In this document: one piece after another, positions 1-40,209 of the stretch
How the letters are laid out: every line of letters begins with the position of its first letter
How positions within the stretch are numbered: position 1 is the first letter of the stretch
DNA from: an uncultured Spirochaetaceae bacterium
GTDB lineage: Bacteria > Spirochaetota > Spirochaetia > Sphaerochaetales > Sphaerochaetaceae
Length of the DNA stretch: 40,209 nt
Reading direction: 5' to 3'
Assembly: GCA_944389055.1 (NCBI GenBank)
Contig: CALXKY010000003.1
Location: forward strand, 1 to 40,209
Position numbers and translations under genes: made by a program
Notes under the pieces: generated by a model
Database searches by the model: none
Told to the model about the DNA's origin: nothing
What the model saw: only the letters and a program-made list of their open reading frames with translations

Positions 1-375
1 GCCCGGAAGCGAGATGAGCGCATCCATGTCATCGGGAACCCTTCCATCCCACTTCTCCTCTATGATCTCCGCGATTCTCTTCAGCTGCTCACCCTTCCTG
101 CGGTAGAAGCCTGCAGGCTTTATCGTCTCCCCGATCGTTTCCGGATCAAGCGAGGCCAGCGTTTCCATATCGGGGGCTATCGCGAAAAGACGTTCGGAAG
201 CCTTCATCGTCACATCGTCCTTCGTCCTGAGGCTTATGACCGTGGATACAAGCACACGGTACGGATCGCTGTCCTTCTCCGCTATGAGGCTGACAGAGGG
301 CAGCGGTGAACCCAGCGCTGCAAGCTCAGCGCTGAACGAGCTGAATATACCATCTACATATTTCTCATCAAGCAT
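1..375 (-). CDS. nth: Endonuclease III (Nth), N-terminal part, cut by window edge
   Basis: This is the N-terminal 125 codons of a HhH-GPD base-excision repair glycosylase/AP lyase, which removes oxidised pyrimidines from DNA. The reading frame runs from an ATG at 375 leftwards and is still open at base 1. The translation contains DPYRVLVSTVISLRTKDDVT (about residues 37-56), the position of the family's LSAQTTD helix, then AGFYRRKGEQL and finally DALISLPG, which leads into the helix-hairpin-helix (normally LPGVGRKTA). The catalytic Lys and Asp and the Fe-S cysteines lie beyond the window. The LRTKD variant replaces the usual LSAQT; I believe similar variants occur in other Nth branches. The start agrees with the family: about 36 residues precede the DPYRVL segment. 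No Shine-Dalgarno is evident before this ATG. It is divergent from the DAHP synthase fusion gene, with 47 bp between the two starts. Confidence 0.85.
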   Translation of the reverse strand, partial: MLDEKYVDGIFSSFSAELAALGSPLPSVSLIAEKDSDPYRVLVSTVISLRTKDDVTMKASERLFAIAPDMETLASLDPETIGETIKPAGFYRRKGEQLKRIAEIIEEKWDGRVPDDMDALISLPG

Positions 376-386
376 TTCGGTTGTCG

Positions 387-415
387 TTGACCAAATCGCA
401 GGGAAAAGCTAGCGT
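387..415 (+). promoter_or_regulatory. Promoter of the DAHP synthase fusion, leaderless type
   Basis: A -35 TTGACC (387-392) and a -10 TAGCGT (410-415) are separated by exactly 17 bp. The -10 ends 7 bases before the ATG at 423, so transcription should begin at or one base before the start codon. The TTG at 381 that would extend the reading frame lies upstream of the -35 and would not be in the transcript. Confidence 0.6.
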
Positions 416-422
416 TTTCCGT

Positions 423-2342
423 ATGATTGTCATCCTCAAGCAGGGTATTACACCCCAGGAAAAAGATAAAGTAAGATCCTTCCTTTCAGAGAACGGATTC
501 ATCGTCAAGGAAATCGTCGGACAGCAGGACACCGTATTCGGTGCTGTCGGAAAGGTTTCCATAGACCCGCGCACCGTCGAGCTCCTGCCTGGCGTAAGTT
601 CCGTAGTCCCTATCTCCAAGCCCTACAAGCTCGCCTCCAGGGAGATGAAGAAGGAAGATACGATCGTGCAGGTCGGCAAGGTGAAGATAGGCGGCAACCG
701 TGTTGCTGTCATTGCCGGCCCATGCGCAGTTGAGAACTATGACCAGGTGATGAGCATCGCTGAATCCATCCGTGAAGCCGGTGCCGTCATGCTCCGCGGC
801 GGTGCATTCAAGCCACGTACGAGCCCGTATGCTTTCCAGGGTCTTGGAGAGGAAGGCCTGAAGCTCCTGAGGAAGGCCGGCGATGCCTTCGATATGCCTA
901 TAACCTCCGAGGTCGTCTCTCCGCGCGATGTGCAGATGATGGCTGGTTATGTCGATATGTTCCAGATCGGTGCGAGGAATATGCAGAATTTCGAGCTTCT
1001 GAAGGAAGTCGGCAAGACAGGCATGCCAGTGCTCCTCAAGCGCGGTCTTTCCGCAACGATAGAGGAATGGCTCATGGCTGCAGAGTATCTGATGGCTTCC
1101 GGTACGGATCAGGTCGTTCTCTGCGAGCGCGGCATCAGGACATTCGAGAAAGCTACGAGGAATACCCTTGACTGCTCTGCTATCCCGGTGGTCCAGAAGC
1201 TCACGCATCTGCCTGTGATCGGGGACCCTTCACATGCTACAGGCATCCGCGACATGGTTGCTCCGATGAGCCTTGCCATCGTCGCATCCGGTGCTTCCGG
1301 CGTGATCGTTGAAGTCCATAACTGCCCGGAGAAGGCGCTTTCCGATGGTCCGCAGTCGCTTTATCCATCGCAGTTCTCGAAGCTTGTCCGCGATATCCAG
1401 GCGCTCTGCCCCGTTGTCGGCAAGAGTCTTGAGAAGATCCCGCGCGTCCTTCCGGAGAGCATGAAGGCCAGAAGCGAGGAGACAGGGAAGGCTGCCACGG
1501 ATTCCATCGTTGTCGCATTCCAGGGCGTCAGAGGCGCATTCTCGGAGCTTGCTGCCCGCCGCTCCTTCGATGAGAGCGCCCAGATGCTTGCCTGCCATTC
1601 ATTCTCCGATGCCTTCGATGCCGTCTCATCCGGCAAAGCGAAGTATGCCGTCCTCCCTGTCGAGAATACGCTCGGCGGAACGGTCTACGACAACCTCGAT
1701 CTTCTTGCGATCCATCCTGAACTCACGGTTGTCGGAGAGCAGCAGGTGAGGGTCATGCATAATCTCATCGTCGTTCCCGGAACGAGGATGGAGGATATCA
1801 GGAAGGTGTATTCGCATCCGCAGGGACTCCAGCAGTGCCGGGCATTCCTCGACAGGGAGCTTCCCGATGCGGAACGTGTTCCGTTCTTCGATACAGCCGG
1901 AGCTGTCGAGTACATAGCCGGCCTTGGGGATAAGTCCGTTGCCGCGATAGCAGGTTCGCCTGCAGCCCATTACTACGGCATGGAGGTCCTCAGGCAGGGA
2001 ATCGAGACGGATGCATCGAACTATACCAGGTTCTATATCCTTGCCAGAGAGGAGAATGCTGCTGTGTTCCGCTCGCAGGCAAAGCCGGATAAGGCGGCTC
2101 TTTCGTTCTCGGTATCCGATGAGCCTGGTGCGCTTATGGATATCCTGAAGATGATAGCCGATGAAGGCATCAATATGACGAAGCTCGAATCGAGACCGAT
2201 ACCTGGCAAGCCATGGGAATATCTCTTCTTCGTGGAGCTCCAGCTCCCTGAGGACATTGCCCGCTTCGATGAGCTTGCCAGCAGGCTGAAGGAGAAGGCT
2301 GTTTCCTCGAGGATCCTCGGGGTATACACCTCTGTGATCTGA
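423..2342 (+). CDS. Bifunctional DAHP synthase / prephenate dehydratase with ACT domain
   Basis: This is a 639-residue fusion of two aromatic amino acid enzymes. Residues 1-70 form the ferredoxin-like N-domain of the Thermotoga-type AroF synthase (begins MIVILKQG). Residues 80-330 are the TIM-barrel DAHP synthase, which joins PEP and erythrose 4-phosphate, with GPC (Cys101), KPRTSP (130-135), DPSH (His271) and EVH (297-299) as metal/PEP motifs. After a linker (about 335-360), residues 361-540 are prephenate dehydratase (VAFQGVRGAFSE; NYTRF at 533-537), and 560-639 are an ACT domain with ESRP (589-592), the phenylalanine-sensing motif. No chorismate mutase segment is present. ATG 423 is preferred because family members start MIVxLKxG and a promoter sits just upstream; a TTG at 381 would add 14 residues. 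The stop overlaps the next ATG by one base. Tethering the first shikimate step to a Phe-sensing enzyme suggests feedback control (inference). Confidence 0.9.
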   Translation: MIVILKQGITPQEKDKVRSFLSENGFIVKEIVGQQDTVFGAVGKVSIDPRTVELLPGVSSVVPISKPYKLASREMKKEDTIVQVGKVKIGGNRVAVIAGPCAVENYDQVMSIAESIREAGAVMLRGGAFKPRTSPYAFQGLGEEGLKLLRKAGDAFDMPITSEVVSPRDVQMMAGYVDMFQIGARNMQNFELLKEVGKTGMPVLLKRGLSATIEEWLMAAEYLMASGTDQVVLCERGIRTFEKATRNTLDCSAIPVVQKLTHLPVIGDPSHATGIRDMVAPMSLAIVASGASGVIVEVHNCPEKALSDGPQSLYPSQFSKLVRDIQALCPVVGKSLEKIPRVLPESMKARSEETGKAATDSIVVAFQGVRGAFSELAARRSFDESAQMLACHSFSDAFDAVSSGKAKYAVLPVENTLGGTVYDNLDLLAIHPELTVVGEQQVRVMHNLIVVPGTRMEDIRKVYSHPQGLQQCRAFLDRELPDAERVPFFDTAGAVEYIAGLGDKSVAAIAGSPAAHYYGMEVLRQGIETDASNYTRFYILAREENAAVFRSQAKPDKAALSFSVSDEPGALMDILKMIADEGINMTKLESRPIPGKPWEYLFFVELQLPEDIARFDELASRLKEKAVSSRILGVYTSVI

Positions 2343-2872
2343 TGGATACGCGGCCGTACGAGGATTCGATGCTCTTCATGGGGATTCTCTCTTCAAGGGG
2401 ATTCCCCAGTACTCTGCGAGAGCGCCTTGAATCGCTTTTCGGTCCTATCGACATGGTTTCGGATCGCATTCCGTTCACATTCACCGATTATTACAGCTCT
2501 GAGATGGGGGAAGGAATCGAGCGTTTTCTCATCTCATTCAGCCGCCTGCTCCCTCCAGATAGGCTTGCAGCGGTGAAGACGGAGACGAATCTGATCGAGA
2601 TGGAGTATGCCGAGGAAGGAAAGCGCCGGATAAATCTCGATCCCGGCCTAATTACCGAGAGCAGCATCATCCTCGCCACCACGAAGAACCGTGCGCATCG
2701 CATAGCCATAGGCATGTCGATGTATGCCGAGGTGACGCTTATCTACCACAGGAGCGGATTCGAGGCGTTCCCGTGGACTTATCAGGATTACCGCTCGCCG
2801 GAGATGCAGGAAGTGCTCAGGGAAATGAGAAAGCATTATCTTGTGCTCAGAAAGGAAGGACAGCGCGTATAG
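2342..2872 (+). CDS. DUF4416 family protein
   Basis: This is a 176-residue protein matching the DUF4416 pattern: MGILSSRGF near the N-terminus, LFGPIDMVSD, PFTFTDYYSSEMGE, a KTETNLIEMEY segment, RINLDPGLIT, ILATTKNRAHRIAIG, YAEVTLIYH and a C-terminal WTYQDYRSPE. The family is common in spirochaetes, Thermotogae and deltaproteobacteria and has no established biochemical role. There is no signal peptide or membrane segment, so it is probably cytoplasmic. The start codon overlaps the stop of the upstream fusion gene (TGATG), implying translational coupling and a shared transcript with aromatic amino acid synthesis. Whether it is functionally linked to that pathway cannot be told from sequence. 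Confidence 0.85.
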   Translation: MDTRPYEDSMLFMGILSSRGFPSTLRERLESLFGPIDMVSDRIPFTFTDYYSSEMGEGIERFLISFSRLLPPDRLAAVKTETNLIEMEYAEEGKRRINLDPGLITESSIILATTKNRAHRIAIGMSMYAEVTLIYHRSGFEAFPWTYQDYRSPEMQEVLREMRKHYLVLRKEGQRV

Positions 2873-2878
2873 TCCCAT

Positions 2879-3598
2879 ATGAGGAAATACGCACTGATAA
2901 TTGCAGCGGCAGCGCTTGCCGCATCCTGCACATTCCCGCACCCTGTATCCGTGGAGCTCATCATTCCCGAAGAGCATCCATTCGAAGCGGCATTTTCAGA
3001 GACGATGTGGTTCACGCTCTCGTATTTCGATGGAAAGGAGATCATCGAGAAGCATGTTCCGAAGGGCAGGAGGAGAATCCGGGTTGCTGTCCGCTCCGGA
3101 TCGCTCTCGGTCTTCTCCCTGCGTCCTCTCGGGGAGCTTGGCGCTCTCGGAGGATTCTTCGAGCCAGGCGATGACCGCTCAGTCATGATGCTCGGCGAAT
3201 ACGGATCATTTGCGGAGATGCTTCTCCGCGCCGCTTCTTTCAGGCCGGAAGCTGTGGGGAGGCTGTCGATGGAATCCGTCCTTGACGCATGCCCGGATCT
3301 TCAGGCAGCGGATGAGATATCCTTCATGGAGGATATCTTCAACGGAACGCTTTCCTATGGCATCACTGAGAATGAGGAGATTCCATTCACCATCGATTCC
3401 CTTGCCTCCGGATCCTGGATTCCGGAACGCTATGACCTGCAGCCCATTGATGTACCGTTCAGCGGACGTCCGCAGCAGATGCTTCTGTATCCAGGGGTAT
3501 ACAGATACGCAGAAGCATCAAGGAATCTTCTTCTGATCCTCTCTGTCTCAGAGGATGGAAGCATCTCGCATATGATCACCGCGATGCCCTCATGGTAG
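2879..3598 (+). CDS. Putative lipoprotein of unknown function
   Basis: This is a 239-residue protein with a short basic N-terminus, an Ala/Ile-rich hydrophobic stretch and the lipobox LAASC (Cys17), so it should be lipidated and anchored in a membrane facing the periplasm or cell surface. The mature part is acidic and mixed alpha/beta in appearance, with no motif I recognise; it ends HMITAMPSW. It follows the DUF4416 gene by 6 bases and probably closes this three-gene transcript. No good Shine-Dalgarno lies directly before the ATG, so translation may depend on coupling. I cannot assign a function. Confidence 0.7.
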   Translation: MRKYALIIAAAALAASCTFPHPVSVELIIPEEHPFEAAFSETMWFTLSYFDGKEIIEKHVPKGRRRIRVAVRSGSLSVFSLRPLGELGALGGFFEPGDDRSVMMLGEYGSFAEMLLRAASFRPEAVGRLSMESVLDACPDLQAADEISFMEDIFNGTLSYGITENEEIPFTIDSLASGSWIPERYDLQPIDVPFSGRPQQMLLYPGVYRYAEASRNLLLILSVSEDGSISHMITAMPSW

Positions 3599-3629
3599 GC
3601 ACCTGATGTGGAGATGTCATTCCATTCTG

Positions 3630-3638
3630 TGCTAGACT
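3630..3638 (+). promoter_or_regulatory. Extended -10 promoter of serine dehydratase, leaderless type
   Basis: TGC-TAGACT (3630-3638) is an extended -10 element, and the hexamer ends 6 bases before the ATG at 3645. No Shine-Dalgarno lies between. No convincing -35 hexamer is visible, which is usual for extended -10 promoters. Confidence 0.45.
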
Positions 3639-3644
3639 TCCCGT

Positions 3645-4850
3645 ATGGAATCCCTCAGAGATCTCTACAGGATCGGTTACGGTCCTTCTTCATCACATAC
3701 AATGGGCCCGCGTGCTGCAACTGAGATGTTCATCGCCTCACATCCCGGAGCAAGGAAGGTGAGAGCAGAGCTCTATGGATCGCTGGCTGCTACGGGCAAG
3801 GGGCATCTTACGGATAAAGCCATCAGGGATGTTCTTGCATCCAACGGAATCGAGGCGGAGATTTTCTGGTTTCCGGATGTCGAGAAGCCTCTGCATCCCA
3901 ATGCGCTTACGCTCATTGAGACAGAGCCTGAAGTGCATTCAGATACCTATTATTCCGTCGGAGGAGGCAAGGTTGTCAGGGAAGGCGATGAGGACAGCGG
4001 ACGCCCCGATCCCTATCCTGATGACAGAATCGGTACGATGAAGCGGCTTCTGGACTATTGTGATAAGAACGGATACCAGATATGGGAAGCCGCTATCGAG
4101 TTCGAGGGAGAGGCTATCCTCAGCTATATGGGTGAGGTCTGGCAGGTGATGAAGGATTCGATCAGCCGCGGACTTGAGGCAGAAGGCGTGCTCCCCGGTG
4201 GGCTGCACCTTCAGCGTAAGGCATGCCAGGCATACGCCAAGGCGAAGGATTTCACCGGGCCTCTGGGCAATTCCGCCAAAGCTTTCGCATATGCCCTTGC
4301 GGTCTCGGAGGAGAATGCAGGAGGAGGGAAGATCGTGACAGCTCCTACATGCGGCAGCTGCGGAGTGCTTCCCGGTGTGCTTTATCATCTGATGAACGAG
4401 TATGAGATACCTGAGATCCGCGTGCTCCGCGCTCTGCTCACGGCAGGAATGATCGGAAGCCTTGTGAAATCCAATGGATCGATATCAGGGGCGGAAGTCG
4501 GCTGCCAGGGAGAGGTCGGCGTTGCATGCGCCATGGCGGGAGCTGCGGCAGCCCAGCTCACAGGCGGAACGATCAGGCAGATCGAATATGCCGCCGAGAT
4601 GGGGCTTGAGCATCATCTCGGTCTTACCTGCGATCCCTTGATGGGCCTTGTCCAGATACCATGCATCGAACGCAATGCCATGGCATGCATGAGGGCTATC
4701 GACCATGCTTCATATGCGCTCATGGGCGATGGGACGCATAAGATCTCATTCGATGATGTAGTCGAGGTCATGATGGAGACAGGCCACGCGCTGCCGTCTC
4801 TCTACAGGGAGACGTCGATGGGAGGGCTCGCCCGCATTCACGAGCTGTAG
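3645..4850 (+). CDS. sdaA: L-serine dehydratase (L-serine ammonia-lyase), single chain, Fe-S type
   Basis: This is a 401-residue iron-sulfur L-serine deaminase that converts L-serine to pyruvate and ammonia. The beta domain comes first (YRIGYGPSSSHTMGP, residues 8-22) and the alpha/catalytic domain follows (APTCGSCGVLPGVLYHL about 233-249; SGAEVGCQGEVGVA about 281-294; GLTCDP 326-331; QIPCIERNAM 337-346). Cys287, Cys329 and Cys340 are in the positions of the three cluster ligands. The protein is shorter than the roughly 450-residue E. coli SdaA but has both halves. The ATG is preceded by a -10-like element rather than a ribosome binding site. The 3' end overlaps the convergent toxin gene by 13 bases. 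With gdhA and two amino acid transporters in the same window, it fits an organism that uses amino acids as carbon or energy sources (inference). Confidence 0.92.
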   Translation: MESLRDLYRIGYGPSSSHTMGPRAATEMFIASHPGARKVRAELYGSLAATGKGHLTDKAIRDVLASNGIEAEIFWFPDVEKPLHPNALTLIETEPEVHSDTYYSVGGGKVVREGDEDSGRPDPYPDDRIGTMKRLLDYCDKNGYQIWEAAIEFEGEAILSYMGEVWQVMKDSISRGLEAEGVLPGGLHLQRKACQAYAKAKDFTGPLGNSAKAFAYALAVSEENAGGGKIVTAPTCGSCGVLPGVLYHLMNEYEIPEIRVLRALLTAGMIGSLVKSNGSISGAEVGCQGEVGVACAMAGAAAAQLTGGTIRQIEYAAEMGLEHHLGLTCDPLMGLVQIPCIERNAMACMRAIDHASYALMGDGTHKISFDDVVEVMMETGHALPSLYRETSMGGLARIHEL

Positions 4851-5095
4851 GGGAGCATGTGCCCGTGCGTAAGGGCAAGCAGTACGGTCTTCTTTTCCGT
4901 TATCCTCGCAATGAGCCTGTAGTCGCCGATCCTGTACTGCCAGCGCTTCGTTCCACCGAGCGTGCGTCCGATGCTCCGCGGATTCTCAAGAGGCAGGAGA
5001 TGCTTCAGCATCCAGCCTTTCAGGAGCGAAGCCGTTACGGGGTCGAGTGCTGCGATCTCGCGCTGTACCCTCTCTGAAAGCTCAAACCTTGCCAT
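4838..5095 (-). CDS. RelE/ParE-family toxin
   Basis: This is an 85-residue basic protein with the RelE fold signature: an N-terminal helix pair (MARFELSERVQREIAALDP), then the beta-sheet core KRWQYRIGDYRLIARI (about 53-68) and a short C-terminal strand ending in HGHMLPYSS. RelE-type toxins are usually ribosome-dependent mRNA interferases, while the ParE branch inhibits gyrase; the sequence alone does not settle which applies. I chose the ATG at 5095, which lies within the last codons of the antitoxin gene (14-base overlap, typical coupling), over an upstream start that would add 25 Arg/Pro-rich residues. It converges with and overlaps the 3' end of the serine dehydratase gene. Confidence 0.8.
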   Translation of the reverse strand: MARFELSERVQREIAALDPVTASLLKGWMLKHLLPLENPRSIGRTLGGTKRWQYRIGDYRLIARITEKKTVLLALTHGHMLPYSS

Positions 5096-5294
5096 CGGTT
5101 TCCTCCAGCGGGATGGTTGCAGGGTTTTCCCTGTATTCTGCCAGCGCGGCCCTGTAGATCTGGGCATCATATTCTGCCTCGATACGCTGCAGCACCGTCT
5201 GCCTTATCATTTCGGATAGATTCATGCTGTTCAGTTCCGCATATTTCCTGAAGAGAACCGCATCTTCTTCCGGGAGCCTTAGTGAGATTATCAT
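5082..5294 (-). CDS. Ribbon-helix-helix antitoxin (RelB/DUF6290-like)
   Basis: This is a 70-residue protein. The N-terminal strand MIISLRLPEEDAVLFRKYA and the helix NLSEMIRQTVLQRI form a ribbon-helix-helix DNA-binding domain. The acidic C-terminus (YRENPATIPLEETDGKV) is the likely toxin-neutralising tail. The strong Shine-Dalgarno AAAGGAGG lies just upstream of the ATG, and the gene precedes and overlaps the toxin gene, the classic antitoxin-first order. Such antitoxins normally repress their own promoter, which would lie between 5295 and about 5350; I could not pick a convincing hexamer pair there. Confidence 0.8.
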   Translation of the reverse strand: MIISLRLPEEDAVLFRKYAELNSMNLSEMIRQTVLQRIEAEYDAQIYRAALAEYRENPATIPLEETDGKV

Positions 5295-5465
5295 AGGCGC
5301 CTCCTTTGTAAATCATCGTAATACATTATCCTTGAGGAATCAATCAGACATGCATGATGCGAGCTGGAGGCATATTGTGGGAGTGAGGGATGCAATGGAA
5401 TTTTACATACAGGCAAAGATGATTTCATGGCATCATGCAAGACTTCCAGGAAAGGAGATTTCTCT

Positions 5466-7115
5466 ATGATGATGAAACTGAAGAGAACCGCAGCCGTTGC
5501 TCTCTGTCTTGCATCGGCGCTTTCCGTTCCCGCTGCTGTCGTGACGGAAGGTTTTGAGAACGGAAGATCCGCAGCTGATATTTCTCTGATTGCGCACTAT
5601 TCGAGCGGCGAGACGAATACCGATGGCGGTGTGATGGAAATCGTGGATTACAATCCTGCGAATGGCTTTGCGTATGCCGTCAATGGCCAGAGCGGTGTTC
5701 TTGCTGCTATAAGCACTGATGGAAGCAGCACCCTCAGTGCTTTCCGGATCGATATCAGGAGCCTTGTGCAGGATGAAGGCTTTGTTTATGGGGATATGAC
5801 GAGTGTTGCTGTTTCGCCGGATGGGTCAAAGCTTGCCGTCGCGTTGCAGGATGAGCGATATGATGAAGCTGGACGCATCGCGCTCTTTGAATGCCTTGAT
5901 GATGGATCATTAAGGCTGGAGTCTGTGTACGCTGCCGGTATACAGCCAGACATGATTGTTTTCTCCCCGGATAAGCGGTATGTGCTCACTGCAGATGAGG
6001 GTGAACCGAGAGAGGGGTATGAAGCAGAAGATCCGGAGGGAACCGTTACCGTTGTTTCGCTTGAATGCGGTTTTTCCGTTTCCATCGGATTCGGAGCCTT
6101 CGATAATCCGCTTAGCATGAAGCTTCTTGCTGAAAGCGGCGTTCTCATGCAGAAGGGGACACTGCCTTCGCGTGATTTCGAGCCCGAGTACATAGCCGTT
6201 TCCGGAAACAATGCATATGTTACGCTTCAGGAAGCCAATGCCATTGCCGTGCTTGATCTCGGAAACATGGTCTTCTCTGATATCTTCAGCGCAGGATTCG
6301 AGGATTACTCATCCGTTGCCGTGGATATCGACAAGAAGGATGAAGCATATAGGCCGAGGACTTATGAGAATCTCCTGGGCGTCAGGATGCCTGATGGGAT
6401 TGCGGCTTTCACGGCAGGTGGAGAGACTTATCTTGTGACCGCGAACGAAGGCGATGCGCGCGAGTGGGGAGAATACCTTAACGAGGATGAGAGGGATTTC
6501 GGTGATGGCGATACATCACCCAGCGGAAGGATCACCGCAGAGGATACGGGCCTTGAAGGAAAGGTCGTCTTCCTTTCGTCCGATGATTATCTCGGTACAG
6601 ATTCTGATACGGATTACCTCTTCGGTGGAAGAAGCCTTTCTGTTTTCAGAGTCGCTGATGATGGTCTTGAAGAGGTGTTCACAAGCGGAGACGATGCAGA
6701 GCGCCTTACATATGGCTATCTTCCTGAGTACTACAATGCCTCGAATGACAATGCGGTCATGGATGACAGATCAGGCAAGAAGGGACCTGAGGCAGAAGCC
6801 GTGACCGTAGGCGGGATTGATGGAAGGATTTATGCATTCCTTGCTCTTGAGCGTACTGGCGGCATCATGGTGTATGATGTCACTGATCCGGAGAGCATCC
6901 AGTATGTGAACTACATCAATACCCGCGACTTCGAGACAATTATACCTGGTACTGAGGAATACGATGATGGCGAGCTTGATAAGTGGGTGACAGGAGGCGA
7001 TGTTGCTCCGGAAGGGCTGAAGTTCGTTCCTGCTGCAGTCAGTCCGACGGGAGAACCCCTTCTCATTGCAGCTTTTGAGGTTTCTGGTACAGTAGCTGTA
7101 TACAGTCTGGGCTGA
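5466..7115 (+). CDS. Secreted choice-of-anchor I family beta-propeller-like protein
   Basis: This is a 549-residue protein with an N-terminal signal peptide (MMMKLKRTAAVALCLASA, cleavage probable after VPAAV). The rest matches the choice-of-anchor I family: repeated propeller-like blades (for example SVAVSPDGSKLAVAL), then LVTANEGDAREWGEY, GRSLSVFRV, KGPEAEAV, ALERTGGIMVYDV and a C-terminal LIAAFEVSGTVAVYSL. Relatives are often surface or secreted proteins with a variable C-terminal anchor. This one stops right after the core, so it is probably free in the periplasm or secreted. The start at 5466 has an AAAGGAG ribosome binding site at 5451-5457; an upstream GTG/TTG extension (5427) has no support. 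The catalytic role of the family is not established. It converges with leuS. Confidence 0.8.
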   Translation: MMMKLKRTAAVALCLASALSVPAAVVTEGFENGRSAADISLIAHYSSGETNTDGGVMEIVDYNPANGFAYAVNGQSGVLAAISTDGSSTLSAFRIDIRSLVQDEGFVYGDMTSVAVSPDGSKLAVALQDERYDEAGRIALFECLDDGSLRLESVYAAGIQPDMIVFSPDKRYVLTADEGEPREGYEAEDPEGTVTVVSLECGFSVSIGFGAFDNPLSMKLLAESGVLMQKGTLPSRDFEPEYIAVSGNNAYVTLQEANAIAVLDLGNMVFSDIFSAGFEDYSSVAVDIDKKDEAYRPRTYENLLGVRMPDGIAAFTAGGETYLVTANEGDAREWGEYLNEDERDFGDGDTSPSGRITAEDTGLEGKVVFLSSDDYLGTDSDTDYLFGGRSLSVFRVADDGLEEVFTSGDDAERLTYGYLPEYYNASNDNAVMDDRSGKKGPEAEAVTVGGIDGRIYAFLALERTGGIMVYDVTDPESIQYVNYINTRDFETIIPGTEEYDDGELDKWVTGGDVAPEGLKFVPAAVSPTGEPLLIAAFEVSGTVAVYSLG

Positions 7116-7154
7116 AAACGGCGTAGAGATCAGCGACTCTTCTGAGGCAATGTC

Positions 7155-7188
7155 AAAAAGACCCGCCAGGCAGCAGCCGGACGGGTCT
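7155..7188 (-). terminator. Rho-independent terminator of leuS
   Basis: On the minus strand AGACCCG and CGGGTCT pair around a 16-base loop (7159-7165 with 7182-7188) and are followed by TTTTT. The hairpin lies 20 bp beyond the leuS stop and may also slow transcription arriving from the convergent gene. Confidence 0.75.
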
Positions 7189-7208
7189 ATCTCCGATCAG
7201 ACGGATGA

Positions 7209-9722
7209 TTATTTCACGACGATGTTCACGAGCTTTCCGGGAACGACGATCTCCTTCACGACAGTCTTGCCATCGATCCAGCCCTGGATCTTCTCGTTAG
7301 CCTTCGCTGAGCTGAGCATCTCATCCTTTGAGGCTGAGCGCGGAAGCTGCATCTTCGCCCTGACCTTGCCGTTGACCTGAACGACGATCTCGATCTCGTC
7401 ATCGATGGTCTTCGACTCGTCGTACTCAGGCCACTTCTCCTTCGATACCGATGGCTCGTGGCCAAGCATTACCCAGAGCTCCTCTGCGAGATGAGGTGTG
7501 TACGGGGAGAGCAGAAGCGTCAGCGTTTCGAGGGCTTTCTTCGGAATCGTATCAAGTCTGTTGAGCTCGTTTACGAATACCATCATCTGGCTGATGGCTG
7601 TATTGAAGGCAAGTGTCTCCGTGTCCTCTGTGACTTTCTTGACTGTCTTGTTGAGAAGCTTGTCGAGATCCGCGGAGAGCGCTGTATCCTCGATCTTCTT
7701 CTCGGTAGCGATGCGCCAGATGCGGTCAAGGAAGCGGTAGACGCCGATGAAGCCATTCGTTGCCCATGGCTTTGATTCCCTGAGCGGGCCCATGAACATC
7801 TCATACATCCTCACGCTGTCAGCACCGTAGTTCTTGATGAAATCATCGGGATTGATGACATTCTTGAGCGATTTGGACATCTTTGCGATGACCTGGGTGA
7901 GCTCTTCTCCGGTTTCCTTGTCGAAGTACTTCCCATCCTTCTCCTCCACAAGATCCGTCGGGACGAGGCTCTTGTTCGCCTTCTGATAAGCGAATGATGT
8001 GATCATTCCCTGGTTCACGAGCGCATGGAACGGCTCATCCGTTGAGACAAGCCCGAGATCATAGAGAACCTTGTGCCAGAACCTGGAGTAGAGGAGGTGG
8101 AGAACAGCATGCTCTGCGCCGCCGACATAGAGATCGACAGGCATCCAGTACTTCTCCTTCTCAGGATCGACGAATGCTTTATCATTCTTCGGATCTATAT
8201 ATCTGAGGTAATACCAGCATGAGCCAGCCCACTGCGGCATCGTATTGGTTTCCCTCTTTGCATCGCCGCCGCACTTCGGGCATCTGCAGTTCACCCAGCT
8301 GTCAACATTGGCAAGCGGTGATTCACCTGTTCCCGTCGGTTCGTACTTGTCGACTTCCGGCAGCCTGAGCGGAAGCTCTTCCTCCGGGACAAGCACTGTG
8401 CCGCACTTCGGGCAGTGGATGAGTGGAATCGGCTCTCCCCAGTATCTCTGGCGGGAGAAGACCCAGTCGCGGAGCTTGTAGTTCACGGCCTTGTGGCCAT
8501 AGCCGTTCTTCTCGAGGAGCTCAAGCATCTTATTTATGGCATCTTCCTTGTTCAGGCCATCGAGCCATTCGGAATTGACGTGGATGCCATCCTCCGTCCA
8601 TGCTTCCTCCTGGACATCGACCTTGCCTTTGAGAACCTCTATGATCGGGAGGCCGAACTTCTTGGCGAATTCCCAGTCCCTTGTGTCATGGGCGGGAACA
8701 GCCATGATGGCACCTGTTCCGTAGCTGATGAGCACGTAGTCGGCAATCCAGATGGGAATCCTCTTCCCGTTTACGGGATTGATCGCATAGGATCCTGAGA
8801 ATACACCGGTCTTTTCCTTCGCGAGATCAGTCCTTTCGAGATCTGATTTGTGCTTGACCTCGTCGAGGTATTTCCCGACAGCTTCCTTCTGCTCCGGAGT
8901 GGTAAGCTTCTCCACCAGCGGATGCTCGGGCGCGATGACCATGTATGTAGCGCCGAAGAGCGTATCGCAGCGTGTTGTATAGACTTCGAGCTTGTCGCCA
9001 GTGCTTTCGACTGTGAAGAATACCGCTGCACCCTCGGATCTTCCGATCCAGTTGCGCTGCATCGACTTCACTGATTCCGGCCAGTCCAGCTCATCAAGAC
9101 CTTCGAGGAGCTTGTCGGCATAAGCTGTGATGCGGAGCATCCACTGCCTGATGTTCTTTTTCTCCACCTTCTCGCCGCAGCGCTCGCATCTGCCTTCCTT
9201 GACCTCTTCGTTCGCAAGTCCGGTCTTGCAGCTGGGGCACCAGTTGATCGGTGTGACAGCCTCATAGGCAAGTCCCTTCTCATAGAGCTTCTCGAAGATC
9301 CACTGCGTCCAGTGGTAGTAATCCGGCTCGCATGTAGAGACTTCCCTGTCCCAGTCATAGGAGAATCCCAGGCTCTTTATCTGGCGGCGGAATGTATCGA
9401 TGTTCTTCTTCGTGGTCTCCCAGGGATGCGTTCCGGTCTTGATCGCATAGTTCTCTGCGGGAAGCCCGAATGAGTCGAATCCCATCGGATGGAGGACATT
9501 GTATCCCTTCATCCTCAGATACCTTGAGTAGATGTCTGTCGCTGTATAACCCTCTGGATGGCCTACATGGAGGCCGGCTCCTGATGGATAAGGGAACATA
9601 TCGAGGACGTATTTCCTCTTCTCCTTGGGAAATGATTCGTCTTCCTCTGCGCGGAAGGTCCTGTGCTCTTCCCAGTACTGCTGCCATTTAGGCTCTATCT
9701 CATTGAATGGATACCTGCTCAT
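7209..9722 (-). CDS. leuS: Leucyl-tRNA synthetase
   Basis: This is an 837-residue class Ia synthetase that charges tRNA-Leu. The HIGH signature is [16 protein letters not shown] (about 44-59), followed by the zinc-ribbon pair WCPSC (161-165) and RCERC (178-182). The CP1 editing domain has [11 protein letters not shown] (250-260) and the conserved AHDTRD near 344-349. The second Cys-rich module has HCPKC (437) and CRCPKC (479-484), the KMSKS loop is AKMSKSLKN (613-621), and an anticodon-binding domain plus a C-terminal domain ending in VNIVVK complete it. Length is typical of bacterial LeuRS. The gene stands alone, with a terminator after it and a divergent amidotransferase-like gene 88 bp away. 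It appears to be transcribed from an extended -10 element that leaves no leader. Confidence 0.97.
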
Positions 9723-9729
9723 ACGGCAG

Positions 9730-9738
9730 AGGATATCA
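9730..9738 (-). promoter_or_regulatory. Extended -10 promoter of leuS, leaderless type
   Basis: Read on the minus strand, TGA-TATCCT ends 7 bases before the leuS ATG at 9722. No Shine-Dalgarno lies between, and there is no room for a T-box leader, which many LeuRS genes in Firmicutes carry. Confidence 0.45.
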
Positions 9739-9798
9739 CTAAAGGGGAGAGAAGGCTATATCGCGCGGGGCCGGGTGGCGCATCAGGCGCATGAGGAT

Positions 9799-9804
9799 TA
9801 TCAT
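9799..9804 (+). promoter_or_regulatory. -10 element of the C26 hydrolase gene, leaderless type
   Basis: TATCAT at 9799-9804 ends 6 bases before the ATG at 9811; no ribosome binding site and no convincing -35 are visible. It lies only about 60 bp from the divergent leuS -10 element. Confidence 0.4.
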
Positions 9805-9810
9805 CACGGT

Positions 9811-10527
9811 ATGAAGAAACCGCTCATAGGAATCGCCGGGAATATCCTTGTCATGGAAACCGGCAGCATGCCAGGTCTCATGAGGGACTATGTCAATCAT
9901 GATTACTCCGTATCCGTCATCAGAGCAGGGGGAATCCCGATCATCATACCGCCCCTTAGCGATAGAGAGGATATCCTCTCCGTTCTTCAGCACATCGATG
10001 GCCTCATCCTTTCCGGAGGCTATGATATCGCTCCGGATCTCTATGGGGAGGAGCCCCAGCTGGGACTGGGCTTTACGATGCGGATAGTCGATCTCTTCTA
10101 TATTGAGATGATACAGGAGGCGCTTGCAATGAGGCTTCCGATGCTCGGCATCTGCAAAGGCATGCAGGCGATGAACGTCGCATCCGGAGGAACGCTCTGC
10201 CAGGACATCCATCGCATGAGCGGTGTTCTGCAGCATGAGCAGAAAGCCCCTCGGCAGTTCCCGTCTCATTCCGTTTCCATTGCTCCCGGAACACAGCTGC
10301 ATCGTCTCTTCGGTCCATCCCTCATGGTGAACAGCTTCCATCATCAGGCGGTGAAGGAACCGGCCCCGGGATTTATTGTCGCAGCCACAGCTCCTGATGG
10401 TATTCCGGAAGCGATCGAGAGCAGCAGGTCTTTCGCTCTCGGTGTCCAGTGGCATCCGGAGATGATGGTGCAGAGCGGCGATGATACGATGCTTCCTGTC
10501 TTCCAGTCTCTCATTGATAATTGTTAG
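9811..10527 (+). CDS. Peptidase C26 / gamma-glutamyl-GABA hydrolase-like class I amidotransferase
   Basis: This is a 238-residue stand-alone glutamine amidotransferase-fold hydrolase. It carries the oxyanion strand LILSGGYDI (65-73), the nucleophile elbow MLGICKGMQAMN (Cys115) and the His-Glu of the triad in GVQWHPEMM (His215, Glu217). PuuD-type enzymes split gamma-glutamyl-GABA in putrescine breakdown. No other putrescine genes are nearby, so the true gamma-glutamyl substrate is uncertain. ATG 9811 is preferred: an upstream start at 9625 would add 62 residues from sequence overlapping leuS that resembles nothing. The gene begins with a -10-like element only 6 bases before the start and is followed by the promoter of an amino acid ABC transporter. 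Confidence 0.85.
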   Translation: MKKPLIGIAGNILVMETGSMPGLMRDYVNHDYSVSVIRAGGIPIIIPPLSDREDILSVLQHIDGLILSGGYDIAPDLYGEEPQLGLGFTMRIVDLFYIEMIQEALAMRLPMLGICKGMQAMNVASGGTLCQDIHRMSGVLQHEQKAPRQFPSHSVSIAPGTQLHRLFGPSLMVNSFHHQAVKEPAPGFIVAATAPDGIPEAIESSRSFALGVQWHPEMMVQSGDDTMLPVFQSLIDNC

Positions 10528-10559
10528 AATAATAACATCTGAGTTTTTATCATAACATA

Positions 10560-10589
10560 TTGACACCTTTTTAACTTTGTCGGTATTAT
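10560..10589 (+). promoter_or_regulatory. Promoter of the polar amino acid ABC operon
   Basis: TTGACA (10560-10565) and TATTAT (10584-10589) are 18 bp apart, giving a start near 10596. The short leader contains AGGAGGT (10606-10612), well placed for the ATG at 10619. Confidence 0.65.
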
Positions 10590-10618
10590 CCAGCTAAGAT
10601 TAGACAGGAGGTCTTGAA

Positions 10619-11473
10619 ATGAGACTCAGGAAAATTGCTGCTGTTGCTGTTATGATCATGCTTTCCGCCGCCGCAGTCTTTGCAGGTGGCAGCTCGGAGG
10701 AAGAGGCTGCATCCGCATCCGGACGCCCGGTTCTCCGCGTTGCCATGGAGTGCGGCTATGCACCATACAACTGGACACAGACCACCGACGCGAATGGTGC
10801 TGTGCCTATCGCTGATTCCAATGACTATGCCAATGGCTATGATGTCATGATGGCGAAGTACATCGCGGATGCCCTCGATATGGATCTCCAGATCGTCAAG
10901 CTTGACTGGGATTCGCTTGTTCCTGCAGTGCAGTCCGGAATCGTTGACTGCGTAATTGCCGGCCAGTCGATTACATCGGCACGTCTCCAGATGGTCGATT
11001 TCTCCGATCCGTACTACTATGCCTCGATCGTCTGCCTCGTCAAGAAGGATAGCCCATATGCTGATGCACAGGGCGTACAGGATCTCAGGGGCGTCACATG
11101 CACAAGCCAGATGAATACCGTATGGTATGATGTCTGTCTCCCGCAGATTCCGGATGCGAACATCCTTCCTGCTCAGGACAGCGCTCCGGCAATGCTCGTG
11201 GCTCTCAATGCTGACAGAGTCGATCTCATCTGCACCGATATGCCTACGGCTACAGCCGCGACTGTTGCTTATCCTGATATGAAGCTCCTTGATTTCTCCG
11301 GCACCGATGATGACTTCCAGGTCAGCCAGGAGGAGATCAATATCGGAATATCCATCAGAAAGGGCAATACGGAGCTCAAGGACAAGATCAATTCCGTGCT
11401 CGCGACGCTTACGACCGATGATTACAACGAGATGATGAACGAGGCTATCGCGGTACAGCCGCTTGCCCAGTGA
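10619..11473 (+). CDS. Amino acid ABC transporter, periplasmic binding protein (family 3)
   Basis: This is a 284-residue protein with a signal peptide (MRLRKIAAVAVMIMLSAAA) cleaved around FAGGSSEEE. The mature protein has the family 3 pattern: LRVAMECGYAPYNW, NGYDVMMAKYIADAL, LDWDSLVPAVQSGIVDCVIAGQSIT and VDFSDPYYYASIVCLV, which build the two-lobed ligand site. No lipobox Cys is present; the AGGS-Glu-rich junction is typical of spirochaetal binding proteins, suggesting a soluble periplasmic protein. The ligand is probably a polar or acidic amino acid, but it cannot be specified. It is first in an operon with its permease and ATPase; the stop at 11473 is 11 bases before the permease ATG chosen here. 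Confidence 0.92.
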   Translation: MRLRKIAAVAVMIMLSAAAVFAGGSSEEEAASASGRPVLRVAMECGYAPYNWTQTTDANGAVPIADSNDYANGYDVMMAKYIADALDMDLQIVKLDWDSLVPAVQSGIVDCVIAGQSITSARLQMVDFSDPYYYASIVCLVKKDSPYADAQGVQDLRGVTCTSQMNTVWYDVCLPQIPDANILPAQDSAPAMLVALNADRVDLICTDMPTATAATVAYPDMKLLDFSGTDDDFQVSQEEINIGISIRKGNTELKDKINSVLATLTTDDYNEMMNEAIAVQPLAQ

Positions 11474-11484
11474 CCGGTGGTGAG

Positions 11485-12285
11485 ATGACAATCGCTGAAA
11501 TGAATTTCTTCCAGAGGATGATATACATCATCCAGGATTATGGCGGCTCCCTTCTGAAGGGAGCTGCAACTACGATGGTCATCGCCATCGTATGTACGCT
11601 TCTCGGCTGCGTGATCGGTTTCGCCGTCGGCCTTGTCCAGACCATAGAGCCACATAAGAAGGATGGGATCATCAGGAGGGGGATCCTCCGCGTGGTGAAG
11701 TTCATCCTCACCGCGTATGTAGAGGTCTTCAGGGGCACGCCGATGATGCTTCAGGCTGCATTCATCTATTATGGCACCAGCCAGCTTTTCGGCATCAATC
11801 TCGGCATGTGGAGCGCTGCCATCATAATCGTATCGATCAATACCGGAGCGTACATGGCGGAGACGGTCAGGGGAGGCATCCTTTCCGTTGATCCCGGCCA
11901 GAAGGAAGGCGCAAGGGCGATCGGCATGTCTCAGCCGCAGACGATGCTCCTTGTCGTGCTGCCGCAGGCACTGAGGAACATCATGCCACAGATAGGCAAC
12001 AACCTGATCATCAACATAAAGGATACCTGCGTCCTCTCCATCATAGGGACTGTCGAGCTCTTCTTCACGTTCCGCAGCATTTCCGGAGCTCTCTATATGT
12101 ATTTCGAGGCCGCAACGGTCACGATGATCATCTACTTCGTCCTCACATTCGTCTGCTCCAGGCTTCTGAGATGGGCTGAGTCGAAGATGGACGGGCCATC
12201 GAATTTCGATCTCGCAACGACGGACACCCTTGCATTCACAAGCGGTCTGACGCGCTATGATTCGAAGAAAGGAGGGACGCACTGA
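11485..12285 (+). CDS. Amino acid ABC transporter permease (HisM/GlnP type)
   Basis: This is a 266-residue inner-membrane subunit with an N-terminal membrane helix ([20 protein letters not shown]), the scaffold segment [13 protein letters not shown], further helices and the EAA cytoplasmic loop [19 protein letters not shown] ... EGARAIGMS ... [17 protein letters not shown], which docks on the ATPase. The carboxy-terminal tail is longer than usual and hydrophilic. The start at 11485 is preferred; a GTG at 11470 overlapping the preceding stop would add 5 residues. The stop codon overlaps the ATG of the ATPase gene by one base, so the subunits are translationally coupled. Confidence 0.92.
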
Positions 12286-13025
12286 TGGATGAGATCCTCA
12301 GGATAGAGCACCTTGTGAAGACATTCGGGACCAACGAGGTTCTCAAGGATATAGATTTCACCGTCTCAAAGGGCGATGTGATAAGCATCATCGGGGCATC
12401 CGGCTCCGGGAAGTCCACGCTTCTGAGGTGCATCAACATGCTCGAGGATGCGACCGGAGGAAGGATCCTTTACCACGGCAAGGATATCCTTGCGGGAGAG
12501 GTGGACGAGGACAGGTACCGCACTAAGGTCGGTATGGTCTTCCAGTCGTTCAATCTTTTCAATAACTTCAGCGTCCTCGATAACTGCATCGTGGGCCAGA
12601 CGCATGTGCTGAAAAGGAAGAAGGATGAGGCGGAAGCAAAGGCGATGGAGTACCTTTCGAAGGTCGGCATGAGCCAGTACATCAAGGCTAAGCCGAGGCA
12701 GCTTTCCGGCGGTCAGAAGCAGCGTGTCGCGATCGCGCGTGCGCTTGCGATGGATCCGGAGGTCCTGCTTTTCGATGAGCCTACGTCGGCACTGGATCCC
12801 GAGATGGTCGGAGAGGTTCTGGATGTCATGAAGTCGCTTGCTGAGGGCGGGATGACGATGCTTGTCGTCACGCATGAGATGGCTTTCGCCCGTGATGTCT
12901 CGAACCGTGTGATCTACATGGCAGATGGACGCATCGAGGAAGAGGGCAGCCCGCGGGAGATCTTCTATTCCCCGAAGAGCCCGAGGACGAAGGATTTCCT
13001 CTCGCGGTTCACATCGAACAAATGA
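12285..13025 (+). CDS. Amino acid ABC transporter ATP-binding protein (GlnQ/HisP type)
   Basis: This is a 246-residue ABC ATPase with Walker [10 protein letters not shown] (37-45), Q-loop VFQSFNLF (85-92), signature [15 protein letters not shown] (140-154), Walker [14 protein letters not shown] (161-173) and the H-loop [11 protein letters not shown]. These features place it in the polar amino acid subfamily. It is last in the operon and is followed immediately by a strong hairpin that overlaps its stop codon. All three essential parts of an importer (binding protein, one permease, ATPase) are present, so the permease presumably works as a homodimer. Confidence 0.95.
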
Positions 13026-13059
13026 CAGATGACGCCCTGGAAACGGGGCGTTTGTCATT
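13021..13059 (+). terminator. Terminator of the polar amino acid ABC operon
   Basis: A two-tier hairpin: AATGACA (13021-13027) pairs with TGTCATT (13053-13059), and ACGCCC pairs with GGGCGT inside it. The outer arm includes the ATPase stop codon. It ends in a T-rich stretch before the parE promoter. Confidence 0.7.
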
Positions 13060-13061
13060 AT

Positions 13062-13091
13062 TTGCAGATATCCTGAAATCTGTTTTATACT
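13062..13091 (+). promoter_or_regulatory. parE-parC-rluA promoter, leaderless type
   Basis: TTGCAG (13062-13067) and TATACT (13086-13091) lie 18 bp apart. The -10 ends 7 bases before the parE ATG at 13099, with no ribosome binding site between. Confidence 0.6.
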
Positions 13092-13098
13092 GTCTTAT

Positions 13099-14904
13099 AT
13101 GGCGTATGATGAGAAGAATATCAAATCGCTGTCTTCCCTTGAACATATAAGGCTCAGACCTGGAATGTACATCGGACGGCTGGGGAACGGCTCCCATCCG
13201 GATGACGGCATCTATATACTGCTGAAAGAAGTCGTAGACAATTCCATAGACGAGTTCATCATGAAGCATGGCTCACGCATCGAGGTGACTGTGCTCAACG
13301 GGAGCGTCTCCGTCCGCGACTACGGGCGTGGCATCCCACTTGGGAAGGTCGTCGAGTGCGTTTCAGTCATAAACACCGGCGCGAAGTATGACAGTGAGGC
13401 CTTCCAGTTCTCCGTCGGACTCAACGGAGTAGGAACGAAGGCTGTCAATGCGCTCTCTTCCGAGTTCTACGTGAAATCCATCAGGGAAGGGAAATTCGTC
13501 GAAGCCTGGTTCAGGAAGGGCAAGCTCAGGAAGAAGAACGACGGAGAGACGGAAGAGCAGGATGGCACATTCGTCTCATTCACGCCTGATAGCGAGATAT
13601 TCCCCGATTACCAGTTCAATGATGAGTTCGTCTCCGACAGGCTCTGGAGCTACGCCTATCTCAATACCGGCCTCACGATAGAGTACAACAGGAAGATCAT
13701 CAGGAGCCGCAGCGGACTGCTGGATCTTCTTTCCAAGGTCATCGGTGATGACGGGCTCTATCCTGCGATCCATTTCCGCAACGACCACCTTGAATTCGCA
13801 TTCACCCATACCTCCGGATACGGCGAGAACTATTTCTCATACGTCAATGGCCAGAACACCGCTGATGGCGGTACGCATCTGGCGGCCTTCAAGGAAGGGG
13901 TGCTTAAGGGCATCAATGAGTTCTACCGCAAAAGCTGGCAGGCTCCGGAGATCAGGGATGGCATCGTCGCTGCCGTTGCGATAAAGATGCAGAATCCCGT
14001 ATTTGAATCGCAGACGAAGAACAAGCTCGGATCGACCGAGGTCCGTGCCTGGATCGTGAATGAGGTCAAGGAAGCCGTGATGGATGCCCTGATGAAGGAC
14101 AAGGCAAAGGCCCAGGGGCTCCAGGACAAGGTCTCGATGAATGAGAAGGTTCATAAGGAGGAGCAGGAGGTACGCAACAACTCCAAGGAGAGGGCGAAGA
14201 AGACCGCTGTGCACATTCCGAAGCTGCGCGACTGCCGCTATCATCTGAACAATGCGCCGGCAGCGCATCGCAAGGAGGCCGAGGAGTCCATGATATTCCT
14301 CACCGAGGGAGACAGCGCCGCAGGTACGCTCTCGAATATACGCGATGCCAATACGCAGGCAGTCTTCGCGCTCCGCGGCAAGCCGTTCAACGTCCAGGGC
14401 TATAAGCGCACCGAGCTCTATAAGCATGAGGAGCTTTATAATATCATGGTGGCTCTCGGCATCGAGAACGGCATCGATGATATACGCTATTCGAAAGTCG
14501 TCATCGCAACCGATGCCGATACCGATGGTTTCCATATCCGCATACTTCTCATGACATTCTTCCTCACGTATTTCGAGGAAGTCGTCACATCCGGCAAGCT
14601 CTTCATCCTTGAGACGCCGCTCTTCCGCGTGCGCAACAAGCAGGTTACGGAATACTGCTATACCGAAGCCGAGCGCGATGAGGCGATTAAGAGGATCCGG
14701 GGTGCCGAGGTCACGAGGTTCAAGGGGCTTGGCGAGATCAGCCCGAAGGAGTTCAGGCGCTTCATAAGCGAGGATATAAAGCTGCTTCCTGTCACGATCA
14801 CTTCGATAAAGGATATCAGGGACAAGATGGAGTTCTATATGGGTGACAACACTCCCCAGAGAAGGGAGTTCATAATGGAGAATCTTCTGAATGTCTCAGG
14901 CTGA
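13099..14904 (+). CDS. parE: DNA topoisomerase IV subunit B (ParE type)
   Basis: This is a 601-residue type IIA topoisomerase ATPase subunit. The GHKL ATPase motifs are KEVVDNSIDE (43-52, catalytic Glu44), RDYGRGIP (73-80) and GLNGVGTKAVNALS (107-120). The transducer domain contains QTKNKLGSTE (305-314, the switch Lys), and the TOPRIM metal site is TEGDSA (402-407) and DADTDG (472-477), with RFKGLGE near the end. It is shorter than E. coli ParE/GyrB and lacks the large GyrB insert. Pairing with a 666-residue A subunit in one operon supports topoisomerase IV or a second gyrase-like enzyme rather than the main gyrase (inference). The start is backed by conserved sequence from residue 8 onward. 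It overlaps parC by 14 bases. Confidence 0.9.
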   Translation: MAYDEKNIKSLSSLEHIRLRPGMYIGRLGNGSHPDDGIYILLKEVVDNSIDEFIMKHGSRIEVTVLNGSVSVRDYGRGIPLGKVVECVSVINTGAKYDSEAFQFSVGLNGVGTKAVNALSSEFYVKSIREGKFVEAWFRKGKLRKKNDGETEEQDGTFVSFTPDSEIFPDYQFNDEFVSDRLWSYAYLNTGLTIEYNRKIIRSRSGLLDLLSKVIGDDGLYPAIHFRNDHLEFAFTHTSGYGENYFSYVNGQNTADGGTHLAAFKEGVLKGINEFYRKSWQAPEIRDGIVAAVAIKMQNPVFESQTKNKLGSTEVRAWIVNEVKEAVMDALMKDKAKAQGLQDKVSMNEKVHKEEQEVRNNSKERAKKTAVHIPKLRDCRYHLNNAPAAHRKEAEESMIFLTEGDSAAGTLSNIRDANTQAVFALRGKPFNVQGYKRTELYKHEELYNIMVALGIENGIDDIRYSKVVIATDADTDGFHIRILLMTFFLTYFEEVVTSGKLFILETPLFRVRNKQVTEYCYTEAERDEAIKRIRGAEVTRFKGLGEISPKEFRRFISEDIKLLPVTITSIKDIRDKMEFYMGDNTPQRREFIMENLLNVSG

Positions 14905-16891
14905 TGGACTTTACAGGAACTACTTCCTCGAATACGCATCATATGTAGTCCGCGACAGGGCGATCCCTGATCTGATCGATGGCTTCAAACCTGTCCAGAG
15001 GCGTATCATGCACACGCTCTTCGAGATGGATGACGGCCGTTTCATGAAGGTCGCCAATGTCGTTGGTGCCGCGATGAAATACCACCCGCATGGCGACAGC
15101 TCGATCTATGAGGCCCTTGTGAATCTTGCCAATGCCGAGCTCTTCATCGAGAAGCAGGGAAACTACGGCAACTTCCTCACAGGGGATGGCGCGGCCGCGG
15201 CAAGGTACATCGAATGCCGACTGAAGCCATTCGCGAAGAAGGTGCTCTATAATCCGGAGATCACGGAATACGTCGATTCGTATGATGGCAGGAACAAGGA
15301 GCCTGTCGTTTTCCCGGCCAAGATCCCCGTGGTCGTCATCCAGGGAACGATGGGCATCGCCGTCGGCATGTCCACATCCATCCTTCCCCATAACATCCTC
15401 GAGGTGCTCGAGGCCGAGAAGAAGGCGCTCCGCGGTGAGAAATTCTCGATCTTCCCCGATTTCCCCGGCGGCGGAATCATGGATGTCTCCGAATACAGCG
15501 ACGGCATGGGCAAGATCGCGGTCAGGGCGCGTCTCAATGCATCGGATCCGAAGAAGCTCATCATCGAGGAGCTTCCCTACGGTGTCACGAGCGATGCGAT
15601 GATCGCCTCGATTGAGAAGGCAAATGCCACCGGCCGCCTCAAGATTGCTTCGATAAGCGATTATACGGCAGAGAAGGCACAGATCGAAATCTGCTGGCAG
15701 CGTGGTGTCTATTCCCAGGATATGGTCGATGTGCTCTATGCAGCAACCGACTGCGAGAAGAAGATATCCGTCAATCCGCTCGTAATCGTCGACGGGCTTC
15801 CCAAGGCAGTGCCCATCACGGAGATGATCCGCTTCCATGCACAGCATCTGATCGAGGTCCTCACAGCTGAGCTCGAGAATGACAGGAAGCACCTCCTTGA
15901 GCGCCTCAGGGCCAGGACGCTTGAACGCATCTTCATCGAGGAAAGGATCTATAAGAGAATCGAGACGGAGAAGACTGCAGAGGCTGTGAAAGCCACGATC
16001 ATCGAGGGTTTCGTCCCGTTCTCCAGGGAGATCGGAGGGGAGGAGCTCAGCGATGATGATATCGACAGGCTTCTCAAGATCCCCATCAGGCGCATCTCGC
16101 TCTTCGATATCGAGAAGAACAAGGCGGAGATCTCTGAGATCCAGCATGAGATGAAGGAGATAGAGCATAATCTCTCGCATATAACCGAGTACGCGGAATC
16201 CTGCCTGACGGAGCTTGAAGGCATGCTGGACAAGGATGCCTATAAGAGGAAGACGGAGATCTCCTCCTTCGAGACGCTCAACGTGCGGCAGGTCGCTGTC
16301 CGCAACATGGATATACGCTACGATCAGGAGACAGGATACCTCGGAACGAACATAAAGACAGGGGAGTCCCTGCTGAAGGTAAGCCCTTATGACAAGGTCT
16401 TCTATATGAAGAACAACGGCGAGTACCGTGTCGTGGCTGTCCAGGACAAGGTCTTCGTTGGCACTGAGGGGCTTTTCTACATCAACTATGGCGACAAGGA
16501 GATCATCTCGAAGGAGATCTTCACCGTCATTTACCGTGACCGCATACGCGATAAGAATGTCTATCAGATCAAGAGGTTCAGGATCTCCTCCTTCACGACT
16601 GATAAAGTCTACTCCGTGATCTCCGGAGAGAAGGCGAAGGTGAAGAAGATGTCGCTCTGGCCGTCTGCGATCATATCCATGAAGTACAAGCCGGGCTATG
16701 GCTACAAGATCATGGATGATACCGCCCGCTTCTCTGATTTCCCGGTCTACAAGTCTCCGGCCGCCGCGGGCCAGAAGCTTACGGGAAAGGAGCTGCAGTC
16801 GCTTTCCATAAGGCAGACCAAGGATACTTCGACGAGCGCGGATAAGGCACAGCCTTCGCTTCTGGATGGGCTTGATGATGGCAATAGCTGA
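14891..16891 (+). CDS. parC: DNA topoisomerase IV subunit A (ParC type)
   Basis: This is a 666-residue breakage-reunion subunit that begins at once with the conserved YRNYFLEYASYVVRDRAIPD and has the helix-turn-helix segment HPHGDSSIYEALVNLA (65-80). The active-site Tyr106 is in AAAARYIECRL. A coiled-coil tower region (about 380-450, Glu/Lys-rich) follows, then a reduced C-terminal domain of about 200 residues. I see no GyrA-box, and the C-terminal domain is shorter than in gyrase A, which favours decatenation (ParC) over supercoiling. The gene overlaps parE upstream (14 bases) and the pseudouridine synthase gene downstream, so all three are probably co-transcribed from the promoter at 13062-13091. 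Confidence 0.9.
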   Translation: MSQADGLYRNYFLEYASYVVRDRAIPDLIDGFKPVQRRIMHTLFEMDDGRFMKVANVVGAAMKYHPHGDSSIYEALVNLANAELFIEKQGNYGNFLTGDGAAAARYIECRLKPFAKKVLYNPEITEYVDSYDGRNKEPVVFPAKIPVVVIQGTMGIAVGMSTSILPHNILEVLEAEKKALRGEKFSIFPDFPGGGIMDVSEYSDGMGKIAVRARLNASDPKKLIIEELPYGVTSDAMIASIEKANATGRLKIASISDYTAEKAQIEICWQRGVYSQDMVDVLYAATDCEKKISVNPLVIVDGLPKAVPITEMIRFHAQHLIEVLTAELENDRKHLLERLRARTLERIFIEERIYKRIETEKTAEAVKATIIEGFVPFSREIGGEELSDDDIDRLLKIPIRRISLFDIEKNKAEISEIQHEMKEIEHNLSHITEYAESCLTELEGMLDKDAYKRKTEISSFETLNVRQVAVRNMDIRYDQETGYLGTNIKTGESLLKVSPYDKVFYMKNNGEYRVVAVQDKVFVGTEGLFYINYGDKEIISKEIFTVIYRDRIRDKNVYQIKRFRISSFTTDKVYSVISGEKAKVKKMSLWPSAIISMKYKPGYGYKIMDDTARFSDFPVYKSPAAAGQKLTGKELQSLSIRQTKDTSTSADKAQPSLLDGLDDGNS

Positions 16892-17567
16892 CAGGATCCT
16901 CTATGAGGATAACCACCTGATTATCGTGAACAAGCTTCCCGGTGAGCTCGTTCAGGGTGATGAGACCGGGGACAGGACGCTTGCGGATGACGTCAAGGAG
17001 TACCTGAAGGTCAGGTACAATAAGCCAGGGAATGTCTTTCTGGGCATTCCCCATCGCCTTGACAGGCCGACATCGGGCATCGTTGTCTACTGCCGCACTG
17101 ACAAGGCTCTCTCACGCATGACGGCGCTTTTCTGCACATCGGATGTGAAGAAGACATACTGGGCAATCGTCGACAGGAAGCCTGAGCGGAGCGAGGGAGA
17201 GCTTGTGCATTACATAACGAGGAACGCCGCCCAGAACAAGAGCATCGCCTCCCCGAAGGAGACGAAAGGCTCGAAGATCGCGAAGCTTTCCTACAGGACG
17301 CTGGCCTCTTCAGATAACTATCATCTCATTGAGATCGATCTCCATACGGGGCGCCATCATCAGATAAGGGCGCAGCTCGCTGCGATCGGCGTGCATATCA
17401 AAGGGGATCTGAAGTATGGGGCGCAGCGTTCGAATCCCGATGGCGGCATCTGCCTCCATGCGCGCCGCATCTCATTCACCCACCCGATAAGGAAGGAGAA
17501 GATCACGATCACGGCAGATCCTCCGCATTCTTCTCTCTGGGATTACTTCCTGTCCTCAATGAGCTGA
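16866..17567 (+). CDS. RluA-family pseudouridine synthase
   Basis: This is a protein of about 233 residues that isomerises uridine to pseudouridine in rRNA or tRNA. It has ILYEDNHLIIVNKLPG (11-26), the catalytic motif HRLDRPTSGIVVYC (63-76, Asp66), and the family's later blocks KKTYWAIVD, LIEIDLHTGRHHQIRAQLA, IKGDLKYGAQ and ICLHARRISFTHP. It lacks the N-terminal S4 domain of RluC/RluD, like the short RluA/TruC-type enzymes. The start could be 16866, 16875 or 16878; all overlap the parC stop, so coupling is likely. The exact target nucleotide cannot be told from sequence. Confidence 0.9.
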   Translation: MGLMMAIADRILYEDNHLIIVNKLPGELVQGDETGDRTLADDVKEYLKVRYNKPGNVFLGIPHRLDRPTSGIVVYCRTDKALSRMTALFCTSDVKKTYWAIVDRKPERSEGELVHYITRNAAQNKSIASPKETKGSKIAKLSYRTLASSDNYHLIEIDLHTGRHHQIRAQLAAIGVHIKGDLKYGAQRSNPDGGICLHARRISFTHPIRKEKITITADPPHSSLWDYFLSSMS

Positions 17568-17600
17568 ACGGCGGATAGGAAGAGACGCAGCAAAGGAATC

Positions 17601-17822
17601 ATGCTTCCTCACGGCAGCATTCTTCCAGGCATTCCTTTCGAGCTTTCTGCGCTCAGGATCCTCTCTGGAATACTTGCTGCCGATGGATTGTCCCGCAGGG
17701 ATATCTTCATACCATACATATGTCCTTCGGTCTCTTCAGAGGAGGCAGCACAAGGCCGGCAAACTACGATGATCTTTTTCACTGACCAGTGCGTCTTGTA
17801 CTGCCGCATGTTATGGCAATGA
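17601..17822 (+). pseudogene. Relic of a KamA-type radical-SAM gene
   Basis: A 73-codon open frame whose end (17757-17807) reads RQTTMIFFTDQCVLYCR. The intact KamA gene 1.2 kb downstream reads RQTALILSTNQCAMYCR at 19049-19099. I count 40 of 51 bases and 10 of 17 residues identical between the two stretches. The third cluster cysteine is missing, since the frame continues MLWQ and stops. Upstream of the match (LPHGSILPGIPFELSALRIL and onward) I see no similarity to KamA. This looks like a decayed, rearranged fragment of a paralogue and is not expected to encode a working enzyme. It lies between rluA and the BrnTA pair, in about 285 bp that otherwise hold nothing I can identify. Confidence 0.55.
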
Positions 17823-17852
17823 GAGTTTGTGCCGGTCTGGATTCTTCTGGAA

Positions 17853-18185
17853 TCACGCCCTTAATCCGGGATGCTCGTTGATATAACTCCGCAATGCATC
17901 ATTGATTCTTGTCTGATATCCTTTTCCTGTGGACTTGAAAGCGTCAAGGATGTCGCTATCCAGCCGCAGACTGACAGGTGTCTTCGTCACCTTCACCTTA
18001 TAAGTGCTGTTTCCTTCCGGATGGACTTCATACCAGGGCCTGAATTCCTTCAGCTGCTCCCCTGAGAGAACAGGGCAGTCATCATCGGCTTCGTCATTGA
18101 ATTCCAGAATCTCTGTGAGCCTCTTGTCGGAGAGCGGAGGCATCTTCTTGATTTCATCTGGCGTCATAGTCACGATAGTACTCAT
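17853..18185 (-). CDS. brnA: BrnA-type antitoxin
   Basis: This is a 110-residue antitoxin. The C-terminal third carries the BrnA signature TPVSLRLDSDILDAFKSTGK followed by GYQTRINDALRSYI, a ribbon-helix-helix domain that binds operator DNA; the N-terminal region (TPDEIKKMPPLSDKRLTEI) wraps the toxin. The ATG at 18185 has a good Shine-Dalgarno (GGGAGG) and lies inside the 3' end of brnT (32-base overlap), matching the toxin-first order that is characteristic of BrnTA. By analogy with characterised BrnTA modules, the complex should repress the promoter upstream of brnT. Confidence 0.9.
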   Translation of the reverse strand: MSTIVTMTPDEIKKMPPLSDKRLTEILEFNDEADDDCPVLSGEQLKEFRPWYEVHPEGNSTYKVKVTKTPVSLRLDSDILDAFKSTGKGYQTRINDALRSYINEHPGLRA

Positions 18186-18441
18186 TGATTTCCTCCCTTT
18201 TCGCTTTTCTTACGGATATTATCCTTATTCTGCTGTTCCGGTCGGTATAGACACCGAATACCAGAAGTGAATCCTTTACACGTCCTATGATATCAACACG
18301 TTCCTCTTCAAGCGTTGAATGCTCCCTATCAATCCGTTCTATTCGTTTGGGGTCAAGAAATACAGGTAATGCTTCACGGAATCCGATTCCATGTTTCTTT
18401 CTGTTCAGCTTGTCCTTTTCCTCATCCCATTCGAATTGCAT
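18154..18441 (-). CDS. brnT: BrnT-type ribonuclease toxin
   Basis: This is a 95-residue RelE-fold toxin beginning MQFEWDEEKDKLNRKKHGIG, the family signature (FEWDxxKxxxNxxKHGI), followed by FREALPVFLDP, RIDREHS, ERVDIIGR and the C-terminal IRIISVRKAKREEINEYY. Characterised BrnT proteins are RNases that block translation. I chose ATG 18441 because the family starts there; the longer frame from 18528 would run through the promoter. Shine-Dalgarno-like GGAG and CAGGAT lie 5-12 bases upstream. The first gene of the pair; overlaps brnA by 32 bases. Confidence 0.9.
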   Translation of the reverse strand: MQFEWDEEKDKLNRKKHGIGFREALPVFLDPKRIERIDREHSTLEEERVDIIGRVKDSLLVFGVYTDRNSRIRIISVRKAKREEINEYYRDYDAR

Positions 18442-18460
18442 GGATCCTGCTCCTGTATAT

Positions 18461-18489
18461 ATGATATTTGTATATACATAAAATGTCAA
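18461..18489 (-). promoter_or_regulatory. brnTA promoter with embedded palindrome
   Basis: On the minus strand TTGACA (18484-18489) and TATCAT (18461-18466) are exactly 17 bp apart. The inverted repeat GTATAT-N11-ATATAC spans the -10 and its downstream flank, a natural operator for the BrnA ribbon-helix-helix domain. The predicted start is about 12 bases before the brnT ATG. Confidence 0.7.
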
Positions 18490-18631
18490 ACTGACGACTG
18501 GATAATTGACTGTTTCTGTGGAAGTCACAATGAAGAGATGATTGCAGAAGCTGGCATTATTCCGTTTCCATAGTGGAGCAGGGACTGCACCGCATGCAGG
18601 AGACAGCCTTTAAGAATAGCCGATTTCCTTA

Positions 18632-18640
18632 TGCTATAAT
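18632..18640 (+). promoter_or_regulatory. Extended -10 promoter of the KamA gene
   Basis: TGC-TATAAT (18632-18640) is a consensus extended -10. Transcription from about 18647 would give a leader of roughly 117 bases before the KamA ATG. The leader stays open in the KamA frame but offers no ATG before 18734 and no strong ribosome binding site until 18750; I see no clear riboswitch fold in it. Confidence 0.55.
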
Positions 18641-18763
18641 AAAGAGAAAGGCATCATTCCGGTTGCTGCAAAGCTGTCTGACCGCATTATTCCGTTCTCC
18701 TCAGAGACAGTGACTCCGTCCCCTTCTGCAGCGATGGGGAAGATGCCTGAAAAGGAGGGAATC

Positions 18764-19864
18764 ATGAAGGAGTGGCAGAAGAAGCTTTCGGAGTGCAGGC
18801 GCAGCATCCATGAAATGAAGGATTTGCTGAATCTCACAGAGGAAGAGATCAGGAGGATTGCTGATATAGAGGAGCGGTATCCTGTCTGCGTTCCTGATTA
18901 TTACCTCGGGCTCATCAATCCGGAGGACAGGAATGATCCGATACGGAGGATGTGCGTTCCTGACAGCATGGAATTCTCCGAAGGCGGCAGTCCCGATACT
19001 TCCGGTGAAGCTGATAACACCGTCGTGCAGGGCATGCAGCATAAATACCGGCAGACTGCCCTGATCCTCTCCACGAACCAGTGCGCCATGTACTGCCGCC
19101 ACTGCTTCCGCAAGCGTCTTGTGGGGCTTTCCTCCGAGGAGATAGCGGAAAAGCTCCCGGAGATGGTGGATTATGCCAGAGAGCATCCGGAGATCACCAA
19201 TGTGCTTATATCAGGAGGGGATGCTTTCCTCTGCAGCAATGAGATGATCAAGCGCTATCTCGAGGCATTCACATCGATTCCTTCCATCAGCTTCATCCGT
19301 TTCGGAACGCGTGTCCCTGTGACATTCCCCTTCCGCATCACGGAAGATGACGGGGAGCTTGCCGGAATCCTCCGGGAGTATGGGAAGCGGAAGCACATCA
19401 TCGTGGTCACGCAGTTCAATCATCCGCATGAGATCACGCCTGAGTCTCTGCATGCCGTTGATATGCTCCGTGGCGCAGGCTGCACGATACGCAACCAGAC
19501 TGTGCTGCTCAGAGGCGTCAATGACGATCCGGAGGTGCTTGCTGACCTCATGAACGGGCTTACAGCGGCGGGTGTCATGCCTTACTATGTCTTCCAGTGC
19601 CGCCCTGTCGAAGGCGTGCTCAGCCAGTTCCAGGTTCCGCTCCTGAGAGGCTCGGAGCTCATCGAGGAAGCGAAGGCTGCGATGAGCGGACCGGCCAAGG
19701 CTTTCCGCTATGCCATGTCGCATCCGACAGGGAAGATAGAGATTCTCGGACGTGACGGGGACAGCATGCTCTTCAGATACCATCAGGCGAAGGACGGCAG
19801 GGATCGCGGCAGGATATTCCATCGCCCTGTATCGGAGACAGAATGCTGGTTCGATGAGCCGTAG
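18764..19864 (+). CDS. KamA-family radical SAM protein (lysine/glutamate 2,3-aminomutase-like)
   Basis: This is a 366-residue radical-SAM enzyme. The [4Fe-4S] motif is QCAMYCRHCFRKR (Cys107, Cys111, Cys114). The SAM-binding GG motif follows in VLISGGDAFL, and the barrel continues with IRFGTRVPVTFPFRI, QFNHPHEITPES and NQTVLLRGVNDD. Lysine 2,3-aminomutases also bind PLP through a C-terminal Lys; PYYVFQCRPVEG is the usual position of the PLP/substrate region. The protein is shorter than clostridial lysine 2,3-aminomutase (about 415) and longer than EpmB (about 342), so the substrate could be lysine, glutamate or EF-P-related lysine. ATG 18764 is chosen for its excellent Shine-Dalgarno (AAAAGGAGG); a GTG at 18710 would add 18 residues. 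It converges with the DUF4143 ATPase gene, leaving 5 bp between stops. A degenerate partial copy lies upstream. Confidence 0.87.
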   Translation: MKEWQKKLSECRRSIHEMKDLLNLTEEEIRRIADIEERYPVCVPDYYLGLINPEDRNDPIRRMCVPDSMEFSEGGSPDTSGEADNTVVQGMQHKYRQTALILSTNQCAMYCRHCFRKRLVGLSSEEIAEKLPEMVDYAREHPEITNVLISGGDAFLCSNEMIKRYLEAFTSIPSISFIRFGTRVPVTFPFRITEDDGELAGILREYGKRKHIIVVTQFNHPHEITPESLHAVDMLRGAGCTIRNQTVLLRGVNDDPEVLADLMNGLTAAGVMPYYVFQCRPVEGVLSQFQVPLLRGSELIEEAKAAMSGPAKAFRYAMSHPTGKIEILGRDGDSMLFRYHQAKDGRDRGRIFHRPVSETECWFDEP

Positions 19865-19869
19865 GGTTT

Positions 19870-21237
19870 TTACAGCAGCCTTTCCAGCTCCGACAGCTCA
19901 GGAAGCTCCGTATCCTCATCACCGGCAGCTTTCATGAACATTGTCATATACCATGGCATATTCAGAACTTTTCCATCTTCTTCGATATTGCTTTCAGAGA
20001 GAACGAATGCCTTTCTGATTCTGTAGTTATCAATTGCGATGAGCTTATCAAGAGCTCTGTGGCATCTCCAGTTTCTCCCGGATTTCACCTCTACAGGAAC
20101 GATGCTCAGGCCTTCCTGTATCAGGAAGTCAACCTCCCCGATGCTTTTCCTGTCGAAGTAAAAGAGATCATGGCCCGCTGCTTTGAGTTCCTGTGCTATG
20201 GCATTCTCGAAGATGTAACCCAGATTTGCGTTCATTTCCCCTTTCAGGAAGCCAAGCCGGGATCCTCTTATCGTAAGACCTGAGAGCATTCCCGTATCGG
20301 ACATGAAGAGTTTCTGCAGATTCCTTTCTGCATTGATTTCGAGCGGCATCATCGGTTCTTTTACATTGAAGCAGGGAAGAACTGTACCGCTGTCATACAA
20401 CCAGCGGAAACCTGACTCATACCTTTCGAATCTCGCACTCCTGCTGATTTCGGATAGCATGAAACGTCTGGAACCCGATGAAAGGACTGCAGGAACCCTG
20501 GAATAGATATCATGGATCTTCGCTTTATCTTCCTTTGCCGCGTATTTTGAGATATCGATGGCATACTGGTTGTAAAGCGTTCTCTGTATTTCCAGTGCTT
20601 CATCGAAATTCCGTGTATCGATGAATGCTGAAACAGCGTCAGGCATGCCTCCGATGATGATGTATGTCATCCATAGGGAGGAAAGGCTCTTATGGATTGC
20701 TGTGTTTATGGGTTTCCGTTCCATGAAGCATTCCCTGATATGGCTGAATACAGCCTCAGAGAGTCCGAACGCTTCTGCGAATTCATGGAATGATAACGGA
20801 TACATCACTTCTTCCTTCGTGTATCCAGTAGGATATGAAGGGAAGCTGTTGTGATTCAGCCCAAGAAGGGATCCCGAAGCTGCAACGTCAATAATTGGAT
20901 CTGCAGCGAGCGGCTTCAGTGCGGAGATTGCCCTTGGGCATTCCTGTATCTCGTCGAGAAAGATAAGAGTTTTTCCCGGTATTATCCTTGTCCCAGGATA
21001 CAGAGCGGATAGATTTGCAAGGATTGTCCTTGAGTCAAGGTTTCCATCGAAAACAGATATTGCATCGGGATTGTCGAAGAAATTGATTTCGATGAATGAT
21101 CCGTAGTTTTCTTTTCCGAATTTCCGGATTATGTATGTCTTTCCTGTCTGCCGGGCTCCTTTGAGAAGGAAAGCCTTGTTCTTACCGCTGATCTTCCATG
21201 AAAGCAGTCTGTTATAGATTTCCCTTTTCAGTTCCAT
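19870..21237 (-). CDS. AAA_14/DUF4143 family ATPase, intact
   Basis: This is a 455-residue protein with an N-terminal AAA_14 P-loop domain (Walker A LLKGARQTGKTY, 24-35; Walker B TLIFLDEIQECP, 90-101) and a C-terminal DUF4143 domain. The latter includes a winged-helix-like middle part and a nuclease-like core with EVDFLIQEG and PVEVKSGRN. Members are widespread in gut bacteria, often patchily distributed; their cellular role is unclear, though a restriction-endonuclease-like fold is predicted for the C-terminus. The start at 21237 is followed directly by conserved sequence and preceded by a -10 element rather than a ribosome binding site. A second, broken member of the same superfamily lies at 30908-32064, but the two differ enough to belong to separate subgroups. 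Confidence 0.88.
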   Translation of the reverse strand: MELKREIYNRLLSWKISGKNKAFLLKGARQTGKTYIIRKFGKENYGSFIEINFFDNPDAISVFDGNLDSRTILANLSALYPGTRIIPGKTLIFLDEIQECPRAISALKPLAADPIIDVAASGSLLGLNHNSFPSYPTGYTKEEVMYPLSFHEFAEAFGLSEAVFSHIRECFMERKPINTAIHKSLSSLWMTYIIIGGMPDAVSAFIDTRNFDEALEIQRTLYNQYAIDISKYAAKEDKAKIHDIYSRVPAVLSSGSRRFMLSEISRSARFERYESGFRWLYDSGTVLPCFNVKEPMMPLEINAERNLQKLFMSDTGMLSGLTIRGSRLGFLKGEMNANLGYIFENAIAQELKAAGHDLFYFDRKSIGEVDFLIQEGLSIVPVEVKSGRNWRCHRALDKLIAIDNYRIRKAFVLSESNIEEDGKVLNMPWYMTMFMKAAGDEDTELPELSELERLL

Positions 21238-21244
21238 ATCAAGG

Positions 21245-21253
21245 AGTATACCA
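21245..21253 (-). promoter_or_regulatory. Extended -10 promoter of the DUF4143 ATPase gene, leaderless type
   Basis: On the minus strand TGG-TATACT ends 7 bases before the ATG at 21237; no Shine-Dalgarno sequence lies between. This is the same layout as upstream of parE and the 65-residue gene. Confidence 0.5.
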
Positions 21254-21370
21254 TATCTGTAACGGAATGCGTGCTTATTTCAGAAAATTTGTAACGCTTT
21301 TCGTGTTATTATTAAGAAACGTAGACATTTTCTCTCTATAATAGACAAAATCAATAATTTTTATGTTTTC
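21254..21370 (-). other. A+T-rich intergenic stretch with a 17-codon frame
   Basis: This non-coding stretch lies between the ATPase promoter and the terminators of the alcohol dehydrogenase operon. On the minus strand a 17-codon frame (MSTFLNNNTKSVTNFLK) is preceded by GAGAG and by TATTAT. It is too short to support as a gene on this evidence; it may be the remnant of a longer one. I see nothing else here. Confidence 0.2.
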
Positions 21371-21418
21371 ATAATAAAAAGCAGGAAAGCTGATGCAGGA
21401 TGTCGGCAGATTCCTGCT
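21371..21418 (-). terminator. Second, distal terminator-like hairpin
   Basis: On the minus strand AGCAGGAA (21411-21418) pairs with TTCCTGCT (21380-21387), followed by TTTTTATTAT. It lies downstream of the main terminator of the alcohol dehydrogenase operon and may be a backup; the 23-base loop makes it less certain. Confidence 0.35.
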
Positions 21419-21492
21419 GCTTGTTGATATTATCTGCCGGGTATGGAGACTGGGGTGTGTCTGACAGGAGAGGGCTTCTCGATGGATATAAG

Positions 21493-21515
21493 AAGGAGCC
21501 CGCGCGGGGCTCCTT
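21493..21515 (-). terminator. Terminator of the alcohol dehydrogenase operon
   Basis: AAGGAGCCC (21493-21501) pairs perfectly with GGGCTCCTT (21507-21515) around a GCGCG loop, and the minus-strand continuation is pyrimidine/T-rich. It begins 9 bases after the adh stop. Confidence 0.8.
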
Positions 21516-21524
21516 CCTGTCTGC

Positions 21525-22709
21525 TTATTTTGATGCTTCGGTGTATATCCTCGCGATATCCTCTTTCCCGAGGACCTTGAATGCACCGAGCGTGCGCTTG
21601 CCCCAGAAGACTGCCTTCTCGGCCATCTCATCAATCTGCTTCTCTGTGGGCCTCACGCCGAGATCCCTGATGCTTGTAGGCATGTGGATCGTCCTGAAGT
21701 ATTCCTCGAATGCCTTGATCGCGGCCTCCGCGTCCCTCTCCGGGCTGCCTGTGCGCTTCGTGCCGAAAACACCTTCTCCGAGCTTTGCGAATCTCTCCGG
21801 ATCCTCAAGACAGACATAGCGGGCCCATGTTCCCCAGATTGCTGTGAGACCGGCTCCGTGAGCGACATCGAAGAGGCCTGAGAGCTCATGCTCCATCTGA
21901 TGGCATGCCCAGTCGCCGCGCTGCGCGTTCCCTTCCTGCATGAGACCATTGTGCGAGAGCGATGATGCCCACATGAGATTCTTCCTTGCCTCATAGTCCT
22001 TCGGATTCTTCAGGGCTCTGATGCCGTTTTCTGCCACGGTTCTCAGAAGAGCTATCGCAAGACTGTCCGTGAGCTCAAGGGTCGGGCCTGAATGGAAGAA
22101 GCGCTCGATCGTGTGCATCATCATATCCGCTGTGCCGCATGAAGTCTGGTAGGGCGGGACGGTGTATGTGAGCTCCGGATCGAGAAGCGCGAAACGCGGT
22201 CTTGCATAGTCGGAGTTGACACCCCTCTTGAGATCTCCTTCCTCGTTCGTGATGACCGAGCTGTCGCTCATCTCCGAACCGGTTGCGGAGAGCGTGAGGA
22301 CCACTCCTACAGGGTAGGCTCCCTGCGGCTTCCTTTCTCCAGTGTAGAAATCCCAGACATCGCCATCCTTGTCATAGAGCCCATATGCGATGGCCTTCGC
22401 GCTGTCAATGGCTGACCCGCCGCCTGCCGCGACGATGAAGTCCACTCCCTCCTTCCTGGAGAGCTCTATTCCCTTCCTGACGAGGGAAAGCCTCGGATTG
22501 GGCTGGACGCCGCCGAGAAGCACATATTCTATGCCCTCTCTGTCCATCTGGTCGGTCAGCCTTTTCATGAGGCCATCGCGTACGATCCTCTCTGATCCGT
22601 AGTGGACCAGAACCTTCTTCGCACCATTTCTCTTCAGCTCATCGCCGAGGGAATCCTCCGCACCTTTTCCGAGCGTAACCCTCGTCGGTGTGTAAAGCGT
22701 TGTTGCCAT
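21525..22709 (-). CDS. Iron-containing alcohol dehydrogenase (butanol dehydrogenase-like)
   Basis: This is a 394-residue group III alcohol dehydrogenase, which reduces aldehydes to alcohols with NAD(P)H. The nucleotide-binding motif GGGSAIDSAKAIAYG (96-110) is followed by TLSATGSEMSDSSVI and the metal-binding region: SCGTADMMMHTIERFF, then HQMEHELSGLFDVAHGAGL with the conserved His residues. It most resembles the BdhA/YqhD branch, probably reducing short-chain aldehydes in fermentation; the exact substrate is not readable. The ATG is one base after the stop of the PEP-synthase-like gene (TGA-T-ATG) and has an AAGGAAGGA ribosome binding site, so the genes are coupled. Confidence 0.9.
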   Translation of the reverse strand: MATTLYTPTRVTLGKGAEDSLGDELKRNGAKKVLVHYGSERIVRDGLMKRLTDQMDREGIEYVLLGGVQPNPRLSLVRKGIELSRKEGVDFIVAAGGGSAIDSAKAIAYGLYDKDGDVWDFYTGERKPQGAYPVGVVLTLSATGSEMSDSSVITNEEGDLKRGVNSDYARPRFALLDPELTYTVPPYQTSCGTADMMMHTIERFFHSGPTLELTDSLAIALLRTVAENGIRALKNPKDYEARKNLMWASSLSHNGLMQEGNAQRGDWACHQMEHELSGLFDVAHGAGLTAIWGTWARYVCLEDPERFAKLGEGVFGTKRTGSPERDAEAAIKAFEEYFRTIHMPTSIRDLGVRPTEKQIDEMAEKAVFWGKRTLGAFKVLGKEDIARIYTEASK

Positions 22710-22710
22710 A

Positions 22711-25632
22711 TCATTCCTTCCTTTCCCTGATGACGGCCCTGCAATCGAGGCCGCTGGCCTTCACGATCAGCGGTTTCTCCGTACGTACATGCAGGAAATG
22801 CTCCGTTTCGTTCACATGCTCCAGAGCGGCTATGCCGTCATAGCGGAATACTCCGTCATTATACATCGGATTGATCGTAAGGTAGATGCATCCGAGCGAT
22901 GTCATGTTCTGGAAGAAATGCGTGCCCTGGCTCGGCTCTACCTGCAGTTCCTTCAGGCCCGTTTCCACGATCACATGGGCCTTGGATATCTGGGACCATG
23001 TGCATGGGATGCCGAGCCATCTGTCCGATGATCCGAGTCGGCCTGCAGCGATGAGGACGTATGGTCCCTCCGCCGCCTTGTTGAGGATCTCAAGCTCGCG
23101 TGCCATTCCGACCATGCCGCTGCGGTCGAATGCCTCTGGTTTTATCGTTATGATCTCCCGGATATCCTCGGCGATTCCGTTGCCCATGACCTTCTGGGCA
23201 TAGACAAGGGCATTCTCCCTGTCGTTCTCCGTCACAGGGATATCCGTGTATCCGCTCGTCCCTGAGATGGGCCTTATCTGCAGTATGGAGAAATCCGGGC
23301 GGTCCTCATGCTCGGTGTTCACGGCGAACTCGATCTCCACCGGCTCTGCCATTGCGTTCGTCCCCAGCGTCAGCATATCGCTGATGATCGGTGCAAGCGG
23401 CAGCGTCTCGTATTTGAGGATGCCGTTGAATGTCAGCATCCTGATACCCTCTGCCCTGATGGATTCGGAAAGCATTCCAGTATACGGATCAAGAACGGAT
23501 GCGATGCCACGGAAAGCCTTCGGGAATCTCTTCGCTTCTTCTTCAACGGGACGCACTACGAGGTTGTCCTGGTTCTTCTCCGGGTCGAACGGGCTGGAGA
23601 GCGAGAGCGCGTAGAAGCGGTCCTGCACCGAGGCCTCACCGGTGAGCGAGCCCGATGGCATCCTCGGTTTTGCAGGGCAGAACCTGAAAGCCGTTCCATC
23701 ATCGACGATCATCTTGCCGAGCCCGAATGAGAGCATTCCGACGCCATCCTCGGATTTCTGCCCGGGAATGGGGTAGTAGTTCAGCGATCTTGCAACTCCC
23801 GATACGTTGGGATACCAGTATCCGCCATGCTCTGAGCCGGTGACCTGCTGGATGATGACGGCCATCTTCTCCTCGTCAGCGTTATGCAGCGTGCTCCTGA
23901 GGTACTCGCGTGCTGTGCTGAAGTACGTTGAGGCCCATACGGTCTTTATGGATCGTGACAGCTCCTCAAGCCGTTCCCCGTCGCTTCCCCTGTTGGAGAT
24001 CATCGTTGTCTGGTAGACGCCGGCGAAAGGCTGGAAGTGCGAATCCTCGAGGAGCGAGGACGATCTGATCGACAGCGGCTTGATGATGATCCTCAGGATC
24101 GCTTTCAGGTCTTCTGTCAGGCGTCCCGGCATCCTGCCGGCGAGGAATGTGCGGAGTATCTCCCCGTCCTCCATTTCCTGGAAGTCCCGGAAGCTGAAGC
24201 CGTTGAGGGCCATGAATTCATCGAAGAGCTCAGTCGTGATGACGACCGTTCTCGGTATCGATAGATAGACGGATGGGTATCTCGCCTGGATGCCGTTGGC
24301 TTTCATCTCCATGGCGATGAAGGCAAGTCCGCGGCCCTTGCCTCCGAGCGAGCCTTTGCCGATCCTTGCGAAAAGCACTGTCTCATCGTATGAGGAAGCG
24401 GAGAATTCCGCGATCGTTCCCCTCGTGCGCTCGCTGCGGTAATCCCTGATCGTTGTATAGAGAAGATCCCTTACTTCCCTGTCGCCCATGCCGGTGTCGA
24501 GATTGATGTCCTTTATCACGTGGGCAAGCTGGTAGAGCGACTGCGCTCTCAGCCAGCGCGAGAAATCATTGCGCTTCGAGTGGTAGCGGAATGAAGGAAG
24601 AGGCAGGTCCTTCAGAGTTTCCTGTACCTCCTTCATCGTGTTCGCCCTCGCGATCTCCTTTCCCGTATCGGGGTCGATGAAGATGAACGGGCCGAAGTTG
24701 TAGTACTTCAGGAAGTGCTTCTCCAGATCCTGCATGATCGTAGGGGAGAGCTTCCAGAGGAAATCCGCGCCGAGCGCTACTGCCGTTTCCCTGTGCCTCT
24801 CCTCGGTGCTCTGGATGAGGATGGGAACTTCGGGGTTGTCGTGGCGTATCTCTTCCGCAAGCCTGATGCCCGATCCTTCCGTTCCCTGTTCTGAGGGGAA
24901 GTTTATGTCGGTGATGACGCCGAGTATGTTCGCCCTGTACTGGGCGTATATCTCCCACGCTTCATGGTAGCTGCGCGCGAGGAGGATCTTCGGGCGTCCG
25001 CGCATCCTGAGTGTCTTGCCCCATTCGTTGAGCGCTTCGAGGATCGAAAGCCTGTTCTGGCGGATGAGGCACATGTACATCTCGGGCAGGTACGCGGATA
25101 TGAATCTCACGGAATCCTCTACGAGGACAATGACCTGGACGTCCGCTTCCGTCGTGTCATGCCTGACATTCATGCTGTCCTCTATGAGCTTGACCATCGC
25201 AAGGAAGAGCGAGACATTGCCCTGCCAGTAGAAGAGGTAATCGATGTACGGGCAGTTCTCCCCCTTGAGCTCCTTCACCTTCCTGTGGTCGGGGGAGGGG
25301 GAGAGCGCGATCACGGGCATCCCCGGAGCCTTCTCCTTTATGTTCTTCGCCAGTCCCTCGACGCGGTCCGTTCCCAGGTCCAGCATGGATATGACGAGGT
25401 CGAAATGCTGGGAATCGATCATCGATAGAGCCATCTCCTCATTGGAGGCATGTGAGATCTTGGGCGGATTCGAGAGCCCGAGCGCTGTGTATTCCTTGTA
25501 GAGTTCCTCCTCAACCCTGCCATCCTCCTCAAGCATGAACCTGTCATAGTCCGAGCATATGAGGAGCACGCTGTACACATGGCGCAGCATCAGATTCGCG
25601 AAAGGCAGCCATGTGGAGTCGAGGAGATACAT
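22711..25632 (-). CDS. Two-receiver protein with PEP-synthase-like ATP-grasp domain
   Basis: This is a 973-residue cytoplasmic protein. Residues 17-150 form a degenerate receiver-like domain. Residues 165-310 form a complete receiver: acidic VED (171-173), phospho-acceptor Asp242 in ITDINFP, Ser275/Thr276 and the switch Lys294. After a linker (FGPFIFIDPDTGKEIA), residues 425-800 resemble the PEP synthase/PPDK nucleotide-binding domain: GSLGGKGRGLAF (427-438), RSSSLLEDSHFQPFAGVYQT (523-542), VIIQQVTGSEHGGYW and SILQIRPISG. The swivelling phospho-histidine domain and the PEP-binding barrel of true PEP synthase are absent. The last part has GRLGSSDRWLGIP and EPSQGTHFFQN, typical of this unnamed family. 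A regulatory, phosphorylation-controlled phosphotransferase or ATP sensor is more likely than a metabolic PEP synthase (inference). It overlaps the upstream 65-residue gene by one base. Confidence 0.8.
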   Translation of the reverse strand: MYLLDSTWLPFANLMLRHVYSVLLICSDYDRFMLEEDGRVEEELYKEYTALGLSNPPKISHASNEEMALSMIDSQHFDLVISMLDLGTDRVEGLAKNIKEKAPGMPVIALSPSPDHRKVKELKGENCPYIDYLFYWQGNVSLFLAMVKLIEDSMNVRHDTTEADVQVIVLVEDSVRFISAYLPEMYMCLIRQNRLSILEALNEWGKTLRMRGRPKILLARSYHEAWEIYAQYRANILGVITDINFPSEQGTEGSGIRLAEEIRHDNPEVPILIQSTEERHRETAVALGADFLWKLSPTIMQDLEKHFLKYYNFGPFIFIDPDTGKEIARANTMKEVQETLKDLPLPSFRYHSKRNDFSRWLRAQSLYQLAHVIKDINLDTGMGDREVRDLLYTTIRDYRSERTRGTIAEFSASSYDETVLFARIGKGSLGGKGRGLAFIAMEMKANGIQARYPSVYLSIPRTVVITTELFDEFMALNGFSFRDFQEMEDGEILRTFLAGRMPGRLTEDLKAILRIIIKPLSIRSSSLLEDSHFQPFAGVYQTTMISNRGSDGERLEELSRSIKTVWASTYFSTAREYLRSTLHNADEEKMAVIIQQVTGSEHGGYWYPNVSGVARSLNYYPIPGQKSEDGVGMLSFGLGKMIVDDGTAFRFCPAKPRMPSGSLTGEASVQDRFYALSLSSPFDPEKNQDNLVVRPVEEEAKRFPKAFRGIASVLDPYTGMLSESIRAEGIRMLTFNGILKYETLPLAPIISDMLTLGTNAMAEPVEIEFAVNTEHEDRPDFSILQIRPISGTSGYTDIPVTENDRENALVYAQKVMGNGIAEDIREIITIKPEAFDRSGMVGMARELEILNKAAEGPYVLIAAGRLGSSDRWLGIPCTWSQISKAHVIVETGLKELQVEPSQGTHFFQNMTSLGCIYLTINPMYNDGVFRYDGIAALEHVNETEHFLHVRTEKPLIVKASGLDCRAVIRERKE

Positions 25633-25829
25633 CAGCTGTCCTTCCGCCCGCCGAGGCGGCGCACGAAGCCATAGATTGCCGGGATCAGCGTGGCCAGCAT
25701 CAGGAAGCCAAGCACTTTCAGGTATGTGTCAGATACCGGCTTCGCGAGTATTGAGATGAGCATCACCGCTGCTTCTGCCCCGAGAAGCAACAGCGACACG
25801 GTATAGATAATCCTGTCTCTCTGGTTCAT
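25632..25829 (-). CDS. Small membrane protein, 65 residues, unknown function
   Basis: This is a short protein starting MNQRDRIIYTV with two hydrophobic segments (about 8-28 and 35-55) and a basic tail VRRLGGRKDS, so probably two membrane helices with cytoplasmic ends. ATG 25829 is chosen because a -10 element lies 6 bases upstream; the open frame upstream (to 25925) would cross that promoter. The stop overlaps the ATG of the receiver/PEP-synthase-like gene by one base (TGATG), so it is the first gene of a coupled three-gene operon and may be a membrane partner of the signalling protein. No family recognised. Confidence 0.65.
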   Translation of the reverse strand: MNQRDRIIYTVSLLLLGAEAAVMLISILAKPVSDTYLKVLGFLMLATLIPAIYGFVRRLGGRKDS

Positions 25830-25835
25830 ATGCCG

Positions 25836-25844
25836 AGTATAGCA
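25836..25844 (-). promoter_or_regulatory. Extended -10 promoter of the 65-residue gene operon, leaderless type
   Basis: On the minus strand TGC-TATACT ends 6 bases before the ATG at 25829, so the predicted first transcribed base is the A of the start codon. No clear -35 is seen. Confidence 0.55.
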
Positions 25845-25903
25845 CAACTGTGCATCACGTTTCCGATTCTGATTATGCAGAAAATTGCAAAAAACACGCA
25901 TAA

Positions 25904-25947
25904 TAATGCATTGAAGCATTAACATAAGATCCCTCAGTGTGTATCAT
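25904..25947 (+). promoter_or_regulatory. livJ promoter with operator-like palindrome
   Basis: TTAACA (25919-25924) and TATCAT (25942-25947) are exactly 17 bp apart, giving a start near 25954 and a 67-base leader with a strong AAGGAGGG before livJ. The perfect inverted repeat TAATGC-N6-GCATTA (25904-25921) overlaps the upstream edge of the -35 and is a plausible regulator site. Confidence 0.6.
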
Positions 25948-26020
25948 GTACGCAATCCGGGATATTTTCCGGAGGCAATATCACTCCGGGCAATGAATTA
26001 CCCAGAAAAAGGAGGGAAAA

Positions 26021-27193
26021 ATGAAAAAAGTGCTTCTCCTCGCATTGACTGTCCTTGTCTCTGCATCGATGCTCTTCGCCGGTGGTTCCGGTGAGGAGGA
26101 TTCCACGGTCGTTAAGATCGGCGTATTCGAGCCGGCATCCGGTGACAACGGCGCTGGCGGCAAGCAGGAAACGCTCGGCATCCAGTACGCGAACTACGTC
26201 ACGCCGACCGTGAACATCGGCGGAACTGATTACACCGTAGAACTCGTGATCGCAGACAATGAGAGCTCGAACGACAGAGCCGCTACAGCAGCCGCAACGC
26301 TCGTCAATGCCGGCGTGTCCGTCGTTCTCGGTTCCTATGGCTCCGGAGTCTCCATCGCTGGAAGCGATACATTCCGCGTAGGCGGTGTTCCTGCCATCGG
26401 CGTCACATGCACCAACCCGCAGGTCACCGAAGGCAATACGCACTATTTCCGTATCTGCTATCTTGATCCGTTCCAGGGCACGGTCCTTGCGAACTATGCC
26501 TACGACACGCTCGGAGCCAGGAAGGTATACTGCCTTGCAAAGCTCGGCGATGATTACTCAGGCGGCCTCGTGAACTACTTCGTGGAGCGCTTCACATCGC
26601 TCGGCGGAGAGGTCGTTTCAGAGACGTTCCCCGAGGGAAACAGCGACTTCACATCATATATCGCGAACGCAAAGAACAGCGGCTGCGAGGTTTTCTTCTC
26701 CCCTGTCTCAACGGAAGCTGCCCAGCTCATCATCAACCAGGCTGACAGCCAGGGTCTCGGAATGCCGATACTTGCCGGCGATACCTGGGATTCCAACGTC
26801 ATCCTCCAGGCTGCAAAGGGCAAGGATGCGGATATCACGGTGACGACATTCTATCCTGAGGGTGCTGATCCTGAGTTCGATGCAGCCTTCAAGGCGTGGG
26901 TCAACGCGGATTCCACCAGGCTTGCCAACAACGGCGGCGATGATACGATCTCCGCAGTCACCGCAATGGGTTATGATGCCTACAACTTCGCGCTCCAGGC
27001 GCTCCAGAACGCCGGATCGAAGGATCCTGCAGATGTCATGGAAGCTCTCTGGGGTACGGAGATCGATGGCGTTACAGGCCATATCGCTCTCGATGATGTC
27101 AATGGCGATGCAATCCGCAACACCGTATATGTAAAGCATGCGAATACGGAAACAGGCGGATGGGATGCTCTTCCCGCTGTCGTCGTTGACTGA
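26021..27193 (+). CDS. Branched-chain amino acid ABC transporter, binding protein (LivJ-like)
   Basis: This is a 390-residue periplasmic binding protein with signal peptide MKKVLLLALTVLVSASMLFA and a mature start at GGSGEEDSTVVKIGVFEP. The periplasmic binding fold type I is recognisable from IGVFEPASGDNGAGGKQETLG, a segment around LVIADNESSNDRAATAAATL, VSVVLGSYGSGVSIAG, FRICYLDPFQG and AVTAMGYDAYNFALQAL. Ligands in this class are Leu/Ile/Val or other short amino acids or amides; the specificity is not evident. No lipobox Cys. It is the first gene of a complete Liv operon, separated from the permease genes by a stem-loop, which usually gives more binding protein than membrane parts. Confidence 0.92.
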   Translation: MKKVLLLALTVLVSASMLFAGGSGEEDSTVVKIGVFEPASGDNGAGGKQETLGIQYANYVTPTVNIGGTDYTVELVIADNESSNDRAATAAATLVNAGVSVVLGSYGSGVSIAGSDTFRVGGVPAIGVTCTNPQVTEGNTHYFRICYLDPFQGTVLANYAYDTLGARKVYCLAKLGDDYSGGLVNYFVERFTSLGGEVVSETFPEGNSDFTSYIANAKNSGCEVFFSPVSTEAAQLIINQADSQGLGMPILAGDTWDSNVILQAAKGKDADITVTTFYPEGADPEFDAAFKAWVNADSTRLANNGGDDTISAVTAMGYDAYNFALQALQNAGSKDPADVMEALWGTEIDGVTGHIALDDVNGDAIRNTVYVKHANTETGGWDALPAVVVD

Positions 27194-27211
27194 CACCTGT
27201 CCCATGCTTCA

Positions 27212-27233
27212 GCGGCAGGGAAAACCCTGCCGC
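27212..27233 (+). terminator. Intra-operon stem-loop between livJ and livH
   Basis: GCGGCAGGG pairs perfectly with CCCTGCCGC around an AAAA loop. There is no long T-run after it, so it probably acts as a partial terminator or 3'-end stabiliser that keeps livJ mRNA more abundant than livHMGF. Confidence 0.7.
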
Positions 27234-27253
27234 ATGTCTTTCCAGGAGGAACA

Positions 27254-28168
27254 ATGGCTGGATTCTTCCATCAGAATCTCTCATATTTCCTGTCCGGCAT
27301 ATCAGTCGGAGGCCAGTATGCCCTGATAGCCATCGGCTATACGATGGTCTATGGCATCCTGAGGCTGATCAACTTCGCGCATGGCGATGTGTTCATGTGC
27401 GCCGGGCTCGTCATGGTATATCTTTCCGCCTCCCTGCCTTTTGCAGTATCCGTGCCGCTCGTGCTGGTTTTCACCGTCGCGCTCGGCTTCCTTATAGAGA
27501 GGGTCGCGTACAAGCCTCTGAGAAGCGCTCCGAGGATGTCCGTCATGATCAGCGCGATAGGCGTCTCGTATCTTCTGCAGAATGCGGCGCTATACTTCAC
27601 GGGAGGGCTTGCCAAGGTCTATCCAGAGATTCCGTTCCTCTCGCGCTCCGTCGTGATCTGGGATGCTTCCACCAGGGTTGTAACCCTCGTGACGCCCTTT
27701 CTGACAGTGATCCTCGTCGTGCTCCTGACGCTGCTGATAAAGCATACGAAGATCGGTATGGCCATGAGGGCTGTATCGCGTGACTTCGAGACAAGCCAGC
27801 TCATGGGCATAAAGATCAACCGCGTCATCTCGATCACATTCATGATCGGATCGTTCCTTGCTGCAGTTGCATCGCTCCTGTATTTCACGAACTATGCGTC
27901 CGTCACCCCGACAAGCGGCTCGATGCCGGGTCTCAAGGCATTCGTCGCAGCGGTCTTCGGAGGCATCGGATCGATACCTGGCGCGGTTATAGGGGCATTC
28001 ATCATCGGAATATGCGAGAACATCATCAAGGGCGGTGCCACGATCTTCGGCATTCCCGGCTCAGGATGGACCACGTTCTCCGATGCATTCACATTCGCGT
28101 TCCTCATCGTCATCCTCGTCGTGAAGCCCACGGGCCTCTTCGGCGAGAAGGCTGTGGACAAGGTCTGA
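27254..28168 (+). CDS. livH: Branched-chain amino acid ABC permease (LivH-like)
   Basis: This is a 304-residue polytopic membrane protein with the LivH opening GISVGGQYALIAIGYTMVYGILRLINFAHGD, the most conserved region of the family. Further signatures are YKPLRSAPRMSVMISAIGVSYLLQN, IGMAMRAVSRDFETSQLMGI (the ATPase-contact loop) and PGLKAFVAAVFGGIGSIPGAV near the C-terminus. It forms the channel with LivM. An AGGAGG ribosome binding site precedes the ATG. It lies 9 bases before livM. Confidence 0.94.
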   Translation: MAGFFHQNLSYFLSGISVGGQYALIAIGYTMVYGILRLINFAHGDVFMCAGLVMVYLSASLPFAVSVPLVLVFTVALGFLIERVAYKPLRSAPRMSVMISAIGVSYLLQNAALYFTGGLAKVYPEIPFLSRSVVIWDASTRVVTLVTPFLTVILVVLLTLLIKHTKIGMAMRAVSRDFETSQLMGIKINRVISITFMIGSFLAAVASLLYFTNYASVTPTSGSMPGLKAFVAAVFGGIGSIPGAVIGAFIIGICENIIKGGATIFGIPGSGWTTFSDAFTFAFLIVILVVKPTGLFGEKAVDKV

Positions 28169-28177
28169 GGAGGGAGC

Positions 28178-29290
28178 ATGGACAGGGAAAAACGCAATCA
28201 TCTGATCCGTATAGCCGCCGCGATAGCCGTGGTATATGGTGTCATCCTAATCCTCGAGTTCACGCTGCGTCCGACGAGCATCCTCTTCACGGTGCTCCGC
28301 AAGGGCGCGATCTATTCGCTGGTGGCTGTATCGATGAACCTCCTCAATGGATTCACCGGGCTCTTCTCCCTTGGGCAGGCAGGTTTCATGCTCATAGGTG
28401 CATATACCTATGCGATCCTGACGATGCCTGTTTCCGTGAAGCAGTCGGAGAGGGTGTACAAATACTACGAATGCATCGTCGGCTTCGATACGGGCTCCCT
28501 CATCGGGCTCATCGCCGCAGGACTTATGGCTGCCTTCTTCGCATTCCTCATAGGGCTGCCGGTTCTGCGCCTCAAGTCCGATTACCTTGCCATCGCGACG
28601 CTCGGCTTTGCTGAGATCGTGCGCGCCATCTTCCAGTGGGATGTGCTCGGACCGCTCACTAACGGAGCGAACCTGCTGAGGGAATACAAGGATCTGACAA
28701 GGATCTATCTGCCATTCACGGATATACCGTTCCCGCCGACGCTGTTCGTATTCATCGTTGCCGGGGTCTGCATCCTGCTTATAGTGCTGCTCATCAACTC
28801 ATCATACGGGCGGGCCTTCAAGGCCATCAGGGATGATGAGACCGCGGCGGAGGCTATGGGCATAAACCTCTTCAGGCACAAGGAGCTCTCTTTCGTGATC
28901 TCCTCGTTCTTCGCGGGTATCTCAGGCGCGCTTCTGGCGATGTTCCAGTACACGGTGCAGGCACAGCAGTTCAAGACGATGATGACCTATGAGATCCTTC
29001 TCATCGTCGTCATCGGAGGCATCGGATCGATCTCCGGTTCGTGCATCGCATCCTTTCTGTATATCGCGCTCTCGGAGTGGTGGCTCCGCGGCCTCGACAT
29101 GGGAGAGTTCCTTGGCATAGCGGCCCCCGATCTCTTCCGCTCAGGCTTCCGCCGCCTTGTCTTCTCCGTGATCATCATGGTGATCGTGCTCTTCTTCTCG
29201 AAGGGCCTCATGGGCGACAAGGAGCTCTCGTATGAGCATCTGAAGCAGAAGCTCTCATCTCTCAGGAAGAAAAGGAGGGCGTCGGCATGA
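28178..29290 (+). CDS. livM: Branched-chain amino acid ABC permease (LivM-like)
   Basis: This is a 370-residue membrane subunit with the conserved KGAIYSLVAVSMNLLNGFTG, LFSLGQAGFMLIGAYTYA, LPVLRLKSDYLAIATLGFAEI and the cytoplasmic contact loop YGRAFKAIRDDETAAEAMGI, followed by GGIGSISGSCIASF. It has an inserted stretch (about residues 85-105, VSVKQSERVYKYYECIVGF) compared with shorter LivM proteins. GGAGGGAGC precedes the ATG; the stop overlaps the livG start (ATGA). Confidence 0.94.
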   Translation: MDREKRNHLIRIAAAIAVVYGVILILEFTLRPTSILFTVLRKGAIYSLVAVSMNLLNGFTGLFSLGQAGFMLIGAYTYAILTMPVSVKQSERVYKYYECIVGFDTGSLIGLIAAGLMAAFFAFLIGLPVLRLKSDYLAIATLGFAEIVRAIFQWDVLGPLTNGANLLREYKDLTRIYLPFTDIPFPPTLFVFIVAGVCILLIVLLINSSYGRAFKAIRDDETAAEAMGINLFRHKELSFVISSFFAGISGALLAMFQYTVQAQQFKTMMTYEILLIVVIGGIGSISGSCIASFLYIALSEWWLRGLDMGEFLGIAAPDLFRSGFRRLVFSVIIMVIVLFFSKGLMGDKELSYEHLKQKLSSLRKKRRASA

Positions 29291-30132
29291 AGGAGCTTCT
29301 GAGACTCGAGAATGTGACAATGCAGTTCGGCGGTGTCGTTGCCGTGAACAATCTCTCCATGACAGTGGGAGAGGGGGAGATCGTGGCTCTCATAGGTCCG
29401 AACGGGGCAGGGAAGACCACGGCTTTCAACTGCATCACCGGCGTCTATGAGCCGACTAACGGGAAGATCATCTACGACGGGAACACGATCATCGTCAACC
29501 ATCCATCAGGGAAGATGAAGCGTGCGTACGCCGGCTATGAAGCCGACATGTATCTTTCGGAGAAGACGCTCAATCCGACACCTGACAGGATCACGGAGCT
29601 TGGCATCGCGAGGACCTTCCAGAACATCAGGCTCTTCAGGAGCATGACAGTCTTCCAGAACGTCCTCACCGCCATGCACCTCAGGGCGAAGGAGAATGTC
29701 TTCTCAGCCGTGCTCCGCATCAGCTGGAAAGAAGAACGGCAGATGGAGGCGGAGACGGAGAAGCTTCTCAGGGAGCAGGGGCTCTGGGAGCTCAGGGATG
29801 AGAATGCCACGAGTCTTCCTTACGGGCTCCAGCGGCGTCTTGAAATCGCGAGGGCGCTTGCGACAAGGCCCCATCTGCTTCTCCTCGATGAGCCTGCTGC
29901 CGGCATGAACCCGCAGGAGACGCAGGAGCTTGCGGCTTTCATCAGGGAGATCAAGGAGCGCTATGATCTGACTGTGCTCATGATCGAGCACCACATGGAT
30001 CTTGTCATGACCATCTCCGACAGGATCTATGTCCTCGATTTCGGCTCGCTTATCGCACAAGGGCATCCGGAGGAGATCCAGAGCAATCAGCGTGTCATCG
30101 ATGCGTATCTGGGGGTAGCGGAAGATGTTTGA
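29287..30132 (+). CDS. livG: Branched-chain amino acid ABC ATPase (LivG-like)
   Basis: This is a 281-residue ATPase with Walker A GPNGAGKTT (37-45), Q-loop RTFQNIRLF, signature LPYGLQRRLEIARALA, Walker B LLLDEPAAGMNP and the LivG-specific tail ending IDAYLGVAEDV. It is longer than E. coli LivG (255) because of an insert after the A-loop region (NTIIVNHPSGKMKRAYAGYE, about 72-91). The start overlaps the livM stop, and the end overlaps livF by 8 bases. Confidence 0.94.
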   Translation: MKELLRLENVTMQFGGVVAVNNLSMTVGEGEIVALIGPNGAGKTTAFNCITGVYEPTNGKIIYDGNTIIVNHPSGKMKRAYAGYEADMYLSEKTLNPTPDRITELGIARTFQNIRLFRSMTVFQNVLTAMHLRAKENVFSAVLRISWKEERQMEAETEKLLREQGLWELRDENATSLPYGLQRRLEIARALATRPHLLLLDEPAAGMNPQETQELAAFIREIKERYDLTVLMIEHHMDLVMTISDRIYVLDFGSLIAQGHPEEIQSNQRVIDAYLGVAEDV

Positions 30133-30823
30133 GATAAAGGGACTTTCAGTCAACTACGGCGGCATCGAAGCTGTCAGGGATATATCGTTCTCCGTTGAGG
30201 AGGGAAGCATCGTCACGCTCATCGGCGCCAATGGCGCGGGGAAGTCGACGACGCTACGTACCATCGCGGGGCTTGTGAAGCCGAGGAGCGGGAAAATCAC
30301 ATTCATGGGCGAGGATATAACGGGAAAGGATCCGGCATTCATCGTCGGAAAGGGCATCACGCTCGTTCCGGAAGGCCGCAGGATCTTCCCCGATCTTACC
30401 GTATATGAGAATCTCAGGATCGGCGCATACCTCAGGAAGGACAGGATCGATGATGACATCGAATGGGTGTTCTCCCTCTTCCCGAGGCTCCGTGAGCGTT
30501 CATGGCAGTATGGAGGAACGCTCTCCGGCGGTGAGCAGCAGATGCTTGCGGTAGGCCGCGCGCTGATGTCGAGACCGAAGCTGATGATGATGGACGAGCC
30601 CTCTCTCGGGCTTGCTCCCCTCGTCGTCCGCGATATCTTCTCAATCATCCGCACCATACGCGACAAAGGCGTCACGATCCTCCTTGTGGAGCAGAACGCC
30701 AACATGGCGCTTCAGACCGCGGACATGGCATACGTCATGGAAACAGGCAGCATCACGCTCTCCGGCAAGGGCAGAGACCTCATTGCCGATGACAGCGTGA
30801 GGAAAGCCTATCTCGGCAAATAG
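30125..30823 (+). CDS. livF: Branched-chain amino acid ABC ATPase (LivF-like)
   Basis: This is a 232-residue ATPase with Walker A GANGAGKST (34-42), the LivF-type GITLVPEGRRIFPDLTVYENL, signature LSGGEQQMLAVGRALM, Walker B LMMMDEPSLGLAPLV and the C-terminal VRKAYLGK. It completes a full Liv importer of binding protein, two permeases and two ATPases. It is the last gene of the operon, followed by inverted repeats. Confidence 0.95.
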   Translation: MFEIKGLSVNYGGIEAVRDISFSVEEGSIVTLIGANGAGKSTTLRTIAGLVKPRSGKITFMGEDITGKDPAFIVGKGITLVPEGRRIFPDLTVYENLRIGAYLRKDRIDDDIEWVFSLFPRLRERSWQYGGTLSGGEQQMLAVGRALMSRPKLMMMDEPSLGLAPLVVRDIFSIIRTIRDKGVTILLVEQNANMALQTADMAYVMETGSITLSGKGRDLIADDSVRKAYLGK

Positions 30824-30849
30824 CGCAGCATAGCAGTGTCCTGTATTTC

Positions 30850-30881
30850 ATCAGGGTCATTCCGAAAGGGGTGGCCCTGAT
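30850..30881 (+). terminator. Hairpin at the end of the Liv operon
   Basis: ATCAGGG (30850-30856) pairs with CCCTGAT (30875-30881). A flanking outer repeat AGCGCAGC/GCTGCGCT (30822-30829 and 30889-30896) could form a longer cruciform-like structure. It lacks a strong T-tract, so it is only a probable terminator; it sits between convergent units. Confidence 0.45.
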
Positions 30882-30907
30882 TGCATCAGCTGCGCTGATA
30901 AGCCCTT

Positions 30908-32064
30908 TCAGATGATTTTCCCCTCCCAGAGCGATGAAAGGAAATCCTTGTATGGAAGGACCAGTATCCCGTTATCGAGAAGCTGTGGGTAATCCTCCCT
31001 GCATACCAGGATGTATTTCTCCATCAATCCTTCTTCCATAAGGGCTTTCAGTCCTTTCAGGTCCTTTGGAGAAACACGCTTTGTAGCCTTCACATCGACA
31101 GCGACCTTTTCCTTGATGATGAAATCGACTTCCTGCCCGTTCTGAGCATGCCAGTATGACATACCTTCATTATCAAATCCTGAATAATCAAGGAAGCTGC
31201 GGATCTCCATTGCTGCGTAGTTCTCGAAGTATCTCCCGAATTCCGCAGTACCTTCCTCTATGGCCGATAACCCCTGAAGTTTCCTGGTGACACCGACATC
31301 GAAAAGATAAAACTTGCTTGAAGCGTTAGGCTTCCTGATTTTCGTCTTCCTGTAGGGAGGAACCTCGAATCCTATGAGTGTGTCAATAAGAATCCTGTAC
31401 CATTCACGGACACTGACACCGCTGATCCCGACATCCCGTGCAACATTCTCATAGTTCGTAATCTCACCGCTTTCCGTCGCAGCTACCCGCAGGAATTCCC
31501 AGAATGGGGGAAGATTCCGCACCTCGCGTTCAGCTTCGATCTCCTCCTTCACATAGAGCCCGACATAATCAGAAAGATGGCTTTCGTAATCATCACTGCT
31601 GAATGCTGATGGAAGAAGCCCCGATCTGAATATTTTATCGAGGGAAGTATCGAAAGCCTTGATTTCAGGCCATATGAGGGAATGAAAATTGAGTCTTCCA
31701 GCTCTGCCGCCAAGGAGGTTCACTCCTTTCTTCTTCAGCTTTCTCGCACTTGAGCCCGTGAGCAGGAAGTGTATGTCCGTCTCCTCAATGAGAGCATATG
31801 GACTTCATTGAGAAGATCCGGCAATCTCTGGATCTCATCAAGAACAACAACACCATCATTGATTCCTTTTGCCCGTAAAGTGTTTCTCAGAAGGGAAGGA
31901 CGCATTGAGAGATCACGGTACAGCTCATTATCCAGAAGCGTCCGGATGATGGCATGGCTATACAGCTTCTTTTGTACGATGTTGTTGATTTGCGGCAAAT
32001 AGATGAATTTATAATAAATAAATGATTTACAAATTAAAAATAAAACCAAATATTGATGTATCAA
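30908..32064 (-). pseudogene. Broken AAA_14/DUF4143 ATPase gene (Walker A lost, frameshift)
   Basis: Two frames on the minus strand belong to one gene. The first (31735-32064) keeps NELYRDLSMRPSLLR and VVVLDEIQRLPDLLNEVHML (Walker B), but the sequence before it runs from YLPQINNI straight to VQKKLYS, with the P-loop (normally a GPRxTGKT motif) missing. At about 31790-31794 the frame slips: a CTCTC run has two extra bases. Skipping them restores IEETDIHFLLTGSSARKLKK and then GVNLLGGRAG, which joins directly to the second frame (30908-31723). That frame carries the rest of the gene, including GQEVDFIIKEKVAVDVKATK. The product would have no ATP-binding loop and be cut short, so the gene is very probably dead. 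No homologue of an immunity or partner gene is seen. An intact member of the superfamily lies at 19870-21237. Confidence 0.85.
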
Positions 32065-32171
32065 GCATAATATTCATTGATAAAAAACAATGAAAACGAT
32101 GTCATGAAAATATAAAACAGAAAACTGATGTATACATAAAAATCGTTCAGATTTTATTGATTATATTTCTG

Positions 32172-32200
32172 TTGACGTGAGCAATATCGTGGCTTAGCAT
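32172..32200 (+). promoter_or_regulatory. gdhA promoter
   Basis: TTGACG (32172-32177) and TAGCAT (32195-32200) are exactly 17 bp apart. The start near 32207 gives a leader of about 11 bases containing CGGAGG, just before ATG 32218. Confidence 0.65.
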
Positions 32201-32217
32201 GATTATCGGAGGATGAT

Positions 32218-33555
32218 ATGTACAGAATCGAAGAATTCATGAAGGAAATAGAGCGCCGGAATCCTGCAGAACCGGAATTCATCCAGGCTGTAAGGGAGGT
32301 CGTGGAATCCGTCATAGATACGGTCAATGACAACCCCAGATATATCCAGAGCAGGATACTTGAGCGCATCACCGAGCCCGACAGAGTCATATCATTCAAG
32401 GTCGAGTGGGAGGATGATGACGGGAACATAAGGGTGAACAGGGGCTACCGCGTCCAGTTCAACAATGCCCTCGGCCCATACAAGGGCGGACTCAGATTCC
32501 ATGCATCCGTGACAGAGGGGACGATGAAGTTCCTCGGATTCGAGCAGATATTCAAGAATGCGCTCACAACGCTCCCTATGGGCGGCGGCAAGGGAGGCTC
32601 TGATTTCTCCCCGAAGGGCAGGTCGGATGCCGAGATCCTCAGATTCTGCCGTTCATTCATGACGGAGCTCTATAAATACATCGGCCCCGATACCGATGTT
32701 CCCGCCGGGGACATAGGAGTCGGCGGACGCGAGATAGGATATCTCTACGGCCAGTACAAGAGGATCATGACGGAGAATACCGGCGTCCTTACGGGAAAGG
32801 GCTTCGGCTGGGGCGGCTCAAGGGTACGGCCTGAGGCAACGGGTTTCGGAACGATGTACTTCGCGGAGAACATGCTCCATGAGAACGGAGAGGAGATGAA
32901 GGACAAGCGCATAGCTGTCTCAGGCTTCGGCAATGTCGCATGGGGTGCTGTCATGAAAGCAACCCAGCTCGGCGCCAAAGTCGTCACGATCTCCGGTCCG
33001 GATGGATACATCTATGATGAGGACGGCATATCGACGCCGGAGAAGTGGGCATACATGCTGCAGCTCAGGGCAAGCAACAATGATGTCGTGAAGCCATACG
33101 CAAGCCGCTTCAAGGCGGAATTCATTCCCGGTAAGAAACCATGGGAAGTCCCTGTGGATCTTGCCTTCCCGTGCGCTATCCAGAATGAGCTCGGCAGAGA
33201 GGATGCCGAAGAGCTTATAAACAATGGCGTGAAGTATGTCGTTGAGACCTCGAATATGGGATGCACGGCAGAAGCAATCGAACTCTTCAGGAAGAACCGC
33301 ATCCGCTTCGCTCCGGGAAAGGCGGCAAACGCAGGCGGCGTGGCAGTCTCCGGGCTTGAGATGAGCCAGAATGCGATGCACTACTTCTGGGGTGCTGAGG
33401 AAGTCGACGAGAAGCTCCATGGCATCATGAACTCCATCCATTCGGAGTGCGTAAGCCATGGAAGAGAGGACGACGGCTTCATCGATTATGTCAAAGGCGC
33501 CAACATCGCGGCTTTCAGGAAGGTCGCGGACGCTATGTGCGATCAGGGTTATTGA
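32218..33555 (+). CDS. gdhA: Glutamate dehydrogenase (GdhA, hexameric, probably NADP-type)
   Basis: This is a 445-residue enzyme that interconverts glutamate with 2-oxoglutarate and ammonia. The substrate domain has VQFNNALGPYKGGLRFH (79-95), the catalytic TTLPMGGGKGGSDF (117-130, Lys125) and DVPAGDIGVGGREIGYL. The dinucleotide domain has AVSGFGNVAWGA. The sequence matches the short hexameric GDH family typified by E. coli GdhA and clostridial GDH; NADP preference is an inference from general similarity. It stands alone, with its own promoter and terminator. With serine dehydratase and two amino acid importers nearby it fits ammonia/amino acid metabolism. Confidence 0.95.
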   Translation: MYRIEEFMKEIERRNPAEPEFIQAVREVVESVIDTVNDNPRYIQSRILERITEPDRVISFKVEWEDDDGNIRVNRGYRVQFNNALGPYKGGLRFHASVTEGTMKFLGFEQIFKNALTTLPMGGGKGGSDFSPKGRSDAEILRFCRSFMTELYKYIGPDTDVPAGDIGVGGREIGYLYGQYKRIMTENTGVLTGKGFGWGGSRVRPEATGFGTMYFAENMLHENGEEMKDKRIAVSGFGNVAWGAVMKATQLGAKVVTISGPDGYIYDEDGISTPEKWAYMLQLRASNNDVVKPYASRFKAEFIPGKKPWEVPVDLAFPCAIQNELGREDAEELINNGVKYVVETSNMGCTAEAIELFRKNRIRFAPGKAANAGGVAVSGLEMSQNAMHYFWGAEEVDEKLHGIMNSIHSECVSHGREDDGFIDYVKGANIAAFRKVADAMCDQGY

Positions 33556-33587
33556 TCAACCATTAGCTTCATAAAACCTCCCCTCGG

Positions 33588-33607
33588 CCGGTCCTGAAAA
33601 GGGCCGG
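33588..33607 (+). terminator. gdhA terminator
   Basis: CCGGTCCT (33588-33595) pairs with AGGGCCGG (33600-33607), one G-T wobble, around a GAAA tetraloop, followed by a T-rich stretch. Confidence 0.75.
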
Positions 33608-33681
33608 TCATCTGTTTGTATATGCTATTTCGCCAAATTAATTGGAGAATCAATACTTTTTGTATTAAAAAATAAATTGAT

Positions 33682-33710
33682 TTGACAAAAACAGGTGTGA
33701 ATAATACTAT
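33682..33710 (+). promoter_or_regulatory. Promoter of the AAA/Toprim module
   Basis: A perfect TTGACA (33682-33687) is followed at 17 bp by TACTAT (33705-33710); TATACA (33708-33713) is an alternative at 20 bp. Either places the start 2-5 bases before the ATG at 33722, and no ribosome binding site is present. Confidence 0.5.
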
Positions 33711-33721
33711 ACAAACTGTAT

Positions 33722-35161
33722 ATGAAAGGGGTTTCTTCTTTTGTCAGATTGTCATGCCTGAAGATCAGGGACTTCAAGAATGTGGAGTATGGTGAAGTAT
33801 CTCTAGGCAGGAACCGCAGATCAGATGCTGATATCCTTGGTATTTATGGACAGAATGGCTCCGGAAAGACAGCATTGATTGATGTTCTGGGTCTGCTTTC
33901 TTTTCTTCTCTGCGGGCGGAGGATACCTTCAAAGTTTTCCGATTGTATCAGAGCAGGGAGCCAGTCAGCAGAACTTGAATACCATTTCAATGCTGAGCTG
34001 AATGGTGTTGCATACAGAATCCAGTATATTGTGGACATTGTTTCCGCGGCTGATGAATCAGCTTCATCCAATACTTTAGACAGTCCTGAAAAGAAGCAGC
34101 ATGGCAGGTTGTCTGTCCGACGTGAGCAGCTGAAGGCTTCCTACACTGATGGAGAGGGCGGCAGTGGTAAGCTTCAGACTGTTATCGATACGGACACGGA
34201 TTCTGTTTTTGTCCCTGATTCTAAATTCCAGCTGCTGACAGGCCTCAGCAGAAAGAACAGCACGGATCTTCTCGTAGCGAAGAAGGTTTCGGAACGCGAA
34301 TCCCGGTCATTCGTGTTTTCCCCTGAGCTGCTTAAGGTATTCAGGGAAAACAGCTCTGGATTGAGCAGCGCGGAATACAGCTATCTGCATGATATGATTG
34401 AGCGCCTTGTTCAGTATGGGAACGCCGAATTATTCGTAATCAACACGGCAAATACCGGATTGATCAGCCTTGATTTCCTTCCTGTCGCATTCAGCTATGA
34501 GAATGAAGCTGCGGGAAAGATGTTCGGCAATACTGCAATCATGATTGGAGGAATAACAGTTGTTCCTGAACCTGTATTCCATGATATAAGCCTCATCATA
34601 GATAGTATGAATATCGTGCTCCAGCAGATAATTCCAGGGCTTACCATCAGTATCCGTGATTACGGGACCCAGACCATGAATGATGGCCATGATGGTCGGC
34701 GTATTGAGCTTATGTCCCTCCGTGGCAGTACGGAGATACCGCTTCAGTATGAATCCGAGGGCATAAAGAAGATCATCTCGATACTCCAGCTCCTCATTGT
34801 TGTCTATAACAAGAAATCAATTACAGTTGCAGTCGATGAACTGGATTCAGGTATTTTCGAGTATCTGCTTGGTGAGATCCTTAAGATTATCGCAGAGCAG
34901 GGAAAGGGACAGCTCATCTTTACCTCGCATAACCTGCGTCCGCTTGAGACCCTTGATAAGGATTCAATTGTCTTTACAACAGTCAATCCGTCCAACAGAT
35001 ATGTGCGCATGACCTATGTAATGGCAAACAACAATCTGCGTGATTTCTATTATCGGGATATAATCCTCGGCGGAACACAGAGAGAAACGCTCTATGATTT
35101 CACTGACAATGCAAGGATTGGACTTGCTTTCAGAAAGGCTGGTGATGGCTGCACAACGTAA
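33722..35161 (+). CDS. AAA15-type ABC/SMC-like ATPase of a two-gene defence-like module
   Basis: This is a 479-residue ATPase of the COG1106/AAA15 (OLD-like) type. It opens with VRLSCLKIRDFKNVEYGEVSL (a RecF-like N-terminus), Walker A GIYGQNGSGKTALID (40-54), a long helical/coiled insertion (about 110-340), a signature-like ESEGIKK (344-350), Walker B TVAVDELDSG (368-377) and the H-switch LIFTSHNLRPLE (398-409). Such ATPases occur with a nuclease or Toprim partner in abortive-infection and restriction-like systems (OLD, AbiL, PARIS, RloAB). The downstream gene overlaps by 17 bases and encodes a Toprim-like protein, so the two very likely form one system. I cannot assign it to a named type from sequence alone. 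Codon use is more A+T-rich than in the housekeeping genes upstream. Confidence 0.82.
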   Translation: MKGVSSFVRLSCLKIRDFKNVEYGEVSLGRNRRSDADILGIYGQNGSGKTALIDVLGLLSFLLCGRRIPSKFSDCIRAGSQSAELEYHFNAELNGVAYRIQYIVDIVSAADESASSNTLDSPEKKQHGRLSVRREQLKASYTDGEGGSGKLQTVIDTDTDSVFVPDSKFQLLTGLSRKNSTDLLVAKKVSERESRSFVFSPELLKVFRENSSGLSSAEYSYLHDMIERLVQYGNAELFVINTANTGLISLDFLPVAFSYENEAAGKMFGNTAIMIGGITVVPEPVFHDISLIIDSMNIVLQQIIPGLTISIRDYGTQTMNDGHDGRRIELMSLRGSTEIPLQYESEGIKKIISILQLLIVVYNKKSITVAVDELDSGIFEYLLGEILKIIAEQGKGQLIFTSHNLRPLETLDKDSIVFTTVNPSNRYVRMTYVMANNNLRDFYYRDIILGGTQRETLYDFTDNARIGLAFRKAGDGCTT

Positions 35162-35873
35162 GAAAGCATTGATTTTCCTTGTTGAGGGAATAACAGATCA
35201 GATCTCTCTTGAACAGTATTTCAGCCGATTTCTTGCTGGATATATATCAAGGTATCATGTGTTCTGGGGTGATATAACAAGCTCTAAGGAAACCAGTGCG
35301 CAGAATATTGTCATCAGTGTTTCCGAGGCTGTCAGGAAAGTAATCAGGACATATAGGCTTAAACGGAGTGATATTGCCCTTGCAGTGCAGATCTGCGATC
35401 TTGATGGGGCTTTTATCCCAGATGAATGCATTTGCTTCGACGATGAAGCGGAGAAGCCTATCTATGATACGAGATGTATCCGTACATATGATGTAGATGG
35501 TATGATCCAGCGTAACCATGATAAGCGGGCAAAGCTGCATAAGCTGATGAATACGGGGACGATACTGAAAGACATTCCTTATCGTCTATATTATATGGCA
35601 AGCAATCTTGAGCATGTGCTTTATGATAAACCCAATGCACTGCCTGATGAAAAACGCGGACTTGCCGATTGTTTCTCCAGAAGATTCGATGAGAAAGCAA
35701 TGGATGATTTCCTTCGATTCATCTGCTGCAGCGGGTTTTCCGTACATGGCGGATACAGGGAATCGTGGAAGTTTGCCGAGACGGGATGCAACTCACTTGG
35801 ACGATATACTAATCTGAATCTCTTCTTCGAGAATTTCGGAGATGGCACGGATCTGACAGGTTGCTACAGCTGA
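35145..35873 (+). CDS. Toprim-like effector protein paired with the AAA ATPase
   Basis: This is a 242-residue protein starting MAAQRKKALIFLVEGITDQI: the strand-Glu motif FLVEG (Glu14) is the first Toprim acidic position. The DxD motif is in AVQICDLDGAFIP (80-92; Asp85 and Asp87). Later conserved-looking blocks are YRLYYMASNLEHVLY (146-160) and GGYRESWKFAE (202-212). This arrangement is seen in small proteins encoded beside AAA ATPases in putative anti-phage modules; a metal-dependent nuclease acting on DNA or RNA is the likely role (inference). The start could also be 35094, but 35145 gives the typical N-terminus; it lies within the 3' end of the ATPase gene (coupled translation). Confidence 0.75.
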   Translation: MAAQRKKALIFLVEGITDQISLEQYFSRFLAGYISRYHVFWGDITSSKETSAQNIVISVSEAVRKVIRTYRLKRSDIALAVQICDLDGAFIPDECICFDDEAEKPIYDTRCIRTYDVDGMIQRNHDKRAKLHKLMNTGTILKDIPYRLYYMASNLEHVLYDKPNALPDEKRGLADCFSRRFDEKAMDDFLRFICCSGFSVHGGYRESWKFAETGCNSLGRYTNLNLFFENFGDGTDLTGCYS

Positions 35874-35998
35874 ATCCATTATAGCGAAATCCAGGTATGC
35901 TCCTTTTGTGTGACGGACTGATGCTGCCTGCACTGCAGTTTTTCCAGGTGTCTCATATCCTCAAAAGAAAAGTTGGTGTTTACTTCACTCTGAATGGA

Positions 35999-36030
35999 AA
36001 GCTCTCAGGGCCTAAGACCCATGAGAGCTT
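35999..36030. terminator. Possible bidirectional terminator hairpin
   Basis: AAGCTCTC (35999-36006) pairs with GAGAGCTT (36023-36030), with GGG/CCC pairing inside. It lies between the convergent Toprim and PfkB genes; there is no clear T-tract on either strand. The rest of 35874-36051 holds nothing I can identify. Confidence 0.45.
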
Positions 36031-36051
36031 GCTTGATACAGACTTCGTTGA

Positions 36052-36981
36052 TCAACTGCTTGAATCTGAATACTTTTCCATGAACTTTCTTACTGTCTCC
36101 TCGCTTGCCGTACCACCTCTAGCACCTTTGATTGTAATTGACCTGTTCGCTGCTCCTATAGCAAATTCAGCGGCTTCTTTTATTTTCCACTTTTTGGAAA
36201 GTCCATAAAGAAATGCAGCATTGAAGGTATCACCAGCTCCATTTGTATCTACTGGTTTAATGTCAAAGGCTGGTATTATATAATCATCCAGTTTCGTTAT
36301 TACGCGGCAGCCATCTTTACCTAGCGTAATTACTATAATCTGCACACCACATGTGAAAAAATATTCAAGTAGTTTTTTTTCATTCCCAAAATCATCACAA
36401 TTTGCTTTGTACCCAAACTTGTTGAAGAAAATTACCGTTGATTGTTCAGCTATGCGCTTTGCATTTTCATCAGGAAAGCTTCCTTCTACATCAATAGCGA
36501 ATTTTGCACCATGCGCAGCAAAATCAGCAAAAAGATGCAGATAGTCAGGAAAGAGAGATTCATTCCATCCTGCAAGGTATATGAAATCAGCGTTCCTGAA
36601 CATCTCAATCTGTTTCTCAGATAATGGATTTGCAGGTTTTGGCTGTTTTACATATAGAATTGTCCTTTCATGCTCACTGCATATAATCAGGCACTTCGAA
36701 TCATTTACCCCATCAACTCTTGAAACATAGTCAATGCAAACTCCAGATTTTTTCAGATCATTCAGAAGGAAATCATTTGTACTGCTTTTGCTTAGTACAT
36801 CATAGAATGCGGCTTTTCCTCCGAGAGCAGAAAAAACGCATGCTGCATTGGACACGCTTCCACCAGGAACGGATTCTCCTTGCAGTATTACAGCTTTTGA
36901 TCCTTCCTCTGGCCAGGATTCAACTGAATAATATTCATCCATATGAAGGATACTTACAAAAACTGAATATTTTTCTTTCAT
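36052..36981 (-). CDS. PfkB-family carbohydrate/nucleoside kinase
   Basis: This is a 309-residue ribokinase-fold kinase. PfkB signature 1 region: VPGGSVSNAACVFSALGGKAAF (38-59). Signature 2: DTNGAGDTFNAAFLYGL (245-261), with the catalytic base Asp251. The sequence between (ILYVKQPKPANPLSEKQIE; IYLAGWNES) is not specific enough to name the substrate; ribose, a nucleoside or a related pentose is plausible. ATG 36981 is chosen for its AAGGCGG ribosome binding site; the frame opens at 37020, overlapping the preceding stop. It is the last gene of a leftward cluster with two ADP-ribosylglycohydrolases, the same pairing as in the E. coli yegTUV locus (YegU hydrolase, YegV kinase). Confidence 0.85.
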   Translation of the reverse strand: MKEKYSVFVSILHMDEYYSVESWPEEGSKAVILQGESVPGGSVSNAACVFSALGGKAAFYDVLSKSSTNDFLLNDLKKSGVCIDYVSRVDGVNDSKCLIICSEHERTILYVKQPKPANPLSEKQIEMFRNADFIYLAGWNESLFPDYLHLFADFAAHGAKFAIDVEGSFPDENAKRIAEQSTVIFFNKFGYKANCDDFGNEKKLLEYFFTCGVQIIVITLGKDGCRVITKLDDYIIPAFDIKPVDTNGAGDTFNAAFLYGLSKKWKIKEAAEFAIGAANRSITIKGARGGTASEETVRKFMEKYSDSSS

Positions 36982-37003
36982 CTTTTTCCGCCTTTTGTGA
37001 TAT

Positions 37004-38047
37004 TCAGCATGTGGAATCATAAATCATGTTTGCCATTTTCCTGAAATCAATCCATTTGTTAGTTTCTTGCAATGTATTGATATGATACTCGATATTTTCG
37101 ATTTCATTTGCCCCTCTCAGAGATCCTACAATTGAAGCTGCCATAATTGCTGTTGTATCACAGTCGTTTCCGCTGTTTATAGCTAAATAGATGGTTCTCA
37201 TTATACTGCTGTCTGTAGCGGCATATCCAAATGCCGAAGGGACTGCTTCATTTGCATTAAGACCAGTTCCTATAAGATCCGTCATTTCTGTAATGCAGCC
37301 CTCGAAATCATCAGAGTATTTCCTGCCAATTGATATTGCGAGTTCCATCCTCTTTTCTACGCTGGCTCCAGCGGATGGTTTTGCGATATTCAGTGCTTTC
37401 TCATAACCGATTCTTGCACCATATAATCCAGCTTCTAGTACAGAATCCATTGTAGCGTTGTTGCAGAATGCAGCTGCAACAGCGGCAGCAACAGCTGTTC
37501 CTCCGGAAAGGGCAATTGGATTATCGTGAGAAATATGGCACATAACAAGCGCATCATCGATTGCTTTATCAATATTCCCCTGATTGAACAAACCAACAAT
37601 CCAGGCTTTCATTCCAGCCCCATTTGTTGCTGTCTTGTTCTCGCAGAAAAGATAATCACGTGATTTATCATATGGTGTCCCTTCGATTTTCGCTATGCTT
37701 TTTCGTGTGGATGGACCTCCATACTTTTCATAGAAAATTTTGGTATCGTCACCATTCTTCCATTTTAGGATTGCCTCGGTTGAGTTTTCTTTTGTTATCC
37801 TGCCATTGTCTCTCAAAAAATAAATTGCTGAAATATAGGAAATGGAGAAGTCGTCTGTGACGGCAGCACGAGGCATTCCCTTTGCAATGGAATCATCCAG
37901 GGGAGTCATATAATCATATACGAAATCACCGTGTCCGAAATCTTTCTTAATAAGATATACTGGTCTTGTTTCCAAAGGACATCCCATTGCATCTCCAATA
38001 GCAGCTGATACAAGGCAACCTAGTATTCTGTCATATCTTTTATCCAT
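37004..38047 (-). CDS. ADP-ribosylglycohydrolase (DraG/ARH) family protein, copy 2
   Basis: This is a 347-residue protein with the all-helical DraG/ARH fold: start helix RILGCLVSAAIGDAMGCPLE (7-26), first metal motif VTDDFSIS (63-70; Thr64-Asp65-Asp66), NGAGMKAWIVGLFNQGN, SHDNPIALSGGTAVAAAVAAA and the second metal motif NSGNDCDTTA (291-300). All expected binuclear Mg/Mn ligands are kept, so it should be active. Family members remove ADP-ribose from modified proteins or cleave small N-glycosides. It is clearly a paralogue of the neighbouring gene. ATG 38047 is preferred: AAAGGAGG lies 9 bases upstream; it begins one base after the stop of copy 1. Confidence 0.88.
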   Translation of the reverse strand: MDKRYDRILGCLVSAAIGDAMGCPLETRPVYLIKKDFGHGDFVYDYMTPLDDSIAKGMPRAAVTDDFSISYISAIYFLRDNGRITKENSTEAILKWKNGDDTKIFYEKYGGPSTRKSIAKIEGTPYDKSRDYLFCENKTATNGAGMKAWIVGLFNQGNIDKAIDDALVMCHISHDNPIALSGGTAVAAAVAAAFCNNATMDSVLEAGLYGARIGYEKALNIAKPSAGASVEKRMELAISIGRKYSDDFEGCITEMTDLIGTGLNANEAVPSAFGYAATDSSIMRTIYLAINSGNDCDTTAIMAASIVGSLRGANEIENIEYHINTLQETNKWIDFRKMANMIYDSTC

Positions 38048-38048
38048 A

Positions 38049-39101
38049 CTACTCAACCTCCTTTATGTAATTCGCAATCTTTTCAGCCATAGCACGTAAA
38101 TTGAAATTGTTGACTTTATCTATTTTCTCTATGTAACAATCAGGAAAATTCTCCGAATTGCTGAGAGCTCCGGTTATGTACCCTGTCATACATGCAACAG
38201 TATCTGTATCATCACCACCGTTAACCCCCATAAGAACGGAATCCTTGATTCTTCCTTCGCATGCGGCAATATGACCAAAGACAGCAGGGATCGCTTCATA
38301 TGCAAAAAGGCCTCCTCCGATTATTTCAGATATAGCTCTCATTGCTTTATCAAATTGATTCCTGTATTCTGCCCCGATCTTTACAGCAAGCTTGATTTTC
38401 TTCTCAACATTTCCACCTGCAACTGGAGCGGCAGTTGTCAGAGCTTTCCTGTATCCTTCTGCAGCTCCGTATATTCCTGCTTCAATCGTGTCATTATAAG
38501 TTGCGCCCGGGCTCATTGCGGCAGCTGTTGCAGCCGCGATAGCACATCCTGCAGACAGGGCTATGGTATTATTGTGTGTTGGGGTACAGAAGATGATTGC
38601 TTCATCAATTGCTCTGTCTACATTACCAGGATTGAGTAGCCCTATGATTCCTGCTTTCATACCAGCACCGTTGGTTGCTCTGCTATTGTTGCATAATAAC
38701 TGATCTTCAATTATTTCAAGGATATTTGTTCTTTCGACTTGTTTCTCTTCATGCATTAGTGCTGATATGGCTTTTTTGGTTGTTGGACCTATATATCGTG
38801 TGTATTCCGGATGTCCGAACCACCTTATCAGAGACTTCTCGGCAAGCTCTTTTGTGGGACGGCTGCCTGCACTCAGTATGTCTTCTGCAGAATAATACGC
38901 AATTGAGAAGTCATCTGTGACAAGGCCTGCAGGATTTCCATGTGCGAGATTATCATCAGGTGGTGGTATCAGGTCAGTTACATAACCATTGAATCTCTGG
39001 ATGATGTGATCTGTGGACCGCTGTTCGGTGACAGCGCCCATTGCATCTCCAGTCGCTGCGGCTAATAGTGCATTCAGGATTTTTTCTTCTACTGACGGCA
39101 T
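38049..39101 (-). CDS. ADP-ribosylglycohydrolase (DraG/ARH) family protein, copy 1
   Basis: This is a 350-residue paralogue of the downstream gene: ILNALLAAATGDAMGAVTE (8-26), VTDDFSIAYYS (61-71; Thr62-Asp63-Asp64), NGAGMKAGIIGLLNPGN, NTIALSAGCAIAAATAAA and NGGDDTDTVACMTG (294-307). It keeps the full metal-ligand set and has the canonical GGDDTDT. The start is ATG 39101 (AAGGAG 5-10 bases upstream), with a GTG at 39107 as alternative. It is the first gene of the hydrolase-hydrolase-kinase set; 136 bases separate it from the sirtuin gene, where a weak promoter might lie (TTGGTC and TAGATA 18 bp apart on the minus strand). Confidence 0.88.
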   Translation of the reverse strand: MPSVEEKILNALLAAATGDAMGAVTEQRSTDHIIQRFNGYVTDLIPPPDDNLAHGNPAGLVTDDFSIAYYSAEDILSAGSRPTKELAEKSLIRWFGHPEYTRYIGPTTKKAISALMHEEKQVERTNILEIIEDQLLCNNSRATNGAGMKAGIIGLLNPGNVDRAIDEAIIFCTPTHNNTIALSAGCAIAAATAAAMSPGATYNDTIEAGIYGAAEGYRKALTTAAPVAGGNVEKKIKLAVKIGAEYRNQFDKAMRAISEIIGGGLFAYEAIPAVFGHIAACEGRIKDSVLMGVNGGDDTDTVACMTGYITGALSNSENFPDCYIEKIDKVNNFNLRAMAEKIANYIKEVE

Positions 39102-39237
39102 ATTCACTCCTTGTAATTTATCTATCTATTCAAACCATAGAAGACCAATCAGGGGTGGTAAAGTATGCACTTTTTTGTGGGTAGGCTCTTTTATGATACT
39201 AGTATATTTTAATTGTAACAGTTTTTTGAATCGATTA

Positions 39238-40134
39238 TTATAATAGGTCTTTTAATATCTGGTTGATGTCTTCTCCGAAAATATATGCTTTGTCTGCTAT
39301 ATTCTGGTTAGTTATATTCGGGTATACGGAATTGATTCTGATCAACTGTGCATTTTCAAATGCTTCTACATAGTTTTCAAAAGGATACCTGATTATATTT
39401 GGAAGACGGAATCCGCAGCCAATCTCCAGAAATACAATTTTCTTATTTTTTATGGCTGAGATTTTCTTTTGGAATTGATCTCGGTTTAGGTAAGTCTCTG
39501 GTTCTGATACAGATACGGTCTTTGTCCGGAAATGATTCGGGACAAGAAAATCTCCACAGCGGCTGCATTTCGGGATATTAGCTTCTGTCAGCTGTATTCC
39601 TGAATCAATCTTAATAAAGATTTCATTTATCAGATCATATGATTGATAACAGGCATTATGAGTACAGGGAAACCTGCATTGTAGGTATCTGTATGTTCCC
39701 AGCGGACTATAAATCTGCTGTGAGGTGAAACCGGATTTCTCTAATTGCATATCTGAATTTGTAGTGATTGCTAGCCAGTCTTTTTCTCCTACAAGTTTGT
39801 GTAAATTAAGATGAGCTTCTGTTGGTTGCCTGTCAAAACAGGCATATTTTATGAGTGTTGCCCAGAAAAACCAGTATTCATTGATATTATCAGGCCTTAT
39901 TTCACTGTATTTATCAATAAGTTCATCTATTGTCAGGAAATTTGAGTTATCCTGAAAATCATGGAACCATTTCTTTGATAATTTCTTGCTGAAGAAATCA
40001 ATACCGGAAGCGCTGTTTATTCCGGATCCGGTTCCGATGACAATAACTTCTGCTTCCTGGATAGCTTCTTTTGCTTTCTTTATCCTTATTTGATAATCCT
40101 TAGCTAATGGTATGCTGTTTGCTGAATAAAATGG
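39238..40134 (-). CDS. SirTM-like SIR2 family protein, 5' end lost
   Basis: An open frame of about 298 codons with no ATG, GTG or TTG near its beginning (first ATG is at 39750, well inside the domain). Counting from the CCA codon at 40134: NAD-binding VIVIGTGSGINSASGIDFF (about 30-48), ITTNSDMQLEKSGF (about 123-136), zinc Cys153/Cys157 (LQCRFPC) and Cys190/Cys193 (KCSRC), and a C-terminal FLEIGCGFRLPNIIRYPFE. This pattern matches the SirTM class of sirtuins, which ADP-ribosylate proteins and in which the deacetylase His is replaced by Gln; here the segment reads YSPLGTYRY, with Leu in that position. Most of the domain is intact, so only a few N-terminal codons seem to be missing. At 40133 the sequence turns into what looks like an insertion-sequence end. 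Confidence 0.75.
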   Translation of the reverse strand, partial: PFYSANSIPLAKDYQIRIKKAKEAIQEAEVIVIGTGSGINSASGIDFFSKKLSKKWFHDFQDNSNFLTIDELIDKYSEIRPDNINEYWFFWATLIKYACFDRQPTEAHLNLHKLVGEKDWLAITTNSDMQLEKSGFTSQQIYSPLGTYRYLQCRFPCTHNACYQSYDLINEIFIKIDSGIQLTEANIPKCSRCGDFLVPNHFRTKTVSVSEPETYLNRDQFQKKISAIKNKKIVFLEIGCGFRLPNIIRYPFENYVEAFENAQLIRINSVYPNITNQNIADKAYIFGEDINQILKDLL

Positions 40135-40209
40135 CTCTGTTCAAAAAGTTGTGGGATTAAGGAAATAGCAACGCAACAAAAGAGGGATGAAATCCTTTAA
40201 GATTTGAAA
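40133..40209 (-). mobile_element. Possible end of an insertion sequence with 3' end of its transposase gene
   Basis: Inward from the sirtuin junction the plus strand reads GGCTCTGTTCAAAAAGTTG, typical in style of an IS terminal repeat. On the minus strand a frame entering from the window edge (22 codons, FQILKDFIPLLLRCYF then LNPTTF) stops at 40143-40141, inside this repeat, as many transposase genes do. The family cannot be named from this fragment, and the other end is outside the window. Confidence 0.4.

Follow-up and report, generated by a model that had tools for sequence, protein, structure and literature searches.

We propose that a truncated sirtuin-like gene in an uncultured Spirochaetaceae bacterium is probably the cut-off sensor half of a one-component regulator, in which an HxlR DNA-binding domain was joined to a sirtuin domain, and that this regulator served a neighbouring salvage operon encoding two ADP-ribosylglycohydrolase-fold (ARH) proteins and a PfkB kinase. 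The analysis covered a stretch of 40,209 nucleotides (hereafter the window), and the proposal builds on four features read in the sequences: an HxlR-sirtuin fusion at the related loci of Diplocloster, the loss of catalytic motifs from the sirtuin domain, a non-coding element common to both kinds of locus, and an insertion sequence (IS) that interrupts the gene of the window. We also lean, by a smaller measure of confidence, towards the broader view that a sirtuin fold has here become the ligand-sensing part of a transcription factor, which would sense an ADP-ribose-like or ribosyl metabolite and control its own salvage operon. A literature search, thin in subscription journals, returned no paper on HTH-sirtuin fusions, and as far as we found the use of a sirtuin domain as the sensor half of a gene switch is apparently undescribed.

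An ARH-PfkB operon and its interrupted neighbour

An earlier note on this DNA had described four same-strand genes in A+T-rich sequence, comprising a sirtuin, two ARH hydrolases with all metal ligands and a ribokinase-fold kinase, and the gene inventory was borne out: all four genes are real, lie on the minus strand between 36052 and 40132 (Table 1), and occupy a region of 36-43% G+C, as against 53-57% across most of the remaining window. The reading frames of ARH1, ARH2 and PfkB overlap, the sirtuin-like gene stands apart, separated from ARH1 by a gap of 130 bp, and from their arrangement we read ARH1-ARH2-PfkB as a single predicted operon of the ARH-PfkB (YegU/YegV) type. ARH1 probably starts at the ATG at 39101, with AAGGAG just upstream, although the gene listing gives a GTG at 39107. 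Both ARH proteins can be placed in the DraG/ARH family by their PF03747 matches and by the metal-ligand residues E28, T64-D65-D66 and D300-x-D302-T303 (ARH1 numbering), which both retain, and hydrolase activity is predicted for each. The AlphaFold model of ARH1 (pLDDT 93.4) found its best Foldseek matches in 1t5j (MJ1187), ARH3 and DraG, which have the fold and metal ligands of the window ARHs, with an identity between MJ1187 and ARH1 of 22% or less in the structure match. No transporter gene is present on the assembled side of the operon, the contig stopping at the IS on the other side, and Rfam gave no match within 30000-40209. A further ARH gene of the window genome, on contig C19, has as neighbours genes for a sugar ABC transporter, for a nucleoside hydrolase and a nucleoside deoxyribosyltransferase, and for a GntR regulator.

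Table 1. Positions of the operon genes, the non-coding element and the IS junction in the window.
Feature	Position	Strand	Basis or remark
Kinase of the PfkB/ribokinase family; the operon's last gene	36052-37020	minus	PF00294, 4.8e-43
ARH2, DraG/ARH-fold hydrolase	37004-38056	minus	PF03747, 3.8e-42; overlaps PfkB and ARH1
ARH1, DraG/ARH-fold hydrolase	38049-39101 (GTG alternative: 39107)	minus	PF03747, 1.8e-44
Conserved non-coding element, candidate operator	39158-39200	minus	36/43 identical to the D. agilis HxlR-sirtuin/Bmp intergenic region
Element core (16 bp), AAAGTGCATACTTTAC	39158-39173	minus	unique in the window genome
Promoter-like site, TTCAAA-18-TATACT	39201-39230	minus	directly upstream of the element; weak, 9/12 matches
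Sirtuin-like domain, probable regulator remnant	39238-40132 native (open frame 39238-40140)	minus	SirTM 5a3a match, tree, motifs
Inferred 8-bp target site, ATTTTATT	40125-40132		adjoins the IS end; partner copy off contig
ISL3-family IS end	40133-40209		recurs at contig ends C95 and C102

The sirtuin gene is truncated at its 5' end by an ISL3-family element, and its presumed N-terminal half is missing from the window contig because of this IS. The final 77 bases of the contig, which are also the final 77 bases of the window, belong to the IS, and native sequence begins at 40132; the same 77 bases are found at the C95 and C102 contig ends as well as in congeneric genomes, and a complete copy in one of the genomes examined (G111) encodes a transposase (DDE_Tnp_ISL3, 9.1e-55). 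Contigs C106 and C95 represent the two ends of one IS copy and carry an identical 8-bp duplication, TTTTATTA, which fixes the IS boundary and therefore places the junction in the window at 40132/40133. The opposite flank of the window's insertion was sought among the contigs and not found, C69 and C106 carrying other flanks. Upstream of the ATG at 39750, the sirtuin frame has no ATG, GTG or TTG as far as the in-frame TGA at 40143-40141, and a protein begun at that ATG would be 170 residues long and lack the glycine-rich NAD loop. The remaining frame runs for about 298 codons without a stop, and over 76 bases the copies within the window genome do not differ at the IS end; the insertion is therefore probably recent.

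A class-M-derived sirtuin and its HxlR fusion in Diplocloster

By tree and fold, the window sirtuin descends from the class M clade. In a sequence search of solved structures its best relatives were SirTM 5a3a (84 bits, 7.8e-23) and the fungal Mfs1 (8rsn), and a maximum-likelihood tree, the check that the earlier note had proposed, split class M from CobB-type sirtuins at 100/100 and placed the window sirtuin within class M. The sirtuin part of the AlphaFold model of the fusion protein matched 5a3a with a VIA Z of 21.3 at 3.0 A over 259 residues, in an alignment list that spans the sirtuin domain only and is therefore uninformative on HTH matches. The SirTM class is defined by QG instead of HG and by the loop motif GVGx[NT]TP, and Gln137 is needed for activity, its mutation strongly lowering that of SirTM (PMC4518038). 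The sirtuins of the window and of Diplocloster agree with SirTM (S. pyogenes 5a3a, S. aureus) in clade, fold, zinc-knuckle cysteines and active-site Asn and Asp, but differ in having Leu for the catalytic Gln of QG, in the replacement of the pyrophosphate loop (GCGFRLP(N) in the window, GSGFRLQ in Diplocloster) and in their ARH-ARH-PfkB neighbours. Hence the SirTM assignment of the earlier note stands for descent and for the 5a3a match, but not for the catalytic motifs or for an intact gene. The window sirtuin keeps all four zinc-type cysteines. Also retained are the NAD-pocket glycines, the Asn and Asp within TTNxD and the Arg that follows the zinc knuckle. The LG and GxGFRLxN motifs are common to the window and Diplocloster sirtuins and absent from about 45 other aligned class-M loci; those alignable at these positions keep the Q and, apart from a few variants, [NT]TP, the exception being one distant divergent paralogue that was seen as two fragments.

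A scan of genomes with an ARH alignment gave relatives of ARH1 and ARH2 in Clostridia and Erysipelotrichia, and in Diplocloster agilis and D. modestus (loci L098 and L099; Bacillota, a different phylum from that of the window) ARH1-ARH2-PfkB lies beside a sirtuin gene. The order there is ARH1-ARH2-PfkB, a convergent gene for a 432-aa protein, and then, divergent from that gene, Bmp-, NupO-, NupP- and NupQ-like transporter genes. In one frame, the 432-aa protein carries an HxlR domain (PF01638, residues 18-105, 5e-27 in D. agilis) followed by a sirtuin domain that is 41% identical to that of the window and shares with it the LG, NHxR, GxGFRLxNIIRxPFE and LIRINS segments. Because the alignment of the two extends into the linker (FY, residues 122-123), the IS of the window sits at about the position of the HTH-sirtuin linker, and the window gene would formerly have been an HxlR-sirtuin fusion as well. 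The AlphaFold model of the Diplocloster fusion is weak in the HTH (pLDDT < 50). Characterised members of the HxlR (DUF24) regulators, whose PF01638 domain the fusion has, are small stand-alone proteins, and the fusion is unlike them in carrying a 310-aa sirtuin domain. These intact homologues are also unlike SirTM in lacking a macrodomain partner: no macrodomain was found at the Diplocloster loci, nor among the tested window genes beside the sirtuin on its assembled side.

Inside class M, the window sirtuin groups with the two from Diplocloster at 100/100, at the end of a long stem, and within this clade the Diplocloster pair are sisters (100/100). Identity between the window and Diplocloster is 59% for ARH1, 64% for ARH2 and 46% for PfkB (compared at L098 only, an overlapping frame having displaced PfkB in the ORF calls for L099), and gene orientation and placement differ between the loci. 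The closest ARH relative belongs to an Oscillospiraceae MAG (genome G133, locus L097); ARH1 is 58-59% identical to the ARH1 of Diplocloster and L097, and ARH2, which falls in the ARH2 clade of the tree, is 64% identical to that of Diplocloster and Oscillospiraceae. The trees of ARH1 and ARH2 are congruent, joining the window with L097 and then with Diplocloster, and the pair therefore moved together, probably from Bacillota into the window genome. At L097, where the contig ends after ARH2, neither an LG-type sirtuin nor the core motif described below was found.

Scans of genomes from the Diplocloster family (397), its class (391), the G133 family (300) and the window's phylum (296) gave no further LG-type or fused sirtuin among the best-scoring matches inspected, and the nearest sirtuins in these scans were QG-type (200-223 bits) with a macrodomain gene adjacent. 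As the scans sample genomes and best-scoring matches alone were inspected, rare fusions may be missed. No relative was confirmed among viral contigs, and no plasmid or phage record covers 80% of the fusion. In several Clostridia, genes for stand-alone HxlR proteins lie close to SirTM-macrodomain genes (at 5 of 8 wider and 7 of 35 narrow loci), and most of these proteins share 45-50% identity with the HxlR domain of the fusion. A plausible origin for the HxlR-sirtuin protein is the fusion of such neighbours, which would have been followed by the loss of catalysis and by capture of the fusion by an ARH-PfkB cassette.

A candidate operator and the regulators of related cassettes

The gap between the sirtuin and ARH1 contains a 43-bp element, AGTATCATAAAAGAGCCTACCCACAAAAAAGTGCATACTTTAC (39200-39158), that is conserved better than the neighbouring proteins, its cross-phylum identity being reached by none of 1000 shuffles. 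The core, AAAGTGCWTAMTTTAC, is present upstream of Diplocloster ARH1 as well. Exact copies number one in the window genome, in the sirtuin-ARH1 gap, and two per Diplocloster genome, always at the ARH/sirtuin locus; when up to one mismatch was allowed across whole genomes, the window genome still had one and each Diplocloster genome three, two of them exact, while seven other whole genomes had none. No chance matches of the core are expected in the window. The core was chosen from these very sites, and the counts therefore test its specificity, not its discovery; the stronger points are that the element is matched across phyla and that the core stands twice inside one Diplocloster locus, a repetition for which shared ancestry alone is insufficient. 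In D. modestus, the copy between the HxlR-sirtuin gene and Bmp lies in a perfect inverted repeat, TCAAAGT-N9-ACTTTGA. Promoter-like sites of the quality seen next to the element show no clear excess over shuffles. We regard the element as a candidate cognate operator of the ARH operon. Judged from these comparisons, the link between the sirtuin and ARH-ARH-PfkB that the earlier note had suspected is not due to chance, recurring as it does in D. agilis and D. modestus together with the common element, but it is rare, being seen in one genus and the window genome.

A sirtuin is present at 2 of 78 ARH-PfkB-type loci, such cassettes otherwise having transporters and other regulators, and neither ARH nor PfkB was found at any of 35 clostridial SirTM loci or 17 SirTM loci of the window's own family, where a macrodomain lies within 1.5 kb of SirTM at 30 and 16 loci, respectively. 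Among 69 annotated relatives, whose gene labels were assigned by BLAST against a small reference set, PfkB occurs near ARH in 45 and a transporter in 40 (Nup-type or other ABC, PTS, MFS). Regulators near these relatives vary, from GntR-UTRA and DeoR to, once, a Crp-type protein, and at locus L113 GntR-UTRA and ARH are fused in one chain; we count this variable regulator slot in favour of a regulatory role for the sirtuin, and count against it that only two independent lineages have the association and a single genus the intact fusion. Variants of the cassette occur in Salmonella, Klebsiella and Yersinia, and Limosilactobacillus has an ARH, a cytosine permease and a PfkB. In E. coli yegTUV and Salmonella STM4065-4068 an ARH-fold hydrolase adjoins a PfkB kinase, as in the window operon, and is 35-40% identical to window ARH1, but these cassettes have a single ARH, an MFS-type transporter and a dedicated GntR regulator. 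The E. coli genes are controlled by the GntR-type YegW/GgaR, which is reportedly ADP-glucose-responsive (PMC10819704). Collectively, the gene contexts of the relatives support the salvage of a ribosyl or nucleoside-like compound as the putative role of the operon.

An enzyme fold as a probable sensor, weighed against other readings

In the regulator that we propose, an HxlR winged-helix domain and a class-M-derived sirtuin domain without its catalytic Gln would make up a one-component transcription factor, of which the C-terminal, ligand-sensing part persists in the window, and which would have acted on ARH1-ARH2-PfkB, presumably by repression, through the candidate operator. The most likely function of the operon is the salvage of a ribosyl compound: the Bmp/NupOPQ-type ABC transporter of the relatives would import a nucleoside-like substrate, the ARH-fold hydrolases would cleave the ribosyl bond, and PfkB would phosphorylate the imported substrate or the freed sugar. 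The sensor would probably bind a ribosylated or ADP-ribose-like ligand that changes DNA binding, much as in NrtR/AraR, where a Nudix fold with an impaired motif is fused to a winged HTH and senses ADP-ribose or L-arabinose (PMC4666351). Both pair an enzyme fold of impaired catalytic motif with a winged HTH, NrtR/AraR binding ADP-ribose or a sugar and controlling NAD or sugar genes; the likeness is one of working only, as HxlR-sirtuin has a sirtuin instead of a Nudix fold and its HTH is HxlR and N-terminal. In the window genome, the ISL3 element would then have inserted recently in or near the linker, removing the DNA-binding half.

The earlier note had offered a different mechanism, in which an active SirTM-like sirtuin writes ADP-ribose, the ARHs erase it and the freed sugar is then phosphorylated by PfkB, perhaps within an NAD-linked defence. 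Class M ancestry, intact ARH metal ligands, co-occurrence in two phyla and the conserved Asn, Asp and post-knuckle Arg would all suit such a coupling, but every member of the LG clade has lost both the catalytic Gln and the pyrophosphate loop motif, the intact homologues are fusions to a DNA-binding domain, the macrodomain is not seen at the window or Diplocloster loci, 76 of the 78 ARH-PfkB-type loci do without a sirtuin, and the window gene itself is truncated. We consider this coupling improbable, and its defence component was rejected, PADLOC having no match for any of the four proteins. It is likewise unlikely that the fusion is still active on DNA, modifying itself, a neighbouring protein or the DNA to switch expression, with the ARHs as the reset: the residue required for SirTM activity, Gln137 (PMC4518038), is Leu, and the ARH pair is found in many genomes without the sirtuin, even though the NAD-pocket glycines, Asn and Asp are retained, ARHs are classical ADP-ribose removers, and the sirtuin, ARH1 and ARH2 are co-inherited.

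We give equally little credence to the sirtuin being a chance neighbour that moved horizontally with the operon, takes no part in regulation and has become a pseudogene. An acquired A+T-rich segment, a gene truncated by an IS, the few lineages involved and the apparent lack of the sirtuin at L097 are what such a history would leave, but the association persists in the window and Diplocloster despite differing gene orientation and placement, conservation is higher in the element than in the proteins, and each Diplocloster locus has the core at two sites.

If the HxlR-sirtuin regulator is real, it would represent a new class of sensor domain, parallel to the conversion of Nudix into NrtR, and sirtuins would join the enzyme folds that bacterial transcription factors have adopted for sensing metabolites. 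Whatever ligand frees the regulator from the element should then be a metabolite of the pathway, which would offer a handle on the substrate of the widespread ARH-PfkB (YegU/YegV-type) operons. It would also caution that a sirtuin-ARH neighbourhood is not always a system for writing and erasing ADP-ribosylation.

Candidate defence pair beside the PfkB gene

Convergent with the PfkB gene lie two overlapping genes, encoding an AAA_21 ATPase that matches AbiLi (7.6e-25) and AriA (6.5e-14) in PADLOC, and a 259-aa product with no family match and a TOPRIM-like motif (EGITDQ); they form a candidate AbiL/PARIS-like defence pair. Elsewhere in the window, DUF4143 and AAA_14 halves occupying separate frames probably represent a broken AAA_14/DUF4143 ATPase gene.

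Features in the window and compared loci
Feature	Location	Strand	Context or basis
AAA_21 ATPase and 259-aa genes	window 33722-35873	+	PADLOC, motif
DUF4143 and AAA_14 halves	window 30908-32064	-	
Second ARH gene and neighbours	L073 594-10695 (G000:C19)		window's genome
GntR-UTRA-ARH domain fusion, complete	L113 6171-7949		ARH-PfkB locus
GntR-UTRA-ARH domain fusion	L123 5218-6771		ARH-PfkB locus
Three SirTM-like genes in tandem	G099:C30 8343-10849		relative, same genus
Stand-alone HxlR regulators near SirTM/Zn-macrodomain genes	L229 8864-12150; also L233, L234, L235		Clostridia

Regulator genes at ARH and sirtuin loci

The second ARH gene neighbours a sugar ABC transporter, an IU nucleoside hydrolase, a nucleoside 2-deoxyribosyltransferase and a GntR regulator. 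The GntR-UTRA-ARH proteins are a further fusion of enzyme fold and regulator, in the same kind of operon as the window's ARH-PfkB genes. The stand-alone clostridial HxlR genes suggest, by their proximity to SirTM/Zn-macrodomain genes, HxlR-type control of class M (SirTM-type sirtuin) operons.

Follow-up and report, generated by a model that had tools for sequence, protein, structure and literature searches.

The window, by which we mean the whole stretch of 40,209 nucleotides that was analysed, belongs, as contig C3, to a genome bin of 174 contigs with a completeness of 87.7%. At its right end lies a SirTM-like sirtuin gene truncated at its 5′ end (39238..40134, minus strand), of which 298 codons are left, with no usable start codon in the contig. 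The frame has its stop at 39238 and is open to 40140; the frame and coordinates given in an earlier note on this DNA are correct, and lie on the minus strand. Residues are numbered here on the 298-residue translation of 39241–40134, in which the first in-frame start is Met129, preceded by no ATG, GTG, or TTG.

Downstream and on the same strand, after a gap of 130 bases, follow two genes for ADP-ribosylglycohydrolase family proteins, the first at 38049..39107 (PF03747, 1.8e-44) and the second, 43% identical to it, at 37004..38056 (PF03747, 3.8e-42), and then a PfkB-family kinase gene at 36052..37020, also on the minus strand (PF00294, 4.2e-43). The G+C content drops over 36–40 kb, from mostly 50–58% to 36–43%, and because of this low G+C the segment carrying the sirtuin was probably imported; the tandem hydrolase genes and the kinase (36052–39107) are on the same low-G+C stretch. 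The nearest plasmid relatives of the two hydrolases (about 40%) adjoin kinase, transporter, and GntR-regulator genes. Similar hydrolase genes occur on one Salmonella plasmid and one Yersinia plasmid, accompanied there by a kinase and a regulator of the GntR type, and by analogy we read the hydrolase–hydrolase–kinase trio as a separate sugar/nucleoside locus. A functional link between the sirtuin and the hydrolases is unsupported: an ADP-ribosylglycohydrolase gene neighbours the sirtuin in 0/80, 0/48, and 0/10 of the relative loci (the 48 being viewed with about 1.5 kb of flank).

The neighbour usually found beside a SirTM is a macrodomain gene, present nearby in 71/80, 37/48, and 5/10 of these loci. 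For the window copy, such a gene is seen neither adjacent to it nor in its genome bin. No zinc-macrodomain gene lies downstream of the sirtuin in the window, and a zinc-macrodomain search gave 0 matches in the 87.7% complete genome against 5/5 control genomes, which is suggestive only; the upstream side of the sirtuin, where a macrodomain gene could have stood, was not found in the bin. The genome holds one sirtuin match. PADLOC, used for an anti-phage reading of the locus, gave no match for the sirtuin, the two hydrolases, or the kinase. Elsewhere in the window, 33722–35873 holds an AAA ATPase gene, which PADLOC matches to AbiLi (7.6e-25) and, less strongly, to AriA, followed by an overlapping frame of 259 residues with no family match; the two may form a defence locus.

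The insertion element and the lost start codon

The apparent 5′ end of the sirtuin frame is the edge of a mobile element and not a start codon, a truncation that the earlier note missed. The 77 bases from 40133 to the contig end (40133..40209, plus strand) are the left end of an ISL3-type insertion element, which cuts the sirtuin gene and within which the contig ends. Contigs C95 and C102 of this genome end in the same bases, beside different flanking sequences, and the element end is identical in all three copies. In a same-genus genome the matching end is 97% identical and marks the edge of an element that encodes a DDE_Tnp_ISL3 transposase (9.1e-55) and has terminal inverted repeats. That the element is mobile in the genome of the window is shown by two of its ends, on C95 and C106 (loci L077 and L194), which both adjoin the 8-base sequence TAATAAAA, as would be expected for a target duplication. 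By eye, the flank on C95 resembles a tRNA gene.

Within the element the sirtuin frame hits a stop after about three codons, and no start precedes Met129, which places the original start codon beyond the element. The missing flank was sought at the right ends of the element in the bin (on C69 and C106), neither of which is followed by the expected 8-base duplication, AATAAAAT. Judged from the nearest relatives, the sequence suggests that only a few N-terminal residues are missing. The insertion looks recent, because the element end is identical in its three genome copies, and the divergence described below looks old. Because the element has removed the start codon, this copy of the sirtuin is probably no longer made in the present genome. 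One terminator-like hairpin was found within the gene, in line with the 0.8 expected by chance.

The SirTM fold and the altered active site

The best solved relatives by sequence are the Streptococcus pyogenes SirTM, SpySirTM (5a3a, E 7.8e-23), and Fusarium Mfs1 (8rsn, E 1.5e-15), with no other strong match; Pfam gave no family at E 0.1, and the NCBIfam deacylase matches are weak and far under the cut-off (Sir2/CobB, 6.7e-10). The predicted structure has a mean pLDDT of 85.4 and a pTM of 0.85, and its closest fold is that of 5a3a (Z 29.8, 277 residues aligned, rmsd 2.9), followed by 8rsn (Z 27.8) and then human SIRT5 (Z 20.6), these scores being a re-comparison of Foldseek matches rather than an independent search. 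By sequence and by predicted model alike the fold is thus nearest to SpySirTM, as in the SirTM class. The SirTM-like identity proposed earlier is supported by the sequence matches, and the fold match is consistent with it.

At the center of the active site, codon CTG at 39700..39702 (minus strand) encodes Leu145, at the site of Gln137 in SpySirTM and of the catalytic histidine in a classical sirtuin. Leu145 aligns with Gln137 free of gaps, and the segment YSPLGTYRY falls onto the QG segments of both 5a3a and 8rsn. The profile of 141 relatives scores the window copy at 239.8 bits, with a high posterior across the catalytic site. The spacing from the catalytic asparagine (Asn126) to the site is 19 residues and gap-free, which rules out a glutamine or histidine being placed there by another alignment. 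At this spacing QG occurs in 134 of the 141 relatives and EG in three, with four giving no fit, although the pattern can accommodate no more than two of the three Glu rows, so that one or more of the EG hits must be a chance match in another part of a row. In the alignment column itself there are 138 glutamines, three glutamates, and neither leucine nor histidine among the 141, and a further 17/17 rows carry glutamine. The leucine is, by alignment, private to the window copy among all relatives reached, and the substitution is, on the same basis, real and unusual.

The window copy therefore reads LG in place of the QG of SirTM proteins and the HG, with its catalytic histidine, of the classical deacylases (classes I–IV and U). 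The claim of neither histidine nor glutamine at this position is borne out by the sequence alignment, with which the fold match is consistent. According to Rack et al. (2015; PMC4518038), Gln137 of SpySirTM is absolutely conserved and contacts the 3′-OH of the nicotinamide ribose as well as Arg192; mutants of Asn118, Gln137, or Arg192 have dramatically reduced activity, and Gln137His is inactive. On the strength of these Gln137 mutants, the further suggestion that the protein is catalytically altered is likely to be right. At the title and abstract level, full-text literature searches gave no paper on a SirTM with leucine here or on an inactive SirTM.

Much of the remaining site is kept. Asn126-Ser-Asp128 (in TTNSD; 39751..39759, minus strand) corresponds to the catalytic Asn118 and the nicotinamide-site Asp120 of SpySirTM, Asn268 to the adenosine-site Asn258, and the four zinc cysteines are present as Cys153, Cys157, Cys190, and Cys193; fold, zinc site, and these three residues are all as in SpySirTM (5a3a/5a3b/5a3c). 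The differences from SpySirTM are LG for QG, one extra residue before the equivalent of Arg192, and GCGFRLP for the class M pyrophosphate motif, which the same source names as GVGx[NT]TP. Only if that one-residue insertion (NHFR against NLR) is accepted does Arg203 match Arg192; the ungapped phmmer alignment places a phenylalanine there. The altered pyrophosphate loop (GCGFRLPN; 39397..39420, minus strand) had escaped the earlier note, which held that the NAD-binding and four zinc-cysteine positions remain: this holds for the cysteines and, owing to the loop, only in part for the NAD site. Among other sirtuins, the SirTM half of the fungal macrodomain–SirTM fusion Mfs1 matches and has the segment P-x-G-x-Y-x-YLQC in common with the window copy, while Mfs1 differs in having glutamine and the fused macrodomain. 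The classical Sir2/CobB deacylases belong to the same superfamily; unlike them, the window copy has SirTM-type motifs and no catalytic histidine. In the same collection there are glutamine-type SirTMs that lack two or more of the four zinc cysteines, namely L019–L024 (L020 in part excepted; same family) and L155 and L162 (Bacteroidota).

Relatives and divergence

The alignment took every frame above 40 bits from the collected loci, giving 146 rows, five of which come from the window, whole or in part. Kept were 30 loci per genome search and 80 of 264 from the search of genome contigs, which used one peptide pattern, so that the sample is biased to loops of the ELGVGF type. The 17 extra rows comprise 16 from new loci of one related family (in which 80/274 genomes match) and one other. 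Among the relatives kept, the best identity to the window copy is 35–37%, in genome contigs. No closer relative was found in the first scan of genome contigs, in plasmids (best 34%), in phages (one record, at 24%), in viral contigs, or in 139 genomes of the family, 392 of the phylum, and 274 of one related family.

Seven of the 26 near-invariant positions (those at least 95% conserved in the others) are broken in the window copy, where the median among 105 non-redundant rows is 0; only the glutamate-type partners discussed below are comparable, with 10, 7, and 6 of the 26. In a tree of 85 rows, where the median is 0.4, its end branch measures 2.99 changes per column; in a smaller tree of 35 rows, built with more care and having a median of 0.78, it measures 3.77. 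This is about 5 to 7 times the median, though sparse sampling can also lengthen such a branch. The tree places it, with weak support, among SirTMs of Clostridium, Oceanirhabdus, Treponema, Verrucomicrobia, and Desulfovibrionaceae. Named loci from Treponemataceae and Brachyspira carry the same motifs as loci of the same class and phylum as the window, and on this ground its genome is taken to be that of a spirochaete. In their IFAPQG and LxPN-R segments the copies from Clostridium mediterraneense, an uncultured Clostridium, Oceanirhabdus, and a Treponema bin (L084, L089, L088, and L085) are the most similar to it, and in the best tree they group with it only tentatively, at a support of 60/0; all four differ in having glutamine, FNTP, and an adjacent macrodomain gene.

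Tandem pairs of SirTM-like genes occur on Bacillota plasmids, from Paenibacillus, Mesobacillus, and Lactiplantibacillus (L057:1680–3491, L058:4998–6859, and L064:2130–4314), each a glutamine-type gene followed by a glutamate-type gene in which the Arg192 and pyrophosphate positions are altered. In 3/3 pairs the glutamate-type gene lies directly behind its partner. In the Paenibacillus and Mesobacillus plasmids an HD-domain protein, a nicotinate phosphoribosyltransferase, and an isochorismatase-family hydrolase come next, and the locus looks like an NAD-salvage operon. Like the window copy, the second genes have lost the glutamine and the NTP loop, and many near-invariant positions are broken; unlike it, they have glutamate at the site and glutamate or threonine at the Arg192 position. 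The window copy does not belong with these paralogues: its residue is leucine, and a common clade with the Paenibacillus glutamate-type partner is rejected (AU p 1e-5, to be taken with caution on such long branches).

When neutral drift was simulated, 10% of runs kept an open frame at a divergence of 0.05 changes per site and 1.2% did so at 0.1; whatever the divergence tried, no more than 0.3% of runs combined an open frame with at least 7/26 changes. The simulation starts from the present sequence, is substitution-only, ignoring indels and mutation bias, and assumes that all seven changes fell within one neutral phase. Because of the long end branch, the open frame, and this low joint chance, the divergence is, as far as the sequence can tell, probably more than plain decay, and we infer that selection was still acting on the protein when its catalytic site changed, although a later date is possible for one or two among the seven changes, the leucine included. 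As to the test proposed earlier, by which homologues with glutamine would show this copy to be simply mutated, the homologues do have glutamine and none of those reached has leucine, which bears the test out by half; "simply mutated", in turn, probably does not fit an open frame with 7/26 near-invariant positions changed.

Readings of the altered sirtuin

Since two defining motifs, QG and GVGx[NT]TP, read differently here, the window copy is derived from the SirTM class but should not be filed as a SirTM. The reading to which we incline, somewhat above an even chance, is a divergent class M derivative that kept features of the NAD site, lost or strongly weakened ADP-ribosyl transfer, and was recently broken by the insertion. 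A class M sirtuin gene, on the probably imported low-G+C segment, would have diverged far, keeping the fold, the zinc site, and most NAD contacts, and losing both a portion of the pyrophosphate loop and the glutamine that holds the 3′-OH of the nicotinamide ribose. The altered site, presumably fixed under selection, would have made it a weak or dead ADP-ribosyltransferase, that is, an NAD- or ADP-ribose-binding pseudo-SirTM rather than an active SirTM; in the present genome the ISL3-type element has removed its start codon. Of this account, the homology, the predicted fold, the substitutions, the open frame, and the element edge are seen in the data, whereas selection on the altered site and its effect on activity are inferred.

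Decay alone, in which an ordinary imported SirTM was inactivated, by the element or earlier, and drifted, so that the leucine and the loop are random hits, is a serious but lesser possibility. The start codon is indeed gone, with the contig running into the element; leucine is a single base from glutamine (CAG to CTG), a change that could even be later than the insertion, and is shared by no relative; and no zinc-macrodomain gene was found in this genome bin. Drift fits poorly, however, with a run of 298 codons that is free of stops although its end branch is about 3 to 3.8 changes per column long, with the joint chance of at most 0.3% under neutrality, and with an insertion that looks recent beside a divergence that looks old. 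An active enzyme of other chemistry, in which Leu145 shapes the pocket for NAD hydrolysis or for a different ADP-ribosylation acceptor, helped by Asn126, Asp128, and perhaps Arg203, seems quite unlikely to us. Asn126, Asp128, Asn268, and the four cysteines are kept, the frame seems maintained under selection in the light of the simulation, other class M derivatives are also changed at this site (glutamate in the tandem partners), and residues invisible to a reading of the sequence may compensate for Leu145; yet the Gln137 mutants of SpySirTM, histidine included, are inactive or nearly so (PMC4518038), the pyrophosphate loop is altered too, and the glutamate proteins adjoin a glutamine partner, while this genome shows no such partner, with its one sirtuin match, although the upstream side of the gene is missing. 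An error of sequencing, binning, or assembly at the codon might be imagined for contig sequence from a bin of 174 contigs and 87.7% completeness, but is very improbable: one error cannot explain several independent near-invariant positions that differ, and the two loop changes (codons CGT CTT against the usual Asn-Thr) need two base changes each.

Rather doubtful, though a little less so than a new chemistry, is that the copy stands for an unsampled subfamily derived from class M, with the catalytic glutamine and the NTP loop replaced and the protein kept by selection, either to sense NAD or ADP-ribose or to regulate a glutamine-type SirTM as its partner subunit. The glutamate-type tandem partners on Bacillota plasmids may regulate their glutamine-type SirTMs in this way. 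FAM118A/B may serve, by analogy, as a precedent for partner subunits: according to PMC12700824, these two sirtuin paralogues must meet to process NAD, but both keep an active-site histidine and asparagine.

The divergent class M derivative that we favour is, in the window, a single broken gene, which limits its value; most likely it is an isolated case, disabled or put to another use, and not a new class of enzyme. More promising among what these searches brought up are the tandem pairs on plasmids of Bacillota, where the second gene has glutamate at this site in 3/3 pairs seen. If true, a derivative lacking the glutamine and held under selection would be a natural test of the SirTM fold without ADP-ribosyl transfer.
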